Origin: Rhodobacteraceae bacterium (ex Bugula neritina AB1)
GTDB lineage: Bacteria > Pseudomonadota > Alphaproteobacteria > Rhodobacterales > Rhodobacteraceae
NCBI GenBank assembly: GCA_001730095.1
Contig: MDLF01000001.1
Coordinates: 9,904-68,576, forward strand
Reading direction: 5' to 3'
DNA: 58,673 nt
In this document: positions 1 through 58,673 of the stretch, piece by piece
How the letters are laid out: every line of letters starts with the position of its first letter
Position numbering within the stretch: position 1 is the stretch's first letter
The notes under the pieces: model-generated
What the model was told of the DNA's origin: nothing
What the model saw: the letters and a program-made list of their open reading frames with translations, nothing else
The model's database searches: none
Program-made: the position numbers and the translations under genes

Positions 1-2
1 CG

Positions 3-287
3 GTGCACAGGGCGGTGGCGACGGCTGCGGGCTTTGGCGTGATCATTGCGGTGCCCTCTGTCGCGGGCTTTCTGCTGCTGGATATCGATCCGGCCGCAAA
101 ACCGCCCTTTACCATCGGCGCGGTCAATCTGGTGGCCTTCTTCATCGTGATTGCGATGACGCTGATCACCGCACCCTGGGGCGTCAAGCTGGCCCATGCG
201 ATGGACCCCAAACCGCTGAAACGGGTGTTTGGGGCGTTTCTGGTGCTGGTGGCGCTCAATATGCTGCGCAAAGCGTTTGGGTACTAA
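3..287 (+). CDS. TauE/SafE-family permease, C-terminal part (partial)
   Basis: The reading frame is open at the left edge, so only the last 94 codons are present and the true start lies outside the window. The product has two strongly hydrophobic stretches (about residues 8-27 and 38-57), an amphipathic charged segment and a final short hydrophobic helix, the usual end of a TauE/SafE (DUF81) anion permease of the inner membrane. These proteins are linked to export or uptake of sulfite, sulfonates or other small organic anions; the substrate here cannot be read from the fragment. It stops 4 bases before the next ATG, so the two genes are probably co-transcribed. A second, complete family member lies at 31419-32171. 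Confidence 0.75.
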   Translation: MHRAVATAAGFGVIIAVPSVAGFLLLDIDPAAKPPFTIGAVNLVAFFIVIAMTLITAPWGVKLAHAMDPKPLKRVFGAFLVLVALNMLRKAFGY

Positions 288-291
288 GCCA

Positions 292-1089
292 ATGGATCAG
301 CAGGTCGAACAGTTTCAGGATAAGGGCTGGGTGCGCTTTGCCTATGATCCGCAAGTGGCAGAATGGGCCGCGAATGCGCATCAGCACGGGGTAACGGCGC
401 TGGACGACCCGGCCTGCGCCGAGTGGTTCCAATGTGAGCGCACCTGGTTCATCGGTGTGGATGCCTTGCCCAACGATGCCAAGGGCCGCCTGCCGGACGG
501 GCCGCCACTGGCTGGGGCGCCGGTGGCATTCATCAGAAACCTTTACGGCCCTATTCCGGACCTGCACCGGGCACAGGTGTCCTCTGTCTTTGCTGGCTAT
601 CCGCGCCCGCGCCCCGGCGAGGGGGAGGCTGCCTTCCGCTACCGTGTCAAACGCGACGCAGCGCATGTGGACGGGGTCAAGATGTATGGCGAGCACCGCC
701 GCCGCAAGGTCGAGGAACCGCATGCCTGGGTGCTGGGCATCCCGCTGAACGACAGTAGCCCGGATGCTTCTCCGCTGGTGATCTGGGAGGGCAGCCACAG
801 GATCATGCGCCGCGCTTTTGCCGCTGCGTTCGAAGACGTGCCGCAGGCTGACTGGGCGGATGTGGATGTGACTGATGCCTATACGGCAGCCCGCGCCGAA
901 GTGTTCGAGACCTGCCCGCGGATTACAGTACACGCCAAGCCCGGCGAGAGCTATCTTATGCACCGTCTGTGCCTGCACGGGGTTGCGCCCTGGGGCGAGG
1001 GGGCAAGCGCGCCGGAAGAGGGTCGGATGATTGCGTACTTCCGCCCGGAGCTTGCGGATTGGACCAAGAAATGGCTGGCGGAGGGGTAA
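292..1089 (+). CDS. Phytanoyl-CoA dioxygenase-like Fe(II)/2-oxoglutarate oxygenase
   Basis: A 265-residue protein. The ATG at 292 was chosen because it sits 4 bases after the preceding stop; an in-frame start at 229 would overlap that gene. The centre holds AAHVDGVK, which fits the HxD half of the iron-binding facial triad. A distal histidine in MHRLCLHG and an arginine in GRMIAYFRPE fit the third iron ligand and the 2-oxoglutarate carboxylate contact. The conserved phrase WEGSHRIM is common in this fold. I infer a cytosolic non-haem iron oxygenase; the substrate is unknown. Coupling to a TauE-type permease suggests use of a small organic anion, but that is only context. Confidence 0.65.
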   Translation: MDQQVEQFQDKGWVRFAYDPQVAEWAANAHQHGVTALDDPACAEWFQCERTWFIGVDALPNDAKGRLPDGPPLAGAPVAFIRNLYGPIPDLHRAQVSSVFAGYPRPRPGEGEAAFRYRVKRDAAHVDGVKMYGEHRRRKVEEPHAWVLGIPLNDSSPDASPLVIWEGSHRIMRRAFAAAFEDVPQADWADVDVTDAYTAARAEVFETCPRITVHAKPGESYLMHRLCLHGVAPWGEGASAPEEGRMIAYFRPELADWTKKWLAEG

Positions 1090-1223
1090 GAAGCCCAGCG
1101 GTTTAGTATGCCCTTTCTGGGGCAGTTTTTCGGGGAGACCGCTGGACATCCGCTGAGCGTCAAAAGTCAGTTTTCTCGGAAGAGGCGCTGCTTATTTCTG
1201 GTCAGAAGTGGGGTGAACGAGGC

Positions 1224-1385
1224 TTAGAGGGCGCCGCTATTCACGCCATTCACATAGGCGCGCAGCAGTGCAATAGCTAGTCCCAGAGTTGCTAGCAGAA
1301 TGCCCGCAACCAGTTTCCAATTGCTTCCAGTCTTACGCCCGTACATGAACAAACCAACTCCACCACCACAGACAATCCAACCCAT
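1224..1385 (-). CDS. Small membrane protein, 53 residues, unrecognised
   Basis: Reading leftward from the ATG at 1385 gives 53 codons starting MGWIVCGGGVGLFMYG and ending NGVNSGAL. A GAGGAA ribosome site lies 8 bases upstream of the start, which supports translation. Two hydrophobic stretches (residues 2-15 and 27-44) are separated by a basic turn, RKTGSNWK, so a two-helix hairpin in the inner membrane is likely. I do not recognise a family. The gene stands alone between a rightward oxygenase gene and the leftward DUF1289 gene. A run of nine C (its sense strand) lies about 40 bases upstream of the start, where length changes could alter promoter spacing. Confidence 0.6.
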   Translation of the reverse strand: MGWIVCGGGVGLFMYGRKTGSNWKLVAGILLATLGLAIALLRAYVNGVNSGAL

Positions 1386-1560
1386 TATTCAATTCCTCTT
1401 TTGACAATTGGCAGCAACCTATTGGGGGGGGGCATGCTGTCAATTCACCCCCAGGACTGTCAGGTGGAAAACTTTTAATCTGGAGCGTGTTTTTAAGAGT
1501 TTGATTTTAATGATAGAAGTGGCGACATCCGACTTCTTCTCAATAGGTCAGCAATTCTAC

Positions 1561-1588
1561 CCCAATGTTTCGCGCGCGAAACATTGGG
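1561..1588. repeat. 28-bp perfect palindrome
   Basis: Each half is CCCAATGTTTCGCG, followed directly by its exact reverse complement, with no loop. There is no T-run on either side, so it does not look like an intrinsic terminator. It sits in a 254-base gene-free stretch (1386-1639) that is more AT-rich than its surroundings. A dimeric DNA-binding protein site is the most natural reading. Confidence 0.6.
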
Positions 1589-1639
1589 TCAGTGCTTATT
1601 CCGCATGATTTAAAATGCCTTACCCCGCAGCGCGCCGCG

Positions 1640-1876
1640 TTAACCGCGCTTGAGCCTCGCGCCGCGGCCGCCGCGGCGTTTGACCAGTTTGCTGGCGCGC
1701 TCTGGTAGGTCGTTCATGATGCCTGCGCGTTCATCATTGGTCATCTTGGACCAGTCGCGGATCTCGTCGATTGTGCGATAGCAGCCGGTGCAGATGCGCG
1801 ATTCAGGATGGACGACGCAGATCTTGATGCAGGGGGATTGGATTTCGTCCCGTTTCCAAACGTCGTCAGTCATCAT
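1640..1876 (-). CDS. DUF1289-family protein (putative Fe-S/zinc small protein)
   Basis: A 78-residue protein with the full DUF1289 signature: PCIKIC, a spaced CTGCYRT, then EIRDW and DER. The four cysteines are in the pattern C-x3-C-x10-C-x2-C, suggesting a bound metal. The C-terminus is very basic (KLVKRRGGRGARLKRG), which hints at nucleic acid contact. The family has no proven function. The ATG at 1876 abuts the ruvX stop codon, so this is the last gene of the ccmI-ruvX operon; a second ATG one codon later is equally possible. Confidence 0.85.
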   Translation of the reverse strand: MMTDDVWKRDEIQSPCIKICVVHPESRICTGCYRTIDEIRDWSKMTNDERAGIMNDLPERASKLVKRRGGRGARLKRG

Positions 1877-2350
1877 TCACCCGTTCTTCAAATGCCGCAT
1901 TCGGTCCAATGCGCCTTGGAGAATATAGGAAGCCGCGACGTGGTCGATAACCTCTGCGCGGCGTTTGCGTGTCGTATCTGCTTCAAGAAGCGCTTTTTCT
2001 GCTGCCACGGTGCTGAGACGCTCGTCCCAGAAGCCGATCGGCAGATTGCTGAGCTGGCCGAGGTTGCGGGCAAAGGCGCGGGTGGATTGGCAGCGCGGGC
2101 CTTCGGTGCCGTCCATGTTGCGCGGCAGGCCCAGCAGGATGCCGCTGATGTCGCGGGCCTGGATGATCTCCAGCAGGCGGGCAGCATCCACAGAGAACTT
2201 CTTGCGCTTGACGGTTTCCAGCGGCGTGGCCACGGCGCCGATGCGGTCAGAGACGGCAACGCCGATGGTCTTGGTGCCCAGGTCCAGCCCCATCAGTGCG
2301 TTCATCGGCGGCAGGGCGGCGGCGAAATCTTCGAAAACGTCGTGGATCAT
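1877..2350 (-). CDS. ruvX: Putative pre-16S rRNA nuclease YqgF/RuvX
   Basis: A 157-residue member of the YqgF/RuvX RNase H-like family, the usual length. The first catalytic strand reads GLDLGTKTIGVAVSD (residues 21-35), the middle motif ILLGLPRNMDGTEG (about 70-83) and the final acidic motif EVIDHVAASYIL (about 132-143) carries the last catalytic aspartate. In E. coli the protein processes the 5' end of pre-16S rRNA; Holliday-junction resolution was an earlier proposal. Its ATG overlaps the ccmI stop in an ATGA junction, so translation is coupled. Confidence 0.92.
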   Translation of the reverse strand: MIHDVFEDFAAALPPMNALMGLDLGTKTIGVAVSDRIGAVATPLETVKRKKFSVDAARLLEIIQARDISGILLGLPRNMDGTEGPRCQSTRAFARNLGQLSNLPIGFWDERLSTVAAEKALLEADTTRKRRAEVIDHVAASYILQGALDRMRHLKNG

Positions 2351-3585
2351 TCTGTAAGTCCTGCCTGTGCGGCGATTGTGTCCAGCAGCTCCAGCGCCTC
2401 GGGGGTGCCGGCAAAGGCGCTGCTGGCCTCGTCATAAACGGTGCGGGCGCGTTCGGTTTCGCCCAGTACCGACAGGGCGCCGATCAGGCGGGCCCATTCT
2501 TCGGCGCTGCCGCCCTCGGTGGCCAGACGGTCCGACAGGCGGGTAACCATGCCACGGATCATCTCTTGCTGTTCTTCGGCAGAGAGACTTGCGGCGCCTT
2601 GCATGTCCTCGGCGCTGGGGCCGGGCAGGGCGGGGGTGGTGCCACCGCCGGGTGCAATCGGGCGGTGTTCAACACCGGCGCGAAAGGCCATTTCCTCGAT
2701 CTGGCCCTGAATGCCCTTGATCCACAAGGCATCTGCAGGTCCGTCACGCAAAGTTGCGACCCATTCGCGGTAGGCAAGATCCGGGCGGCCGATCTGCCCC
2801 AGCATCAGGCCCCAGTAGTAACGGGCCGGACCATGGGTGGGATCAATCGCCCGGGCTTTTTGCAGATCCGTTTGCGCCTGGGGAGAGACATAGCCACCGG
2901 CCGCCATGATCTTCAGCTCGGCCAATTCGGTGAAATCGCGTGCGTTGACCTGGCCATCGGCCAGGCGGATGTAGTTTGTCTTGGCCTGATAGGCGGCCTT
3001 GAAGTTGCCGAGGTTGGCCTCGTGCTGGGCCAGCAGCGCCTGCCCCTGCGGGTCATCGGCGCGTTCGCCTGCGGTTTTGCGAAGCTGTTCAACCAGCCTG
3101 AGGTAGCCGTCCTCTGCTTCGGGGCGCTCAATCGCTGGAACATCGGCCTCTGCCTCAGCCTGAGAAGGGCGGTTTTCGGCGCGTTCGCCTGCCAGGCGGA
3201 TACGGTCCTGCAGGCCAAGGTCGCCGTAGCCGGGCGCGCCCAGCTGCCAGTACAGGCCCAGGGTGCCGCCAGAGATCAGCAGCGCAGTGGCAATAGCAAA
3301 GCCGAGCGACAGCAAGCGGGGCTGGGCGGGGCCTGATATGCGTTTCTGCACCTGTGCATCAGCTGCCAGAATGCGGCGCGAGATTTCGGTTCGGATGCGC
3401 TCTGCGTCGGCCTCAACGATGACGCCGCGGGCCAAGTCCTTGTCGACTTCACCCAGCTGCTGGCGATAAACCCGCAGATCATAGGCCGCAGCAGGTTCGC
3501 CTTGCTCGCGAGCGCGAATGATGATCATTGCCAGCAGCAGGGCTGCCGAAAGGGCGATAAGGGCGGTGACTGTCCAGAAAACCAT
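2347..3585 (-). CDS. ccmI: Cytochrome c maturation protein CcmI
   Basis: A 412-residue protein starting MVFWTVTALIAL. The ATG at 3585 has GGAGAC just upstream; the longer in-frame extension lacks family likeness. Residues 1-24 form the first membrane helix, followed by the family phrase YDLRVYRQQLGEVDKDL and a second helix near residue 100. The rest is periplasmic TPR-like sequence (FKAAYQAKTNYIRLADG, GPARYYWGLMLGQIGRPD). CcmI presents apocytochrome c to the haem ligation complex. It is apart from ccmABCDG at 32.6-35.4 kb, a common arrangement in this family. It heads the leftward operon with ruvX and the DUF1289 gene. Confidence 0.9.
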   Translation of the reverse strand: MVFWTVTALIALSAALLLAMIIIRAREQGEPAAAYDLRVYRQQLGEVDKDLARGVIVEADAERIRTEISRRILAADAQVQKRISGPAQPRLLSLGFAIATALLISGGTLGLYWQLGAPGYGDLGLQDRIRLAGERAENRPSQAEAEADVPAIERPEAEDGYLRLVEQLRKTAGERADDPQGQALLAQHEANLGNFKAAYQAKTNYIRLADGQVNARDFTELAELKIMAAGGYVSPQAQTDLQKARAIDPTHGPARYYWGLMLGQIGRPDLAYREWVATLRDGPADALWIKGIQGQIEEMAFRAGVEHRPIAPGGGTTPALPGPSAEDMQGAASLSAEEQQEMIRGMVTRLSDRLATEGGSAEEWARLIGALSVLGETERARTVYDEASSAFAGTPEALELLDTIAAQAGLTE

Positions 3586-3773
3586 GCCGTCTCCGTAGTT
3601 TGGTTTTGATCTATATGCGGGGACGGACGAGCGAAAGAGCCAATCTGCCGCGGGATGCTGCAATGCGTCATGATTGGATGTCGCAATATGGCAGAAACAG
3701 GGCGATAAACGGCACTGCTCAGCCATGCGTTTCGGGCATACCCGCTTTCAGATACGAACCATCGGATTCGCTC

Positions 3774-5018
3774 ATGAAACGCTATTCAGTCTTTGCTGTT
3801 GCGCGGGAAGCCCTGCGCTATCACACCGGATGGGAGCGCGCCTGGCGCTCGCCGGAACCCAAACGTCACTACGATGTCGTCATCGTGGGTGCGGGTGGGC
3901 ATGGCCTTGCCACTGCCTACTACCTGGGGAAAAACTTCGGCATTACCAATGTCGCAATTATCGAGAAGGGCTGGCTGGGTGGCGGCAATACGGGCCGTAA
4001 CACCACCATCATCCGCTCGAACTACCTGCAGGATCCCTCGGCTGCGATCTATGAAAAGGCGCGCAGCCTCTATGAGACCATGTCGCAGGATCTGAACTAC
4101 AATGTGATGTTCAGCCCGCGCGGTGTGATCATGCTGGCCCAGACCGAGCATGAGATCCGCGGTTATAAACGCACCGCCCATGCCAACCAGCAGCAGGGTG
4201 TGCAGACCGAGTGGATCAGCCCCGAGCGCGTCAAAGAGATCGTGCCGATCATCAACCTGGATGGTCCGCGTTACCCGGTGCTGGGCGGTCTTTATCAGGA
4301 ACGCGGCGGCACTGCCCGTCACGATGCTGTGGCCTGGGGCTATGCGCGGGCTTGTTCCGACATGGGCATGGATATCATCCAGAAATGTGAAGTCACCGGC
4401 GTGCGCACCGAGAACGGCCGCACCGTGGGTGTCGACACCACCAAAGGCCCTATCGACTGCGACAAGATTGGCATGATCGTTGCGGGTAACGCCTCTGTAC
4501 TGTCGGAAATGGCGGGCTTCCGTCTGCCGATGGAATCCGTGGCCCTGCAGGCAATGGTATCTGAGCCGATCAAACCCTGCATGGATGTGGTTGTGATGGC
4601 CAATACCGTGCACGGCTATATGTCCCAGTCCGACAAGGGCGAGATGGTCATTGGCGGCGGCACTGACGGGTTCAACAACTACACCCAGCGCGGCAGCTTC
4701 CACCATATCGAGGAAACCGTGCGCGCCCTGGTCGAAACCTTCCCGATGGTCAGCCGCCTGAAGATGCTGCGCCAGTGGGGCGGCATCGTGGATGTGACCG
4801 GCGACCGCTCGCCGATCATCTCGAAAACACCGGTCCAGAACTGCTTTATCAACTGTGGCTGGGGCACCGGCGGCTTTAAATCCATCCCGGGTTCGGGCTG
4901 GGCGATGGCAGAGCTGATGGCCACTGGCCATTCGCCGCTGACCGAGGAGTTCACGATCAACCGCTTCAAAGAAGGCAAGTTCATCGACGAGAGCGTCGCC
5001 GCCGGTGTGGCGCACTAA
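3774..5018 (+). CDS. soxB: Sarcosine oxidase beta subunit
   Basis: A 414-residue flavoprotein, the normal size of the beta chain of heterotetrameric sarcosine oxidase (this soxB is not the thiosulfate-oxidation gene). The FAD Rossmann motif VVIVGAGGHGLATAYYLG spans residues 35-52, and GGGNTGRNTTIIRSNYLQ just after it is typical of the beta chain. The ATG at 3774 gives the family N-terminus MKRYSVFAVAREAL; the ribosome site is weak. The subunit binds FAD and covalent FMN and oxidises sarcosine to glycine, passing the methylene to tetrahydrofolate on the alpha chain and electrons to O2. First gene of soxBDAG. Confidence 0.95.
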   Translation: MKRYSVFAVAREALRYHTGWERAWRSPEPKRHYDVVIVGAGGHGLATAYYLGKNFGITNVAIIEKGWLGGGNTGRNTTIIRSNYLQDPSAAIYEKARSLYETMSQDLNYNVMFSPRGVIMLAQTEHEIRGYKRTAHANQQQGVQTEWISPERVKEIVPIINLDGPRYPVLGGLYQERGGTARHDAVAWGYARACSDMGMDIIQKCEVTGVRTENGRTVGVDTTKGPIDCDKIGMIVAGNASVLSEMAGFRLPMESVALQAMVSEPIKPCMDVVVMANTVHGYMSQSDKGEMVIGGGTDGFNNYTQRGSFHHIEETVRALVETFPMVSRLKMLRQWGGIVDVTGDRSPIISKTPVQNCFINCGWGTGGFKSIPGSGWAMAELMATGHSPLTEEFTINRFKEGKFIDESVAAGVAH

Positions 5019-5051
5019 CGCTGCAAAATTCAATACTATGGAGCAAGCACC

Positions 5052-5390
5052 ATGCTGATCCTTGAATGCCCCTATTGCGGCGTCAAAGCCGAAGAAACCG
5101 AACTGGCCGCGGGCGGCGAAGCGCATCTGAAGCGCTTTGGCCCCGGCTCCTCGGATGATGAGTTCCATGACTATCTGTTCATGCGTGAAAACCCCAAAGG
5201 CGTTCACTTTGAGCGCTGGCGCCATGCCAATGGCTGCGGCAAGTGGTTCCACGCCGCGCGCTGCACCATGACGCTGGAGGTCTTTGGCACCTACACGGCG
5301 CAGACCTCAGTGCCGACGCAGGAGATCATCGACAAGATCGCTGCCAAGCGCCCGGGTTGGACCTGGCGCGAATTTGCGGACGAAAAGTAA
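5052..5390 (+). CDS. soxD: Sarcosine oxidase delta subunit
   Basis: A 112-residue protein starting MLILECPYCGVKAEE. The cysteines in CPYCG (residues 6-10) and the later GCGKWFHAARCTM match the zinc-binding site of the delta subunit, which is structural and cytoplasmic. GGAG lies 9 bases before the ATG. It sits 33 bases after soxB and 52 before soxA, in the standard order of the operon. Confidence 0.95.
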   Translation: MLILECPYCGVKAEETELAAGGEAHLKRFGPGSSDDEFHDYLFMRENPKGVHFERWRHANGCGKWFHAARCTMTLEVFGTYTAQTSVPTQEIIDKIAAKRPGWTWREFADEK

Positions 5391-5442
5391 TGATCCTCCG
5401 CCTGACTGAAACACCCGCTTTTCTCTTGAAAGGTCTGAGCAC

Positions 5443-8400
5443 ATGAGCACGCGTCTCGCCAATCAGGGCCGGCTGATCGACCGCTCCAAACAGATCGACT
5501 TCACCTTCAACGGCAAGTCCATGAAGGGTTTTGCCGGCGATACGCTGGCATCCGCACTCCTGGCCAATGGCCAGGTGATGATGGGCCGGTCGTTCAAATA
5601 CCACCGTCCGCGCGGCGTCGTGGCATCGGGTTCGGAAGAGCCCAATGCGCTGATGCAGCTGGGCGTGGGCGACCGTTACGAGCCGAACCAGCGCGCCACC
5701 ACCACCGAGCTGTTCTCGGGGTTGTCGGCAAATTCGCAGAACCACTGGCCGAGCCTGGAGTTCGACGTTCTGTCGATCAACAACAAGCTGAGCCGTTTTC
5801 TGACCGCCGGTTTCTATTACAAGATGTTCATCCACCCGCGTCCGCTGTGGAAACACGTCTATGAGCCGATCATCCGCAAGTCCGCAGGTCTGGGCGCAGC
5901 CCCCGACAAGGAACTGAAGGACGCCGACACCTACGAGCACTTCTATTTCTTTGCGGATGTGCTGGTCATTGGCGGCGGCGTTGCCGGTCTGCAGGCAGCC
6001 AAGGCAGCTGCGGCATCCGGCGCCAAGGTGCTGGTGCTGGAGCAGAACAATTTCTGGGGCGGCCGCGCGCCGGTTGACGGCGGCACCATCGACGGTGATA
6101 CCCCTGACGCCTGGATCGCCAAGACCCTGGCTGAGCTGCGCGATATGGACAACGTCACCCTGCGCGACCGGTGCATGGGGTCTGGTGTTTATGACCACGG
6201 CTATGCCCTGGGCTATGAACGCCTGACCGACCACGCACCGGGTCAGGGTGGTCCGCGCCACCGTCTGTGGCGGATCCGCGCCAGCCAGATCGTCACCGCA
6301 ACCGGTGCGATTGAACGTCCGCTGTCCTTTGCCGGCAACGATGTTCCTGGTGTGATGCTGGCGGCCTCGATGCGCGATTATGTGGTGAACTGGGGCATCA
6401 ACCCGGGCCAGAAGGTTGTGGTTGCAACCAACAACGACGACGCCTACCGCACCGCACTGGTGCTGCATGAAGCGGGCGTCGAAGTGGTCCGCGTGATCGA
6501 CACCCGCGAAACCGGCGGCGGCGCGCTGATGGAAGCGGTCCGCGAAAAAGGTATCCGGGTTGAGCTGGGCCGTGCCATTGCCAAGGTGAAGGACGGCAAA
6601 TGCGTGACCGAAGTCGCCATCTGCGCCCAGAACGGCGAAGGCGGTGCGCGTGAAACCGTGCAGGCCGATGCAGTTGCGATGTCCGGCGGCTGGTCGCCGG
6701 TGGTGCACCTGTGGTCCCACTGTGGCGGCAAGCTGATCTGGGATGAAGCGAACGCCAACTTCCGTCCCGATGCCTCCCGTCCGCCGCTGGGCCATGACGG
6801 CAATGGTTTTGTTGTGCCTGCGGGCGCTGCAAACGGCGAATTCGGTCTGGCTGCGCTGCTGGAAGACGCAGCAGCGGCTGGTGCCAAGGCGGCCGAAGCG
6901 GCTGGCTTCCCGGCGAAATCCGTGGCGGCTGCCAAGGGTGAATCCGCAGCAGAATTGCAGATGGAAGCGGTCTGGCTGATGCCTGCCAAGGCGGACATCA
7001 AGCTGCGCATGAAGACCTGGCTGGACTATCAGAACGACGTGAAAGTGTCGGACGTTCAGCTGGCGGCCCGCGAAGGCTATGAAAGCGTCGAGCACACCAA
7101 GCGGTATACCACGCTGGGCATGGCGACCGACCAGGGCAAGCTGTCGAACATCAACGGCCTGGCCATTCTGGCCGACAGCCTGAACTCGGAAATTCCGCAG
7201 GTGGGTACCACCACTTTCCGTCCGCCCTACCATCCGATCTCGCTGGGCGCGATCGCCGGTGAGGCACGGGCCGAGATCTTCCAGCCGGTGCGCAAGACAC
7301 CGATTGCTGACTGGATGGATCAGAACGGCGCGGATTGGGAGCCGGTTGGCCAGTGGCGCCGTCCGTTCTCCATCAACAAGCCCGGTGAGGACCGTCATGC
7401 CGCGGTGAACCGCGAGGTTAAGAACACCCGCGAGAACCTCGGCCTGCTGGACGCCTCGACCCTGGGCAAGCTGGTGGTCAAAGGCCCCGACGCAGGCAAG
7501 TTCCTGGACATGATGTACACCAACATGATGTCGACGCTGAAGATCGGCAAATGCCGCTATGGCCTGATGTGCACCGAGAACGGCTTCCTGATGGACGACG
7601 GTGTGGTTGCCCGCATCGACGAGGACACCTGGCTGTGCCACACCACCACCGGCGGTGCCGAGCGCATCCACGGCTGGATGGAAGAATGGCTGCAGACCGA
7701 ATGGTGGGACTGGAAAGTCTATGTGGCCAATGTGACCGAGCAATACGCGCAGATCGCTGTGGTTGGCCCCAACGCCCGCAAGGTGCTGGAGAAGCTGAAC
7801 GCGGCAGCGGGCGGCGGCATGGATGTCAGCAAAGAGGCGCTGCCCTTCATGGAATGGCGCGACGGCAAGATCGGTGAATTCGACGCCCGGGCTTACCGGA
7901 TCTCCTTCTCGGGCGAGCTGTCCTATGAGATCGCGGTTGCGGCCTCTGAGGGTCAGGCGTTCTGGGATGCGCTGATGGAGGCAGGCAAGGAATTCGGCGT
8001 CATGCCTTATGGCACGGAGACCCTGCACATCCTGCGGGCCGAAAAAGGTTTCATCATGATCGGCGACGAGACTGATGGCACCGTGATCCCGCAGGATCTG
8101 GGTCTGCATTGGGCGCTGTCCAAGAAGAAAGAAGACTATCTGGGCAAACGCGCGCAGGCGCGCTCTCATATGGTCGATCCGGAACGCTGGCAGCTGGTTG
8201 GTCTGGAAACCGTCGATGGTTCGGTGCTGCCTGACGGTGCCTATGCGGTGGGTGAAGGCGTTAACGCCAACGGCCAGCGCAACATGATCGGCCGGGTGAC
8301 CTCGACCTATTTCTCCGCCACCCTGAACAAGGGCATCGCCATGGGCCTGGTCAAACACGGTCCCAAGCGGATGGGTGAAGTGATCGAATTCCCGGGCACC

Positions 8401-8475
8401 GACGGTGTGACCTACAAAGCCAAGATCGTTGACCCGGTCTTCTACGACAAGGAAGGGGAAAAGCAGAATGTCTAA
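5443..8475 (+). CDS. soxA: Sarcosine oxidase alpha subunit
   Basis: A 1010-residue protein, full length for the alpha chain. The N-terminal 100 residues form a ferredoxin-like domain (GDTLASALLANG, MMGRSFKYHRPRG). Residues about 172-190 hold the NAD(+) binding motif VLVIGGGVAGLQAAKA. A central pyridine-nucleotide oxidoreductase-like domain follows, and from about residue 610 a GcvT-like tetrahydrofolate-binding domain (RRPFSINKPGEDRHAAVNRE onward). The GcvT-like part takes the methylene from the sarcosine imine to form 5,10-methylene-THF. AAAGG lies upstream of the ATG. The stop overlaps the soxG start by 8 bases. Confidence 0.96.
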   Translation: MSTRLANQGRLIDRSKQIDFTFNGKSMKGFAGDTLASALLANGQVMMGRSFKYHRPRGVVASGSEEPNALMQLGVGDRYEPNQRATTTELFSGLSANSQNHWPSLEFDVLSINNKLSRFLTAGFYYKMFIHPRPLWKHVYEPIIRKSAGLGAAPDKELKDADTYEHFYFFADVLVIGGGVAGLQAAKAAAASGAKVLVLEQNNFWGGRAPVDGGTIDGDTPDAWIAKTLAELRDMDNVTLRDRCMGSGVYDHGYALGYERLTDHAPGQGGPRHRLWRIRASQIVTATGAIERPLSFAGNDVPGVMLAASMRDYVVNWGINPGQKVVVATNNDDAYRTALVLHEAGVEVVRVIDTRETGGGALMEAVREKGIRVELGRAIAKVKDGKCVTEVAICAQNGEGGARETVQADAVAMSGGWSPVVHLWSHCGGKLIWDEANANFRPDASRPPLGHDGNGFVVPAGAANGEFGLAALLEDAAAAGAKAAEAAGFPAKSVAAAKGESAAELQMEAVWLMPAKADIKLRMKTWLDYQNDVKVSDVQLAAREGYESVEHTKRYTTLGMATDQGKLSNINGLAILADSLNSEIPQVGTTTFRPPYHPISLGAIAGEARAEIFQPVRKTPIADWMDQNGADWEPVGQWRRPFSINKPGEDRHAAVNREVKNTRENLGLLDASTLGKLVVKGPDAGKFLDMMYTNMMSTLKIGKCRYGLMCTENGFLMDDGVVARIDEDTWLCHTTTGGAERIHGWMEEWLQTEWWDWKVYVANVTEQYAQIAVVGPNARKVLEKLNAAAGGGMDVSKEALPFMEWRDGKIGEFDARAYRISFSGELSYEIAVAASEGQAFWDALMEAGKEFGVMPYGTETLHILRAEKGFIMIGDETDGTVIPQDLGLHWALSKKKEDYLGKRAQARSHMVDPERWQLVGLETVDGSVLPDGAYAVGEGVNANGQRNMIGRVTSTYFSATLNKGIAMGLVKHGPKRMGEVIEFPGTDGVTYKAKIVDPVFYDKEGEKQNV

Positions 8476-9034
8476 GGCTGTTTCCGTACTGAACGGCGCC
8501 CAGTATACCGGGCTGGCCAAGGTCGAGGACGCGGGGCTGCAGGGCATGATCACCCTGCGCGGCGATCTGGGTTCATCGGCGCTGAAGGCGGCTGTCAAAG
8601 CCGCCACCGGCGCCGAGGTTCCGGGTCAGGGGTCTGTCAATGTTGCCGAAAACGGCGCCGTTGCCTGGATGTCCACCGACGAGCTGCTGCTCTTGGTGCC
8701 ATATGAGGACGCGGTTGCCAAAACCGCCGAAGTGGCTGAGGCGCTGAAAGGCGAGCACGCGCTGGCTGTGAACGTCTCGGATGCCCGTGCCTTCTTCCGT
8801 CTGTCGGGCGAGGGCGCGCGCGAGGTGCTGGGTAAAGTGAGCCCGGTGGACTTTGACGAGGCTGCCTTCAAGGCGGGTCAGTTCCGCCGTTCGCGCCTGG
8901 CGCAGGTGGCTGGCGCATTCTGGCTGAACGAGGACGGCAGCTTTTACATCGTCTGCTTCCGCTCAGTTGGCGAATATGTGTTCAAATTGCTGAGCACCGC
9001 GGCGCATCCACAAAGTAAGGTGGGCGTTTATTAA
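8468..9034 (+). CDS. soxG: Sarcosine oxidase gamma subunit
   Basis: A 188-residue protein starting MSKAVSVLNGAQYTG. The ATG at 8468 overlaps the end of soxA, typical of translational coupling. The GcvT-like half-domain features FRLSGEGAREVLGKVSPVDFD and FRRSRLAQVAGAFWL are characteristic of SoxG. It completes the alpha-beta-gamma-delta heterotetramer. No folate genes (folD, glyA, purU) follow; the operon is closed by a hairpin terminator at 9079. Confidence 0.93.
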   Translation: MSKAVSVLNGAQYTGLAKVEDAGLQGMITLRGDLGSSALKAAVKAATGAEVPGQGSVNVAENGAVAWMSTDELLLLVPYEDAVAKTAEVAEALKGEHALAVNVSDARAFFRLSGEGAREVLGKVSPVDFDEAAFKAGQFRRSRLAQVAGAFWLNEDGSFYIVCFRSVGEYVFKLLSTAAHPQSKVGVY

Positions 9035-9078
9035 AATTTTCGCTCGCTTTTTTCTTGTGACGCCATTGCGCGTCATTT

Positions 9079-9116
9079 ACGGTGCTCTGGAGATCTCCAG
9101 GGCACCGTTTTTGTTT
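9079..9116 (+). terminator. Intrinsic terminator after soxBDAG
   Basis: A 13-bp stem beginning ACGGTGCTCTGGAG and closing CTCCAGGGCACCGT, with one G-T pair and a tight GATC loop, is followed by TTTTTGTTT. It lies 45 bases after the soxG stop. Confidence 0.9.
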
Positions 9117-9220
9117 GCGCAAAGGACTGGAGAACAGGCTTTACAGATTATGTAGGCGTTTGATTCTAAACCCGTTCCCTGCTGTCGGGGCGGTTGTCTG
9201 AACTGTTTCGGGAGCAGCTG

Positions 9221-9658
9221 ATGAATCTGCAGAGATGCGGAATTGCGGCATTGTTTTTTACGATAGCCAGTGGCGTTTCCCAAGCAGGGCCGAGCATGAC
9301 CTGCGATCTGAAGCCGCTGTCTGGGCAGGCTTGGGTCCCCAGCCGGATTGACGTTCATTTTTCACCAGATTTTGGATCGGCGACAGTGACGGATGTTGCC
9401 TTTTCGGTGTCGGTTCCTGCTCTGGTGGTTCAGAAAAGCGAAAACTCATTTGTTCTGACATGGAAGCTGCCGGAATTGGCCGTGATGCCGAACGGCTGGC
9501 GGCAGGAGCCGGAATACAGAGCGGTACTGAATAAAGCCAATCAAAAGATGAGCATCCAGGCCTCCGCCCGCGGAGGACGTGCCAAACCAGTTCGCGGCGC
9601 AGGACGCTGCCAGCAGGAGGGCAGTCTGCCGATGGTGGCAGATGGCTTGCCCGGCTGA
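9221..9658 (+). CDS. Secreted protein, unrecognised, 145 residues
   Basis: The ATG at 9221 has GGGAG upstream and gives a clear signal peptide, MNLQRCGIAALFFTIASG, with a likely cleavage after SQA near residue 22. The mature part has one early cysteine (MTCDLKPLSG) and one late cysteine (GRCQQEG), which could form a disulfide, and an alternating beta-strand pattern in between. I recognise no family. It is flanked by terminators or gaps on both sides and is probably a single-gene unit. Confidence 0.6.
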   Translation: MNLQRCGIAALFFTIASGVSQAGPSMTCDLKPLSGQAWVPSRIDVHFSPDFGSATVTDVAFSVSVPALVVQKSENSFVLTWKLPELAVMPNGWRQEPEYRAVLNKANQKMSIQASARGGRAKPVRGAGRCQQEGSLPMVADGLPG

Positions 9659-9801
9659 ACACGGCAGCTTGTCCTCATTTTGCTCCGCTTGGCGCCTTGG
9701 GAGCTGGACCTGCCGCTGCTGCGCTGCTGTCCTATAGAGGAAGCTGCGGAAAGCTGTAGAAAACTGCACATAGTCCCTGCATGGAATTCATGCCTAAGGA
9801 C

Positions 9802-9830
9802 TTGACCTGATAGCGCCCGCACAGCATGTA
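9802..9830 (+). promoter_or_regulatory. Possible sigma-70 promoter of sodB
   Basis: TTGACC and CATGTA are separated by 17 bases, about 40 bases upstream of the sodB ATG. The -35 fits well and the -10 poorly, so this is a weak prediction. Confidence 0.3.
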
Positions 9831-9869
9831 TCTGCGCAGGAATGCAAACTTATTTCACAGGGGGCCCAA

Positions 9870-10469
9870 ATGGCTTTTGAACTTCCCGATCTTCCGTACG
9901 CACATGACGCTCTGGCTGCCAAGGGCATGTCGGCGGAAACCCTGGAATACCACCATGACCTGCACCACAAGGCCTATGTCGACAACGGCAACAAGCTGAT
10001 TGCCGGCACCGAGTGGGACGGCAAGTCGATGGAAGAGATCATCAAGGGCACCTATGACGCGAACACGGTTGCCCAGAACGGTATCTTCAACAACATTTCT
10101 CAGCTGTGGAACCACAACCAGTTCTGGGAAATGATGGGCCCGGGCGAAAGCAAAATGCCGGGTGATCTGGAGAAGGCGCTGGTGGACTCCTTTGGCTCAG
10201 TGGATGAGTTCAAGTCGCAGTTCTCCGCCGCAGGCGCTGGCCAGTTCGGCTCCGGCTGGGCGTGGCTGGTCAAGAATGCAGACGGTTCGCTGGCTGTGAC
10301 CAAGACCGAAAACGGCGTCAACCCGCTGTGCTTCAATCAGACTGCGCTGTTGGGTTGCGACGTGTGGGAGCACTCCTACTACATCGACTTCCGAAACAAG
10401 CGTCCCGCCTACCTGACCAACTTCCTGGACAATCTGGTGAACTGGGAAAACGTCGCCTCGCGGATGTAA
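9870..10469 (+). CDS. sodB: Iron superoxide dismutase
   Basis: A 199-residue cytoplasmic superoxide dismutase converting superoxide to O2 and H2O2. Predicted metal ligands are H28 (EYHHDLHH), H82 (LWNHNQFW), D164 and H168 (GCDVWEHSYY). Q78, in NNISQLWNH, occupies the position where iron enzymes carry the active-site glutamine and manganese enzymes a glycine, which favours iron. A GGGGG stretch lies just upstream of the ATG. It ends 27 bases before a hairpin terminator and appears monocistronic. Confidence 0.95.
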   Translation: MAFELPDLPYAHDALAAKGMSAETLEYHHDLHHKAYVDNGNKLIAGTEWDGKSMEEIIKGTYDANTVAQNGIFNNISQLWNHNQFWEMMGPGESKMPGDLEKALVDSFGSVDEFKSQFSAAGAGQFGSGWAWLVKNADGSLAVTKTENGVNPLCFNQTALLGCDVWEHSYYIDFRNKRPAYLTNFLDNLVNWENVASRM

Positions 10470-10495
10470 GCCCGCAACAGCATGGAGTTTCTGCA

Positions 10496-10525
10496 ACGCC
10501 CGGTCGGCTGACCGGGCGTTTCTTG
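10496..10525 (+). terminator. Intrinsic terminator after sodB
   Basis: The stem ACGCCCGGTC pairs with GACCGGGCGT across a GGCT loop and is followed by TTCTTGTTT, 27 bases after the sodB stop. Confidence 0.85.
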
Positions 10526-10721
10526 TTTGCATCGGTAACTGTCGCCTATGGCGCCCGCAGAATGTGGCCGGTCATAGCTGCCGTGCCGCAGTCTCTGGAC
10601 CCGGCATTGCCATTCCTTGTCGCGGTTCTGGTTTTTGCGGCGTCATTCACCGCCGCCATTGTGCCGATCCAGGGTGCCGATCCAGCGCGCGGCTACCGGT
10701 GGTTTCCTGTGCGGCGCTGCG

Positions 10722-11273
10722 TCAGCAGTCGGTGTCGCGCAGGGCCGCGATCGCGGCGGCCGGCGTCTCGACCCAGATCAAGCAGTCTGCAGTGTCCTGT
10801 CCGGCAAACCCCTGGGCCACAACCTGATCCAGGAGAACGCGCAGCGTGTCCCAATAGCCTTCGGTGTTCAGAATCACGATGGGTTTGGCATGCAGGCCAA
10901 GCTGGCGCCAGGTGAGAGTTTCGAACAGCTCATCCAGAGAGCCTGCGCCGCCTGGCAGGACCACAACCGCATCGGCGTTCCACAGCATGACTTTTTTGCG
11001 CTCATGCATGGTTTCGGTGACCACATAGGTGGTGAGGTCTGATTTCCCAACTTCGCATTGTTCCAGATGGCCGGGGATCACGCCAAAGGTTTCGCCGCCA
11101 GCCGCCTGCGCGGCGCGGGCGACCTCGCCCATCAGGCCGACATCGCCGGCGCCATAGACCAGCCGCATCCCGTTTTCCGCCAGCGCGGCGCCGAACGCGC
11201 GGGCTGCTTTTGCATAGGCGGGCAGGGCGCCAGCGCGGGCACCGCAGTAGACGCAGACGGATTTAATGCACAT
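10722..11273 (-). CDS. LOG-family protein (cytokinin riboside 5'-monophosphate phosphoribohydrolase-like)
   Basis: A 183-residue TIGR00730/LOG-family protein starting MCIKSVCVYCGARAG. It carries the Rossmann-like nucleotide site GAGDVGLMGEVARAA and the family motif PGGAGSLDELFE (usually PGGxGTxxE; here serine replaces threonine). LOG proteins hydrolyse nucleoside 5'-monophosphates to free base and ribose 5-phosphate; in bacteria the true substrate is often unclear. It reads against sodB, and AAAGG lies 8 bases before the ATG. The 195 bases between the sodB terminator and this gene hold nothing I can identify. Confidence 0.9.
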   Translation of the reverse strand: MCIKSVCVYCGARAGALPAYAKAARAFGAALAENGMRLVYGAGDVGLMGEVARAAQAAGGETFGVIPGHLEQCEVGKSDLTTYVVTETMHERKKVMLWNADAVVVLPGGAGSLDELFETLTWRQLGLHAKPIVILNTEGYWDTLRVLLDQVVAQGFAGQDTADCLIWVETPAAAIAALRDTDC

Positions 11274-11319
11274 CGGCCAGCCTTTCTGTGGAATATCAAG
11301 GTGAAAACCAATTGGTGTT

Positions 11320-11348
11320 TTGACCCCTGATAGCGGGGTTGTTAGATT
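11320..11348 (+). promoter_or_regulatory. Sigma-70-type promoter of the LysM gene
   Basis: TTGACC and TAGATT are spaced by exactly 17 bases, 50 bases upstream of the LysM-protein ATG and inside the divergent gap with the LOG gene. Confidence 0.5.
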
Positions 11349-11397
11349 CCCTCAACTAAGCGGAAGGACACATTCCGCATTTGCCGAAGGGAAAGAC

Positions 11398-13143
11398 ATG
11401 GCGGAAGCATCTGGAAGCGGGGGTCTGGGGGCCCTCACATTTGGCGGAATAACCGGCGCGATTGTGGTCGTGGGCGGGGTCGTCCTCTACCAGCTTGGGG
11501 TGTTTGGCACTGCCGGGCCCGAAGGCACTGCTGTTTCCGAGGGGGCAGCGGGGCAGTCGGCGAACGGCAATACCGAATTTTCCGGCGATGGCGAGGAATC
11601 CGGTCAGCCGCTGAAAAACCGGGCAGCGGAGCAAGCCGCTCGCAATCAGGTTGCAGCTGTGGAACCGGCAGAAGCCACTCAGGACCCCGTGACCGGCACG
11701 TCAGAGGAAGCGGGCGAGGCAGAGCCAAAGGCTTTGGAACAGGCGGAAGCTTCATCCGAGGAAGCTGAGCCGGAGGCCGCTGTTGTGGACAGCACTGTGG
11801 CTGAGAATGGATCAGGCAGTGCCGGAGACAATGCCGTCGAAGAGGGAGCCGCAGAGGAAAGTGCCGCCGAAGAAGGGACCGCCGAAGTGGAGGCTGCCGG
11901 AGACAGTTCTGGGGATCAAAGCCGCGAACCGGCGGGCTTGACCGAAACCGCAGACACCGGGGAGGCAGCGCAGGGCGAAGCGGAACCGGCTCCCACAGAA
12001 GAAATCTTTGTGTTGCAGGCACCCGAACTCGATCTGGTGCGCGTGGACAATGAAGGCGCTGCGGTGATTGCCGGGCGGGCGCAGGAGGGCGTACAGGTTT
12101 CAGTGCTTCTTGACGGTGAGGTGTTAGAACAGCTGCAGGTTCCGTCAGGCGGTGAATTTGTTTCGCTGACGTCCATTGCGCCCAGTTCGCAACCTCAAGT
12201 CGTGTCGCTGCTGGCAGAACATGACGGTTCTCAGACCGCTTCTGGTGCGTCGTTCATTCTGGCTCCGGTCAGCCCGGCGTCGGTGGTTTCAGAAACAACA
12301 ACAGAGGAGCCGCTGCATGAACAGTTTGCAGCACTGGCAGAAGAACCCTCTGCTGAAACGCCGGTTGTGGAAGCCCCTGTAACGCAGGACACCAGCGGAG
12401 CCGCGTCAGATCCTGTTTCCGAAGCGGCCTCTGTGCCGACGGAAACCGCGCAGGAAGTGCCGGGCGAGGTGGTTGCGACGGCAACTGCCGCAGAGGGGCA
12501 GAGTGCGGAAAAGACCGCCGCAGAGGCGTCGGCTGTGGCTGTATCGCAGCCAGCAGCAGAGCCGGAGGAACCGCAGCCCCAAGGGCAGGCCGTGGCTGTT
12601 CTGCGCGCGGATGAGACCGGGATTGAAGTTGTGCAGCCCGCAGTGTCCGCCGATCCGGACTTGAACATGGAAGTGGCGCTTGATGCGATCAGTTACAACG
12701 ACACCGGCGGGGTTGAGCTTGCGGGCCGCGCGCGTCCTCAGTCGCAGGTGCGTGTCTATGTGGACAACCTGCCGGTGGCAGAGCTGGATGCTGCGCAGGA
12801 CGGACGCTGGAGCGGACGGCTGGAGGATGTGGCTCCGGGGGTTTACACTCTACGGCTGGATGAGATTGAAACTGCGTCCGGCAAGGTGCTGAGCCGCTTG
12901 GAAACCCCGTTTAAGCGGGAAACGCCGGATGTGCTGGCACAGCCAGAACGCGAGGCGGACCCGGATCAGCCGGCGCCGTTGATCAGGGCAATCACCGTGC
13001 AGAAAGGCGATACCCTCTGGGCGATTTCCCAAGAGAGATACGGCAGCGGATTTCTGTATGTCAGGCTTTTTGAAGCCAACAAGGGCGACATCCGCAATCC
13101 GGATCTGATTTACCCAGGACAGGTTTTTACAATTCCGGAGTGA
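11398..13143 (+). CDS. Membrane-anchored LysM protein with acidic low-complexity linkers
   Basis: A 581-residue protein. The ATG at 11398 has GAAGGGAAAG upstream and gives an N-terminal membrane helix (GITGAIVVVGGVVLYQLGVF, about residues 15-35), so the bulk should be periplasmic. Residues about 45-195 and 295-405 are Ala/Glu/Thr-rich and very acidic. Two Ig-like beta-sandwich modules lie at about 205-285 and 420-510 (VIAGRAQEGVQVSVLLDGE; VELAGRARPQSQVRVYVDN). The C-terminus is a LysM domain (VQKGDTLWAISQERYG ... LIYPGQVFTIPE) that should bind peptidoglycan. This layout is frequent in roseobacters; function is unproven. A terminator follows. Confidence 0.85.
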   Translation: MAEASGSGGLGALTFGGITGAIVVVGGVVLYQLGVFGTAGPEGTAVSEGAAGQSANGNTEFSGDGEESGQPLKNRAAEQAARNQVAAVEPAEATQDPVTGTSEEAGEAEPKALEQAEASSEEAEPEAAVVDSTVAENGSGSAGDNAVEEGAAEESAAEEGTAEVEAAGDSSGDQSREPAGLTETADTGEAAQGEAEPAPTEEIFVLQAPELDLVRVDNEGAAVIAGRAQEGVQVSVLLDGEVLEQLQVPSGGEFVSLTSIAPSSQPQVVSLLAEHDGSQTASGASFILAPVSPASVVSETTTEEPLHEQFAALAEEPSAETPVVEAPVTQDTSGAASDPVSEAASVPTETAQEVPGEVVATATAAEGQSAEKTAAEASAVAVSQPAAEPEEPQPQGQAVAVLRADETGIEVVQPAVSADPDLNMEVALDAISYNDTGGVELAGRARPQSQVRVYVDNLPVAELDAAQDGRWSGRLEDVAPGVYTLRLDEIETASGKVLSRLETPFKRETPDVLAQPEREADPDQPAPLIRAITVQKGDTLWAISQERYGSGFLYVRLFEANKGDIRNPDLIYPGQVFTIPE

Positions 13144-13166
13144 CCTCGCACCGGCATAATTCCAGG

Positions 13167-13194
13167 AAAACGCGCCCCTGTGGCGCGTTTTTTG
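13167..13194 (+). terminator. Intrinsic terminator after the LysM gene
   Basis: AAACGCGCC and GGCGCGTTT form a 9-bp stem around a CCTGT loop, followed by further Ts, 24 bases after the stop codon. Confidence 0.9.
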
Positions 13195-13256
13195 TTCCTG
13201 CCCCTCGCAAATCCGTGAACAGGTGGATATCTGAAAGTGTCTAGCCAGGAATAGCC

Positions 13257-15086
13257 ATGACCCAAAATGATCAGACCGCTGTGCCGGCGCAAGAAGACAT
13301 TGCCCAGGATGAACGCCGATCCGGGCTGCGCACGCTGCGCAAGGTGGGACCGTATCTTTGGCCTGAAGGCAATTCCTCGGTGAAGGTCCGTGTGATGCTG
13401 GCGCTGGCAGTGCTGGTGATTGCCAAGCTGATCGCGGTCTATACGCCGATGCTGTACAAGGGCGCGGTGGACAGCCTGGCAGGCGAAGGTGTGCCGCCCT
13501 TGGCGCTGGGAGCCGTTGGCCTGACGGTTGCCTATGGCATGGCCCGAATCCTGACCACCGGTTTCCAGCAACTGCGGGATGCGGTTTTTGCCCCGGTGGG
13601 CCAACGGGCACTGCGCCGGCTGGCGCTGGAGACTTTTACCCATATCCACCGGCTGTCGATGCGCTATCACATCACCCGCAAGACCGGCGGGCTGAGCCGG
13701 ATCATCGAGCGCGGGGTGAAAGGCGTCGAATTCCTGCTGCGGTTCATGCTGTTCTCGATCGGGCCGCTGATCCTGGAACTGACACTGGTGGCCATTATTC
13801 TGACGGTGCTGTTTGATGCCTGGTATCTGGCGGCTGTGGCCGGGACCATCACGCTTTATGTGTGGTTCACTTTTGCGGTGACCGAATGGCGGGTGAAGCT
13901 GCGCCGCGAGATGAACAAACAGGATACCGACGCCAATCAAAAGGCGATCGACAGCCTGCTGAACTTTGAAACCGTCAAGTATTTCGTCGCCGAAGAGCGC
14001 GAGGCGGCACGCTATGACGGGGCCATGCGGGGCTACGCGCAGGCGGCGCTGAAAACCGCCTATTCTCTGGCGGCGCTGAACTTTGGCCAGAGTGTGATTA
14101 TCACTGCAGGCCTCATCGGTGTCATGGTGATGGCTGCGATGGGGGTGGAACGGGGCGCGCTGACGGTTGGCGATTTTGTCATGGTCAACGCCTATATGAT
14201 CCAGATCACCGTGCCGCTGAACTTCCTGGGGACTGTTTACCGCGAAATCCGTCAGAGCCTGGTCGACATGGGGGAAATGTTCGATCTGCTGGAGCAGCCT
14301 GCGGATGTGAGCGACCGTCCAGACGCAGCGGAGCTGCAGGTGACCGGCGGGCGCATCACGCTGGAGAACGTCCGGTTTTCCTACGATGCGGGCCGGGAAA
14401 TCCTGAAGGGCATCTCGCTGGAGGCTGAACCGGGGCAGACGGTGGCGATTGTCGGGTCCACCGGATCGGGAAAATCGACCATCGGGCGGCTGCTGTTTCG
14501 GTTTTATGACGTCTCCGGTGGTGCGCTGAAAATCGACGGGCAGGATGTGCGGGAGGTGAGCCAGCGCAGCCTGCATCAGGCCATCGGCGTGGTGCCGCAG
14601 GACACGGTGCTGTTCAATGACACGATCCGATACAACATCGCTTATGGCCGTGACGGCGCCACCCAGCAAGACGTCGAGCAGGCGGCGCGGGATGCCCAGA
14701 TCCATGATTTCATCATGGCGCTGCCGGGGGGCTATGACACCCAGGTGGGCGAGCGCGGATTGAAGCTGTCGGGCGGCGAGAAGCAGCGGGTGGGGATTGC
14801 CCGGACGCTGCTGAAAAACCCGCCGGTGCTGCTGCTGGACGAGGCAACATCAGCGCTGGACACCGATACCGAACAGGAGATCAAGGAGGCCCTGGCGCGG
14901 GCCGGGCAGGGGCGCACGGTGATCACCATTGCACATCGGCTGTCGACCATTGCCGAGGCGGACCGGATTGTGGTTCTGGAACAGGGCGAGATAGCCGAAA
15001 CCGGAACCCATGAGGATCTTCTGGCCAGCCAGGGCCGCTATGCCCGGCTGTGGCAGCGCCAGCAGGCGGATCAGGACGCCGCCTGA
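13257..15086 (+). CDS. Atm1/HMT1-type ABC exporter (fused permease and ATPase)
   Basis: A 609-residue half-transporter. Residues about 40-330 hold six membrane helices with the Atm1-group phrases GGLSRIIERGVKGVEFLLRF and KQDTDANQKAIDSLLNFETV. The nucleotide-binding domain has Walker A GSTGSGKST (about 400-408), signature LSGGEKQRVGIAR (about 504), Walker B VLLLDEATSALD (about 525) and the switch histidine in IAHRLST. Relatives such as the Novosphingobium Atm1 export glutathione derivatives and metal-glutathione complexes, and mitochondrial Atm1 supports cytosolic Fe-S assembly. AGGAAT precedes the ATG. It appears to be a single-gene unit between terminators. Confidence 0.93.
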   Translation: MTQNDQTAVPAQEDIAQDERRSGLRTLRKVGPYLWPEGNSSVKVRVMLALAVLVIAKLIAVYTPMLYKGAVDSLAGEGVPPLALGAVGLTVAYGMARILTTGFQQLRDAVFAPVGQRALRRLALETFTHIHRLSMRYHITRKTGGLSRIIERGVKGVEFLLRFMLFSIGPLILELTLVAIILTVLFDAWYLAAVAGTITLYVWFTFAVTEWRVKLRREMNKQDTDANQKAIDSLLNFETVKYFVAEEREAARYDGAMRGYAQAALKTAYSLAALNFGQSVIITAGLIGVMVMAAMGVERGALTVGDFVMVNAYMIQITVPLNFLGTVYREIRQSLVDMGEMFDLLEQPADVSDRPDAAELQVTGGRITLENVRFSYDAGREILKGISLEAEPGQTVAIVGSTGSGKSTIGRLLFRFYDVSGGALKIDGQDVREVSQRSLHQAIGVVPQDTVLFNDTIRYNIAYGRDGATQQDVEQAARDAQIHDFIMALPGGYDTQVGERGLKLSGGEKQRVGIARTLLKNPPVLLLDEATSALDTDTEQEIKEALARAGQGRTVITIAHRLSTIAEADRIVVLEQGEIAETGTHEDLLASQGRYARLWQRQQADQDAA

Positions 15087-15223
15087 CTGTTTCTGGCGGG
15101 CTGCTAAAGTGGGAAACCATCACCGGCTTTCCCATTACCTTACCCGGTGCCGGTCTTAAAGTGGCGCCATGACAGGAAATCCGCAGCATCCACGCTGGCT
15201 GATCCGTGCAAAAGGAATACTGG

Positions 15224-15553
15224 ATGAAGACCCTTCTGACTGCCGCTGCCTCTGCAGCTGTGCTTCTTGCGTCTCAGGCGCCGGCCTTTGCCGAGGACCT
15301 CGAATTCCTGCTGGTCAATGACAGCAGTGCCGATCTGGTTGAATTCAATGTATCGCCTGCGTCTTCCGACAGATGGGAAGACAATCTGATTGACGGCGGC
15401 TATCTGGCGCCCGGCTATGAGATCGGCGTGCTGATTGCAGACGGTGCAACGACCTGCGTGTATGACATCCGCGGCAGCTTTGCAGACGGGTCAGAGGCAG
15501 AGGACTTTGGCCTCGATCTGTGTGATCTGGGTGAATACGTCTTTACCGACTGA
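15224..15553 (+). CDS. Small secreted protein, 109 residues
   Basis: The ATG at 15224 gives a classical signal peptide (MKTLLTAAASAAVLLASQAP, cleavage probably after AFA at residue 23). The mature part starts EDLEFLLVNDSSADLVEF and has two cysteines (ATTCVYD, LDLCDLG) and a strongly acidic composition. Similar short periplasmic proteins are common in roseobacters, but I know no function. It converges with the RND pump gene, and both share the terminator at 15587. Confidence 0.7.
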   Translation: MKTLLTAAASAAVLLASQAPAFAEDLEFLLVNDSSADLVEFNVSPASSDRWEDNLIDGGYLAPGYEIGVLIADGATTCVYDIRGSFADGSEAEDFGLDLCDLGEYVFTD

Positions 15554-15586
15554 AGCTGCCCCAGCAGGAATTGCCAATCCTAATAG

Positions 15587-15614
15587 AAAAGCCCCGCCTG
15601 AGCGGGGCTTTTTG
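15587..15614. terminator. Bidirectional intrinsic terminator
   Basis: AAAAGCCCCGC and GCGGGGCTTTT pair around CTGA; T-runs follow on both strands. It serves the rightward secreted-protein gene (stop at 15553) and the leftward RND permease gene (stop at 15619). Confidence 0.92.
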
Positions 15615-15618
15615 TTGT

Positions 15619-18600
15619 CTATTCGGCAGCCTGCAAGCGGTTGCTTGGGGCAGGTGGCTGCGGATTGTCGTCTTCTTCTTCGGCCTGGGCTTTGTCCGCC
15701 TTAGGCGGTGAGTCCTCGACCCATTGGATTTCCGTAGTCGGCAGTTGGCGCGCCTTTTTGAACAGCTTGGTGTCCCGTGCAATGCGGCTGGAGCGGCCGC
15801 GGGTGATCCGCGCCAGCAGCCGGCCCAAGGCAAGCATATAGGTAGAAAACCACACCCGGATTGCCAGCAGCGAGGGCGTGACGACAAGGGTCAGCACAGT
15901 GGCAACACCAAGGCCAAAGACCACAGCGGTGGCCAGCTGCTTCCACCACAGCGCCGTAGGGCTGTCGATTGAGTAGCCGCCGTTGATGAAGTCGAGGCTG
16001 AGGCCGAACATCATCGGGGTGAGGCCGGCCATCGTGGTGATCGTGGTCAGCAGCACCGGGCGGATGCGGGCCTCGGCGGTGCGGATGATCGCCTCGATCC
16101 GGGGCATGTGCTTGGAGTATTCCTGATAGGTATCAATCAGAACAATGTTGTTGTTCACAACGATACCTGCCAGCGCGACAATGCCGGTGCCGGTCATGAT
16201 GATCGAGAAGGATTGATCCATGACCAGCATGCCGATCAGCACCCCGGTGGTGGACAGAACCACGGCCAGAAGCACAAGAACCGAATTGTAGAAGCTGTTG
16301 AACTGGGCCAGCAGGATCACGAACATCAGCCCCAATGCACCGGCAAAAGCGTTCATCAGGAAGGCGCCGGATTCGGCCTGTTCTTCCTGATCACCGGTCC
16401 ATTCCCAAGATATGCCTGCAGGCAGCGGGTTGGTTTCCAGCCATTCAGTCAGATACAAAATGCGTTCGTTGGGATTGACCGGAGAAGTCTTGGCGCCATT
16501 GTCCAATGCAGTTTGCAGGTCTTCAGCAGACACACCGTCGGACAGCTGGACCACCTCCATCTGGGCACCGGCAGCTGTCGTGACAACGGCCCCCTGAGGC
16601 GCAGCACCTGCTGCCACTTCTTTGATCAGGGCCAGGTCGCTGAGCTCTCCGGTCTCCGGGTCTTCAGTCTGCGCTTTGCTCAGCCCTGGAACCACATCAG
16701 CCTTCACATCATAGAACCGCTCCTGATCGACCCGGTTGATCATGGCGAGTTTCGGAACAGGTGTGCGGGTGATGAAGTTTGACAGCGGAACTAGGCCTTC
16801 GCCAGTGCGGACTTTGAGGGTGTCCAAAGTGGACAGTACCCTGTCTTCTTCGGGCAGACGGACGCGGATATCGATTTCCTCGTCGCTGGCCTCTGGGCGC
16901 ATGTCCCCCAACAGGACGCCGCGGGTGACCAGCTGCACCATCGCGCCCACAGTCGCCACATCAGCGCCATAGCGTCCGGCCTTGGCCACATCCACGTCAA
17001 TTTGCCAGTCGATGCCGGGCAGGGGCAGGCTGTCTTCGATCAGCGTCAGACCGGGGGTGGCGTCGAACTGGGCACGGGCGGTTTCGGCTGCGGCAGTCAA
17101 ATCCGCCCAATTGTCGCCGCGCACACGCAGATGCACAGGCTTGCCTTGCCCCGGGCCTTGCTCCAGCGGTTTGACCTCGACCTCATACCCCGGAAGCTTG
17201 GACAATTCCGCATTGAGTTCGTCCAGCACCGTGTTGCCGTCGAATTCTGTCGCAGTGACTTCGCGGGTCAGCAGGCCGTAGAACCAGGTTTCGGTCTGCG
17301 TCGGCCGGTTCTCCCAGGGGATGATTTCAAACTGGATCTGACCGATCGAGTCGCTGGGGCCGTCGCCGCCGCCGGGGCCGCCGGTGTTCAGCCCGCCTTC
17401 GCCGGCAAAGGAAAAGACGTTCACCACCGCCGGATGCGCCATGATGATGTCTTCGGCCTGGCGCACCATCTGGTCTTTTTCATGCAGCGAAATATTGCCG
17501 CGAGCGCGCACATGGGCCGTGGCCTGTTCCGGCTCTGTATCCACAAAGAATTCAACGCCGTTGTTGTTCTCTCCGAAGTAGCCGAACACGGAGCTGATGG
17601 AGAATGCCACTGCAACAATGGTCACAACAGGCATCACCGGATTTCCAGTGATGAACTTGATAAAGTGACCAAATGCAGAATGCCGATACCCGGGAGCCAC
17701 TTCTTTTTCGGCACGCTGGATCTTGGCAGCGCCCAGGGTGATCGAGGCCGCAAAACCCGACGCAATAAACAGAGTTGCCCCGATCAGAAGCGCGCCAAAG
17801 CCTTCTGAGCCTGCGGGCAGGATATATTCGGGGTTCAGCATCTGCATGGCGCCGACAAACATGCCGAACATCGGTACGGGCACGATCAGGGCGCGCAGCC
17901 ACCAGGGCAGGATCATCCGCAGCACTTGCGAAGCGCCTTCAAACACCCGGCTCAACCTGCCGGAAACGCCGCCGACAACCGGCAGATAGACCAGTGCCAC
18001 CAGCAGCGAGGCCGACAGAACAAAGATCATGGTGACAGGCAGCATGCCCATGAATTCACCCGGTACACCGGGCCAGAACAGCATCGGCAAAAAGGCGCAA
18101 AGCGTGGTCGCCGTGGAGGAGACCACAGGCCAGAACATCCGCTGCGCCGCCTCGACATAGGCGTGCATCGGGCCGGTGCCTTCCTTGATCCGCTTGTCCG
18201 CGTATTCAACCACCACGATGGCGCCGTCCACCAGCATGCCCACGGCCAGGATCAGGCCGAACATCACCATGTTGGAAATGGTGACACCCATCACCGCGAG
18301 GAATGCAAAGCACAGCAGGAAGGATGTCGGGATGGCAAAGCCGACCAGCATTGCGGCCCGGCTGCCAAGCGCCGACAGGATGACGATCATCACCAGTGCG
18401 ACGGCAGTCAGCACCGAGCCTTCCAGCTGGCGCACCATCGAGCCGACAACGCGGCTTTGGTCATTGGAGGTGCCGACAGTGACCGCTGCCTGCAGCTCTT
18501 CTGGCCAATTTTCCTGCGCGTCGGCAAGGGTGGCCTTCACCTGATCAACAGTGTCGATCAGGTTGAACCCCTTGCGCTTGACTACTTGCAGTGCCAGCGT

Positions 18601-19431
18601 GCTTTCGCCGTCAAAACGGGCGGTGCCTTTGCGGTCCTCAAAGGTGTAATTGATCTGGGCCAGTTCACCCAGCGTGACCACACGGTCGCCGTTGGTCTTG
18701 ATCGGCAGCGCGTAGATATCCTGAACGTCATCAAAGGAAGAGGGGATCTTGACCGAGAACGTGCCCTGGCTTGTTTCCACCTCGCCCGCCGCGATCAGCT
18801 GGTTGTTGTTCTGCACAACATTGATCAGCTCCAGTGCGGTGACATTGTAGGCCTCCAGGCGCAGCGGGTCGATAACCACTTCGACCATTTCATCGCGGTT
18901 GCCGGCAATGCCGGCCTCCAGCACCGAATCCAGTGCTTCAAATTCGTCCTGAAGATCCTTGGCCAGGCGGGCCATGGTGCGTTCGGGGACGGCACCCGTC
19001 AGGTTGACGATGACGATGGGGAATTCCGAGAAGTTGATCTCGGTGATGGTGTATTGCTCAGCGCCGCTGGGGAAGTCGGCCTGTGCGGTGTTCATCGCAT
19101 CGCGCACATCGGCGATGGTGGCGCTTTTGTCCCAGCCGAAATCGAATTCCAGCAGCAGGCCGGCATAGTTTTCGGCCGCAGTTGCGGTCATCTTGTCCAG
19201 CCCGTCGAGATCCGCCATCTCGGTTTCCATCGGCTTGATCAGAAGGCTTTCGCTGTCGGTTGCCGAAATGCCGGGGAACTCGACCGACACATGCAGCATC
19301 GGGATGTCGATGTCCGGCTCGCCCTCTTTGGGCAGCATGGAATAGGCAAAGCCGCCGACAAGCAGCGAAATTGCGATGAATGCCAGGACCATCCGGGCGC
19401 GGTCGGCGGCCCAATCGACGATGCCAATCAC
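15619..19431 (-). CDS. RND efflux permease, long form (1270 residues)
   Basis: An inner-membrane RND pump subunit driven by protons. The N-terminal half has the expected first helix (ARMVLAFIAISLLVGGFAY), then a porter domain, then TM2-6. TM4 carries GMLVDGAIVVVEYADK, keeping the first of the two acidic residues of AcrB (D407 position) while the second is glycine. The C-terminal half repeats the pattern (GTGIVALAGIVVNNNIVLID). Length exceeds the usual ~1040 residues: an insertion of about 90 hydrophobic residues follows TM6 (WWLRALIVPVPMFGMFVGAM and FGALLIGATLFIASGFAASI), and a basic then acidic tail of about 90 residues ends the protein. Its ATG overlaps the adaptor gene's stop (ATGA). Confidence 0.9.
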   Translation of the reverse strand: MIGIVDWAADRARMVLAFIAISLLVGGFAYSMLPKEGEPDIDIPMLHVSVEFPGISATDSESLLIKPMETEMADLDGLDKMTATAAENYAGLLLEFDFGWDKSATIADVRDAMNTAQADFPSGAEQYTITEINFSEFPIVIVNLTGAVPERTMARLAKDLQDEFEALDSVLEAGIAGNRDEMVEVVIDPLRLEAYNVTALELINVVQNNNQLIAAGEVETSQGTFSVKIPSSFDDVQDIYALPIKTNGDRVVTLGELAQINYTFEDRKGTARFDGESTLALQVVKRKGFNLIDTVDQVKATLADAQENWPEELQAAVTVGTSNDQSRVVGSMVRQLEGSVLTAVALVMIVILSALGSRAAMLVGFAIPTSFLLCFAFLAVMGVTISNMVMFGLILAVGMLVDGAIVVVEYADKRIKEGTGPMHAYVEAAQRMFWPVVSSTATTLCAFLPMLFWPGVPGEFMGMLPVTMIFVLSASLLVALVYLPVVGGVSGRLSRVFEGASQVLRMILPWWLRALIVPVPMFGMFVGAMQMLNPEYILPAGSEGFGALLIGATLFIASGFAASITLGAAKIQRAEKEVAPGYRHSAFGHFIKFITGNPVMPVVTIVAVAFSISSVFGYFGENNNGVEFFVDTEPEQATAHVRARGNISLHEKDQMVRQAEDIIMAHPAVVNVFSFAGEGGLNTGGPGGGDGPSDSIGQIQFEIIPWENRPTQTETWFYGLLTREVTATEFDGNTVLDELNAELSKLPGYEVEVKPLEQGPGQGKPVHLRVRGDNWADLTAAAETARAQFDATPGLTLIEDSLPLPGIDWQIDVDVAKAGRYGADVATVGAMVQLVTRGVLLGDMRPEASDEEIDIRVRLPEEDRVLSTLDTLKVRTGEGLVPLSNFITRTPVPKLAMINRVDQERFYDVKADVVPGLSKAQTEDPETGELSDLALIKEVAAGAAPQGAVVTTAAGAQMEVVQLSDGVSAEDLQTALDNGAKTSPVNPNERILYLTEWLETNPLPAGISWEWTGDQEEQAESGAFLMNAFAGALGLMFVILLAQFNSFYNSVLVLLAVVLSTTGVLIGMLVMDQSFSIIMTGTGIVALAGIVVNNNIVLIDTYQEYSKHMPRIEAIIRTAEARIRPVLLTTITTMAGLTPMMFGLSLDFINGGYSIDSPTALWWKQLATAVVFGLGVATVLTLVVTPSLLAIRVWFSTYMLALGRLLARITRGRSSRIARDTKLFKKARQLPTTEIQWVEDSPPKADKAQAEEEDDNPQPPAPSNRLQAAE

Positions 19432-20543
19432 TGTTCAGTCTCCCGGTAGGTGGCCGCAACGGCGACGCCTTCGGTCACGAAATCCTGTCCCACCACGATC
19501 ACATCCGCGGTTTCAGGCAGCCCGTCCAGCCAGACGCCATCCGCCTCATCCCGCAGAAGCTTCACGGGGTAGAATACCACGGTGCTGTCGGATCCGACAA
19601 CACGCACACCCAGTTGACCCTGGTTGTTCAGTGTCAGCGCCGATTGCGGCAGCTTGTGCGCCAGCGAGCCGGCCGAAGAAATGGCGATATCGGCAGTCTG
19701 ACCATCACGGATGCTCAGGTCCGGATTGGGAACGGTGATCTCAACCTCAAAGGTGCGGGTGGCGGGGTCGGCAGACCGGCTGAGGAAAGTGACCTTGCCC
19801 TGAACCTCCTGGCCGTTGGACAACTGGGCGCCTGCACTGGCACCCAGCGTTACTTTGTTGACTTCCGCTTCCGGCACGTAGCCGACCAGCTTGATGGTAT
19901 CCAGCTGAATCACCGTGCTGCACAGGCTGCCGGGTTGCAGCAGGCTGCCAAGCTCGGCGGTGTCGCTTTCCAGCAAGCCGTCAAAAGGCGCGGTGATTGT
20001 CAGATGGCTGATTTCACGTTCGGCGGTTGCAACCGCAGCCTGGGCCGATCGCTCAGCCGCCTCTGCAGAGGCCAGCCGGGTTTCAGAGGCATAGCCGCCC
20101 TTGGACAGTTTAGACGCGGCGGTCAGGTTGATCTTGGCCTCTTTCAGCTGCGCCTGGGCCTGGAGCAGCATCGACGGACGGGTCCCGGGATCAAGCTCGC
20201 ACAGCAGATCGCCCTTTTGGACATGAGACCCCTTGCGCAGAGGATCGGAGATCACGGTGGAGGTGGTTTCGGCCCGCACTTCAACCTGGCGGATGGCCTG
20301 GGTCTGGCCGCGCAGAATGACCGCGTTGCCGATGCTGCGGGCCTTGCTGTGCACGGCCACGACGCCGACGCGCGATTCTGCTGCATCTGCCAGTTGCTGC
20401 CCGTCGGCGGTTGCAGGGGTGGCCTGCTCAGCTTCTGGTGCATCCTCGCCGCGGGCGAAGGCCATCAGGTCATCACGCTCAATAACCACCATGTACAGGC
20501 TGGCAGTTACCGCCACTGCGGTCAGTATCGGTACAATGCGCAT
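19428..20543 (-). CDS. RND efflux periplasmic adaptor (membrane fusion protein)
   Basis: A 371-residue HlyD/AcrA-type adaptor. A signal-anchor helix (IVPILTAVAVTASLYMVVIE) opens the protein. The lipoyl-like half-motifs are GSHVQKGDLLCELDPGTR and LTITAPFDGLLESDTAELGS, on either side of an alpha-hairpin rich in Ala, Glu and Lys (about residues 125-190). Beta-barrel and membrane-proximal domains follow. AGGAAAG lies upstream of the ATG. It is co-transcribed with the permease; no outer-membrane TolC-like gene is nearby, so the exit duct must be encoded elsewhere. Confidence 0.9.
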   Translation of the reverse strand: MRIVPILTAVAVTASLYMVVIERDDLMAFARGEDAPEAEQATPATADGQQLADAAESRVGVVAVHSKARSIGNAVILRGQTQAIRQVEVRAETTSTVISDPLRKGSHVQKGDLLCELDPGTRPSMLLQAQAQLKEAKINLTAASKLSKGGYASETRLASAEAAERSAQAAVATAEREISHLTITAPFDGLLESDTAELGSLLQPGSLCSTVIQLDTIKLVGYVPEAEVNKVTLGASAGAQLSNGQEVQGKVTFLSRSADPATRTFEVEITVPNPDLSIRDGQTADIAISSAGSLAHKLPQSALTLNNQGQLGVRVVGSDSTVVFYPVKLLRDEADGVWLDGLPETADVIVVGQDFVTEGVAVAATYRETEQ

Positions 20544-20663
20544 CTTGGGCTTTCCTGTTCTCTGTCTTTATCCCTGTGCGGACTGGCTCATTGGGGGTGC
20601 GGATGGCCTGTTCACAGCGGGAGTCGCGGGTATGTGATAAGGTTGATATACGAGATGTCCAAT

Positions 20664-20681
20664 CTAAACTAAGTGGTTTAG
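20664..20681. promoter_or_regulatory. Operator-like inverted repeat upstream of the RND operon
   Basis: CTAAAC and GTTTAG are separated by TAAGTG, and a second overlapping pair, AACTAA/TTAGTT, shares the same region. The size and spacing resemble TetR/AcrR-family operators. It lies in the 285-base divergent gap, 120 bases from the adaptor ATG and 150 from the rightward TPR gene. No regulator gene is adjacent. Confidence 0.45.
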
Positions 20682-20828
20682 TTCACATTTCTTGCTTTTC
20701 TGATCGAATTGGCAAAGTTTCTGGTGCAAACGGGCCACTTGGCTTGGCCTTTGAGCCGGGGTAAGAGGGGCGCAACGCATTCAAAACCGGTTCGGGCCTT
20801 GCCCGGGCTGCGCATATCAGGGGCTTTC

Positions 20829-21500
20829 ATGAGCGATACCGACAGTTTTATCGACGAGGTGACCGAAGAGGTTCGCCGTGACAGGCTTTACGTGATGCTG
20901 AAACGCTATGGCTGGATTGGCGGGCTTGCGGTGGCGCTGATCGTCGGCGGTGCTGCGTTTCGCGAATACACCAAGGCCAAAGATCTGGCTGCCGCCGAAA
21001 AGCTTGGCGATGAAATTACGGCAGCGCTGGAAATCGACGGCAGCGAAGCACAGGCCACGGCGCTGGCGGCTGTCTCGGCAGAGAGCGCCGGCGGTGCGGC
21101 TGTTTTGAACATGCTGGAAGCGGGCGCTTTGGCGGAGGCTGGCAAGACGGCAGAAGCGGTTGCCCGGCTTGAGGCAGTTGCAGTCGATGGCGATCTGCCG
21201 TTGATCTACAGGAGCATTGCCAGCTTCAAGGCGCTGGCCCTGCAGGCTGACAGTCTGAGCGCCGCTGACCGTCGTGTCCAATATGAGGCGCTGGCCCAGC
21301 CGGGTGCGCCGCTGGCGCTGCTGGCGGCGGAACAATTGGCGCTGCTGGATGTCGAAGAAGGCAATACGGAAGCAGCGGTAAACCGGCTCCGGGACATCGT
21401 CGCGGATGCAACCGTCAGCGCAGACTTGAAAGAACGCGCGTCTCAGGTGATTGTGGCGCTTGGCGGCTCGGTCAACGGGGACGCTGCGCCGGAGGGGTAA
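20829..21500 (+). CDS. YfgM-like single-pass TPR protein
   Basis: A 223-residue protein starting MSDTDSFIDEVTEEVRRDR. Residues about 28-45 form one membrane helix (GWIGGLAVALIVGGAAF); the rest is an alpha-helical, alanine-rich periplasmic repeat region ending before residue 223. This layout and the position directly before bamB and der match YfgM/TPR_21 proteins, which in E. coli associate with the SecYEG-PpiD complex and help periplasmic protein biogenesis. It ends 54 bases before bamB and is probably co-transcribed. Confidence 0.8.
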   Translation: MSDTDSFIDEVTEEVRRDRLYVMLKRYGWIGGLAVALIVGGAAFREYTKAKDLAAAEKLGDEITAALEIDGSEAQATALAAVSAESAGGAAVLNMLEAGALAEAGKTAEAVARLEAVAVDGDLPLIYRSIASFKALALQADSLSAADRRVQYEALAQPGAPLALLAAEQLALLDVEEGNTEAAVNRLRDIVADATVSADLKERASQVIVALGGSVNGDAAPEG

Positions 21501-21554
21501 GGGCGCGCCGCAGATGGGATCTTGCGGTATAAGAACGGCAGACAGGGCAGGGCA

Positions 21555-22877
21555 ATGACATTATTCAAATCTTTCACCCGGGCACGGGTTCTTCTTTGCA
21601 CCACCGCAGCTGTGGCCGTTCTGGCTGCCTGTACGGAAGAGGAACCGATTCTGCGCGGCGAGCGCGAGGACATCCGGCCGGACCTGGCGGTGGAGACCGT
21701 CAATCAATCCCGCGCCATTTCCCTGCCCAAGCAGGTTGCCAATTCCAGTTGGGAACAGGGGCATGGGGCCGAGGCCGGGCGCACGTCGCACCCGGCACTG
21801 GCCGCCGCGCCGCAGCGCATTTGGTCGGCTGCCATCGGGTCCGGCGACAGCCGTCGCCAGCGCATCACGGCGACCCCGGTTGTCGGGGGCGGGCGCATCT
21901 ACACGCTGGACAGCGCGGCCAGAGTTTCAGCGGTTTCGCCACAGGGCCAGGTTCTGTGGCAAAGTGAACTGCTCCCGTCGACTGATGGCGAAGGTCAGGC
22001 GACCGGCGGCGGTTTGGCTTACCATGATGGTGTTCTTTACATCTCCTCGGGTTTCGGGGTGCTGACTGCGCTGAACGCGTCTGACGGCAATCTGGTCTGG
22101 CGGCAGGAACTGGAGGCGACGGGCTCTGGCCAGCCGCGCGTCAGCGGTGGTCTGGTGTATCTGGTCGCAGGTGATGACACCGGCTGGGCGGTGAATGCCA
22201 AGGATGGCCGCATCGCCTGGCAGATCAATGCATCGCCGTCACCGGCCAACGTGCTGGGGGCACCGGCGCCGGTTGTGACCAGCGACCTGGCCGTCTTTGC
22301 CTTTGGGTCCGGCGATCTGATTGCCACGTTCCGCCGCGGCGGCCTGCGCCGCTGGAGCGCCTCGGTTTCCGGGCAGCGCACCGGGCAGACTTTGTCGCGG
22401 ATCAGTGATGTGACAGGCGCGCCGGTTGTGTCCGGCAACCGGCTTTATGCCGGCAACAACTCTGGCCGCACCGTTGCGATCGACATGGAAACCGGCGACC
22501 GGCTGTGGACGGCACGCGAAGGCGCATCGGGCACGGCCTGGCCTGCGGGAGGCAGCCTGTTTCAGGTCAGCGACCTGAACCAGCTGCTGCGGCTGGATAC
22601 CAGCACCGGCGAGGTGATCTGGGCTGTCGACCTGCCGGGCTATGTGAAAGACAAGCCTCGCAAGCGCGGCCAGATCCATGTGCATCACGGCCCCGTCGTT
22701 GCTGGCGGGCAGGTGGTTGTCGCTTCCAATGATGGGCTGTTGCGTTTCTTCAATCCGCAAGATGGCAGCCTGACCCGCACCGCCGAAGTGCCGGGCGGCG
22801 CCACCACCGCGCCTGTCATTGCCGGCACTACGCTGTATGTGGTTTCCACCAAGGGCGATTTGCTGGCATATAGGTGA
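21555..22877 (+). CDS. bamB: Outer-membrane assembly lipoprotein BamB
   Basis: A 440-residue PQQ-like beta-propeller lipoprotein. The ATG at 21555 gives a signal peptide with lipobox VLAAC, the lipidated cysteine being residue 26. Repeated blade motifs follow (RIYTLDSAARVSAVSPQGQV, GVLTALNASDGNLVWRQEL, GRTVAIDMETGDRLW, LLRLDTSTGEVIWAVDL). BamB is a partner of BamA in folding outer-membrane proteins. It is followed 72 bases later by der, the usual gene order. Confidence 0.9.
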   Translation: MTLFKSFTRARVLLCTTAAVAVLAACTEEEPILRGEREDIRPDLAVETVNQSRAISLPKQVANSSWEQGHGAEAGRTSHPALAAAPQRIWSAAIGSGDSRRQRITATPVVGGGRIYTLDSAARVSAVSPQGQVLWQSELLPSTDGEGQATGGGLAYHDGVLYISSGFGVLTALNASDGNLVWRQELEATGSGQPRVSGGLVYLVAGDDTGWAVNAKDGRIAWQINASPSPANVLGAPAPVVTSDLAVFAFGSGDLIATFRRGGLRRWSASVSGQRTGQTLSRISDVTGAPVVSGNRLYAGNNSGRTVAIDMETGDRLWTAREGASGTAWPAGGSLFQVSDLNQLLRLDTSTGEVIWAVDLPGYVKDKPRKRGQIHVHHGPVVAGGQVVVASNDGLLRFFNPQDGSLTRTAEVPGGATTAPVIAGTTLYVVSTKGDLLAYR

Positions 22878-22949
22878 CCGGTGTTTCCGGGTGGCGGTTG
22901 CCGCCCGGATGCGTTATGAGCCGCGTCTGAATCGCAGAAAGCTGGTCTG

Positions 22950-24413
22950 ATGTCTTTTACCCTCGCCATCGTGGGCCGCCCCAATGTGGGCAAGTCCACC
23001 CTGTTCAACCGCCTCGTGGGCAAGAAACTGGCTTTGGTCGATGACCAGCCGGGTGTGACACGCGACCTGCGCGAAGGCGCGGCGCGGTTGGGGGATCTGC
23101 GATTTACGGTGATCGATACCGCAGGTCTGGAGGACGCCACCGACAATTCGCTGGAAGGGCGCATGCGACGCCTGACCGAGCGGGCGGTGGATATGGCCGA
23201 CATCTGCCTGTTCATGATCGACGCGCGCACCGGTGTCACGCCGACGGATGAAGTCTTTGCTGATATTCTGCGCCGCAAGTCCGCCCATGTGATCCTGGCC
23301 GCCAACAAGGCCGAGGGCAACGCAGCCGAGGCAGGTGTGCTGGAAGCCTATGGGCTGGGACTGGGCGAGCCGCTGCGGCTGTCGGGCGAACACGGCGAGG
23401 GGATGCCGGATCTCTATGGCATCCTGCAGCCGCTGGCGGAAAAATTCGAGGCTGAAGCCGTCGATCACGCGCCGGTCACGGATGTCGAGGTCTATGAGGA
23501 AATCGGCGAGGATGAGGAAGAGGTTGTCCCTGTTCCCACCGACGCCAAGCCGCTGCAGGTGGCTGTTGTTGGCCGCCCGAATGCAGGCAAATCCACTCTG
23601 ATCAACAGGATTCTGGGCGAGGAGCGTCTGCTGACCGGACCAGAAGCCGGGATCACCCGCGATGCGATCTCGCTGAAGATCAACTGGAAAGACACGCCCA
23701 TGCGCGTGTTTGACACAGCAGGCATGCGCAAAAAGGCCAAGGTGCAGGAAAAACTGGAAAAGCTTTCCGTTTCCGATGGCCTGCGCGCGGTCAAGTTCGC
23801 CGAAGTTGTGGTGGTGCTGTTGGATGCCAGCATCCCGTTCGAACAGCAGGATCTGCGGATTGCCGATCTGGCAGAACGGGAAGGCCGCGCGGTGGTGGTG
23901 GCGGTCAACAAATGGGATTCCGAAGAGCACAAGCAGGAAAAGCTGCGCGATCTCAAGGAAGCCTTCGGCCGCCTGCTGCCGCAATTGCGCGGCGCGCCGC
24001 TGGTGACTGTGTCCGCCAAGACCGGCAAGGGGCTGGACCGGCTGCATGAAGCCATTATGCGGGCCTATACTGTCTGGAACCGCCGGGTTCCGACAGCTGC
24101 GCTGAACCGCTGGCTGGTTGGCATGCTGGAACAGCACCCGCCGCCAGCACCGCAGGGCAGGCGGATCAAATTGCGCTACATGACGCAGGCCAAGAGCCGC
24201 CCGCCTGGGTTCGTGGTCATGTGTTCACATCCGGACAAGCTGCCGGACAGCTATAACCGGTATCTGGTCAACGGGCTGCGCGAAGATTTTGACATGCCCG
24301 GCACGCCGATCCGGCTATTCATGCGCGGGCAGGGGGATAAGAACCCCTATAAGGGCAAGCGGGCCAAAAACGCGGGCGCGCTGGAAAAGCACCTGAAGAA
24401 GCGCGGCAGCTGA
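22950..24413 (+). CDS. der: Ribosome-assembly GTPase Der (EngA)
   Basis: A 487-residue protein with the tandem GTPase domains specific to Der. The first P-loop is GRPNVGKST at residues 8-16 with DTAGLED as G3; the second is GRPNAGKST near residue 209 with [10 protein letters not shown] as G3 and NKWD as G4. A C-terminal KH-like domain ends the protein ([40 protein letters not shown]). It acts in maturation of the 50S subunit. The first GTPase unit has NKAEG where most have NKxD. Confidence 0.97.
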
Positions 24414-24739
24414 GCGGCTCGTGGCGGTTCGGGGCGCATGCTCCCGCCCGGCCTGCAGCATTCACAGAATACTTTGGCCCGTTGGGCCCGGCGCCGCTCC
24501 AAGGAGCGGCGCCTTTGCGTTGCACGCCATCTTCTTCTGTGGTTTCGGCGGGCTTTCGCCGGGCGGCGGCCACTGTAGGGCGTTTGTTCCATCGGGCGTG
24601 TCCGGATGGTAACCCTAGGGTTGAGGATCTGGTCCTCTGCCGCCTTGCCTTTGGCCAAGTCGGATATATCTGAGAATGACATTGGATGGGCTGCGTCTTG
24701 TTCGCCTGTCACTCAAATCGTGCATTGACGGAAGAATTC
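24414..24739. other. Gene-free stretch with a hairpin
   Basis: The 326 bases between der and the desaturase gene hold one strong hairpin (24490-24513) and the upstream region of the desaturase. I see no convincing reading frame. Confidence 0.5.
24490..24516 (+). terminator. GC-rich hairpin after der (copy 1 of a hairpin family)
   Basis: GGCGCCGCTCC pairs with GGAGCGGCGCC around AA, followed by TTT only, 77 bases after the der stop. It may end the bamB-der transcript. The same frame, with compensating changes, recurs at 45030-45053. Confidence 0.6.
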
Positions 24740-25693
24740 ATGGATCTGAGGGCACACACGCGCAAATACACAGTGAAGGACAACCGGCTGGCATCGCTGA
24801 GCTATTTTGGCACGTTTGCAGTCTATTTCCTGTCGCTGTATCTGGCCATCATCCACATCGACCGCTGGTATGTGATGCTGCCGGCGGGGGGTGTCTTTGC
24901 TTTTGCTGCTGTGCGGCTTTATGTGCTGCAACACGACACTGGCCATCATTCGCTGTTCGAAACCCGGTTTCAAAATGAGATCGCGGGTCACGTTCTGTCC
25001 CCTTTTACCTTTGCGCCCTTTGAGGTGATGAAGCAGAACCACAATCTGCATCATTCAAACATCGGCAATCTGGAGCACCGTGAAACTGGTGAGATCCACA
25101 CGATGACGTTGCGGGAGTGGCACGCCGCCGGGGTCTGGGAAAGGCTGGGCTACCGGCTTTATCGCAACCCGTTTGTGCTGGTGCCGCTGGGCTCTGCCTT
25201 TACCTATTTTATTCGCTACCGCTGGCCCAAGAACACGGTTCATTTCGGCATCTGGGGTGTGGTCCTGCACAATCTGGTAATCGCGGCCCTGTTGATGCTG
25301 CTGTACTGGATGGCGGGGATGACGGGGATCTGGGTGTGGCTGGCGTTTTCCTTTTTGGGCGGCATGATCGGTGTGTTTCTGGTCTATCTGCAGCATAATT
25401 TCGAGGACACCTACTGGGACCGCCGCCCCGAGCTCAATCCGCAGGTGGCGGCGCTGCAGGGGTCGTCCTGTTTGGATTTCGGCTGGTTGTTTGACATGGC
25501 CGTCGCCAATATCACCCTGCATGACATTCACCATTACAACGCTCGTATCCCGTCCTACCGGCTGCGTCAGTGCCATTACAGCCTGCCACCGGAACTGGGG
25601 CTGCGGCGGATCAAGTTTTCAGAAGCGCTGCGGGCGCTGACCCTGAAGCTTTGGGATGAAGAGAAGAAATGCCTGGTGCCCTTTCCAGCATAG
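24740..25693 (+). CDS. Membrane fatty acid desaturase
   Basis: A 317-residue integral membrane di-iron desaturase. Three histidine boxes are present: HDTGHH (about residues 76-81), HNLHH (about 112-116) and HDIHHYN (about 261-267), set between four or more hydrophobic helices (SYFGTFAVYFLSLYLAIIHI, WVWLAFSFLGGMIGVFLVYL). The ATG at 24740 has GGAAGA just upstream. The protein resembles the DesK/omega-type group, although the electron donor and the acyl substrate (lipid or a carotenoid/amide relative) cannot be told from sequence. Confidence 0.85.
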   Translation: MDLRAHTRKYTVKDNRLASLSYFGTFAVYFLSLYLAIIHIDRWYVMLPAGGVFAFAAVRLYVLQHDTGHHSLFETRFQNEIAGHVLSPFTFAPFEVMKQNHNLHHSNIGNLEHRETGEIHTMTLREWHAAGVWERLGYRLYRNPFVLVPLGSAFTYFIRYRWPKNTVHFGIWGVVLHNLVIAALLMLLYWMAGMTGIWVWLAFSFLGGMIGVFLVYLQHNFEDTYWDRRPELNPQVAALQGSSCLDFGWLFDMAVANITLHDIHHYNARIPSYRLRQCHYSLPPELGLRRIKFSEALRALTLKLWDEEKKCLVPFPA

Positions 25694-25753
25694 ATGTTTC
25701 CTGCAAGGATTGCCGGGCAAACAGACGGGCAAGCAAAGGAGGCTGATAACGGC

Positions 25754-26224
25754 ATGACAGCGATTTCAAAATTGCGGGGCGTGGGGCCGGCATTGTCCCG
25801 GATCCTTGAGGAAAACGGTGTGCATTCCGTTGAGGCGCTTGCCGGAATGGAGGAGCTGCAGCTGCGCAGCATTCCCGGGATTGGCGCTGGCCGGGCCGGT
25901 CTGCTGCTGGATGCAGCACGGGCCTACAACGGGTCCGCAGTGCCTGAGTGCAACGATCTGAATGCCCGGCTTGCAGCGGCGGAAGCCGCGCTTCAGGCGG
26001 CTGAAGAAAGGGCTGCCAAGGCACAGAACAAGGCCAGAAAAGCCAAACGTCAGGCCGCGCAGCTGATGGAGGAGTTCGCGGAGGCCAAGGTCAAGGCCAG
26101 GAAAAAGGCCAAGAAGGTCAAAGCCAAAGCCAGGAAAGCCATAGAAAAGGAAAAGGCGAAGGCAAAGGCGATCTTGGCAGGCGAAGGCGCTGAAAAGAAG
26201 AAGAAGCCGAAAAAGCGGGCATAG
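25754..26224 (+). CDS. Helix-hairpin-helix protein with a histone-H1-like lysine/alanine tail
   Basis: A 156-residue protein. Residues 1-57 form a helix-hairpin-helix domain with two hairpin signatures (KLRGVGPALSRILEENGV and RSIPGIGAGRAGLLLDAARA). Residues about 68-140 are a predicted long coiled coil (LAAAEAALQAAEERAAKAQN), and the final 60 residues are packed with Lys, Ala and Arg (KARKKAKKVKAKARKAIEKE, KKKKPKKRA), like bacterial histone-H1-like proteins. Non-specific DNA or RNA binding is a strong inference. AGGAGG lies 11 bases before the ATG at 25754. It stands alone and is followed by a terminator. Confidence 0.75.
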   Translation: MTAISKLRGVGPALSRILEENGVHSVEALAGMEELQLRSIPGIGAGRAGLLLDAARAYNGSAVPECNDLNARLAAAEAALQAAEERAAKAQNKARKAKRQAAQLMEEFAEAKVKARKKAKKVKAKARKAIEKEKAKAKAILAGEGAEKKKKPKKRA

Positions 26225-26242
26225 CTTGCTGTCTTAGGCATG

Positions 26243-26280
26243 AAAACCGGCAGCAGTCTGCGCCGGTTTTCTGTTTTCTG
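26243..26280 (+). terminator. Intrinsic terminator after the H1-tail gene
   Basis: AAAACCGGC pairs with GCCGGTTTT around a 10-base loop and is followed by CTGTTTTCTG, 19 bases after the stop. Confidence 0.8.
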
Positions 26281-26333
26281 GCCCGTAGTTGGAACAGGCC
26301 CGTAGTCTGGATCAGGTCCGTACTTTGGATCAG
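26281..26333. repeat. Three-unit imperfect tandem repeat
   Basis: Units are GCCCGTAGTTGGAACAG, GCCCGTAGTCTGGATCAG and GTCCGTACTTTGGATCAG (17, 18, 18 bases). The third unit contains the serS stop codon. Confidence 0.75.
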
Positions 26334-27622
26334 GCCAGATTGCCGTCAGCGGTCAGGGTCAGCTTGCCGCCCAGATAGGGGGCCAGTACCTCTGGCAGCT
26401 GGACAGAGCCATCCGCCTGCTGGCCGTTTTCCAGCACTGCGATCAGGCAGCGGCCCACAGCCAGACCGGAGCCGTTCAGCGTGTGCACAAATTGCGGCTT
26501 GCCGCCATCAGCGGGCTTGAAACGGGCATTCATCCGGCGGGCCTGAAAATCACCGCAGACCGAGACCGAAGAAATCTCGCGGTAGGTCTTCTGGCCGGGG
26601 ACCCAGACCTCGATGTCGTGGGTCTTGCGGGCGCCAAAGCCCATGTCGCCGGTGCAGAGCACGATGGTCCGGTAGGGCAGGCCCAGCCGTTCCAGGATGT
26701 TTTCGGCGCAACGGGTCATGCGCTCATGCTCCTCGATGCTTTTGTCCGGATGCGTGACGGAGACCATCTCGACTTTCTCGAACTGGTGCTGACGCAGCAT
26801 GCCGGCGGTGTCCTTGCCTGCGCTGCCAGCCTCAGAGCGGAAGCATTGGGTATGCGCCACATAGCGGCGCGGCAGATAGCTTTCCTCGACGGTCAAACCA
26901 TTGACGATATTGGTCAGCGTCACCTCAGCCGTTGGCACCAACCACCAACCATTGGTGGTCTTGTAGCTGTCCTCGCCGAATTTGGGCAGCTGGCCGGTGC
27001 CGTACATCATCTCTTCACGCACCAGTACAGGAGACCATGTTTCCGTCAGGCCGTTTTCGTCCACATGGGTGTTGACCATGAACTGTGCGAGCGCGCGATG
27101 GATGCGGGCAACCGCACCGGACAGCACCACAAAACGGCTGCCCGAGAGCTTGGCTGCGGTTTCAAAATCCATGCCCGGCTTCACGCCTTCGATCTCGAAA
27201 TGCTCCTTGGCCTCGAACTCCAGTTCCTTTGGATCGCCCCAGGTGCGGATTTCGACGTTGTCGTCTTCATCATCGCCCAGCGGCACATCGTCAAACGGCA
27301 GATTCGCAATGGTCAACAGCTTATCATTCAGCTGCTGGTCCAGTTCCTTGGCCTCGGCGTTCATCGCTGCCACTTCGGCCTTCTTCTCGGCCACCAATGC
27401 GCGCAGGCGCTCAAACTCGGCTTCGTCGCCGCGGCCCTTGGCGGCGCCAACTTGCTTGGAGGCCTTGTTCTGTTCGGCCTGCGCGGTTTCAGCGGCCAGA
27501 ATCTTGGCGCGCCGCGCCTCGTCCAGCGCGAGAATCCCGGATGACACGCCCGCATCCCCGCGCCGCGCCACAGCGGCGTCGAAAGCGGCAGGATTTTCGC
27601 GGATTGCGCGGATGTCATGCAT
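26330..27622 (-). CDS. serS: Seryl-tRNA synthetase
   Basis: A 430-residue class II aminoacyl-tRNA synthetase, full length. The N-terminus [15 protein letters not shown] leads into the antiparallel coiled-coil arm (about residues 30-110) that grips the tRNA-Ser variable arm. Motif 2 lies in [20 protein letters not shown] and motif 3 in [28 protein letters not shown] and the class II loop around [10 protein letters not shown] are also present. AGGAGA lies 8 bases before the ATG. It reads leftward as a single gene. Confidence 0.97.
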
Positions 27623-27931
27623 GAGAGTCTCTCCTAGCGTTGAATGGTATTTGAATCAGTAGGCCTATCCTATGACGCAAGGGTGAAGAAAGGGAAAGAG
27701 GGGGAGGCCAGTGGACGCTGACTGTTCCTGACCTGCAGCTTGCCGCGAGGCCGTGCGCAGCAGCGCGTTTCTGGAAAATCGCACGGCGGGCAGAGGCGGA
27801 GCCCGGATCTCCGGTTGGTGCGGAAAGATGCCGCGCTCCGGCCTGTAAAGCCCACGCCAAAGTGATCGATCTGAACTTGCGCTGTCAGCAACTGCATCCC
27901 AAACCTGCCGGAAACAAGGGGGAGTGTTCAA
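27623..27931. other. Gene-free stretch between serS and the glutaredoxin-like gene
   Basis: The 309 bases separate two divergent genes and must hold both promoters. I find no convincing -35/-10 pair, hairpin or reading frame. Confidence 0.4.
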
Positions 27932-28201
27932 ATGCCCAAGGCCGTACTTTATCGCATGGATTTGCCCAACTACACCTGTGGCTACGGTACCGCCGCGCGT
28001 GATCTGCTGCACCGCGAGAAGTTCGAAGTTGAGGAGCATATACTTCGGACGCGCCGTGAAACCGATGCTTTCAAAGACAAGCACCACATCACGACGACGC
28101 CTTTGATCTTTATCGATGGTGTCAAAATCGGCGGGTTCACTGACCTGAAGAAACACCTCAAGGCACAAAAGCCCCGGCCAAAGCGGTTCTGGAAGCGCTG
28201 A
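27932..28201 (+). CDS. Glutaredoxin-like protein with a single-cysteine site
   Basis: An 89-residue thioredoxin-fold protein. The active-site region reads NYTCGYGTAARDLL: one cysteine at residue 16 and glycine where dithiol glutaredoxins have the second. The glutathione-binding features are present as TTPLIFIDGVKIGGFTDLKK (cis-proline TTP and GGF/TD). GGGGGAG lies 8 bases before the ATG. The active-site context differs from the CGFS class of Fe-S carriers, so a glutathione-dependent reductase or an unusual monothiol form are both possible. It precedes yajC by 275 bases and probably has its own transcript. Confidence 0.85.
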   Translation: MPKAVLYRMDLPNYTCGYGTAARDLLHREKFEVEEHILRTRRETDAFKDKHHITTTPLIFIDGVKIGGFTDLKKHLKAQKPRPKRFWKR

Positions 28202-28476
28202 TTTGAGCTGTCTTGGACGCGGTTTTCAGGCTGGCGGACCGGGTTTGTGGAACGCGGGCTGCTGTCTTGGTGCCGAGGTTTCCGGGATGCGGGAATGACC
28301 CGACGGACCTGCACCGGACAGGCAGGGCGGCTTCTTATTGCGGAACAACAGTGTCAGGCGGCCGTTTGGCCCATTTGGGGCGGCGCTGAGCCTTGCAACC
28401 CTTTCCCCTAGCGCATAGGTTCCGCTGCAAAATTCCGGCATGACACCACATGCCGCATAGACAGAAGGAATATCCC

Positions 28477-28761
28477 ATGGACGGTGGCGCAGTCGCCCAA
28501 TTTCTCCCGCTTATCCTGATCTTCGCGATCATGTACTTCCTGCTGATCCGCCCGCAGCAAAAGAAGATGAAGCAGCATCAGGCGATGGTTGACGGCCTGC
28601 GCCGCGGCGACCAGGTGGTCACCCAGGGCGGTGTCATCGGCAAGGTGGCCAAAGTAAAAGAAGACGGCGAGATCGAAGTGGAAATCGCAGAAGGCGTCAA
28701 AGTGCGCGTGGTCAAGGCGACCATCGCACAGGTTCTGAACAAGACAGAGCCCGCGTCCTGA
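28477..28761 (+). CDS. yajC: Preprotein translocase accessory subunit YajC
   Basis: A 94-residue single-pass membrane protein. The ATG at 28477 has AGAAGGAA upstream. The membrane helix is residues about 9-27 (QFLPLILIFAIMYFLLIRPQ), followed by the diagnostic QQKKMKQHQAMVDGLRRGDQ and a small beta-rich cytoplasmic domain (VVTQGGVIGKVAKVKEDGEI). YajC joins SecDF at the SecYEG translocon. It starts the yajC-secD-secF operon, with secD 33 bases downstream. Confidence 0.96.
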   Translation: MDGGAVAQFLPLILIFAIMYFLLIRPQQKKMKQHQAMVDGLRRGDQVVTQGGVIGKVAKVKEDGEIEVEIAEGVKVRVVKATIAQVLNKTEPAS

Positions 28762-28794
28762 GCGTTTCCCGCAACGATCTGAAAAGGCAGGGCA

Positions 28795-30456
28795 ATGCTG
28801 CAAATTGATCTCTGGAAGAGGGTGTTGATCTGGCTGGTATGTGCAGCTGGTATCATGCTTGCCCTGCCAAACGGGTTTTACACCCGCGTCGAACAGGCCA
28901 ACGATGCCGCCGCCGACATCATCGCCAAGGGCGAGACGCCGGAGCGGCTGGAAGTTGCGGGCCAATGGCCGGATTATCTGCCGTCTGGCCTGGTGAACCT
29001 GGGCCTTGACCTGCGGGGTGGTGCGCATCTGCTGGCCGAAGTGCAGGTCGGCGATGTGTATGAAGCGCGGATGGACGCGCTGTGGCCGGAAGTGCGCGAT
29101 GCGCTGCGGCCTGAGCGCGCAACTGTCGGCACATTCCGCCGTCAGCCGGGCGCATCGGATCAGATTCGTCTGAGACTTTCCAAGCCTGACGGTATGGCCC
29201 GCGCGCTGGAAGTGGTGCGCGGACTGGCCAATCCCATCACCACGCTGACCGGTGTCGGTGCCAATGATATCGAGGTTTCCGCCGAGGGCGACATCCTGGT
29301 GGTGCAGCTGAGCGAAGCGGAAAAGATCGCCTCGGACGACCGCACGGTGCGCCAGTCACTGGAGATCGTGCGCCGCCGGATTGATGAGGTCGGCACCCGC
29401 GAGCCGACAATTCAGCGCCAAGGCGCGGACCGGATCCTGATCCAAGTGCCGGGCATTGGCTCGGCCTCAGAGCTGAAAAAAATCATCGGCACCACAGCTC
29501 AGCTGACTTTTAATCCGGTTGTAGGCCGTGCAAGCGATGCGGATGCTTCGGCAGGCGTTGGCAACAAGGTCGTGCCCTCGCTGGACGAGCCCGGCGTTTA
29601 CTACATTATTGAAGCAGCTCCCGTGGTGACCGGTGAAGATCTGGTGGATGCACAGCCGTCATTCGACCAGAACGGCCAGCCTGCGGTGACCTTCCGTTTT
29701 AACACCTCCGGCGCGCGCCGGTTCGGGGACTACACCGCTGAGAATATCGGCTCTCCCTTTGCCATCGTGCTGGACGATGAGGTGGTTTCGGCGCCGGTGA
29801 TCCAGTCGCACATCCCGGGAGGCTCCGGCATCATCACCGGCAACTTCTCGATCGAGGAAAGCACCAACCTGGCGGTGCTGCTGCGCGCAGGCGCGCTGCC
29901 GGCCGAACTGGTGTTCCTGGAAGAGCGCACCATCGGTCCCGAACTGGGCCAGGACAGCATTGACGCGGGCAAGATCGCCACCATCGTGGCCTTTGTCGCG
30001 GTGCTGGTGTTCATGGGGCTCAGCTATGGCCTGTTCGGTCTCTTTGCCAATGTGGCGCTGATCCTGAACATCGCGCTGATCTTCGGTATGCTCAGCCTGA
30101 TTGGCGGCACGCTGACCCTGCCGGGCATTGCCGGTATCGTTTTGACCGTGGGTATGGCGGTGGACGCCAATGTGCTGATCTTTGAGCGCATCCGCGAAGA
30201 GCTGAAGGCAGGCCGCGGCCCGGCCAAGGCGATTGACGAAGGCTACTCCAAGGCGCTGAGCGCCATTCTGGACGCCAATATCACCACATTCATCACCGCG
30301 GTGATCCTGTTTGCCATGGGCTCTGGTCCTGTGCGCGGCTTTGCGATCACGTTGGGGCTGGGCATCATGACGTCGGTCTTCACCGCGATCTTTGTGACCC
30401 GTCTGATGATTGTCATGTGGTTTGAACGGCGCCGTCCGAAAACGATTGAGGTGTGA
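28795..30456 (+). CDS. secD: Protein translocase subunit SecD
   Basis: A 553-residue protein. TM1 is near residues 7-25, followed by the D1 motif GLDLRGGAHLLAEV (about 64-77), the large P1 periplasmic domain (about 80-360) and five further helices. The D4/D5 region reads GIAGIVLTVGMAVDANVLIF (about 443-462), holding the essential aspartate. SecD uses the proton-motive force to complete translocation with SecF. AAAAGGCAGG lies before the ATG; secF begins one base after the stop. Confidence 0.97.
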   Translation: MLQIDLWKRVLIWLVCAAGIMLALPNGFYTRVEQANDAAADIIAKGETPERLEVAGQWPDYLPSGLVNLGLDLRGGAHLLAEVQVGDVYEARMDALWPEVRDALRPERATVGTFRRQPGASDQIRLRLSKPDGMARALEVVRGLANPITTLTGVGANDIEVSAEGDILVVQLSEAEKIASDDRTVRQSLEIVRRRIDEVGTREPTIQRQGADRILIQVPGIGSASELKKIIGTTAQLTFNPVVGRASDADASAGVGNKVVPSLDEPGVYYIIEAAPVVTGEDLVDAQPSFDQNGQPAVTFRFNTSGARRFGDYTAENIGSPFAIVLDDEVVSAPVIQSHIPGGSGIITGNFSIEESTNLAVLLRAGALPAELVFLEERTIGPELGQDSIDAGKIATIVAFVAVLVFMGLSYGLFGLFANVALILNIALIFGMLSLIGGTLTLPGIAGIVLTVGMAVDANVLIFERIREELKAGRGPAKAIDEGYSKALSAILDANITTFITAVILFAMGSGPVRGFAITLGLGIMTSVFTAIFVTRLMIVMWFERRRPKTIEV

Positions 30457-30457
30457 T

Positions 30458-31426
30458 ATGCGGCTGAGACTGGTTCCCCAGGAGACCTCTTTCGATTTCT
30501 TCAAACGCGCCAAGCTGTGGCTGGGCATTTCGGCTCTGATGATGGTGGTGGGCTTTGCGTCCTTCCTGTTTCAGGGGCTGAACTTTGGCATCGACTTCCG
30601 CGGCGGCACCACAATCCGCACCGAGTCATCGGAAACGGTGGACGTCGGCGCCTACCGCGATGCACTGGCGGTGCACGGTTTGGGTGATGTGTCGATTACC
30701 GAGGTATTCGATCCGGCCTTCGAGGAAGATCAGCACGTCGCCATGATCCGTATTCAGGCACAGGACGACGGCGAGGCGATCTCCGGCGAGATTATCGAAA
30801 CGCTGAAGGCCTCGCTTGACGCTGTCGCGCCGGGTATCAAATTCGTGTCCGTCGAATCCGTTGGCCCCAAGGTCTCGGGCGAACTGATCACCACCGCGAT
30901 CATCGCGGTCGCCTTGGCCATTGCTGCAGTGCTTGTCTATATCTGGCTGCGGTTTGAGTGGCAGTTCGCACTCGGCGCGGTGGCGGCGTTGGTGCATGAC
31001 GTGGTGCTGACCATCGGCGTGTTCTCGGAGCTGCAGATCAAGTTTGACCTGGCAATCATCGCGGCGCTGCTGACCATCGTTGGCTATTCGCTGAACGATA
31101 CTGTGGTTGTATTCGACCGGGTGCGCGAAAACCTGCGCCGTTACAAGAAGAAGGATCTGGCAGAGGTTTTGAACCTGTCGATCAACGAGACCCTCAGCCG
31201 GACGGTGATGACCTCGGTGACCACGCTGCTGGCCCTGATATCGCTTTATGTGCTGGGCGGCGACGTGATCCGCGGGTTTGTCTTTGCGATGATCTGGGGT
31301 GTGATCGTCGGCACCTATTCGTCGGTCTTTGTCGCCTCCACCATCCTGTTGAAGCTGGGGGTAAAGCGGGACTGGACAAAACAGGCCAACACCACCGGCA
31401 ACCAGTTCGGAAACATCGATGCTTGA
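30458..31426 (+). CDS. secF: Protein translocase subunit SecF
   Basis: A 322-residue partner of SecD, starting MRLRLVPQETSFDFFKRAK. TM1 ends in FGIDFRGGTTIRTES (the GIDFxGG motif), then a P4 periplasmic domain, then TM2-6 with IVGYSLNDTVVVFDRVRENL. The ATG is one base past the secD stop, and the last codons overlap the next ATG by 8 bases. Confidence 0.97.
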   Translation: MRLRLVPQETSFDFFKRAKLWLGISALMMVVGFASFLFQGLNFGIDFRGGTTIRTESSETVDVGAYRDALAVHGLGDVSITEVFDPAFEEDQHVAMIRIQAQDDGEAISGEIIETLKASLDAVAPGIKFVSVESVGPKVSGELITTAIIAVALAIAAVLVYIWLRFEWQFALGAVAALVHDVVLTIGVFSELQIKFDLAIIAALLTIVGYSLNDTVVVFDRVRENLRRYKKKDLAEVLNLSINETLSRTVMTSVTTLLALISLYVLGGDVIRGFVFAMIWGVIVGTYSSVFVASTILLKLGVKRDWTKQANTTGNQFGNIDA

Positions 31427-32171
31427 GGCGTTCGACGCAGCCCTGGCCACGCCGGGGCTGTTCTGGTTGCTTGTCACCATGGGAGCCGCGGGTCTTGTCC
31501 GCGGCTTCACTGGTTTTGGCACCGCGATGATCTTTGTGCCCGTCGGTGCGCAGTTCCTGCCTGCGGCAGATGTGGTGTTCCTGATGGTGCTGATGGGGGT
31601 GTTTTCCACCATCACCCTGTTCCCGCAGGCCTGGAGCAATGCAGACAGGGCGGAGGTTGGCGCCTTATCCATGGCGGCTGCAGTGACTGTGCCTGTAGGC
31701 CTGTGGCTGATGGGGCAGATGGACGCGCTCACCGTGCGCTGGCTGGCCGCTGGTGTCATCGGGTTGACCCTGGCCGCTGTGGTGTCCGGCTGGCGCTGGC
31801 AGGGCACGCTGGGCTGGCCGGGGCGTTTTGCCATTGGCGGTGCAGCGGGTGTGGTCGGTGGCATGACCGGACTGACCGGCCCTGTAGTGATTGTTTTCTA
31901 CCTGGCCAATGTGCGCGACGTGGCACGGGTGCGGGCAAACACCATTGTCTTCCTGGCTGCACTGGATGTGGTGATTGCGGTCAACCTGATCTTTGGCGGG
32001 CGGGCCAGCCTGCAGGCCTTCATTCTGGCAGGCTTCCTGGGCATTCCATATCTGATCACCACTCACACCGGCAAAGCACTGTTTGATCCCAAGCTGGAGC
32101 AGCTCTATCGCTTTGCCTCCTATTCCGTGATTGCGCTGGCCGTGTTAACCAGCCTTCCGGTGTTTGACTGA
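31419..32171 (+). CDS. TauE/SafE-family permease
   Basis: A 250-residue membrane protein with about eight hydrophobic helices. The TauE/SafE repeat signature appears as GAAGLVRGFTGFGTAMIFVP (residues 23-42) and again as GAAGVVGGMTGLTGPVVIVF (about 144-163). The family moves sulfite, sulfoacetate, taurine-related or other small organic anions. The start at 31419 lies inside the end of secF, so it belongs to the secDF-ccm transcript; why is unclear. Confidence 0.88.
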   Translation: MLEAFDAALATPGLFWLLVTMGAAGLVRGFTGFGTAMIFVPVGAQFLPAADVVFLMVLMGVFSTITLFPQAWSNADRAEVGALSMAAAVTVPVGLWLMGQMDALTVRWLAAGVIGLTLAAVVSGWRWQGTLGWPGRFAIGGAAGVVGGMTGLTGPVVIVFYLANVRDVARVRANTIVFLAALDVVIAVNLIFGGRASLQAFILAGFLGIPYLITTHTGKALFDPKLEQLYRFASYSVIALAVLTSLPVFD

Positions 32172-32183
32172 AAGGACCAGCGC

Positions 32184-32537
32184 ATGCGCCTGAATGAAGT
32201 AAGCTATTCCGACGCGCAACCGGTTGACGGCTACGGTGCCGGGTTCTTCCGTATCGGCGGCCAGGTGCATCAGGGCGCTGTGCTGACCTCTGCTGCCGGC
32301 ACAGCCTCCTGGGGCGGTATGCGCGACGCGGAACCGCTGCTGGCGCTGGCTGGCGAGATTGATGTGCTGTTCATCGGCACCGGGCCGGAGATCGCCCATA
32401 TCCCGACTGACTTGCGCAATGCCCTGGAACAGGCCGGACTGGGCGTCGAGGCCATGAATTCTCCGGCGGCCTGCCGCACCTACAATGTGCTCTTGTCTGA
32501 AGGGCGCCGTATAGCCCTGGCTGTTTTGCCGGTTTGA
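32184..32537 (+). CDS. Mth938-like domain protein
   Basis: A 117-residue protein of the Mth938/NDUFAF3-like fold. Diagnostic features are FRIGGQVHQGAVLTS, IDVLFIGTGPEIAHIPTDLR, and GVEAMNSPAACRTYNVLLSE followed by GRRIALAVLPV. The human relative NDUFAF3 helps assemble respiratory complex I; the bacterial role is not settled. AAAGGA lies before the ATG. Its constant place between secF and ccmA suggests a membrane-biogenesis role. Confidence 0.88.
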   Translation: MRLNEVSYSDAQPVDGYGAGFFRIGGQVHQGAVLTSAAGTASWGGMRDAEPLLALAGEIDVLFIGTGPEIAHIPTDLRNALEQAGLGVEAMNSPAACRTYNVLLSEGRRIALAVLPV

Positions 32538-32628
32538 AGATGAATTTCCGATGTATTTGACCTGCCGCAAGGCGGGCCGCTGCGGAATGTTCTTTTCAGG
32601 CGGCGGTGCAATGGGATAAGCGAAATTC

Positions 32629-33243
32629 ATGACCTTGATTGTGACGGACCTGAGCGTGGCCCGCGGCGGCATCCCGGTGCTGGAGGGCGTGAGCTTTGCG
32701 CTGGAGCCGGGCAGGGCGCTGATTCTGCGCGGCCCCAACGGTATCGGCAAGACCACGCTCTTGCGCACCGTCGCCGGACTGCAGCCGCCGTTGAAAGGCC
32801 GGATTGCGGGCGCCGAAGACCAGATTGCCTATGCAGCACATTCCGACGGGCTGAAGCCGACGCTGACCGTGGCAGAGAACCTGACCTTCTGGGCCAGCGT
32901 TTTCGGGCGCAGCGGTATCGAACAGGCGCTGGACAGCTTTGATCTGCAATCCCTGCGCGACCGGCATGCCGGCGCCCTGTCGGCAGGGCAAAAGCGCCGC
33001 CTTGGTCTCAGCCGGATGCTGGTGACCGATCGGCCTGTCTGGATCATGGATGAACCAACGGTGAGCCTTGACGCAAACTCAGTGGCGATGTTTGCCGCAG
33101 CGATACGAAGGCATCTGGAGCAGGGCGGATCTGCCCTGATCGCCACCCATATCGATCTGGGGCTGGAGGCAGAGGTGCTGGACACCGGCCCCCACAAGGC
33201 CAAACCGCCCGAGATCGACGATTTTGACGGAGGCTTCCTGTGA
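32629..33243 (+). CDS. ccmA: Haem exporter ATP-binding protein CcmA
   Basis: A 204-residue ABC ATPase. Walker A is GPNGIGKTT (about residues 36-44), signature [13 protein letters not shown] (about 119-131), Walker [12 protein letters not shown] (about 139-149), and the switch histidine ATHIDLG. CcmAB with CcmC delivers haem to CcmE; ATP hydrolysis releases holo-CcmE. ccmE is not in the window. The stop overlaps the ccmB start. Confidence 0.95.
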
Positions 33244-33896
33244 TTGCGCTTTTGCTGCGGGATCTGAAACTGGCCTTGCGCGCGGGCGGCGGTTTTGGTC
33301 TGGGGCTGGCCTTTTTCCTGATCGTGACCGTGATGGTGCCGTTCTCTGTCGGCCCGCAATCCGAGCTGCTGTCCCGCATCGCCCCTGGCGTGCTGTGGCT
33401 GGGTGCGCTTCTGGCCTGCCTGTTGTCGCTCGACCGCCTGCTGGCACTGGACTGGGAGGACGGCTCGCTCGACCTGCTGGCCACCGCGCCGCTGCCGCTG
33501 GAAAGCATTGTCACCATCAAGGCGCTGGCGCATTGGATCACCACCGGCCTGCCGCTGGTGCTGGCGGCCCCGGTGCTGGGAGTGCTTTTGAACCTGCCGG
33601 CGCCGGGCTTTCTGTGGCTGGTGATCTCGCTGTTGCTGGGCACGCCTGCGCTGTCCGTCATCGGCACCTTTGGCGCTGCATTGACCGTTGGGCTGAAACG
33701 CGGTGGCCTGTTGATGTCATTGCTGGTGATGCCGCTGTATGTGCCGACGCTGATCTTCGGGTCTGAGGTCGCCCGCCGCGGCGCCGAGGACATGGCAGTG
33801 CAGACGCCGCTGTTGCTGCTGGCCGGGATCTCCGCCGCCTCCATCGCCTTGCTGCCTTTTGCCAGCGCCGCCGTTCTGCGCGTCAATTTGCGCTGA
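33240..33896 (+). CDS. ccmB: Haem exporter membrane protein CcmB
   Basis: A 218-residue six-helix membrane protein starting with GTG at 33240 in a GTGA overlap with the ccmA stop. Family phrases are [40 protein letters not shown] near the end, and the characteristic [20 protein letters not shown]. It is the permease of the CcmAB complex. Confidence 0.95.
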
Positions 33897-33951
33897 CCGC
33901 ATGCCGACCCCGTGAATTGAGAAACCCGAGAACAAGAGCTAAATAGCCATC

Positions 33952-34683
33952 ATGTCGATCTGGGAATACGCCAACCCGAAGAAATTCCTGACCACCTCTG
34001 AGAAGGTGATGCCGGCCTTGTGGGTCAGCTCTGCGGTGCTGATTTCCGCTGGCCTGATCTGGGGGTTCTTCTTTACGCCTGACGATTACCGGCAGGGGTC
34101 TACTGTCAAGATCATCTTCCTGCATGTGCCGTCCGCCCTGATGGCGATCAATGCCTGGTTCATGATGCTGGTTGCCTCGCTGGTCTGGGTGATTCGCCGC
34201 CATCATGTCAGCGCTTTGGCCGCCCGTGCCGCAGCGCCCATTGGCGTGGTGATGACTGTGATTGCGCTGATCACCGGTGCGTTCTGGGGCCAGCCGATGT
34301 GGGGCACCTGGTGGGCCTGGGACCCGCGGCTGACGTCCTTTCTGGTGCTGTTCCTGTTCTATCTCGGCTACATCGCTTTGTGGGAGGCCATCGACAACCC
34401 GGACACTGCTGCAGACCTGACGTCGATCCTCTGCCTGGTGGGTTCGGTCTTTGCCGTGCTCAGCCGCTATGCCGTGAACTTTTGGAACCAGGGGCTGCAT
34501 CAGGGGGCGTCGCTGTCGCTGGATGAGAAAGAGAATGTGCACGATGCCTTCTCTTCGCCGCTGTATGTCTGCATGGCGGGGTTTGCCCTGCTGTTCCTTG
34601 CGCTGGTGCTCTATCGCACCGGAACTGAAATCCGCGCCCGCCGCATCAAGGCATTGATGGCGCGCGAACGGCTGGAGGCCTGA
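33952..34683 (+). CDS. ccmC: Haem-handling protein CcmC
   Basis: A 243-residue six-helix protein. The periplasmic tryptophan-rich WWD signature is WGQPMWGTWWAWDPRLTS (about residues 103-120), which binds haem for transfer to CcmE. Flanking histidines lie in FLHVPSALMAIN (about 57-68) and in the loop with NFWNQGLHQGASLS. The stop overlaps the ccmD ATG (TGATG). Confidence 0.97.
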   Translation: MSIWEYANPKKFLTTSEKVMPALWVSSAVLISAGLIWGFFFTPDDYRQGSTVKIIFLHVPSALMAINAWFMMLVASLVWVIRRHHVSALAARAAAPIGVVMTVIALITGAFWGQPMWGTWWAWDPRLTSFLVLFLFYLGYIALWEAIDNPDTAADLTSILCLVGSVFAVLSRYAVNFWNQGLHQGASLSLDEKENVHDAFSSPLYVCMAGFALLFLALVLYRTGTEIRARRIKALMARERLEA

Positions 34684-34838
34684 TGCCCGATCTTGGAAAA
34701 TATGCCGATACGGTGCTGTCGGCCTATGGCGCCTCGCTGCTGCTGCTTGCGGCTTTGGTGGTGTTGACCATCTGGCGCGGTCGCAAAGTGCGCCGGGAGA
34801 TGGAAACTCTGGAAACACGGATGAAACGCAATGGCTAA
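34683..34838 (+). CDS. ccmD: Haem exporter small subunit CcmD
   Basis: A 51-residue single-helix membrane protein: MPDLGKYADTVLSAYGASLL, then a hydrophobic run, then a basic tail RGRKVRREMETLETRMKRNG. The short N-terminus with an aromatic YGAS before the helix and the charged C-terminal helix are typical of CcmD, which holds CcmABC to CcmE. It overlaps ccmC by one base and ccmG by eight. Confidence 0.92.
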   Translation: MPDLGKYADTVLSAYGASLLLLAALVVLTIWRGRKVRREMETLETRMKRNG

Positions 34839-35373
34839 AATCTCGCCTCTGATGGCGGTTCCCGGTGTTGTGTTTGCAAGCTTTGTTGGTTTGGCGCTTG
34901 TTGGCATGTTTCGCGAAGACCCCAATAGCCTGCCGTCTGCCCGGGAAGGCCAGCCCGCGCCGCCGGTGGTGCTGGACGAATTCCCCGGCAAAGAGTTGTT
35001 CAGCGACGCGACCCTGCGGGACGGCAGCGTGAAGCTGGTGAACTACTGGGCCAGCTGGTGCGCGCCCTGCCGGGCGGAGCATCCCAACCTTGAGGCGCTA
35101 TCAGCGGAAGGCATTCCAGTCTACGGTGTCAACTACAAGGATCAATCGGCCAACGCCGAGGCCTTTCTGAGCGAGCTGGGCGACCCTTACGCGGCAATCG
35201 GCCGGGACGAAAAAGGCCGTATGGCAATCGATTGGGGGCTATACGGCGTGCCGGAAACCTATGTCGTGGACGGCAACGGCAAAATCATCCTGCGGTGGGC
35301 AGGCCCCATCACTCAGCGGGTGATCGACAGCACCCTGCGCCCGGCAATGGAAAAAGCCGCCGCCGGGCAGTAA
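34831..35373 (+). CDS. ccmG: Thiol:disulfide interchange protein CcmG/DsbE
   Basis: A 180-residue periplasmic thioredoxin-fold protein anchored by an N-terminal helix (LMAVPGVVFASFVGLALVGM). The active site is WASWCAPCRAEHPNLE (cysteines near residues 75 and 78), with the CcmG-type acidic pocket and cis-proline in YGVPETYVVDGNGKI. It reduces the apocytochrome c haem-binding cysteines. Last gene of the run that begins at yajC. Confidence 0.96.
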   Translation: MAKISPLMAVPGVVFASFVGLALVGMFREDPNSLPSAREGQPAPPVVLDEFPGKELFSDATLRDGSVKLVNYWASWCAPCRAEHPNLEALSAEGIPVYGVNYKDQSANAEAFLSELGDPYAAIGRDEKGRMAIDWGLYGVPETYVVDGNGKIILRWAGPITQRVIDSTLRPAMEKAAAGQ

Positions 35374-35380
35374 TCAGCCG

Positions 35381-35680
35381 TCAGGGTTGGACCGGTTCAA
35401 TCAACGTATAGCTGCTGAAGTCGGGCTCGGCCTCTGCCAGCGCATAAACACGATCAAGGTGTTCCTGCTTAGACCGCCAGATCAGGTATTCGCCGAATGC
35501 TTCTGAATCCTGCCATCTCTGGAATACGGAGATTTCTTCCCGTTCCGGCGCCAGCAGGATTTCCGCCTGCAAACATCCGTTGTGTTTACGGGCCTCCTCC
35601 ACCATCTGAGTGATAAGTGCCGTCAGCTCAGTGAATTTTCCTGGCCTGGGGCGCAAGCTGATGATTACTGCTTCTGCCAT
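35381..35680 (-). CDS. Antibiotic biosynthesis monooxygenase-fold protein (copy 1)
   Basis: A 99-residue protein of the ABM/YgiN ferredoxin-like fold. Evidence is the first strand AEAVIISLRPRPGKFTEL, the central EARKHNGCLQAEILLAPERE and the conserved FQRWQDSEAFGEYL. AGAGGA lies 4 bases before the ATG. Family members include quinol and haem-degrading monooxygenases and many of unknown role. It converges with ccmG, leaving 7 bases. Confidence 0.8.
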   Translation of the reverse strand: MAEAVIISLRPRPGKFTELTALITQMVEEARKHNGCLQAEILLAPEREEISVFQRWQDSEAFGEYLIWRSKQEHLDRVYALAEAEPDFSSYTLIEPVQP

Positions 35681-35755
35681 TGAATCCTCTGGGATTTATG
35701 AGTGCTGGAAAGGGTCCCAGCTCCCCGGAAATTTCTGGTAAATTTGCGTTTTAGG

Positions 35756-36094
35756 TCAACCAAAAATACTGAGATCCAGATCCAGCCCGGTGCCCAACCA
35801 GATGCCATGGTCGCGGTGATCAGCAATGGCATCGCCGGTTTCCGGATGGGCAAAGACCACCAGCCCGTCCCGGTTCAAGGCCAGCCAGGGCAGCAATTGT
35901 GCGAACTGATCCGGTGTGGCCGCCAGCTGGCAGGACCACATGGGATGCGGGCCGACAGGCTTTTCATGGACGCGGCCCATTTCCACAGCAAAGGTATCCG
36001 CAGCGCGCTGGCACAGGCTGCGCGCCTGTTTGACCGTCTCTGCGTCAAAGTAAACATGGGCGTGATAGCCGCTGATGTTTTCTGTCTGTTTCAT
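35756..36094 (-). CDS. DOPA 4,5-dioxygenase-family protein
   Basis: A 112-residue protein matching the small DOPA-dioxygenase family by ISGYHAHVYFDAETVKQARS, then GPHPMWSCQLA and LVVFAHPETGDAIADHRDHG. The histidines in HAH, HP and DHRDH are candidate iron ligands for ring cleavage of a catechol. The ATG at 36094 is chosen because AGGAAGAG stands 8-9 bases upstream. The substrate in roseobacters is unknown. Confidence 0.85.
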   Translation of the reverse strand: MKQTENISGYHAHVYFDAETVKQARSLCQRAADTFAVEMGRVHEKPVGPHPMWSCQLAATPDQFAQLLPWLALNRDGLVVFAHPETGDAIADHRDHGIWLGTGLDLDLSIFG

Positions 36095-36176
36095 GGCTGC
36101 AATCTCTTCCTGCCAGTGCACAGTTGCAATGGGCTAAACCTGAACAGATCCTGTGCAGCCCCCGTTCAGGTCGAGG

Positions 36177-36461
36177 CTATGGCACCGAGAAAGTGCGGAA
36201 CTCCTGTTCCCGACGCATGGTTGCGCTGCGGGCATCCAGATCGCCGCGTTCGGCGCGCCAATCCATATAGTGGTTCAGATGCTCGGCCGTTTCCCACAGG
36301 TGGAAAATGGCAATCTCGAAGCGTTCCCGATCGATACCAACATGGGCGTCCAGACAACCGGGAAAGGAACGGGTGGCGGGCAGCATGTCCAGGACTGCGT
36401 TGAGATGGCCATCGAATGTTTCGATGTCGGGATAAACAACTACAAAAGCTGCCTCTTTCAT
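36177..36461 (-). CDS. Antibiotic biosynthesis monooxygenase-fold protein (copy 2)
   Basis: A 94-residue ABM-like protein: MKEAAFVVVYPDIETFDGHL, then SFPGCLDAHVGIDRERFEIA and FHLWETAEHLNHYMDWRAER. It resembles copy 1 only at fold level. Two such proteins flanking a possible catechol dioxygenase suggest a small aromatic or quinone-related group, but nothing shows co-transcription beyond orientation. Confidence 0.7.
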   Translation of the reverse strand: MKEAAFVVVYPDIETFDGHLNAVLDMLPATRSFPGCLDAHVGIDRERFEIAIFHLWETAEHLNHYMDWRAERGDLDARSATMRREQEFRTFSVP

Positions 36462-36656
36462 GCGGGGGGCCTAGCCTTGTTAGTGATCTGCTCAAATCAT
36501 TAGGTGTATTTTTGATGCACCTTTGCATAAGTATGCAATGCCGTACAGCCGTTAAAAGCTGTTGAAATTACACGTAAAAAGTGTGCCTCGGATGCGCTTG
36601 TCAGACAATGGGTGTTCTTCTTTTGTCTGCGGGGGCAGCACACACAGACCCTGGGG

Positions 36657-36692
36657 CCAAAAACAAACATGCACCCCGAAGGGTGCATGTTA
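36657..36692 (-). terminator. Intrinsic terminator after acnA
   Basis: AACATGCACCC and GGGTGCATGTT pair in 11 bp; on the minus strand the loop reads TTCG and the stem is followed by TGTTTTTGG. It lies 25 bases past the acnA stop. Confidence 0.88.
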
Positions 36693-36716
36693 TTAGGTGC
36701 AAAACCCAGTTGGATT

Positions 36717-39404
<2,688 letters not shown>

Positions 39405-39626
39405 GTTTGGCCTCCCTCAAGAATTTCAGATCGGGAATTCGCTGCCTGCTAAATGCATGAGGAAGATTAAGCATTCAATAGCACAAACGCCGCAGGGGGT
39501 GCTTTTGTATGCAATCGTACACATATTTTGCGCTGTGCTGCCTCTCGGTGCCCTCAAAAATGATTGATTGGCTAAATCGGCGGCACATCTTTAGACCAGA
39601 AGCCTGAAAAACATAGAAAGCGATTC

Positions 39627-40328
39627 ATGAGATTCCTGGTGCCGCTCGCGGCTGTTCTTGGACTAGCCTTGCCGGTGTACGGCCAATCCGCAGCGGAACC
39701 TGTTGTGGTTGAACTCTATACCTCGCAAGGCTGTTCTTCCTGCCCGCCCGCAGATGCGCTGCTGCACAAGCTGGCAGAGCGCGAAGATGTGCTGCCGTTG
39801 GCGTTTCATGTCGATTATTGGGACTACATCGGCTGGAAGGATGCATTCGCAAACCCCTCGCACACCAAACGGCAGAAGGGATATGCCCAGGCGGGCGGGC
39901 GGCGCATGATCTACACCCCTCAGATGATCATCATGGGCCAGGACGATGTGGTTGGCGCCGACAGGATGAAAGTAGAGGATGCCATCGCCCGCCATCAAAA
40001 GCAGCCGCGGCCTGTATCGCTGTCTGCGAAACGGCAGGGGGAACAGGTGGTGATCCGGTTGCAGCCTAGGGCGCAATTGTCCGAAGACCGGCTGCTGGTA
40101 CAATTGATCCGATATACGCCGCAGCAGACTGTCAGCATCAATCGCGGAGAACTGGCCGGACGGACACTCAGCTATGCCAATGTGGTTGAAGACTGGCAGA
40201 TTGCAGCGGAATGGGATGGGGCAGGCGACCTGGAAATCGCAGTTCCGGCACCTGGCAGCGCAGCTTCCGCCGTGCTGGTGCAGGCGGCCCCGTTCGGCCC
40301 GGTCATTGCTGCGGTTCGGGTCGACTGA
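39627..40328 (+). CDS. DUF1223 secreted thioredoxin-like protein
   Basis: A 233-residue protein with signal peptide MRFLVPLAAVLGLALPVYGQ. The mature part opens VVVELYTSQGCSSCPPADAL, giving a C-S-S-C redox-like motif, followed by HVDYWDYIGWKDAFANP and the DUF1223 phrase RRMIYTPQMIIMGQDDVVGA. The family is periplasmic and thought to be redox-related; no partner is known. It diverges from acnA. Confidence 0.88.
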   Translation: MRFLVPLAAVLGLALPVYGQSAAEPVVVELYTSQGCSSCPPADALLHKLAEREDVLPLAFHVDYWDYIGWKDAFANPSHTKRQKGYAQAGGRRMIYTPQMIIMGQDDVVGADRMKVEDAIARHQKQPRPVSLSAKRQGEQVVIRLQPRAQLSEDRLLVQLIRYTPQQTVSINRGELAGRTLSYANVVEDWQIAAEWDGAGDLEIAVPAPGSAASAVLVQAAPFGPVIAAVRVD

Positions 40329-40337
40329 TCTGCCGCG

Positions 40338-41270
40338 TCAGCCTGCGTCCTGCCTGGGCTGTTTTGCCGCTTTTCCAACGGGCACATAAGGTTTCCAGCG
40401 GCGGTGAATCCAAAACCACTGCCCGGTGTGTTTGCGGACGATACCCTCCAGATCGGCGCTCAGCGCCTTGGTCATGGTCAGCGGATCAGAAGCCGGCACT
40501 GCGGCGTTCATAATGATCTCAAAGTCCAGACCGTTTTCCTGCCTGACCGCATAGACGGGAATCAGTACGGCCCCGAATTTCAGTGCCAGTTCCGCCGGGA
40601 CAGTAGAGGTGACTGCAGGCTTGCCAAAAAAGTCGATCAGCTCACCACCCTGGGCATGCAGATCGGTGACAATGGCGGCGATACCGCCTTTTTTCAGATG
40701 CCGGACCAGCTCCACCATGCCGCGTTTGCCCTGTTCAAACAGCGGCTCGCCATTCTGTTTGATGGCGTCCACATAATGTGTGTTGAAATAGGGGTTGGCC
40801 ATTCGGCGATAAAGCGCGCCCATTTCGTGACCGCGGGCGACCAGCGCGGCACGGGCGGCATCGTAATTGCCGAAATGGGCGGTGGCCAGCAGCACCGGGC
40901 GACCTGCTGCGCGCGCCTCCTCCAGAGCCTGCAGGCCCGGACCGGAGATCGGCGCGGCATGGGCGCGGTCATGAAAGGGCTTGCCAGCGTAGATTTCTGC
41001 AATCATCCGGCCCGCATTGTCGCTGACATTGCGGTACAGCTCTGCCGGGTCCATGTCCGCCAATTCCGGGCTGACCAGTTTCAGGTTGTTGCGCACCCGC
41101 TTGTCAAAGCCTGCCAGCCGCCCCATGGCAGTGACAAGCCGGCCCATCATCGGAACCCGCAACCGGTAGGGCACCAGCCCGGCGGCCCGCAGAAGGCCGC
41201 GCAGAAACAGGTTGCTGCCAAAATATTTGACATGGCTCCAGGTGGAGAGCTGGGAAGGATCTGCGGGCAT
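40338..41270 (-). CDS. Lysophospholipid/lipid A acyltransferase (LpxL/HtrB family)
   Basis: A 310-residue inner-membrane acyltransferase. The catalytic H-x4-D motif is LLATAHFGNYDAARAAL (about residues 127-143), followed by ALYRRMANPY and the second motif GKRGMVELVRHLKKGGI, then the block FFGKPAVTSTVPAELAL and IHRRWKP at the end. Such enzymes add a secondary acyl chain to lipid A or to a related lipid. The gene reads leftward, ending 10 bases from the DUF1223 gene. Confidence 0.85.
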   Translation of the reverse strand: MPADPSQLSTWSHVKYFGSNLFLRGLLRAAGLVPYRLRVPMMGRLVTAMGRLAGFDKRVRNNLKLVSPELADMDPAELYRNVSDNAGRMIAEIYAGKPFHDRAHAAPISGPGLQALEEARAAGRPVLLATAHFGNYDAARAALVARGHEMGALYRRMANPYFNTHYVDAIKQNGEPLFEQGKRGMVELVRHLKKGGIAAIVTDLHAQGGELIDFFGKPAVTSTVPAELALKFGAVLIPVYAVRQENGLDFEIIMNAAVPASDPLTMTKALSADLEGIVRKHTGQWFWIHRRWKPYVPVGKAAKQPRQDAG

Positions 41271-41404
41271 GGCGTCTGGATGGCTGCGGCGCGGAACTGC
41301 GCCCGGAAGCCTGCATCATACGCAGCTGATGCAGCAGGTACAAGCTGCGCTGGCACAGGACTGGCACAGGGCTGGCAGAACTTGGCCAGCCCTGATGGCT
41401 GGCG

Positions 41405-42586
41405 TTAGCCGGCGTCCTCTTCTTCGTCCTCGTCGGTCGATTTCAGTATAATTTCGCCGGTGGTGGCCAGATCGCGCATGGCGGAAACGATCAAGCCATA
41501 GGCGGTTTCACCCTCGCTGCGTTTGACTTTGCCTCGTTCAGCGACTTCCTCTCGGATATTGTCCGCCATGCGGCTCGACATATTCTTGAGCAGGAACTCG
41601 GAGGTGGCCACGTCCTCTTCGTCGGTGGCAAAGGCAATGGCGGTGACCAGATCGGGCTGCGACAGAACGCGGATCAGTTTGGGGACATCCATCGCCTGCA
41701 TTCTCTCGGCAATAAGTGCGAAGGTGAAGATCGCCTTGCGGACCGTGACGGCGAATTCCTCGTCTTCCTCATCCAGTGCGGTCAGCACTTCGTCGCGCTT
41801 GGCGGCCGCGGCTTCGGTCAAAATGCCGCCCAGGCGCTGGCCGGGTGTCTGATCGAAGGCAAGATCGGGCCGCGATTCAACCTGGGCAGCCAGCGACAGG
41901 CCGATGCGGTCCACCGTGTCCGGCGTTACATTGGCGGTTTGACTGACGGCATAGGTGATGCGGCGGGCCGTGGGGCCGGGCAGATGTATCAGCATCTGGG
42001 CTGCCTTGGCGGTGTCCAGCTTGGACAGCAGCACTGCGGCGACTTCCGTGCTTTCGGCCTCTGCCAGCTCGGCGAGATCTTCGGGTGGCAGTTGCTTCAG
42101 CCGTTCCCAGGGGTCGCCGAACTGTCTTACCCCGGCTTCCCGGCGCAGGCGGCTGTGGGTATGGCGGCTGATCTTGCCTTCCATCGCCGTCAGGGCGCCG
42201 GCCAGCCCGTTGGGGAAATGCAGGCCGATATTGTCCAGAAGATCGGCGAATTCGCCCGCCACGGCGTTCAGCGTGTCGCGGTCAACAATCCGCATCCGTC
42301 CCATCTGCTGGGTCAGCTCCAGCTGCAGATCGTCGGGCAGCTCTTCGAGCGGAATCTCCGCGCCCTCATTCAGCAGCAACCGCACGATGATGGCCGCCTT
42401 GGCCTTGCCGCTGAGCCCAGAGGCCGCGGCCGGATCTGCCAATGCTCCGCCGCCCATCCCGCCACCGAGACCGCCTGCATCCAGGCCGCCCAGTGGCGCA
42501 GGCGCGGCGAAATCGCCCATGTCCATTCCGCCCATTCCGCCTCCGCCCAAGTCCAGTGGAAGCGCCAGCATATCGTCTTGAGGCAT
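41405..42586 (-). CDS. fliG: FliG-like flagellar motor switch protein (orphan)
   Basis: A 393-residue protein. Residues 1-55 are Gly/Met/Ala-rich and unlike standard FliG (LDLGGGGMGGMDMGDF). From about residue 60 it follows the FliG pattern: N-terminal helices (KAKAAIIVRLLLNEGAEIPL), middle domain (LPPEDLAELAEAESTEVAAV) and C-terminal domain (EFLLKNMSSRMADNIREEVA, ETAYGLIVSAMRDLATTGEI). The EHPQ motif of the middle domain is replaced by AEST/LPGP-type sequence. The tail is very acidic. No other flagellar gene is in the window, so it is either the sole switch protein displaced from the main cluster or a repurposed paralogue. Confidence 0.75.
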   Translation of the reverse strand: MPQDDMLALPLDLGGGGMGGMDMGDFAAPAPLGGLDAGGLGGGMGGGALADPAAASGLSGKAKAAIIVRLLLNEGAEIPLEELPDDLQLELTQQMGRMRIVDRDTLNAVAGEFADLLDNIGLHFPNGLAGALTAMEGKISRHTHSRLRREAGVRQFGDPWERLKQLPPEDLAELAEAESTEVAAVLLSKLDTAKAAQMLIHLPGPTARRITYAVSQTANVTPDTVDRIGLSLAAQVESRPDLAFDQTPGQRLGGILTEAAAAKRDEVLTALDEEDEEFAVTVRKAIFTFALIAERMQAMDVPKLIRVLSQPDLVTAIAFATDEEDVATSEFLLKNMSSRMADNIREEVAERGKVKRSEGETAYGLIVSAMRDLATTGEIILKSTDEDEEEDAG

Positions 42587-42661
42587 TCTCGCACCCTAGA
42601 TAAGATTCTTCTCAATCGCTGGGTGCAGAATAGGACGGAAGCCGTAAAGAAAGGCTGAAGC

Positions 42662-43195
42662 CTAATAGTTGTAGGTGGCGCCGGTTTGCAGCGCGCTGTG
42701 CAGCGAGGCTTCTGCCCAGGTGCCTGCACCGCCGCGGGCCCTGATTTCCTTCCATTGGGCAAGAGCCGCGCCGTATTTCCCCTGTTCAACAAAGCCTTGC
42801 CCCATGTACGAACGGGCCAGGATGTTGTCCGGTTCCTGTGCCAGCGCCTGATCATAAAAGGCCTGGGCCAGTTTCAGGTTGCCCAGTTTGCGGTGCGTGA
42901 ACCCCCAGTAGGTCAGCACCATGCTGTCCTTTTGATCCGCCATTGCGCCCAGCACGGCCTGCGCATCCTCCTGGCGGTCGGCATAGGCCAGTTCCCGCGC
43001 GGCCTCAAGCAAGCCTTCCTGATTCAGCGAGGACTTCTGAGGCCGCACACAGCGTTTCTTTTCCTCGTCCCAGACCCGCTTGCCTTTGCAGGTCTTGGTG
43101 GTCTCAGAGGGTTTGGGCGGGTTCCAGTCGTTGCCGCTGGCGGCAAGGGCTGCAACCGGAAGGGTCAGGGCAGCGGCCAAGGCGATAATACGCAT
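42662..43195 (-). CDS. Periplasmic TPR protein
   Basis: A 177-residue protein with a signal peptide (MRIIALAAALTLPVAALAAS). A cysteine pair lies in KTCKGKRVWDEEKKRCVRPQ. Two or three TPR units follow (MVLTYWGFTHRKLGNLKLAQ, NILARSYMGQGFVEQGKYGA). The ATG at 43195 is chosen because it opens the signal peptide. Function unknown; the role is probably protein-protein contact. Confidence 0.75.
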   Translation of the reverse strand: MRIIALAAALTLPVAALAASGNDWNPPKPSETTKTCKGKRVWDEEKKRCVRPQKSSLNQEGLLEAARELAYADRQEDAQAVLGAMADQKDSMVLTYWGFTHRKLGNLKLAQAFYDQALAQEPDNILARSYMGQGFVEQGKYGAALAQWKEIRARGGAGTWAEASLHSALQTGATYNY

Positions 43196-43283
43196 GTCGT
43201 AAACTCCAAATGCAATCTCTGACACAGTTTAACCTCAGAACCGGGGCAGCGGTCTGTATTTTTGTTCACAAAGGCGTTTTTAG

Positions 43284-43320
43284 CAGACAAACAAAACGCC
43301 CCACCGGAAGGGCGGGGCGT
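43284..43320 (-). terminator. Intrinsic terminator after purB
   Basis: On the minus strand ACGCCCC pairs with GGGGCGT around an 11-base loop, followed by TTTGTTTGTCTG. It lies 25 bases after the purB stop. Confidence 0.85.
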
Positions 43321-43344
43321 CTGACAATCTTTCTTTAGTATGGC

Positions 43345-44649
43345 TTATTCGCCGAAGACCCGCTTGAAGATCGTATCGACATGTTTGGTGTGATAGCCCA
43401 TGTCGAATTTTTCGTTGATCGCGTCTTCGCCAAGTGCCGCAACAACATCGGCATCCGCCAGCAGAAGTTCACGGAAATCAACGCGCTCTTCCCAGACCTT
43501 CAGGGCATTGCGCTGCACCATGGCATAGGCGTCCTCGCGGCTGACACCGGCCTGTGTCAGCGCCAGCAGCACCCGCTGGGACATCACCAGACCAGGGAAC
43601 TTGTTCATGTTGTCCAGCATGTTCTCGGGGAAGACCAGCATCTTGTCGACAACACCGGCCAGCCGGTTCAGGGCAAAATCGAGGGTGATGGTGGCATCCG
43701 GACCGATGCCGCGCTCGACGGAGGAATGGGAGATGTCACGCTCATGCCACAGCGCCACGTTTTCCATTGCCGGGATCACCGCCATGCGCACCAGGCGCGC
43801 GAGGCCGGTCAGGTTTTCGGTCAGAACCGGGTTCTTCTTGTGCGGCATCGCCGAGGAGCCTTTCTGGCCCATCGAGAAGAATTCCGCGCCTTCCAGCACT
43901 TCGGTGCGCTGCATATGGCGGATTTCCACGGCGATGTTTTCGATCGACGAAGCGATGACGCCGAGGGTGGCAAAGAACATCGCGTGGCGGTCGCGCGGGA
44001 TCACCTGGGTCGAGATCGGTTCCGGGCGCAGGCCCAGCTGCTCGCAGACATGATCCTCGACCGCCGGGTCGATATTGGCAAATGTGCCGACCGCGCCTGA
44101 GATCGCGCCGGTGGCCACTTCCCAGCGGGCCTTTTCCAGACGGTTCTTGTTGCGATCCATTTCCGCATAGAAGCGGGCAAAGGTCAGGCCCATGGTGGTG
44201 GGCTCGGCATGGATGCCGTGCGAGCGGCCGACACGCACGGAGTCCTTGTGCTCCAGCGCACGTTTTTTCAGAGCAGCCAGCACCTTGTCCATGCCCTCGA
44301 GCAGAATGTCGGCAGCACGCACCAGCTGCACGTTCAGGCAGGTGTCCAGCACGTCCGACGATGTCATGCCCTGATGCACAAAGCGGGCTTCCTCGGAACC
44401 GACATGCTCTGCCAGATGAGTCAGGAAGGCGATGACGTCATGTTTGGTGACAGCTTCGATTTCGTCGATGCGGGCGACGTCGAACTCCACGTCTTTGGCT
44501 TTCCATACCGCATCGGCGTTTGCGCGCGGGATCACGCCCAGGTTGGCCATGGCTTCGCAGGCATGCGCCTCGATCTCATACCAGATCTTGAATTTGGTTT
44601 CGGGGGACCAGATGGCGACCATCTCGGGGCGGGCATAGCGCGGGATCAT
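43345..44649 (-). CDS. purB: Adenylosuccinate lyase
   Basis: A 434-residue fumarase-superfamily enzyme acting twice in purine synthesis (SAICAR and adenylosuccinate cleavage). The signature GQKGSSAMPHKKNP holds the mobile catalytic loop serine. Other conserved regions are RVGRSHGIHAEPTTMG, FVHQGMTSSDVLDTCLN and the final YHTKHVDTIFKRVFGE. The ATG at 44649 (MIPRYARPEM) matches family N-termini; an in-frame GTG 12 bases upstream is less likely. Confidence 0.96.
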   Translation of the reverse strand: MIPRYARPEMVAIWSPETKFKIWYEIEAHACEAMANLGVIPRANADAVWKAKDVEFDVARIDEIEAVTKHDVIAFLTHLAEHVGSEEARFVHQGMTSSDVLDTCLNVQLVRAADILLEGMDKVLAALKKRALEHKDSVRVGRSHGIHAEPTTMGLTFARFYAEMDRNKNRLEKARWEVATGAISGAVGTFANIDPAVEDHVCEQLGLRPEPISTQVIPRDRHAMFFATLGVIASSIENIAVEIRHMQRTEVLEGAEFFSMGQKGSSAMPHKKNPVLTENLTGLARLVRMAVIPAMENVALWHERDISHSSVERGIGPDATITLDFALNRLAGVVDKMLVFPENMLDNMNKFPGLVMSQRVLLALTQAGVSREDAYAMVQRNALKVWEERVDFRELLLADADVVAALGEDAINEKFDMGYHTKHVDTIFKRVFGE

Positions 44650-45120
44650 GGGCGAAAGCACCTTTTTGTGATTGTGCAGCAGATGCCCGGCCTCTTAGAT
44701 CAGGAGAGGGCAGACAGCAAGGCTGGGAGAGGGTGATGAGGCAGATTGCCCTGATGATTGCGGTATCATGTGCGGTTTCACCGCTTTGAGCCGGGAATTT
44801 GCGGGTCTTCATCAGTGATGAGGCGCAGGGCGCGCCGGACGGGCGCAAAAGACGGGTGCGCCGGCCCGCGGCCAACTCCGTGGGTTTGACATGTATTGGA
44901 CAGCGATGCTGTCTCTTTGCGTCGTTTCAGAGTGGACGGCGGCGCCCCTGCCGGTCGCCACGTCTGGCAAAAACAGAGGCTCCCGCCTGCGGTACGGTCT
45001 TCTGGCGAAGACCTGCCGCAGTTGGGCCCGGCACCGCGCTTGGGCGCGGTGCCGGGCCCAAGGCCGCTGCTGTTGCAGATTTTCTGCAATGGCCGGGGGC
45101 GGGAGTACCCCGGCTCCCCC
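44650..45120. other. Gene-free stretch with an 18-bp perfect hairpin
   Basis: The 471 bases between the leftward purB and the leftward hydrolase-OsmC gene contain no reading frame I would defend. They hold the purB promoter region, the hairpin at 45022-45061 and, just after it, a smaller TTGCAGA/TCTGCAA inverted repeat. Confidence 0.5.
45022..45061. repeat. 18-bp perfect hairpin (copy 2 of a hairpin family)
   Basis: TTGGGCCCGGCACCGCGC is followed by a TTGG loop and its exact reverse complement. It lies 60 bases beyond the stop of the leftward hydrolase-OsmC gene. It has no T-run. The inner 24 bases align without gaps to the hairpin at 24490-24513, and the G-C pair at position 4 of that stem is A-T here. 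Confidence 0.7.
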
Positions 45121-46356
45121 TCAGACAGCGGTCGAATGCTGTTTGGCGTCCAGATGGGTCACCACTTTGGCGCCGCTCTCCAGCGTGCGGTGCACCGGGC
45201 AGCGGTCGGCTATTTCCATGAGCCTTGCCCGCTGCGCATCGTCCAAGGGGCCGCACAGGTGGATGACCCTGGTGAACTGGTCGATCTTGGCAGGTCCGGT
45301 GGGCTGAGCGTCCTGGGCGTGCACCTTGTCATGGCTCACATCCACGCTGACCCCTTCAAGCGGCCAGCCCTTGCGGCGGGCATACATCCGCAGGGTCATC
45401 GAGGTGCAGGCCCCCAACCCGGCCGCAACAAAGCCGTATGGCGACATGCCGCGATTGGTGCCGCCGTAGGCCAGCGGTTCATCTGCATAGGTGTGGTGAT
45501 AGGGGCCGGACTGTACATCCTGCAAAAACCCCTCGGGATCGGCTTCTGTCACCCGCAGGATGCCTTCCGGCGCGCCGGGCGGAGGTGCGGGCGGTGTCAT
45601 TTTCACATAACGCCCGGCCCAGGCAGCGATGACTTCCGCTGCATATTCCGCATCTGCAGGCCGCGAGATCAGGTGGTCGGCATCGTCAAGTGTGACAAAG
45701 CTTTTGGGATGTTTCGCAGCGGTGAAAATTGACGCCGCATTGTCGATGCTCACAGTTTCATCGCGCGGAGCGTGCAGAACCAGCAGGGCGGCTTTCAGCC
45801 CGGCGATAGCCGGCTCCAGCGCTTCAGCGCTGATATCGTCGACGAACTCCTTGCCGATGACAAAAGCCCGCCCGCCGAGGCAGACTTCTGCCTTGCCGCT
45901 GGCTTCAATCTCCGGCAGCGCCGCGTCGAAATGATGTGACACATGGCCGGGGTCAAACGGCGCTCCCAAGGTGACGACGCCCTTGACCGTCGGGATGCCA
46001 GCCCGGGCCCGCAGCACCGCAGCACCGCCCAGTGAATGGCCGATCAGCAGGGACGGTGCCATGCTGCGCCCGGCAAGATACTGGGCGGCCTTGATCAGGT
46101 CCGCCACATTGGAGCTGAAGGTGGTGTTTTCAAACTCTCCCTCTGAATGGCCCAGGCCGGTGAAATCGAAACGCAGAACTGCAATCCCCATGGCCGCCAG
46201 ACGCCCGGCAATCCGCCGCGCGGCCGGTATGTCCTTGGAGCAGGTGAAGCAATGGGCAAAGAGCGCCGTGGCCAGTACCGGCCCCTCGGGCAGGTCGAGG
46301 CGGGCAGCAAGAGTGTTTCCGGCGTGGCCGGGGAAGGATATCCGTTCCGTGGGCAT
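45121..46356 (-). CDS. Bifunctional alpha/beta hydrolase-OsmC fusion
   Basis: A 411-residue fusion. Residues about 1-255 are an alpha/beta hydrolase with the nucleophile elbow IGHSLGGAA (serine near residue 100), an acid in LHAPRDETVS and a histidine in DDADHLISR. Residues about 270-405 are OsmC-like with the peroxidatic cysteines in AGLGACTSMTLRMYARR and EIADRCPVHRTLESG. OsmC domains reduce organic hydroperoxides with thiols. The ATG at 46356 (MPTERISFPG) has AAAGG upstream. The same fusion occurs in many proteobacteria; substrate of the hydrolase half is unknown. Confidence 0.9.
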   Translation of the reverse strand: MPTERISFPGHAGNTLAARLDLPEGPVLATALFAHCFTCSKDIPAARRIAGRLAAMGIAVLRFDFTGLGHSEGEFENTTFSSNVADLIKAAQYLAGRSMAPSLLIGHSLGGAAVLRARAGIPTVKGVVTLGAPFDPGHVSHHFDAALPEIEASGKAEVCLGGRAFVIGKEFVDDISAEALEPAIAGLKAALLVLHAPRDETVSIDNAASIFTAAKHPKSFVTLDDADHLISRPADAEYAAEVIAAWAGRYVKMTPPAPPPGAPEGILRVTEADPEGFLQDVQSGPYHHTYADEPLAYGGTNRGMSPYGFVAAGLGACTSMTLRMYARRKGWPLEGVSVDVSHDKVHAQDAQPTGPAKIDQFTRVIHLCGPLDDAQRARLMEIADRCPVHRTLESGAKVVTHLDAKQHSTAV

Positions 46357-46451
46357 GGGCGTGGCCTTTGTTGGGTGTTCTGCATAGATTGAGCACTGTT
46401 TGGGTTCTGAACAAGGCAATGGGACGGAACGTCACGGGAAGGTGAAGGCAG

Positions 46452-47000
46452 ATGAGCAGCAGCAGCCTTATGGGGATCGGATGTTACAATCCACAAACCG
46501 CACGCGACTGTGATATGTGGCAAAGGTTACAGGATTTTTGTGCCAGCGCACCGCAGCCCTTTGGCAGGGACCCGCAAACAGGCCATGTGACCGGATCCGC
46601 CTTTGTGATGTCTTGGGATATGCAGAGCGTGCTTTTGACCCATCACCGAAAACTGGGCCGCTGGTTCCAGCTGGGCGGCCACTGCGATGGCATTGCCGAT
46701 GTGCCGTTTGTGGCCCAGAAAGAGGCCTATGAGGAAAGCGGGCTAACGCGGATCAAGCGGATGTCGGAATGGGTGTTTGACGTCGACATCCACGAGATCC
46801 CCGAAACCGCACAGGAAGCCGCGCATCTGCATTTCGATGTGCGCTACCTGTTTCAGGCAGAGGCCGGGAAGATTTCTGCCAGTGAAGAATCCCACTCTCT
46901 CGCCTGGGTGCCGCTGAAGCGGTTGGCAGAGGTGACGGGTTCTCCTGGGGTGCTGGTTCTGCGCGACAAGCTTGCGCCGTTCCTGCAACGCCATTGCTAA
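46452..47000 (+). CDS. NUDIX-fold hydrolase with an altered Nudix box
   Basis: A 182-residue protein. The Nudix-box region is GGHCDGIADVPFVAQKEAY followed by EESGL. The REUxEExGU part is kept as KEAYEESGL, but the early glutamate of the GX5E element appears to be alanine. This variant group keeps the fold and often acts on unusual nucleotides or is uncharacterised. GGAAGGTG lies upstream of the ATG. It diverges from the hydrolase-OsmC gene (95 bases). Confidence 0.8.
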   Translation: MSSSSLMGIGCYNPQTARDCDMWQRLQDFCASAPQPFGRDPQTGHVTGSAFVMSWDMQSVLLTHHRKLGRWFQLGGHCDGIADVPFVAQKEAYEESGLTRIKRMSEWVFDVDIHEIPETAQEAAHLHFDVRYLFQAEAGKISASEESHSLAWVPLKRLAEVTGSPGVLVLRDKLAPFLQRHC

Positions 47001-47031
47001 GCGGAGGCGCCTGACGGCGCCACAGGCTGTT

Positions 47032-47058
47032 CCGGCCTCTCCTTGCGGGAGAGGCCGG
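47032..47058. terminator. Convergent hairpin between the NUDIX gene and dddP
   Basis: CCGGCCTCTCC pairs with GGAGAGGCCGG (11 bp) around TTGCG. It sits 32 bases after the NUDIX stop and 10 bases beyond the dddP stop on the other strand. T-runs are weak. Confidence 0.55.
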
Positions 47059-47067
47059 CATTTGGGC

Positions 47068-48411
47068 TCAGGCTTCGCCCAGCAGCGCCTTGTCAAAGGG
47101 GTAGCTGGTCAGGTTCTCATAGCCGTCGTCGGTGATCAGCACCTGGTCTTCCAGCTTGATCGAGAAATCGCCGCCCTCAGGCGAGACCAGCGCCTCGACG
47201 CAGAGCACCATGCCCGGTTCCAGTTCATAGTCGAAGGCGCCGTCGACCATCTGGTCCGGGTAGGCGACCAGTGGCCATTCATCACACAGACCAACACCAT
47301 GCATCATGCAGCCATATTTCTGCTTCTGGAACTGATCGTCCAGCAGATGGCAGCCGCGTGACAGTTCTTGAATGTTCACCCCGGGTTTCAGCATTTCCAT
47401 GTTGTGGCGGATGTGTTCGATCCCGTGCTGCATCGCATAGATCATATCGGGCCGTGGCGTGTCATCGCCGATCCACCAGCTGCGGGAGATATCGATGCAG
47501 ATGCCGTAGGAGCCGACCAGATCGGTGTCAAAGCTGATCATCTCGTTGTTCTGGATGATGCGGGGACCGCATTCCTGGAACCACGGGTTGGTGCGCGGGC
47601 CGGAGGCCAAGAGCCGGGTTTCGATCCATTCGCCGCCGCGGCGGATGTTTTCTGCGTGCAGAATCGCCCAGACGTCATCCTCGGAGATAGTGCCGCCGGG
47701 AATCTGTTCGCGGGCGAATTTCTCCATGGCTGCCACCGCGGTTTCGCAGGCGTGATGGGCGCAGCGCATCGCCAGGATTTCATCCGGGCCTTTCACTGCG
47801 CGGCATTTCTCTGTCAGTTCTTCGCCGGGGAAGATCTCCAGCTCCTGCGCCTCTAGTGCCCGCAGGCCATGCAGCATCACCTTGTCCACCGCCAGCCGTT
47901 TATTGCTGCCGCTGTGTTCTTCCAGCAGGATGCGCACCTCGTTGGAGAATTTGTCGGCGGCCACGTCGATCTTGTCGCCACGGTCGAAATAGAACAGGTC
48001 TGCGCCCGCGCGCTGCTCGCGCACCAGAGGGTTGAATTCGCTGAGGAACGGCGACTGTTTGTAGTCCCACAGCACCATATAGCCGTCGGCGCAGATCAGC
48101 AGTGCGCGGAACGGATTATGGGTGTTCCACAGCTGCATATTGGTGCTGTCGGTTGCATAACGGATGTTCAGCGGATCAAACACCAGCAGGCCGCCATAGC
48201 CGCGGTCGTTGATGAACCGGGTCAGCCGTTCCCAGCGGAACTTGCGCAGCGCCTGAAGGTCGGGCAGCTGCAGCCCGGCTGCGGCCCATTCAGAGAAGGC
48301 CAGTTGTGTGGGGCCGATTTCAACCCGGTCATTGTCATTCGGGGTGTTGTCGCCCAATGTGGCGCCGCGGGTCGGGTCGATCTTTCGGATGTCGCGGTAA
48401 TGCTCATTCAT
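47068..48411 (-). CDS. dddP: DMSP lyase DddP
   Basis: A 447-residue M24-metallopeptidase-fold enzyme that cleaves dimethylsulfoniopropionate to dimethyl sulfide and acrylate. Counting from the ATG at 48411 puts the metal ligands at D295, D297 (SFDTDLVG), D307 (GICIDIS), H371 (MMHGVG), E406 (LCVEAL) and E421 (IKLEDQV). The proposed base is D377 (LCDEWP) and Y366 is also present. These are the numbers reported for the Ruegeria lacuscaerulensis enzyme as I recall them. The N-terminus MNEHYRDIRKIDPTRGATLG also matches. It is a single leftward gene with AAGGA before the ATG. Confidence 0.95.
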   Translation of the reverse strand: MNEHYRDIRKIDPTRGATLGDNTPNDNDRVEIGPTQLAFSEWAAAGLQLPDLQALRKFRWERLTRFINDRGYGGLLVFDPLNIRYATDSTNMQLWNTHNPFRALLICADGYMVLWDYKQSPFLSEFNPLVREQRAGADLFYFDRGDKIDVAADKFSNEVRILLEEHSGSNKRLAVDKVMLHGLRALEAQELEIFPGEELTEKCRAVKGPDEILAMRCAHHACETAVAAMEKFAREQIPGGTISEDDVWAILHAENIRRGGEWIETRLLASGPRTNPWFQECGPRIIQNNEMISFDTDLVGSYGICIDISRSWWIGDDTPRPDMIYAMQHGIEHIRHNMEMLKPGVNIQELSRGCHLLDDQFQKQKYGCMMHGVGLCDEWPLVAYPDQMVDGAFDYELEPGMVLCVEALVSPEGGDFSIKLEDQVLITDDGYENLTSYPFDKALLGEA

Positions 48412-48512
48412 GCTGGGATGTCCTTGCTGCACAGGTGTGTCCAGCGTGGCGCCCCATCTTTTCGGAATCGCGGCTGAAAGCGACGGATTCTGACGTCGTT
48501 TCTGACCTAGCC

Positions 48513-48548
48513 TGTCGGCAGAAGAGCCAGCCCCTTTCTCTGCCGACA
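48513..48548. promoter_or_regulatory. 10-bp inverted repeat between the two-gene unit and dddP
   Basis: TGTCGGCAGA and TCTGCCGACA are perfect arms separated by 16 bases. They lie 8 bases past the stop of the 224-residue gene and about 100 bases upstream of dddP. There is no T-run. It could be a rho-assisted terminator of the unit or a regulator site for dddP. Confidence 0.45.
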
Positions 48549-48556
48549 ACCAGCCC

Positions 48557-49231
48557 TTATGGCACCAGCGACCGGGCGGCCAGGACCATGCCTGCGCTGT
48601 CCAGATACAGAACCAGAGCAGTCAGCAGCAGCATATGGGTGATGAAGCGCAAACGGCGCGGCCCCGAGAAGGACAGGGCTGCCAGCGCAGAATCCTGCAG
48701 CTTGCGCCCCCAGCTGCCGCGCAACTCTGCTGTGGGGATTGTGACCATCAGTCCAGTCCGCGATTTGCCGGAAACCTGTGCATCGAAACTTTCGGGATTG
48801 GGCCGTTCAGCCTGCTGAAACGCAAGTTCGCAATGCGCTTCGAGCGCCAAGGCGGTCTGTTCAACCGGGGTAAAACACTCTCTTCCGCGTGGCTTGGACG
48901 GTATCGCCCATTCAGCCGCAGATGAACTGTCTTCAGCGGCGTCCTTTGGCGAAACAGAATGCCCCGCATCGGCTGTCTGGGGATCAAATGCGCTCTGGAA
49001 TTGCTCGCATGTCAGGGTCACCCCAGTATCAAGCCACTCCACTGAAGTTGCCTCGACCTTATCCACCAGGCGCCTCAGCATGGCGGCAAGAATCAGCTCG
49101 GAAATTTCCCGGTCGCAATAATCAGGGTAGGTCGGCGTCAGCGACAGCTCCAGCAGCGCCGAAGGCTGCATGACACTGCCAGGCAGTTTTCTGGTGCGAC
49201 ACAGAGGCAGGCGGCGCACGCGCACAGTCAC
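48557..49231 (-). CDS. Unrecognised protein with a C-terminal membrane helix
   Basis: A 224-residue frame that starts with GTG at 49231, three bases past the stop of the 56-residue gene upstream; an internal ATG (MQPSALLELSLTPTYPDYCD, residue 21) is a reasonable alternative start. The N-terminal 80 residues look like a folded mixed alpha/beta domain (REISELILAAMLRRLVDKVE). Then comes an acidic, Ser/Ala-rich linker, and near the end a hydrophobic segment (FITHMLLLTALVLYLDSAGM) that could anchor the C-terminus. I recognise no family. Codon use is like the neighbours. Confidence 0.5.
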   Translation of the reverse strand: MTVRVRRLPLCRTRKLPGSVMQPSALLELSLTPTYPDYCDREISELILAAMLRRLVDKVEATSVEWLDTGVTLTCEQFQSAFDPQTADAGHSVSPKDAAEDSSSAAEWAIPSKPRGRECFTPVEQTALALEAHCELAFQQAERPNPESFDAQVSGKSRTGLMVTIPTAELRGSWGRKLQDSALAALSFSGPRRLRFITHMLLLTALVLYLDSAGMVLAARSLVP

Positions 49232-49234
49232 CTG

Positions 49235-49405
49235 TTAATGGTCGCATTGAAGCCTGGCCGTATTTTCGGCCCGTGCCTCTATCTGCTCAGCCGGGTGGCC
49301 GAAGTCATCCAGCGTGTCGACAACCGTGGTCACCGCTTCGGACATCGTTCCGCTGTCGCGGCCTTCCAGCCCCAACCGACCTGTATATTGCACATCTTTC
49401 GCCAC
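49235..49405 (-). CDS. 56-residue protein, unrecognised, coupled to the next gene
   Basis: Reading leftward from a GTG at 49405 gives 56 codons: MAKDVQYTGRLGLEGRDSGT, then MSEAVTTVVDTLDDFGHPAE and a short tail with one cysteine. GGAGG lies 9 bases upstream of the GTG, a strong site. The stop is 3 bases from the GTG that opens the 224-residue gene, so the two look like one unit. The protein is acidic and soluble. No family is known to me. Confidence 0.5.
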   Translation of the reverse strand: MAKDVQYTGRLGLEGRDSGTMSEAVTTVVDTLDDFGHPAEQIEARAENTARLQCDH

Positions 49406-49740
49406 TGTCCGGATCCTCCATTCAGGGTGCCGTTACAGGAAGATTAAAATTTGAAATAGTTGAAAGTAGGGCGTCTGTGACTGATTTTCCGGAAGTTGTG
49501 CTGGTCTGTGAAAATGAACTTAAGAAGTGATCAATTGTCTGAAAAGTAATGTAAATTTTGAGTTATCCAGATTGGCGGACGCTGGATTGCGGCTCAACTG
49601 TGGCGGGAGGTCGACACATTGATGCCCAAAGGCTTGCAATCTTCACGATAGCTGGAGATTGTTTTACTCGGCGGGAATAACAGAAAACGCCCGCCGGGCA
49701 GGGCGGGCGCAGTCATGCCGGGTTTCAGGGGCGCCAGTCT
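49406..49740. other. AT-rich gene-free stretch
   Basis: The 335 bases upstream of the two-gene unit are clearly richer in A and T than the genes around them. They contain the transglycosylase terminator (49677-49709). I see no convincing reading frame. Confidence 0.45.
49677..49709 (-). terminator. Intrinsic terminator after the transglycosylase gene
   Basis: On the minus strand CGCCCGCC pairs with GGCGGGCG, followed by TTTTCTGTT. It lies about 30 bases past the stop codon. Confidence 0.85.
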
Positions 49741-50535
49741 TCAGCCGTCGATCTGTTTCCCCATGATCGCCAGCGACTGCTGGTAGACGGTGGCGGCATT
49801 CCATTCCTTCAGCACGCGGTAGTTTGGCTCCCCCTGCTGATAGCCTTTGCCGGGTTTCCAGCCCTTTTTGCGCAGGTAATTGGCGGTGGAGGCCAGAGCA
49901 TCGCCCATATTGTAAAAGTCGACGCGACCGTTTCCGTCCCAATCCACGCCGTATTTCAGTGCGTTGCCCGGAAGGAACTGGGTGTGGCCAAGCTCGCCGT
50001 GTTTGGCGCCCAGAGTGGCGGGGCTGATGGCCCCCTGATCCACCAGTTTCAACGCCCCCAGCGCATGGGGGCGGAAAAAACCGGAGCGGCGGCAGTCATA
50101 GGTCAGCGTGACGATGGCAGAGACCACCTGGCTGTCGCCCATGTAATTGCCAAAGGCGGTTTCCATCCCGTGAATGGCAATCAGAATACCTGCGGGCACG
50201 CCGTATTTGCGTTCCAGCGCTGCGTAGAAATCCGGGTTGCGGGCTTTACGCTTGCGGCCCTGGGCGACGATCGTGGCAGATCCGCGGATCTGCATGAATT
50301 TCTCCAGCGAGTATTTGAAACTCTTCTGGTTGCGGTCGGCTGAAATTGTCCGGCGGGCATATTGGGCATTGGCCAGGGCCTGCAGGCCATTCTTGCGCAC
50401 ACCTGCGCGTTTGGCCACGCGCTGGAATTCCCGTTTCCAGGTGTCAAACCCGGCAGATGTGTTGCCGCAGTCGGCAGCCATAGCCGGGGCGGCGAACAGG
50501 GCGGAGATCAGGGCAGGGGCCAGCAGTCGGCGCAT
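49741..50535 (-). CDS. Lytic murein transglycosylase (MltB type)
   Basis: A 264-residue periplasmic enzyme. The signal peptide is MRRLLAPALISALFAAPAMA. The catalytic glutamate lies in AIHGMETAFGNYMGDSQ (MltB-family GxES/ET loop), followed by DCRRSGFFRPHALGALKLVD and the signature GELGHTQFLPGNALKYGVDW. It cleaves peptidoglycan to 1,6-anhydroMurNAc products. The ATG at 50535 is used because it opens the signal peptide and has GAGAG upstream. Single leftward gene with terminator. Confidence 0.93.
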   Translation of the reverse strand: MRRLLAPALISALFAAPAMAADCGNTSAGFDTWKREFQRVAKRAGVRKNGLQALANAQYARRTISADRNQKSFKYSLEKFMQIRGSATIVAQGRKRKARNPDFYAALERKYGVPAGILIAIHGMETAFGNYMGDSQVVSAIVTLTYDCRRSGFFRPHALGALKLVDQGAISPATLGAKHGELGHTQFLPGNALKYGVDWDGNGRVDFYNMGDALASTANYLRKKGWKPGKGYQQGEPNYRVLKEWNAATVYQQSLAIMGKQIDG

Positions 50536-50628
50536 GAAGGAAACTCTCAAATTGTGACTCTTGCCCTGCAGCCTAACGCGCTGGCCGATCTTGTCTAACG
50601 GGAAAAGCTGCCCTTGCTTCCCATTCGC

Positions 50629-51876
50629 TTAGGCAAAAGCCGTTCCTGCCGCCAGGGCAAGGCCGTCTGCGACCGCTGTCATCGCATTTTCCGTTTCCAG
50701 CCGTGCATTTGGACAAAGGATGCGCATTTCAGCCTGCACGGCCGTCAGCAGCGAAGAGCCGCCGACCAGAACGATCCGCTCCACTTTTGCCGCAGGCAGG
50801 CCTGCTTGCGCCAGGGTCTCTGCTGCGCAGGCACCAATCGCCGCGGTCTGATCCGCCAATGTCTGCGCCACGACGGCGTCATCCAGCGGCACCGACAATC
50901 CGCGTTCCAGAAGCTTCAGGTCAATCAGGGCCGATGCGCTGCCGGAATTGGCGCGAATCTTGCCGTGCTCCACGGCAAACGCCAGCTCATGGCCCAGCTC
51001 ATCCTCCAGCACAGAAACCAGCCGCTCCAGCTTTGCCGGTTCCGCCGCATTGGCCGCCAGGTCCCGTGCCGCGCGGCGGCTTTCCGGTGCATAGAGAAAG
51101 GGGATCATTTGCCAGGTCGCCAGATCATAAAACAGCCGGTTCGGAGCGGGCAGGGTTCCGCTGCCGAACGTATTGCGGATCTGGCTGCCCAAGCCCAACA
51201 GCGGCATGACATGGCGTATGCTCAGCTGCCGGTCAAAATCAGTGCCGCCCAGCCGCATGCCGTGCGAGGCCAGAATGCGGGTTGTGCCGTCCGCGTCCTG
51301 TTCAAAGGCCGTAAAATCCGAGGTGCCGCCGCCGATATCGACAATCAGCCCTGGCCCCGGCGCAGGCAGGGCGGCCTGCAGGGCGGCCTCTGGTTCATAC
51401 ATGAACATCACATCCTGAAAGCCAGCCGCCAAATAGCAGGCGCGCAGGTCTGCTTCGGCCTGCGCGTTGCGACCCTCGTCCTTGGAATGGAAGCGAACCG
51501 GACGCCCGGACAGCGCATGGGTGAACTCCATATGTGTTGCCGCTTCTGCCCGCTGCTTCATCTCGGCCAGGAACCGCGCAATCAGGGTGGCAAAGCTCAG
51601 GCGTTCGCCGCCCAGCCGCCGCTCCTCTTGCAGCAGTGGCGTGCCCAGCAGGCTTTTCAGCGCACGCATGAACCGGCCTTCTTCGCCGCTGATCAGCGCC
51701 CGCGTCGCACTGTGGCCGATTCGCATGGCGCCTGCGCTCTGTGCAAAGAACACTGCCGTGGGCAGGGTTTGCTGCCCCGGTTCCATTTCCACCAGCCATG
51801 GCTGGCCGGCAACTGCAATGCCAGCGGCTGAGTTGGAGGTGCCAAAGTCGATGCCAAGAGTGTTTGGAGGTGTCAT
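50629..51876 (-). CDS. Hsp70-family protein (YegD-like)
   Basis: A 415-residue actin-fold ATPase without the DnaK substrate domain. Phosphate 1 loop: LGIDFGTSNSAAGIA (residues 7-21); phosphate 2: LIVDIGGGTSDFTAFE (about 200-215); adenosine loop: IVLVGGSSLLTAVQ. The family member E. coli YegD has no established role; a chaperone-like or regulatory role is inferred. AGGAG lies 7 bases before the ATG. Confidence 0.92.
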   Translation of the reverse strand: MTPPNTLGIDFGTSNSAAGIAVAGQPWLVEMEPGQQTLPTAVFFAQSAGAMRIGHSATRALISGEEGRFMRALKSLLGTPLLQEERRLGGERLSFATLIARFLAEMKQRAEAATHMEFTHALSGRPVRFHSKDEGRNAQAEADLRACYLAAGFQDVMFMYEPEAALQAALPAPGPGLIVDIGGGTSDFTAFEQDADGTTRILASHGMRLGGTDFDRQLSIRHVMPLLGLGSQIRNTFGSGTLPAPNRLFYDLATWQMIPFLYAPESRRAARDLAANAAEPAKLERLVSVLEDELGHELAFAVEHGKIRANSGSASALIDLKLLERGLSVPLDDAVVAQTLADQTAAIGACAAETLAQAGLPAAKVERIVLVGGSSLLTAVQAEMRILCPNARLETENAMTAVADGLALAAGTAFA

Positions 51877-51946
51877 GGAAGGCTCCTGTCTGCCAAGCGC
51901 GAGCCGCGCTGGATAAGGAATGCCTGTCTCAAGAGCAAGCCCTGCA

Positions 51947-51979
51947 AAGGAAAAGGGCGCCCCGCGGGACGCCCTTTTC
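51947..51979 (-). terminator. Intrinsic terminator after glnA
   Basis: AAAAGGGCG and CGCCCTTTT form a 9-bp stem around 10 bases. It lies 18 bases after the glnA stop. Confidence 0.85.
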
Positions 51980-51996
51980 GTGTCTGATCTGGCAGC

Positions 51997-53403
51997 TTAG
52001 CAGCTGTAGTACATGCCGAATTCCACCGGGTGCGGGGTGTGCTCGTACTTGTGGACCTCTTCCATCTTCAGCTCGATATAGCCGTCGATCTGGTCTTTGG
52101 TGAACACGTCGCCCTGCAGCAGGAAGTCGTGGTCGGCGGCCAGCGCGTCCATGGCTTCGCGCAGCGAGCCGCAGACGGTCGGGATGCCTTCCAGCTCTTC
52201 GGCCGGCAGGTCGTACAGGTTCTTGTCCATGGCTTCGCCCGGATCGATCTTGTTCTTGATGCCGTCCAGGCCGGCCATCAGCAGCGCGGCAAAGCACAGG
52301 TAGGGGTTCGCCGCCGGATCGGGGAAACGGGCCTCGACGCGCTTGGCTTTCGGGCTTTCGGTCCACGGGATCCGCACGCAGCCGGACCGGTTGCGGGCAG
52401 AGTAGGCGCGCAGAACCGGGGCCTCAAAGCCGGGGATTAGGCGTTTGTAGGAGTTGGTGGACGGGTTGGTGAAGGCATTCAGGGTCTTGGAATGCTTCAG
52501 GATACCGCCAATGAAATACAGCGCTTCCTGGGACAGGTCCGCATATTTGTCGCCGGCAAACAGCGGCTTGCCGTCTTTCCAGATCGACATGTTGACATGC
52601 ATGCCGGAACCGTTGTCGCCATAGATCGGCTTGGGCATGAAGGTTGCCGACTTGCCGTAGGCATGCGCCACATTGTGGATGATGTACTTGTACTTCTGCA
52701 GCTCGTCGGCCTGTTTGGTCAGGCTGTCGAAGATCAGGCCCAGCTCGTGCTGGCAGGAGGCAACCTCGTGGTGGTGCTTGTCGACCTTCATGCCCAGACG
52801 TTTCATGGTCGAGAGCATTTCAGACCGCAGGTCCTGTGCTTCGTCAATGGGGTTCACCGGGAAATAGCCGCCCTTCAGGCCCGGGCGGTGGCCCATGTTG
52901 CCCATTTCGAACTCGGCGTCGGTGTTCCAGGAACCGTCGGTTGCGTCTACTTCATAGGACACCTTGTTGATGGTGTTGGAGAAGCGCACATCGTCGAACA
53001 GGAAGAATTCCGCTTCCGGCCCCATATAGGCCACATCGCCGATGCCGGAGGACTTGAGGTAAGCTTCGGCCTTCTGGGCGGTGCCGCGCGGGTCGCGCTC
53101 ATAGGCTTCGCCGGTGTCCGGCTCGACAATGGAGCAATGGATGCACAGGGTTTTTTCCGCGTAGAACGGATCGATATAGGCAGAGCTGGTGTCCGCCATC
53201 AGTTTCATGTCGGAGTTCTCGATCGACTTCCAGCCGGCAATCGAGGAGCCGTCGAACATAAAGCCTTCTTCGAGGAAGTCTTCGTCCACCAGGTCCACGT
53301 CCACGGTCACGTGCTGCAGCTTGCCGCGCACGTCGGTGAACCGGATGTCGACATAGGCGACGTCTTCTTCTTTGAGTGTCTTGAGAACTGCGTCTACGCT
53401 CAT
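51997..53403 (-). CDS. glnA: Glutamine synthetase, type I
   Basis: A 468-residue GS-I beta enzyme making glutamine from glutamate, ammonia and ATP. Seen are [11 protein letters not shown] (residues ~49-59), [14 protein letters not shown], the [20 protein letters not shown] metal/ATP block, [17 protein letters not shown], and the adenylylation site [11 protein letters not shown] (tyrosine near 397 in E. coli numbering). It is therefore likely controlled by GlnE and by PII. It follows glnB by 44 bases, forming the glnBA operon usual in Rhodobacteraceae. Confidence 0.98.
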
Positions 53404-53447
53404 TCCCTTGGTCCTTCTGATGTAGATGTCAGGATGTTTTTGAAGTC

Positions 53448-53822
<375 letters not shown>

Positions 53823-53955
53823 TCACTTCTAAATGAAGGCAGCAATGCAGGAGGCTGCAGCTGCGGCATTTGAAGGCAGGATTTGAAGCTGTCTGCCTAA
53901 AAAATAAGCACTGCGCCCGGAAATTGCGCAGAATTGAATCGGAGAAGGTCAAAAA

Positions 53956-55620
53956 ATGACTGAACTGCTGACCGCAGCCCAGATGCGGGCCATTGAACAG
54001 GCCGCGATTGAGTCCGGCGAAGTGACCGGCTTGGAGTTGATGGAGCGGGCCGGGCAGGGGGTGGTTGAGGCCATTTTCGAGGAGTGGCCAGAGCTGGCGG
54101 AGTCTGTTGACGCCGGGCGAGGGGCCAGCCCCTCGCGCTCCCCGGAGTATTTGGGGAAAGATGAAGGGGCGCGCCGGGCCGTGGTCCTGTGCGGGCCGGG
54201 CAACAATGGCGGCGACGGTTTTGTGGTGGCACGGCTGTTGAAGGAGCGCGGCTGGGAGGTGGAGGTGTTTCTGTATGGAGACCCGGACAAGCTGCCGCCG
54301 GATGCGAAGGTGAACTATGAGCGGCTGGGTGAAGATGCTGTAAAGGCTTGGAGCAAAACTACCGTTGGCAATGCTGAAGGGCATCTTTTTGTGGATGCAA
54401 TCTTTGGTGCCGGATTATCCCGTGCACCGGACCGCGATACTCTTGAGCCGCTGACCAAACTTTATACAGAAGGCAAAACGTTTGGCCGGATGGTAGCGGT
54501 TGACGCGCCCACAGGCCTTTGCATGAACAGTGGGCGTCTCCTTTGCCGGGAATATAGTGGTAATTGGAGCTGGCTTACAGTCACCTTTCACAGGCCGCGC
54601 ATCGGGCATTTCGTGGAGGACGGGCCGGAGTTCTGCGGTAACTTGCGAACCATTGACATCGGGCTGGGCTGGACGAAAACTGGCACCGTGACCCGGTCCT
54701 GGCATGGGGATTTCCCAGGTTTGGAGGAGCGCGGGAAGGTGGGGGATGTTTTTGTTTCGCTTGTTAGTGGCCATCAGCGGATAACGTCTCTGCCGAAAAG
54801 CCGGGAAGAGCATAAATACAGCCACGGCCACGCTCTTGTCCTCTCTGGCGGTCACGGCAAGACCGGCGCCGCCCGACTGGCGGCCCGTGGCGCCTTGCGG
54901 ATCGGGGCAGGGCTGGTCACCGTTGGCTCGCCGCGCTCGGCAATGTTTGAAAATGCCGTCAATCTGACGGCCATCATGCTGCAACAGATCGATGGCGCGC
55001 ATGGGGTCAGCGAAATGCTTGAGGACACGCGTTTCAACGCCATCTGCCTCGGCCCCGGATTGGGACGTGGCGCGGATACCCAGGCGGTGGTGATGGCAGT
55101 GCTGAAGGAGCAGCGTGCGACTGTTCTGGATGCTGATGCGCTCACACGTTTTGAGCGAAAGCCAGAAGCGCTGTTCGACCTGTTGCATGAGACCTGCGTG
55201 ATCACCCCGCATGGCGGTGAATTTGCCAAGCTGTTCCCGGATCTGGCCGAGAAGTTGAACGCGCCCGCCACCGCAGGCCCCGCCTATTCCAAAGTGGACG
55301 CCACCCGCGAGGCTGCCAAACGTGCAGGCTGTGTGGTCTTGTTCAAAGGGCCGGATACGGTGATCGCTGCGCCGGACGGGCGCTGCTCGGTCAATTCCTC
55401 CCATTACGAACGCTCCGCGCCCTGGCTGGCAACTGCCGGGTCAGGCGATGTGCTGGCGGGGTTCATCACCGGGCTGATGGCGCGCGGGTTTTCACCGATG
55501 CAGGCGGCGGAAACGGCAGCCTATATCCATGTGGAATGTGCGCTGGAGTTCGGCCCCGGCCTGATTGCCGAGGATCTGCCGGAGCAGATCCCAGCCGTGT
55601 TCCGTAAACTGGGATTATAA
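53956..55620 (+). CDS. nnrD: NAD(P)HX epimerase/dehydratase fusion (NnrE-NnrD)
   Basis: A 554-residue repair enzyme. The N-terminal NnrE domain (about 1-240) has LMERAGQGVVEAI, CGPGNNGGDGFVVARLL and FVDAIFGAGLSR and epimerises hydrated NAD(P)H. The C-terminal NnrD domain (about 270-550) has VLSGGHGKTGAARLAARGAL, ICLGPGLGRGADTQ, VITPHGGEFAKLF and LATAGSGDVLAGFITGLMAR and dehydrates it. Residues about 51-72 (VDAGRGASPSRSPEYLGKDE) are an insertion coded by a palindromic repeat. The NnrE phrase DAPTGLCMNSGRLL departs from the usual GLDxDTG. GGAGAAGG precedes the ATG. Confidence 0.9.
   Translation: MTELLTAAQMRAIEQAAIESGEVTGLELMERAGQGVVEAIFEEWPELAESVDAGRGASPSRSPEYLGKDEGARRAVVLCGPGNNGGDGFVVARLLKERGWEVEVFLYGDPDKLPPDAKVNYERLGEDAVKAWSKTTVGNAEGHLFVDAIFGAGLSRAPDRDTLEPLTKLYTEGKTFGRMVAVDAPTGLCMNSGRLLCREYSGNWSWLTVTFHRPRIGHFVEDGPEFCGNLRTIDIGLGWTKTGTVTRSWHGDFPGLEERGKVGDVFVSLVSGHQRITSLPKSREEHKYSHGHALVLSGGHGKTGAARLAARGALRIGAGLVTVGSPRSAMFENAVNLTAIMLQQIDGAHGVSEMLEDTRFNAICLGPGLGRGADTQAVVMAVLKEQRATVLDADALTRFERKPEALFDLLHETCVITPHGGEFAKLFPDLAEKLNAPATAGPAYSKVDATREAAKRAGCVVLFKGPDTVIAAPDGRCSVNSSHYERSAPWLATAGSGDVLAGFITGLMARGFSPMQAAETAAYIHVECALEFGPGLIAEDLPEQIPAVFRKLGL
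54113..54170. repeat. Palindromic repeat inserted in frame in nnrD
   Basis: GCGAGGGGC and GCCCCTCGC pair around CA (54117-54136), followed by GCTCCCCGGAGTATTTGGGG and AAAGATGAAG. From memory this stretch resembles a repeat common between genes in Rhodobacteraceae. It adds about 22 residues to the product without a stop. Confidence 0.6.
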
Positions 55621-55625
55621 GCGGC

Positions 55626-56153
55626 TTAGGCTGCCGGGCGCAGGTCTTCTTGCGGCGCGGCGGCGGCTGCCAGTTCCAGCCCGCCAGCATAGATCACATG
55701 TGGGCGGGAAAACTCCAGCACCGTCAGATCCATCATCTGCAGGCCCAAGTCACGGATGAATTCTCCGTCCACCAGCTCATAGGCTGGCACCACCGCCTGC
55801 GGCTGGCCGAACATCGCCTTGGCGCGCCAGTCGCGCACCAGGATGCGTTGATCCCAGGGCACCACCAGATCACCGTCTGCGCGTGTGTCGCCCAGCGAGC
55901 CGGCGGCAAAGCAAACCGCCTGAAGCATCGCGCGGCGGGTTCTTGCGGCCTCTACCTGGGCCATGCCTTGCGTGCGGGTGATTAGGCTGTCGCCGGATTT
56001 GATTTCCTCAGCCGCGCGCTCCCCCTCGCGGGTCAGCACAAGGGTGCCGCGCAAGAGGCTGATGTTCTGGCTGCCTTGAAACAGCCGTCGGGGCTGTGAT
56101 TGCCCACGCATCGCCATTTGCGCGCGCAGGGCCGCATTTCCAAACGGTTTCAT
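55626..56153 (-). CDS. Hint-domain protein lacking the catalytic cysteine
   Basis: A 175-residue protein. The ATG at 56153 opens MKPFGNAALRAQMAMRGQSQ. The Hint-like fold is shown by LLRGTLVLTREGERAAEEIK, GDSLITRTQGMAQVEAARTR and RILVRDWRAKAMFG. Canonical Hint domains start with a cysteine before GTxIxT; here the position is leucine/arginine, so self-splicing or cleavage is not expected. Such short Hint proteins are abundant in roseobacters with unknown function. It converges with nnrD, leaving 5 bases. Confidence 0.75.
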   Translation of the reverse strand: MKPFGNAALRAQMAMRGQSQPRRLFQGSQNISLLRGTLVLTREGERAAEEIKSGDSLITRTQGMAQVEAARTRRAMLQAVCFAAGSLGDTRADGDLVVPWDQRILVRDWRAKAMFGQPQAVVPAYELVDGEFIRDLGLQMMDLTVLEFSRPHVIYAGGLELAAAAAPQEDLRPAA

Positions 56154-56343
56154 AGTGTTGCTCGCTTTGTCTGCCTCAGACTTTTTTGCCAAACTACTGC
56201 ACAAGCGGATTCCGCGCCCAGCCTTTTGCGCAAAAACCCGCCGATTGTTGCCATATTCCGGACGGATTGTTGCTGTTTTGCACAAGGGCAGTTTCGACAC
56301 GATTTCCCCTCGCATCCCTGACCAGGCTTTGCTATTCACCGCG

Positions 56344-57975
56344 TCACGCGGCGGGCTTGTCCCGGCGCAGTGCGGGTGTGGCGGAATTGGTAGACGCACC
56401 AGATTTAGGTTCTGGCGCCGCAAGGCGTGGGGGTTCGAGTCCCTTCACCCGCACCATTTTACATTTCATCGTAAATTCTTCCAAAAATCTAAATATATCA
56501 GATGGTTGCGCGGTTCGAACGCCTGTTTCCTTGGTGTATGGAATGAGTGGCTTGAAGGCCAGTTTCAACACAATACGCTTCATGGTGAAGCTACCGCTTT
56601 CGTATATTTTCCAAGGGTTTGACAGGAATTCCATGGCTGGTTCGAACACATCTTTGAACTGACGCTTTGGTTTCACGCTTTGATCGCGTTTTTCTTCCAG
56701 AATTTGCTTCTCACGCTCTAGCTCTTCAATCCGTTTTTCGAATGCTGCAACCACAGTTGTGCTGTTGCTGGCGACGATCTTATCAAGTGTCTGCTCGATC
56801 TGCTTTTCACAGGCTTTGATCTGGCGAGTCACCTCAGCCTTTTGCCCTTGCTGCTGCTCTAACCGCAGATCCCATGCGTGCTTTAGCATAGACGCCGCGA
56901 TCTCAAACAAAGACTGGCTTGGGTGCAATTGTTGGAGCGCGTTCTCGACCGCCCCTTCCACATCTGTCCTGCGCAGGGACTTACGATACATCTCACAGCC
57001 CTTGGTATGGCAGAGGTAATATGGATGTTTGTCCCCATTGCGGCTCTTGGACCAGCAGGCCGTCATTGGCGCTCCACAGCAGCCGCAGCTCATAAATCCA
57101 CGCATCGGGAAATCCAGATTGATATCCTTGCGTGCTGGCGCGATAGGACGCGCGTTTTTGCGGGTTTGGATTGTCTCAAAGGTTGCTAGAGAGATAATCG
57201 GCTCGTGATGGCCCTTGCGGCGTGTCACACCCCATGGGTCATGTTCGATGTAACCTGCATAGATTACGCGGGCGATCATGTCGCTGATGCGCTGCTGTCG
57301 AATCTGACCAATGGGCAGGTCTTTGGGGTATGCGGGTTGAGCTTCAAAGAACCGCCTCAACTCTGCTTGGCTGGCAATGCGACCAGAAGCGTAAGCTTCC
57401 AACCCCTCCTGTATAATCGAGGCCACTGGTTCATCACGGACCAACAGTTTGCCGTGGGTTTTGGTTTTCTCATAGCGATAGCCGATAGGTGCAGTGAACA
57501 CCGCATAGCCGTTCATCATCCGCCCCTTCATGCGGTTGTGGGTTTGTTCAGCGTTCTTCTCCCGTTGGTGCTGTGCAACTGAGGCCAGCATATGTTCCAC
57601 CAGTCGCGAGTCACTATCTTCACCAAACTCAATCGATGGGCTTTCAAGAATACCGCCTGCCTCAGACAGGGTTTGGCGCAGCTTGATATGCGCCTGCACA
57701 TCGCGGGCAAATCGGCTGATATCGTCAATAATGACAACAACGCTGTCTTTGGGATGCAGGCGCAAGAACGCCAGCATCCGATCCATTGCGGGGCGGCGCT
57801 CAAACTTCCCTGACATATCGTCAGAGAAGACCTCAACCACGTTGTAATCCTTATAGGTCGCATATTCGCGGCAGCGGTTTTCTTGTGAGGCTAGCCCGTC
57901 GCCTTCACGGACTTGCTTAGCTCCTGACACGCGCGTGTAGATAACTGCTTTTCTGGGTTTGTTTGCTCCTATCAT
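56344..57975 (-). CDS. Large serine recombinase (integrase)
   Basis: A 543-codon frame. The resolvase domain (1-155) has the catalytic serine at residue 17 in VIYTRVSGAKQ and SRFARDVQ in the active region. The recombinase domain follows (about 165-290). Then comes a zinc ribbon with FMSCGCCGAPM and LCHTKGCEMYR (about 290-325), a coiled coil (about 365-445) and a C-terminal arm. AAAGGAG lies 5 bases before the ATG, inside the end of the upstream 95-residue gene (ATGA overlap). About 37 final codons (from KMVRVKGLEPPRLAAPEP on) are antisense to tRNA-Leu and host DNA, so the true element-coded part ends near residue 506. Confidence 0.93.
   Translation of the reverse strand: MIGANKPRKAVIYTRVSGAKQVREGDGLASQENRCREYATYKDYNVVEVFSDDMSGKFERRPAMDRMLAFLRLHPKDSVVVIIDDISRFARDVQAHIKLRQTLSEAGGILESPSIEFGEDSDSRLVEHMLASVAQHQREKNAEQTHNRMKGRMMNGYAVFTAPIGYRYEKTKTHGKLLVRDEPVASIIQEGLEAYASGRIASQAELRRFFEAQPAYPKDLPIGQIRQQRISDMIARVIYAGYIEHDPWGVTRRKGHHEPIISLATFETIQTRKNARPIAPARKDINLDFPMRGFMSCGCCGAPMTACWSKSRNGDKHPYYLCHTKGCEMYRKSLRRTDVEGAVENALQQLHPSQSLFEIAASMLKHAWDLRLEQQQGQKAEVTRQIKACEKQIEQTLDKIVASNSTTVVAAFEKRIEELEREKQILEEKRDQSVKPKRQFKDVFEPAMEFLSNPWKIYESGSFTMKRIVLKLAFKPLIPYTKETGVRTAQPSDIFRFLEEFTMKCKMVRVKGLEPPRLAAPEPKSGASTNSATPALRRDKPAA
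56372..56456 (+). tRNA. tRNA-Leu (anticodon TAG)
   Basis: The 85 bases fold as a class II tRNA. Acceptor arms are GCGGGTG and CACCCGC, with discriminator A and an encoded CCA end. The anticodon stem CCAGA/TCTGG encloses TTTAGGT, giving TAG, which reads CTN-type leucine codons. The long variable arm is TGGCGCCGCAAGGCG, and the T-arm GGGGGTTCGAGTCCC follows. The leftward recombinase frame runs through it on the opposite strand. Confidence 0.97.
56425..56460. other. Probable left attachment site at the 3' end of tRNA-Leu
   Basis: The recombinase gene begins the foreign DNA directly beyond the tRNA CCA end, and its own frame crosses into the tRNA. This makes the T-arm/acceptor 3' portion the likely attB core. 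The matching right end is outside the window, so the exact core cannot be set. Confidence 0.4.
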
Positions 57976-58259
57976 TGGTGCTCCTTTCTGCCGATCTCAT
58001 CCTCAATCAAGGATACCACATCCAAGGGATCGTCCGTGTCCAGCTCTTGGGGTTCTCCACAGATTTGCTGCACGGGGTTCAGGTCAAATCCGAGATCCAC
58101 GAAGGTCACAACGATGGACCAGAGGGTTTCGATCAGCTCTTTTTGTTGTTCAAGCGGCATGTCGCTGCCCTCAAGCATGGCGGCGTAGACTTCCCAATCA
58201 ATGCTGAGGCTTGGGCGGGGTGATGCTGTGGCATCGGACACATTTGGCGGACAGGTCAT
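57972..58259 (-). CDS. Small acidic protein coupled to the recombinase
   Basis: A 95-residue protein starting MTCPPNVSDATASPRPSLSI. The ATG at 58259 has AAAGGAG 5 bases upstream, better than an in-frame TTG 18 bases earlier. It is acidic and mostly helical (EQQKELIETLWSIVVTFVDL), with the end DDPLDVVSLIEDEIGRKEHQ. Its stop overlaps the recombinase ATG, so it is translated with it. I recognise no family; an accessory role such as directionality or expression control is possible but unproven. Confidence 0.7.
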   Translation of the reverse strand: MTCPPNVSDATASPRPSLSIDWEVYAAMLEGSDMPLEQQKELIETLWSIVVTFVDLGFDLNPVQQICGEPQELDTDDPLDVVSLIEDEIGRKEHQ

Positions 58260-58337
58260 GCGCGCTCCTTTCTTCAAATCAATTTTGGGGAAATGTGGTT
58301 CTCATGTCGCCTGTTTCGCACGGCGCACAATAAGAAC

Positions 58338-58354
58338 AAATATGGAACATATTT
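58338..58354. promoter_or_regulatory. Operator-like inverted repeat upstream of the recombinase operon
   Basis: AAATATG and CATATTT are perfect arms around GAA, about 80 bases upstream of the 95-residue gene. The size fits a phage-type repressor site. Confidence 0.5.
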
Positions 58355-58494
58355 ACACAGATCCCTCGGTCACGCAAGGAATATCTTTCAATGATCCTAG
58401 GCGCTTAACCTGTCCGTAGCATGGCAAGCCAATGGTGATCTTGGGTAGAGACGCGGTAAAAAACGGTAATGCCTGCGCTTGGAATGCGGCCCTG

Positions 58495-58510
58495 CAATGC
58501 ATATGCATTG
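58495..58510. promoter_or_regulatory. 16-bp perfect palindrome in the element
   Basis: CAATGCATATGCATTG reads the same on both strands. It lies 37 bases before the rightward start at 58547 and may be an operator for that gene. Confidence 0.45.
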
Positions 58511-58546
58511 AGGTGCAGGATTTTGATCAATGAGGCTTTTCGATTT

Positions 58547-58673
58547 ATGTCCGTAAACTGGTTACAGTCAACAACCGAGCAGCGAAAAGCCCTTTACAAG
58601 GTTGCAAAATCCGTTGCCTCGACCACGCCTTTGACGCTTGAGCGGTTTTTGAACAAAGCCTTGGGCATCACTG
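58547..58673 (+). CDS. Start of an element gene (partial)
   Basis: The ATG at 58547 opens a frame that runs off the window after 42 codons: MSVNWLQSTTEQRKALYKVA, then SVASTTPLTLERFLNKALG. GAGG lies 11 bases upstream. The segment is basic and helical and could be the start of a DNA-binding or replication protein, but too little is present to say. It diverges from the recombinase operon. Confidence 0.4.
   Translation, partial: MSVNWLQSTTEQRKALYKVAKSVASTTPLTLERFLNKALGIT

Follow-up and report, generated by a model that had tools for sequence, protein, structure and literature searches.

A serine recombinase gene reads into tRNA-Leu

The window analysed here is a stretch of 58,673 nucleotides on contig MDLF01000001.1 (GenBank assembly GCA_001730095.1) of Rhodobacteraceae bacterium (ex Bugula neritina AB1). 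Near its right end, an intact ORF on the reverse strand (56344..57975) with an ATG start encodes a large serine recombinase (LSR) of 543 amino acid residues in its integrated form, with matches above the Pfam cut-offs to Resolvase (PF00239), Recombinase (PF07508) and Zn_ribbon_recom (PF13408). On the basis of frame, residue count and family alignment, the recombinase body comprises residues 1-507 (56455..57975, reverse strand) and runs to the junction codon, an ATG at 56457-56455 that specifies residue 507. The remaining residues 508-543 and the stop codon (56344..56454, reverse strand) are read from host DNA, namely from the antisense strand of the attachment target, tRNA-Leu (anticodon tag; 56372..56456, forward strand), and from the DNA upstream of it; the first few bases of this host-read tail are part of the core shared by both ends of related elements. 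The tRNA gene encodes its CCA end (56454-56456) and is also present in relatives without the window's element. The first-pass annotation of this DNA had described a recombinase frame running antisense through tRNA-Leu(tag), and the intact 543-residue ORF, the last 36 codons of which consist of antisense tRNA and host DNA, bears this out. An open frame across a single tRNA is weak evidence, and it is the family pattern that lends support to such a reading.

Judging from relatives and from one tail of the same subfamily in the window's genome, the attachment core probably extends over 56450..56457, which reads ATGGTGCG in antisense and takes in the CCA end. A T-loop motif, CTCGAAC in antisense (56433..56439, reverse strand), lies at offset 18 from the junction base and is proposed to be the zinc-domain half-site of attB. 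Directly upstream of the LSR gene is a small ORF of 101 residues (57972..58277, reverse strand), the TGA stop of which overlaps the ATG of the LSR (ATGA) and which gave no match in Pfam, PHROG or NCBIfam. A look-alike (W.I..FVDLGFG-like) precedes the LSR in eight of 13 relatives inspected, and none was seen in three; a loose pattern for this ORF gave a tally of 69/87, which is unreliable because two of its matches among the 13 relatives were false. The small ORF is a candidate directionality factor.

The antisense tRNA frame across the family

At E ≤ 0.001, 50 of 101 genomes had matches to the window LSR, many being just distant serine recombinases. The family analysis was carried out on 94 loci, consisting of the best 80 of 571 relatives on genome contigs together with the 14 of 51 viral-contig loci with at least 41% identity. 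Within this set of the best 80 of 571 plus 14 viral loci, 72 have a full antisense tRNA at the 3' end of the LSR gene, no more than 60 nt from the match; these tRNAs bear 15 isoacceptor labels (Arg, Leu, Ser, Thr, Ala and Phe), and in 72 of these 72 the LSR enters the antisense tRNA in a single frame without an earlier stop, the 22 loci lacking a full tRNA lying outside the latter count. That a serine recombinase should target a tRNA gene, as claimed at first pass, is correct and was found across the whole clade.

Among the 19 loci with a neighbouring tRNA that were compared first, including that of the window, the LSR frame of L049 ends 13 nt short of the tRNA, the LSR of L051 is intact and enters the tRNA in a different frame, and the copies in L053 and L056 are broken and likewise use a different frame; a different frame was also noted by eye in L244. 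Among the 22 loci without a full tRNA (of the 94, the best 80 of 571 plus 14 viral), the native tail described below is present in L245 only, two leave the contig, and in the remainder the frame continues into fragments of tRNA or into unrelated DNA. Some of them stop within 8-12 codons, such as L233, a 64% relative. This locus (L150/L233, IMGVR_UViG_2893701126_000003) has a tRNA-Thr-like core at the 3' end and no tRNA, and an ORF of 998 residues starting 0.25 kb beyond has a P-loop motif and, by eye, resembles a defence protein.

A tree of 87 LSRs required 20 changes of target amino-acid type, and the close kin L169 and L170, with end branches of 0.024 and 0.030, sit at tRNA-Arg and tRNA-Thr, respectively. 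Counted from a PFK.L-like motif, the linker between body and core has 8-10 codons in 62 of 66 measured loci, and the remaining four seem to be false matches of that motif. Since the linker is nearly constant in most loci, its frame does not provide independent proof; an interpretation of the variable gaps between BLAST end and tRNA as in-frame indels was dropped, given that most linkers are of this length.

The clade that includes the window's LSR is found mostly in Alphaproteobacteria. Family members L171, L211, L227 and L232 come from records labelled Bacteroidetes, Gammaproteobacteria, Chromatiales and Micavibrio, labels that may reflect either wider hosts or binning errors. Searches of phage and plasmid collections gave no record with 80% LSR coverage and no match at 60% identity; one LSR-like piece of 39% identity is carried by a Tritonibacter mobilis plasmid.

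A conserved tail at the far end of related elements

In well-assembled relatives, the distal end of the element was located by a match to the core, which leads there into a short ORF in the LSR frame. This distal tail begins in the attachment core, is 30-65 residues long, is unlike the host-coded tail and contains a conserved LF..L..W motif. Long direct repeats at both ends occur in few elements because the core is short.

At E ≤ 1, a tail profile (A2) built from seven tails matched 40 of 53 genomes or records and had no tail match in 13 of the 53; at E ≤ 0.001 it matched 33 (own count), five of which had supplied profile rows. A second profile, for the window's subfamily, matched in 15 of 24 at E ≤ 0.1, three of which had supplied rows, and gave no tail match in nine of the 24. 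Of the 42 A2 matches at E ≤ 0.001 (own count), 33 share contig and strand with an LSR and are located 5' of it, six are on contigs without a located LSR, one is a fused copy, one (G115) is an additional tail on that same side, and one (G009 C1:3894058), although on an LSR-bearing contig, fits no LSR. The tail at G123 C9:259510 does not fit an LSR either. Together with four tails from the second profile, the 33 make up 37 LSR-tail pairs with both parts on a common contig and strand, at distances of 4.2-36.7 kb with a median of 20.8 kb, where the same contig means a shared contig number or an equal record size (the G133 records differ by 100 bases); two of these pairs, both in G009, have broken LSRs. 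A further 13 second-profile tails (E ≤ 0.001), including that of the window's genome, are unpaired, LSR positions having been searched for in a minority of those genomes. Seven extra pairs were recognised by core or motif (G024, G069, G103, G106, G108, G109 and G110). The motif pattern gave no tail within 40 kb of L155 or L160, and a pattern scan of viral contigs for the tail returned nothing.

The gene is present in its un-integrated form on one viral contig, L245, where LSR and tail form a single intact in-frame ORF of 533 residues, the sole intact fused gene found. This contig is phage-like; a gene matching a minor tail protein follows 19 nt after the fused ORF and a portal gene lies further along. 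Moreover, LSR 3' remnants are fused in frame with tails in L290 and L310, and decayed LSR remnants precede the tails in L333 and, by eye, in L355. A protein model of the L245 product had a mean pLDDT of 81, with values below 50 for residues 497-533 and no confident placement of the tail. The first-pass annotation had further proposed that the C-terminus of the enzyme differs between the integrated and circular states of the element. For the relatives, the conserved in-frame tail at the far end and the fused gene in L245 argue that it does; the window's own element, the far end of which was not found, may behave likewise. The first-pass interpretation is thus supported in part.

A codon test was performed on 33 distinct tails, nine of 43 having been omitted for insertions or odd spacing and one as a duplicate. 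In tail codons 11-25, beyond the motif, most differences fall at third positions, and the median dN/dS was 0.37 (269 usable of 528 pairs), or 0.49 in the 154 closer pairs, with medians of 1.2 and 2.2 in the shifted frames. All 33 tails stay open in frame through codon 25, whereas 23/33 and 20/33 contain stops in the other frames, a difference that ORF selection favours. The G-E-S-S-N of the tail is also att DNA, so conservation there proves little. The LF..L..W motif is kept in most tails and, in the window's subfamily, is kept despite insertions of varied length; six of the seven tails in this subfamily end in RGPRP and one in RGPSL.

The tRNA 3' end as attachment site

The element of one relative (G002) is inserted in tRNA-Tyr, and its joined host flanks match unbroken in 11 other genomes of the genus. 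In the carrier, the flanks are separated into two matches that overlap by 8 bp at the CCA end of the tRNA; 13 of 21 genomes had a match in this comparison, G008 among them in part. These empty-site genomes, with their 8-bp core, uphold for this relative the claim that the tRNA 3' end is attB. The same comparison for G009b was unclean, with ~9.6 kb of other DNA in between.

Comparison of the two ends of LSR-tail pairs revealed that identity begins at, or one base before, the CCA complement in most, that the shared core has ~6-9 nt in most pairs and more in a few, and that the base preceding the core differs between the two ends in several. A TTCGAAC-like motif (5-7 of 7 bases) stands at offset 23 in the attP arm of 43/43 tails, two of them identical and seven of them found by a pattern requiring offset 23, and the T-loop motif of the tRNA stands at offset 18 in 89/89 tRNAs. 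This shift of the motif by 5 bp between attP arm and tRNA may be the reason why so many tRNAs can serve.

Genes that follow the tail

An ORF like MobC/NikA or a relaxase follows the tail in 39 of 44 cases by eye, and the tail stop overlaps an ATG in 19 of the 44. Pfam searches on two elements gave a MobC/NikA match in G023b, and MobC, relaxase and coupling protein in contig C51 of the window's genome. With such mob-like ORFs after their tails, most elements seem to be mobilizable, and L245 is phage-like. Small ORF, LSR, tail, mobC and relaxase would form an unbroken series in the circle alone, and the recombinase and mob genes may constitute one operon.

The far end and host flank of the window's element

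The contig stops at the right edge of the window, 0.7 kb beyond the LSR start, so that the far end of the element, along with the region where mob genes would be expected, is out of view. The host-flank approach did not locate it, and the one tail of the right subfamily in the window's genome lies on another contig (C51:68282-68419). This tail is followed by mob genes and sits among other genes and transposase-like ORFs. As the partner end of the window's element it is unproven, given the other contig, the other genes and no tRNA nearby, and it may belong to a second, decayed element. Elsewhere on C51, a fragment of a second family recombinase (G000 C51:24516-24746, 34% identity) ends near a tRNA-Lys (C51:24870-24945).

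The porin genes that follow tRNA-Leu in relatives match contig C74 of the window's genome. In place of the complete porin gene of relatives, the start of this contig (G000 C74:1-1160, L138) holds an apparent transposase region and a short remnant of a porin. Comparison of these flanks suggests that the downstream flank of the window's tRNA-Leu has likely been lost. Across genomes of the genus (L008-L028), tRNA-Leu(tag) is followed by the porin flank and by at least two other kinds of DNA, and with several kinds of downstream DNA the site looks like an insertion hot spot. The best stand-in for the window's element is L154, which also targets tRNA-Leu(tag), with an LSR 72% identical and a tail 15 kb away.

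Proposed model and alternatives

The in-frame tails, the fused gene in L245 and the empty site indicate that the LSR gene is cut in two on integration and that, in mobilizable relatives, mobC and relaxase genes are separated from it as well. From sequence comparison, we regard a split LSR gene as close to certain in the relatives and as likely in the window copy. The explanation that we favour, and hold with good confidence, is as follows. attP would lie within the 3' part of the element's own LSR gene. Sequences of relatives show attB to be the CCA end of the tRNA gene along with the acceptor and T arm. They further show the LSR frame of the free element crossing attP into the conserved tail (LF..L..W) and, in mobilizable members, mobC and relaxase-like genes coming after that tail. 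In these relatives, recombination replaces the tail half of the LSR gene by antisense tRNA and host DNA, and the tail and mob genes end up at the opposite end of the integrated element. The window's element presumably follows the same design. In addition, the tailed enzyme may act once the element has entered, and the form ending in host-coded residues may act in excision; the recombinase-mob row may be an operon that is continuous only in the circle, in which case the transfer genes would be expressed after excision; and recognition of the common T-loop and CCA end may allow one enzyme type to use many tRNA genes. More tentatively, the attachment site might constitute a switch inside the integrase gene, whereby the circle would encode a full integrase with a regulatory tail along with the transfer genes, and integration would cut both, leaving the enzyme with an antisense-tRNA tail and the transfer genes silenced until excision; this extension is put forward with some reserve.

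It is conceivable, although we lean against it, that the tail is a regulatory peptide controlling directionality or degradation that is removed by integration, by analogy with the integration-dependent immunity of mycobacteriophages. Such a role would fit the loss of a conserved peptide exactly on integration and the LLAA ending of the L245 tail, and a known analogue is the C-terminal tag removed by integration that is described in the available part of that report (PMC4557955). However, the tails share no ssrA-like ending, and an ssrA-like degron would fit L245 only.

We think it unlikely that the overlap of the att site with the 3' end of the gene is accidental, with a dispensable tail and a swap that has no effect on the enzyme. 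The body and its domains are identical in both states, and the host-coded part spans 4 to 421 codons in the 71 loci with a visible stop (among the best 80 of 571 plus 14 viral), suggesting that the integrated C-terminus is under little constraint. Against this, the native tail past the att DNA is conserved more strongly as protein than as DNA, and LF..L..W survives insertions of varied length in the window's subfamily. We likewise doubt that the window copy is a decayed remnant, its frame into the tRNA a leftover without a working partner end. The host flank apparently cut by a transposase region, the short porin remnant and the position of the genome's one such tail on another contig among transposase-like ORFs would be consistent with decay, whereas the window LSR ORF is of full length with all three Pfam domains. 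Finally, it is very improbable that the ORF of the distal tail encodes a small protein of its own starting at the core. In favour of this reading, the codon there is ATG in most distal cores and the ORF is short and conserved. In several pairs, however, that codon is GTG, CTG or TTG, with a first base unlike that of the proximal end and with stops or unrelated DNA right upstream, and in L245 the tail is the end of the 533-residue recombinase.

Comparison with known systems

With an integrase tail exchanged on integration, as we propose, the C-terminus of the enzyme in the relatives depends on the integration state of the element. Serine integrase directionality could then be tested on a single enzyme that occurs naturally in two forms. 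The arrangement also provides an example of a series of genes that is unbroken in the circle alone, and it suggests that a single type of enzyme can use many tRNA genes by way of their T-loop and CCA end.

Archaeal self-splitting ('suicidal') tyrosine integrases of the SSV type have their att site inside the integrase gene, which is split on integration, and the part of an archaeal integrase review that was available presents self-disrupting recombinases as exclusive to archaea (PMC8371274). The att-in-integrase arrangement is found in the relatives and is conjectural for the window copy. The present enzymes have serine recombinase domains and no tyrosine recombinase, and are thus not filed as members of the SSV type. 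Furthermore, the SSV-type enzyme is cut into inactive parts, whereas here the catalytic and DNA-binding domains stay joined, intact after integration, and the C-terminal tail would be exchanged. In the integration-dependent immunity of mycobacteriophage BPs, attP likewise lies in an open reading frame, and integration of BPs-type phages changes the repressor, as described in the available part of the report (PMC4557955). There, the repressor is altered and loses a degradation tag; in the relatives studied here, the integrase itself is altered and no common tag is seen. Neither the SSV type nor the BPs type covers a serine integrase with its tail exchanged for antisense tRNA, and a literature search of limited reach found no description of an LSR with its tail swapped in this way.

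Among the multi-targeting large serine recombinases of Durrant and others (2022), close kin also use several targets, according to the portion of that paper available (PMC10083194). The word tRNA was not found in that portion of its main text, whereas 72 of the 94 loci analysed here (the best 80 of 571 plus 14 viral) are at a tRNA 3' end. The present family shares its set of domains and the 5-bp shift with the LI integrase from a Listeria phage and with further serine integrases, the half-site motif of the zinc domain being displaced by 5 bp between attP and attB in the available part of the LI study (PMC3783163). In the present family, unlike LI, the attB motif is the T-loop of a tRNA, and the attP arm also encodes the tail of the integrase.
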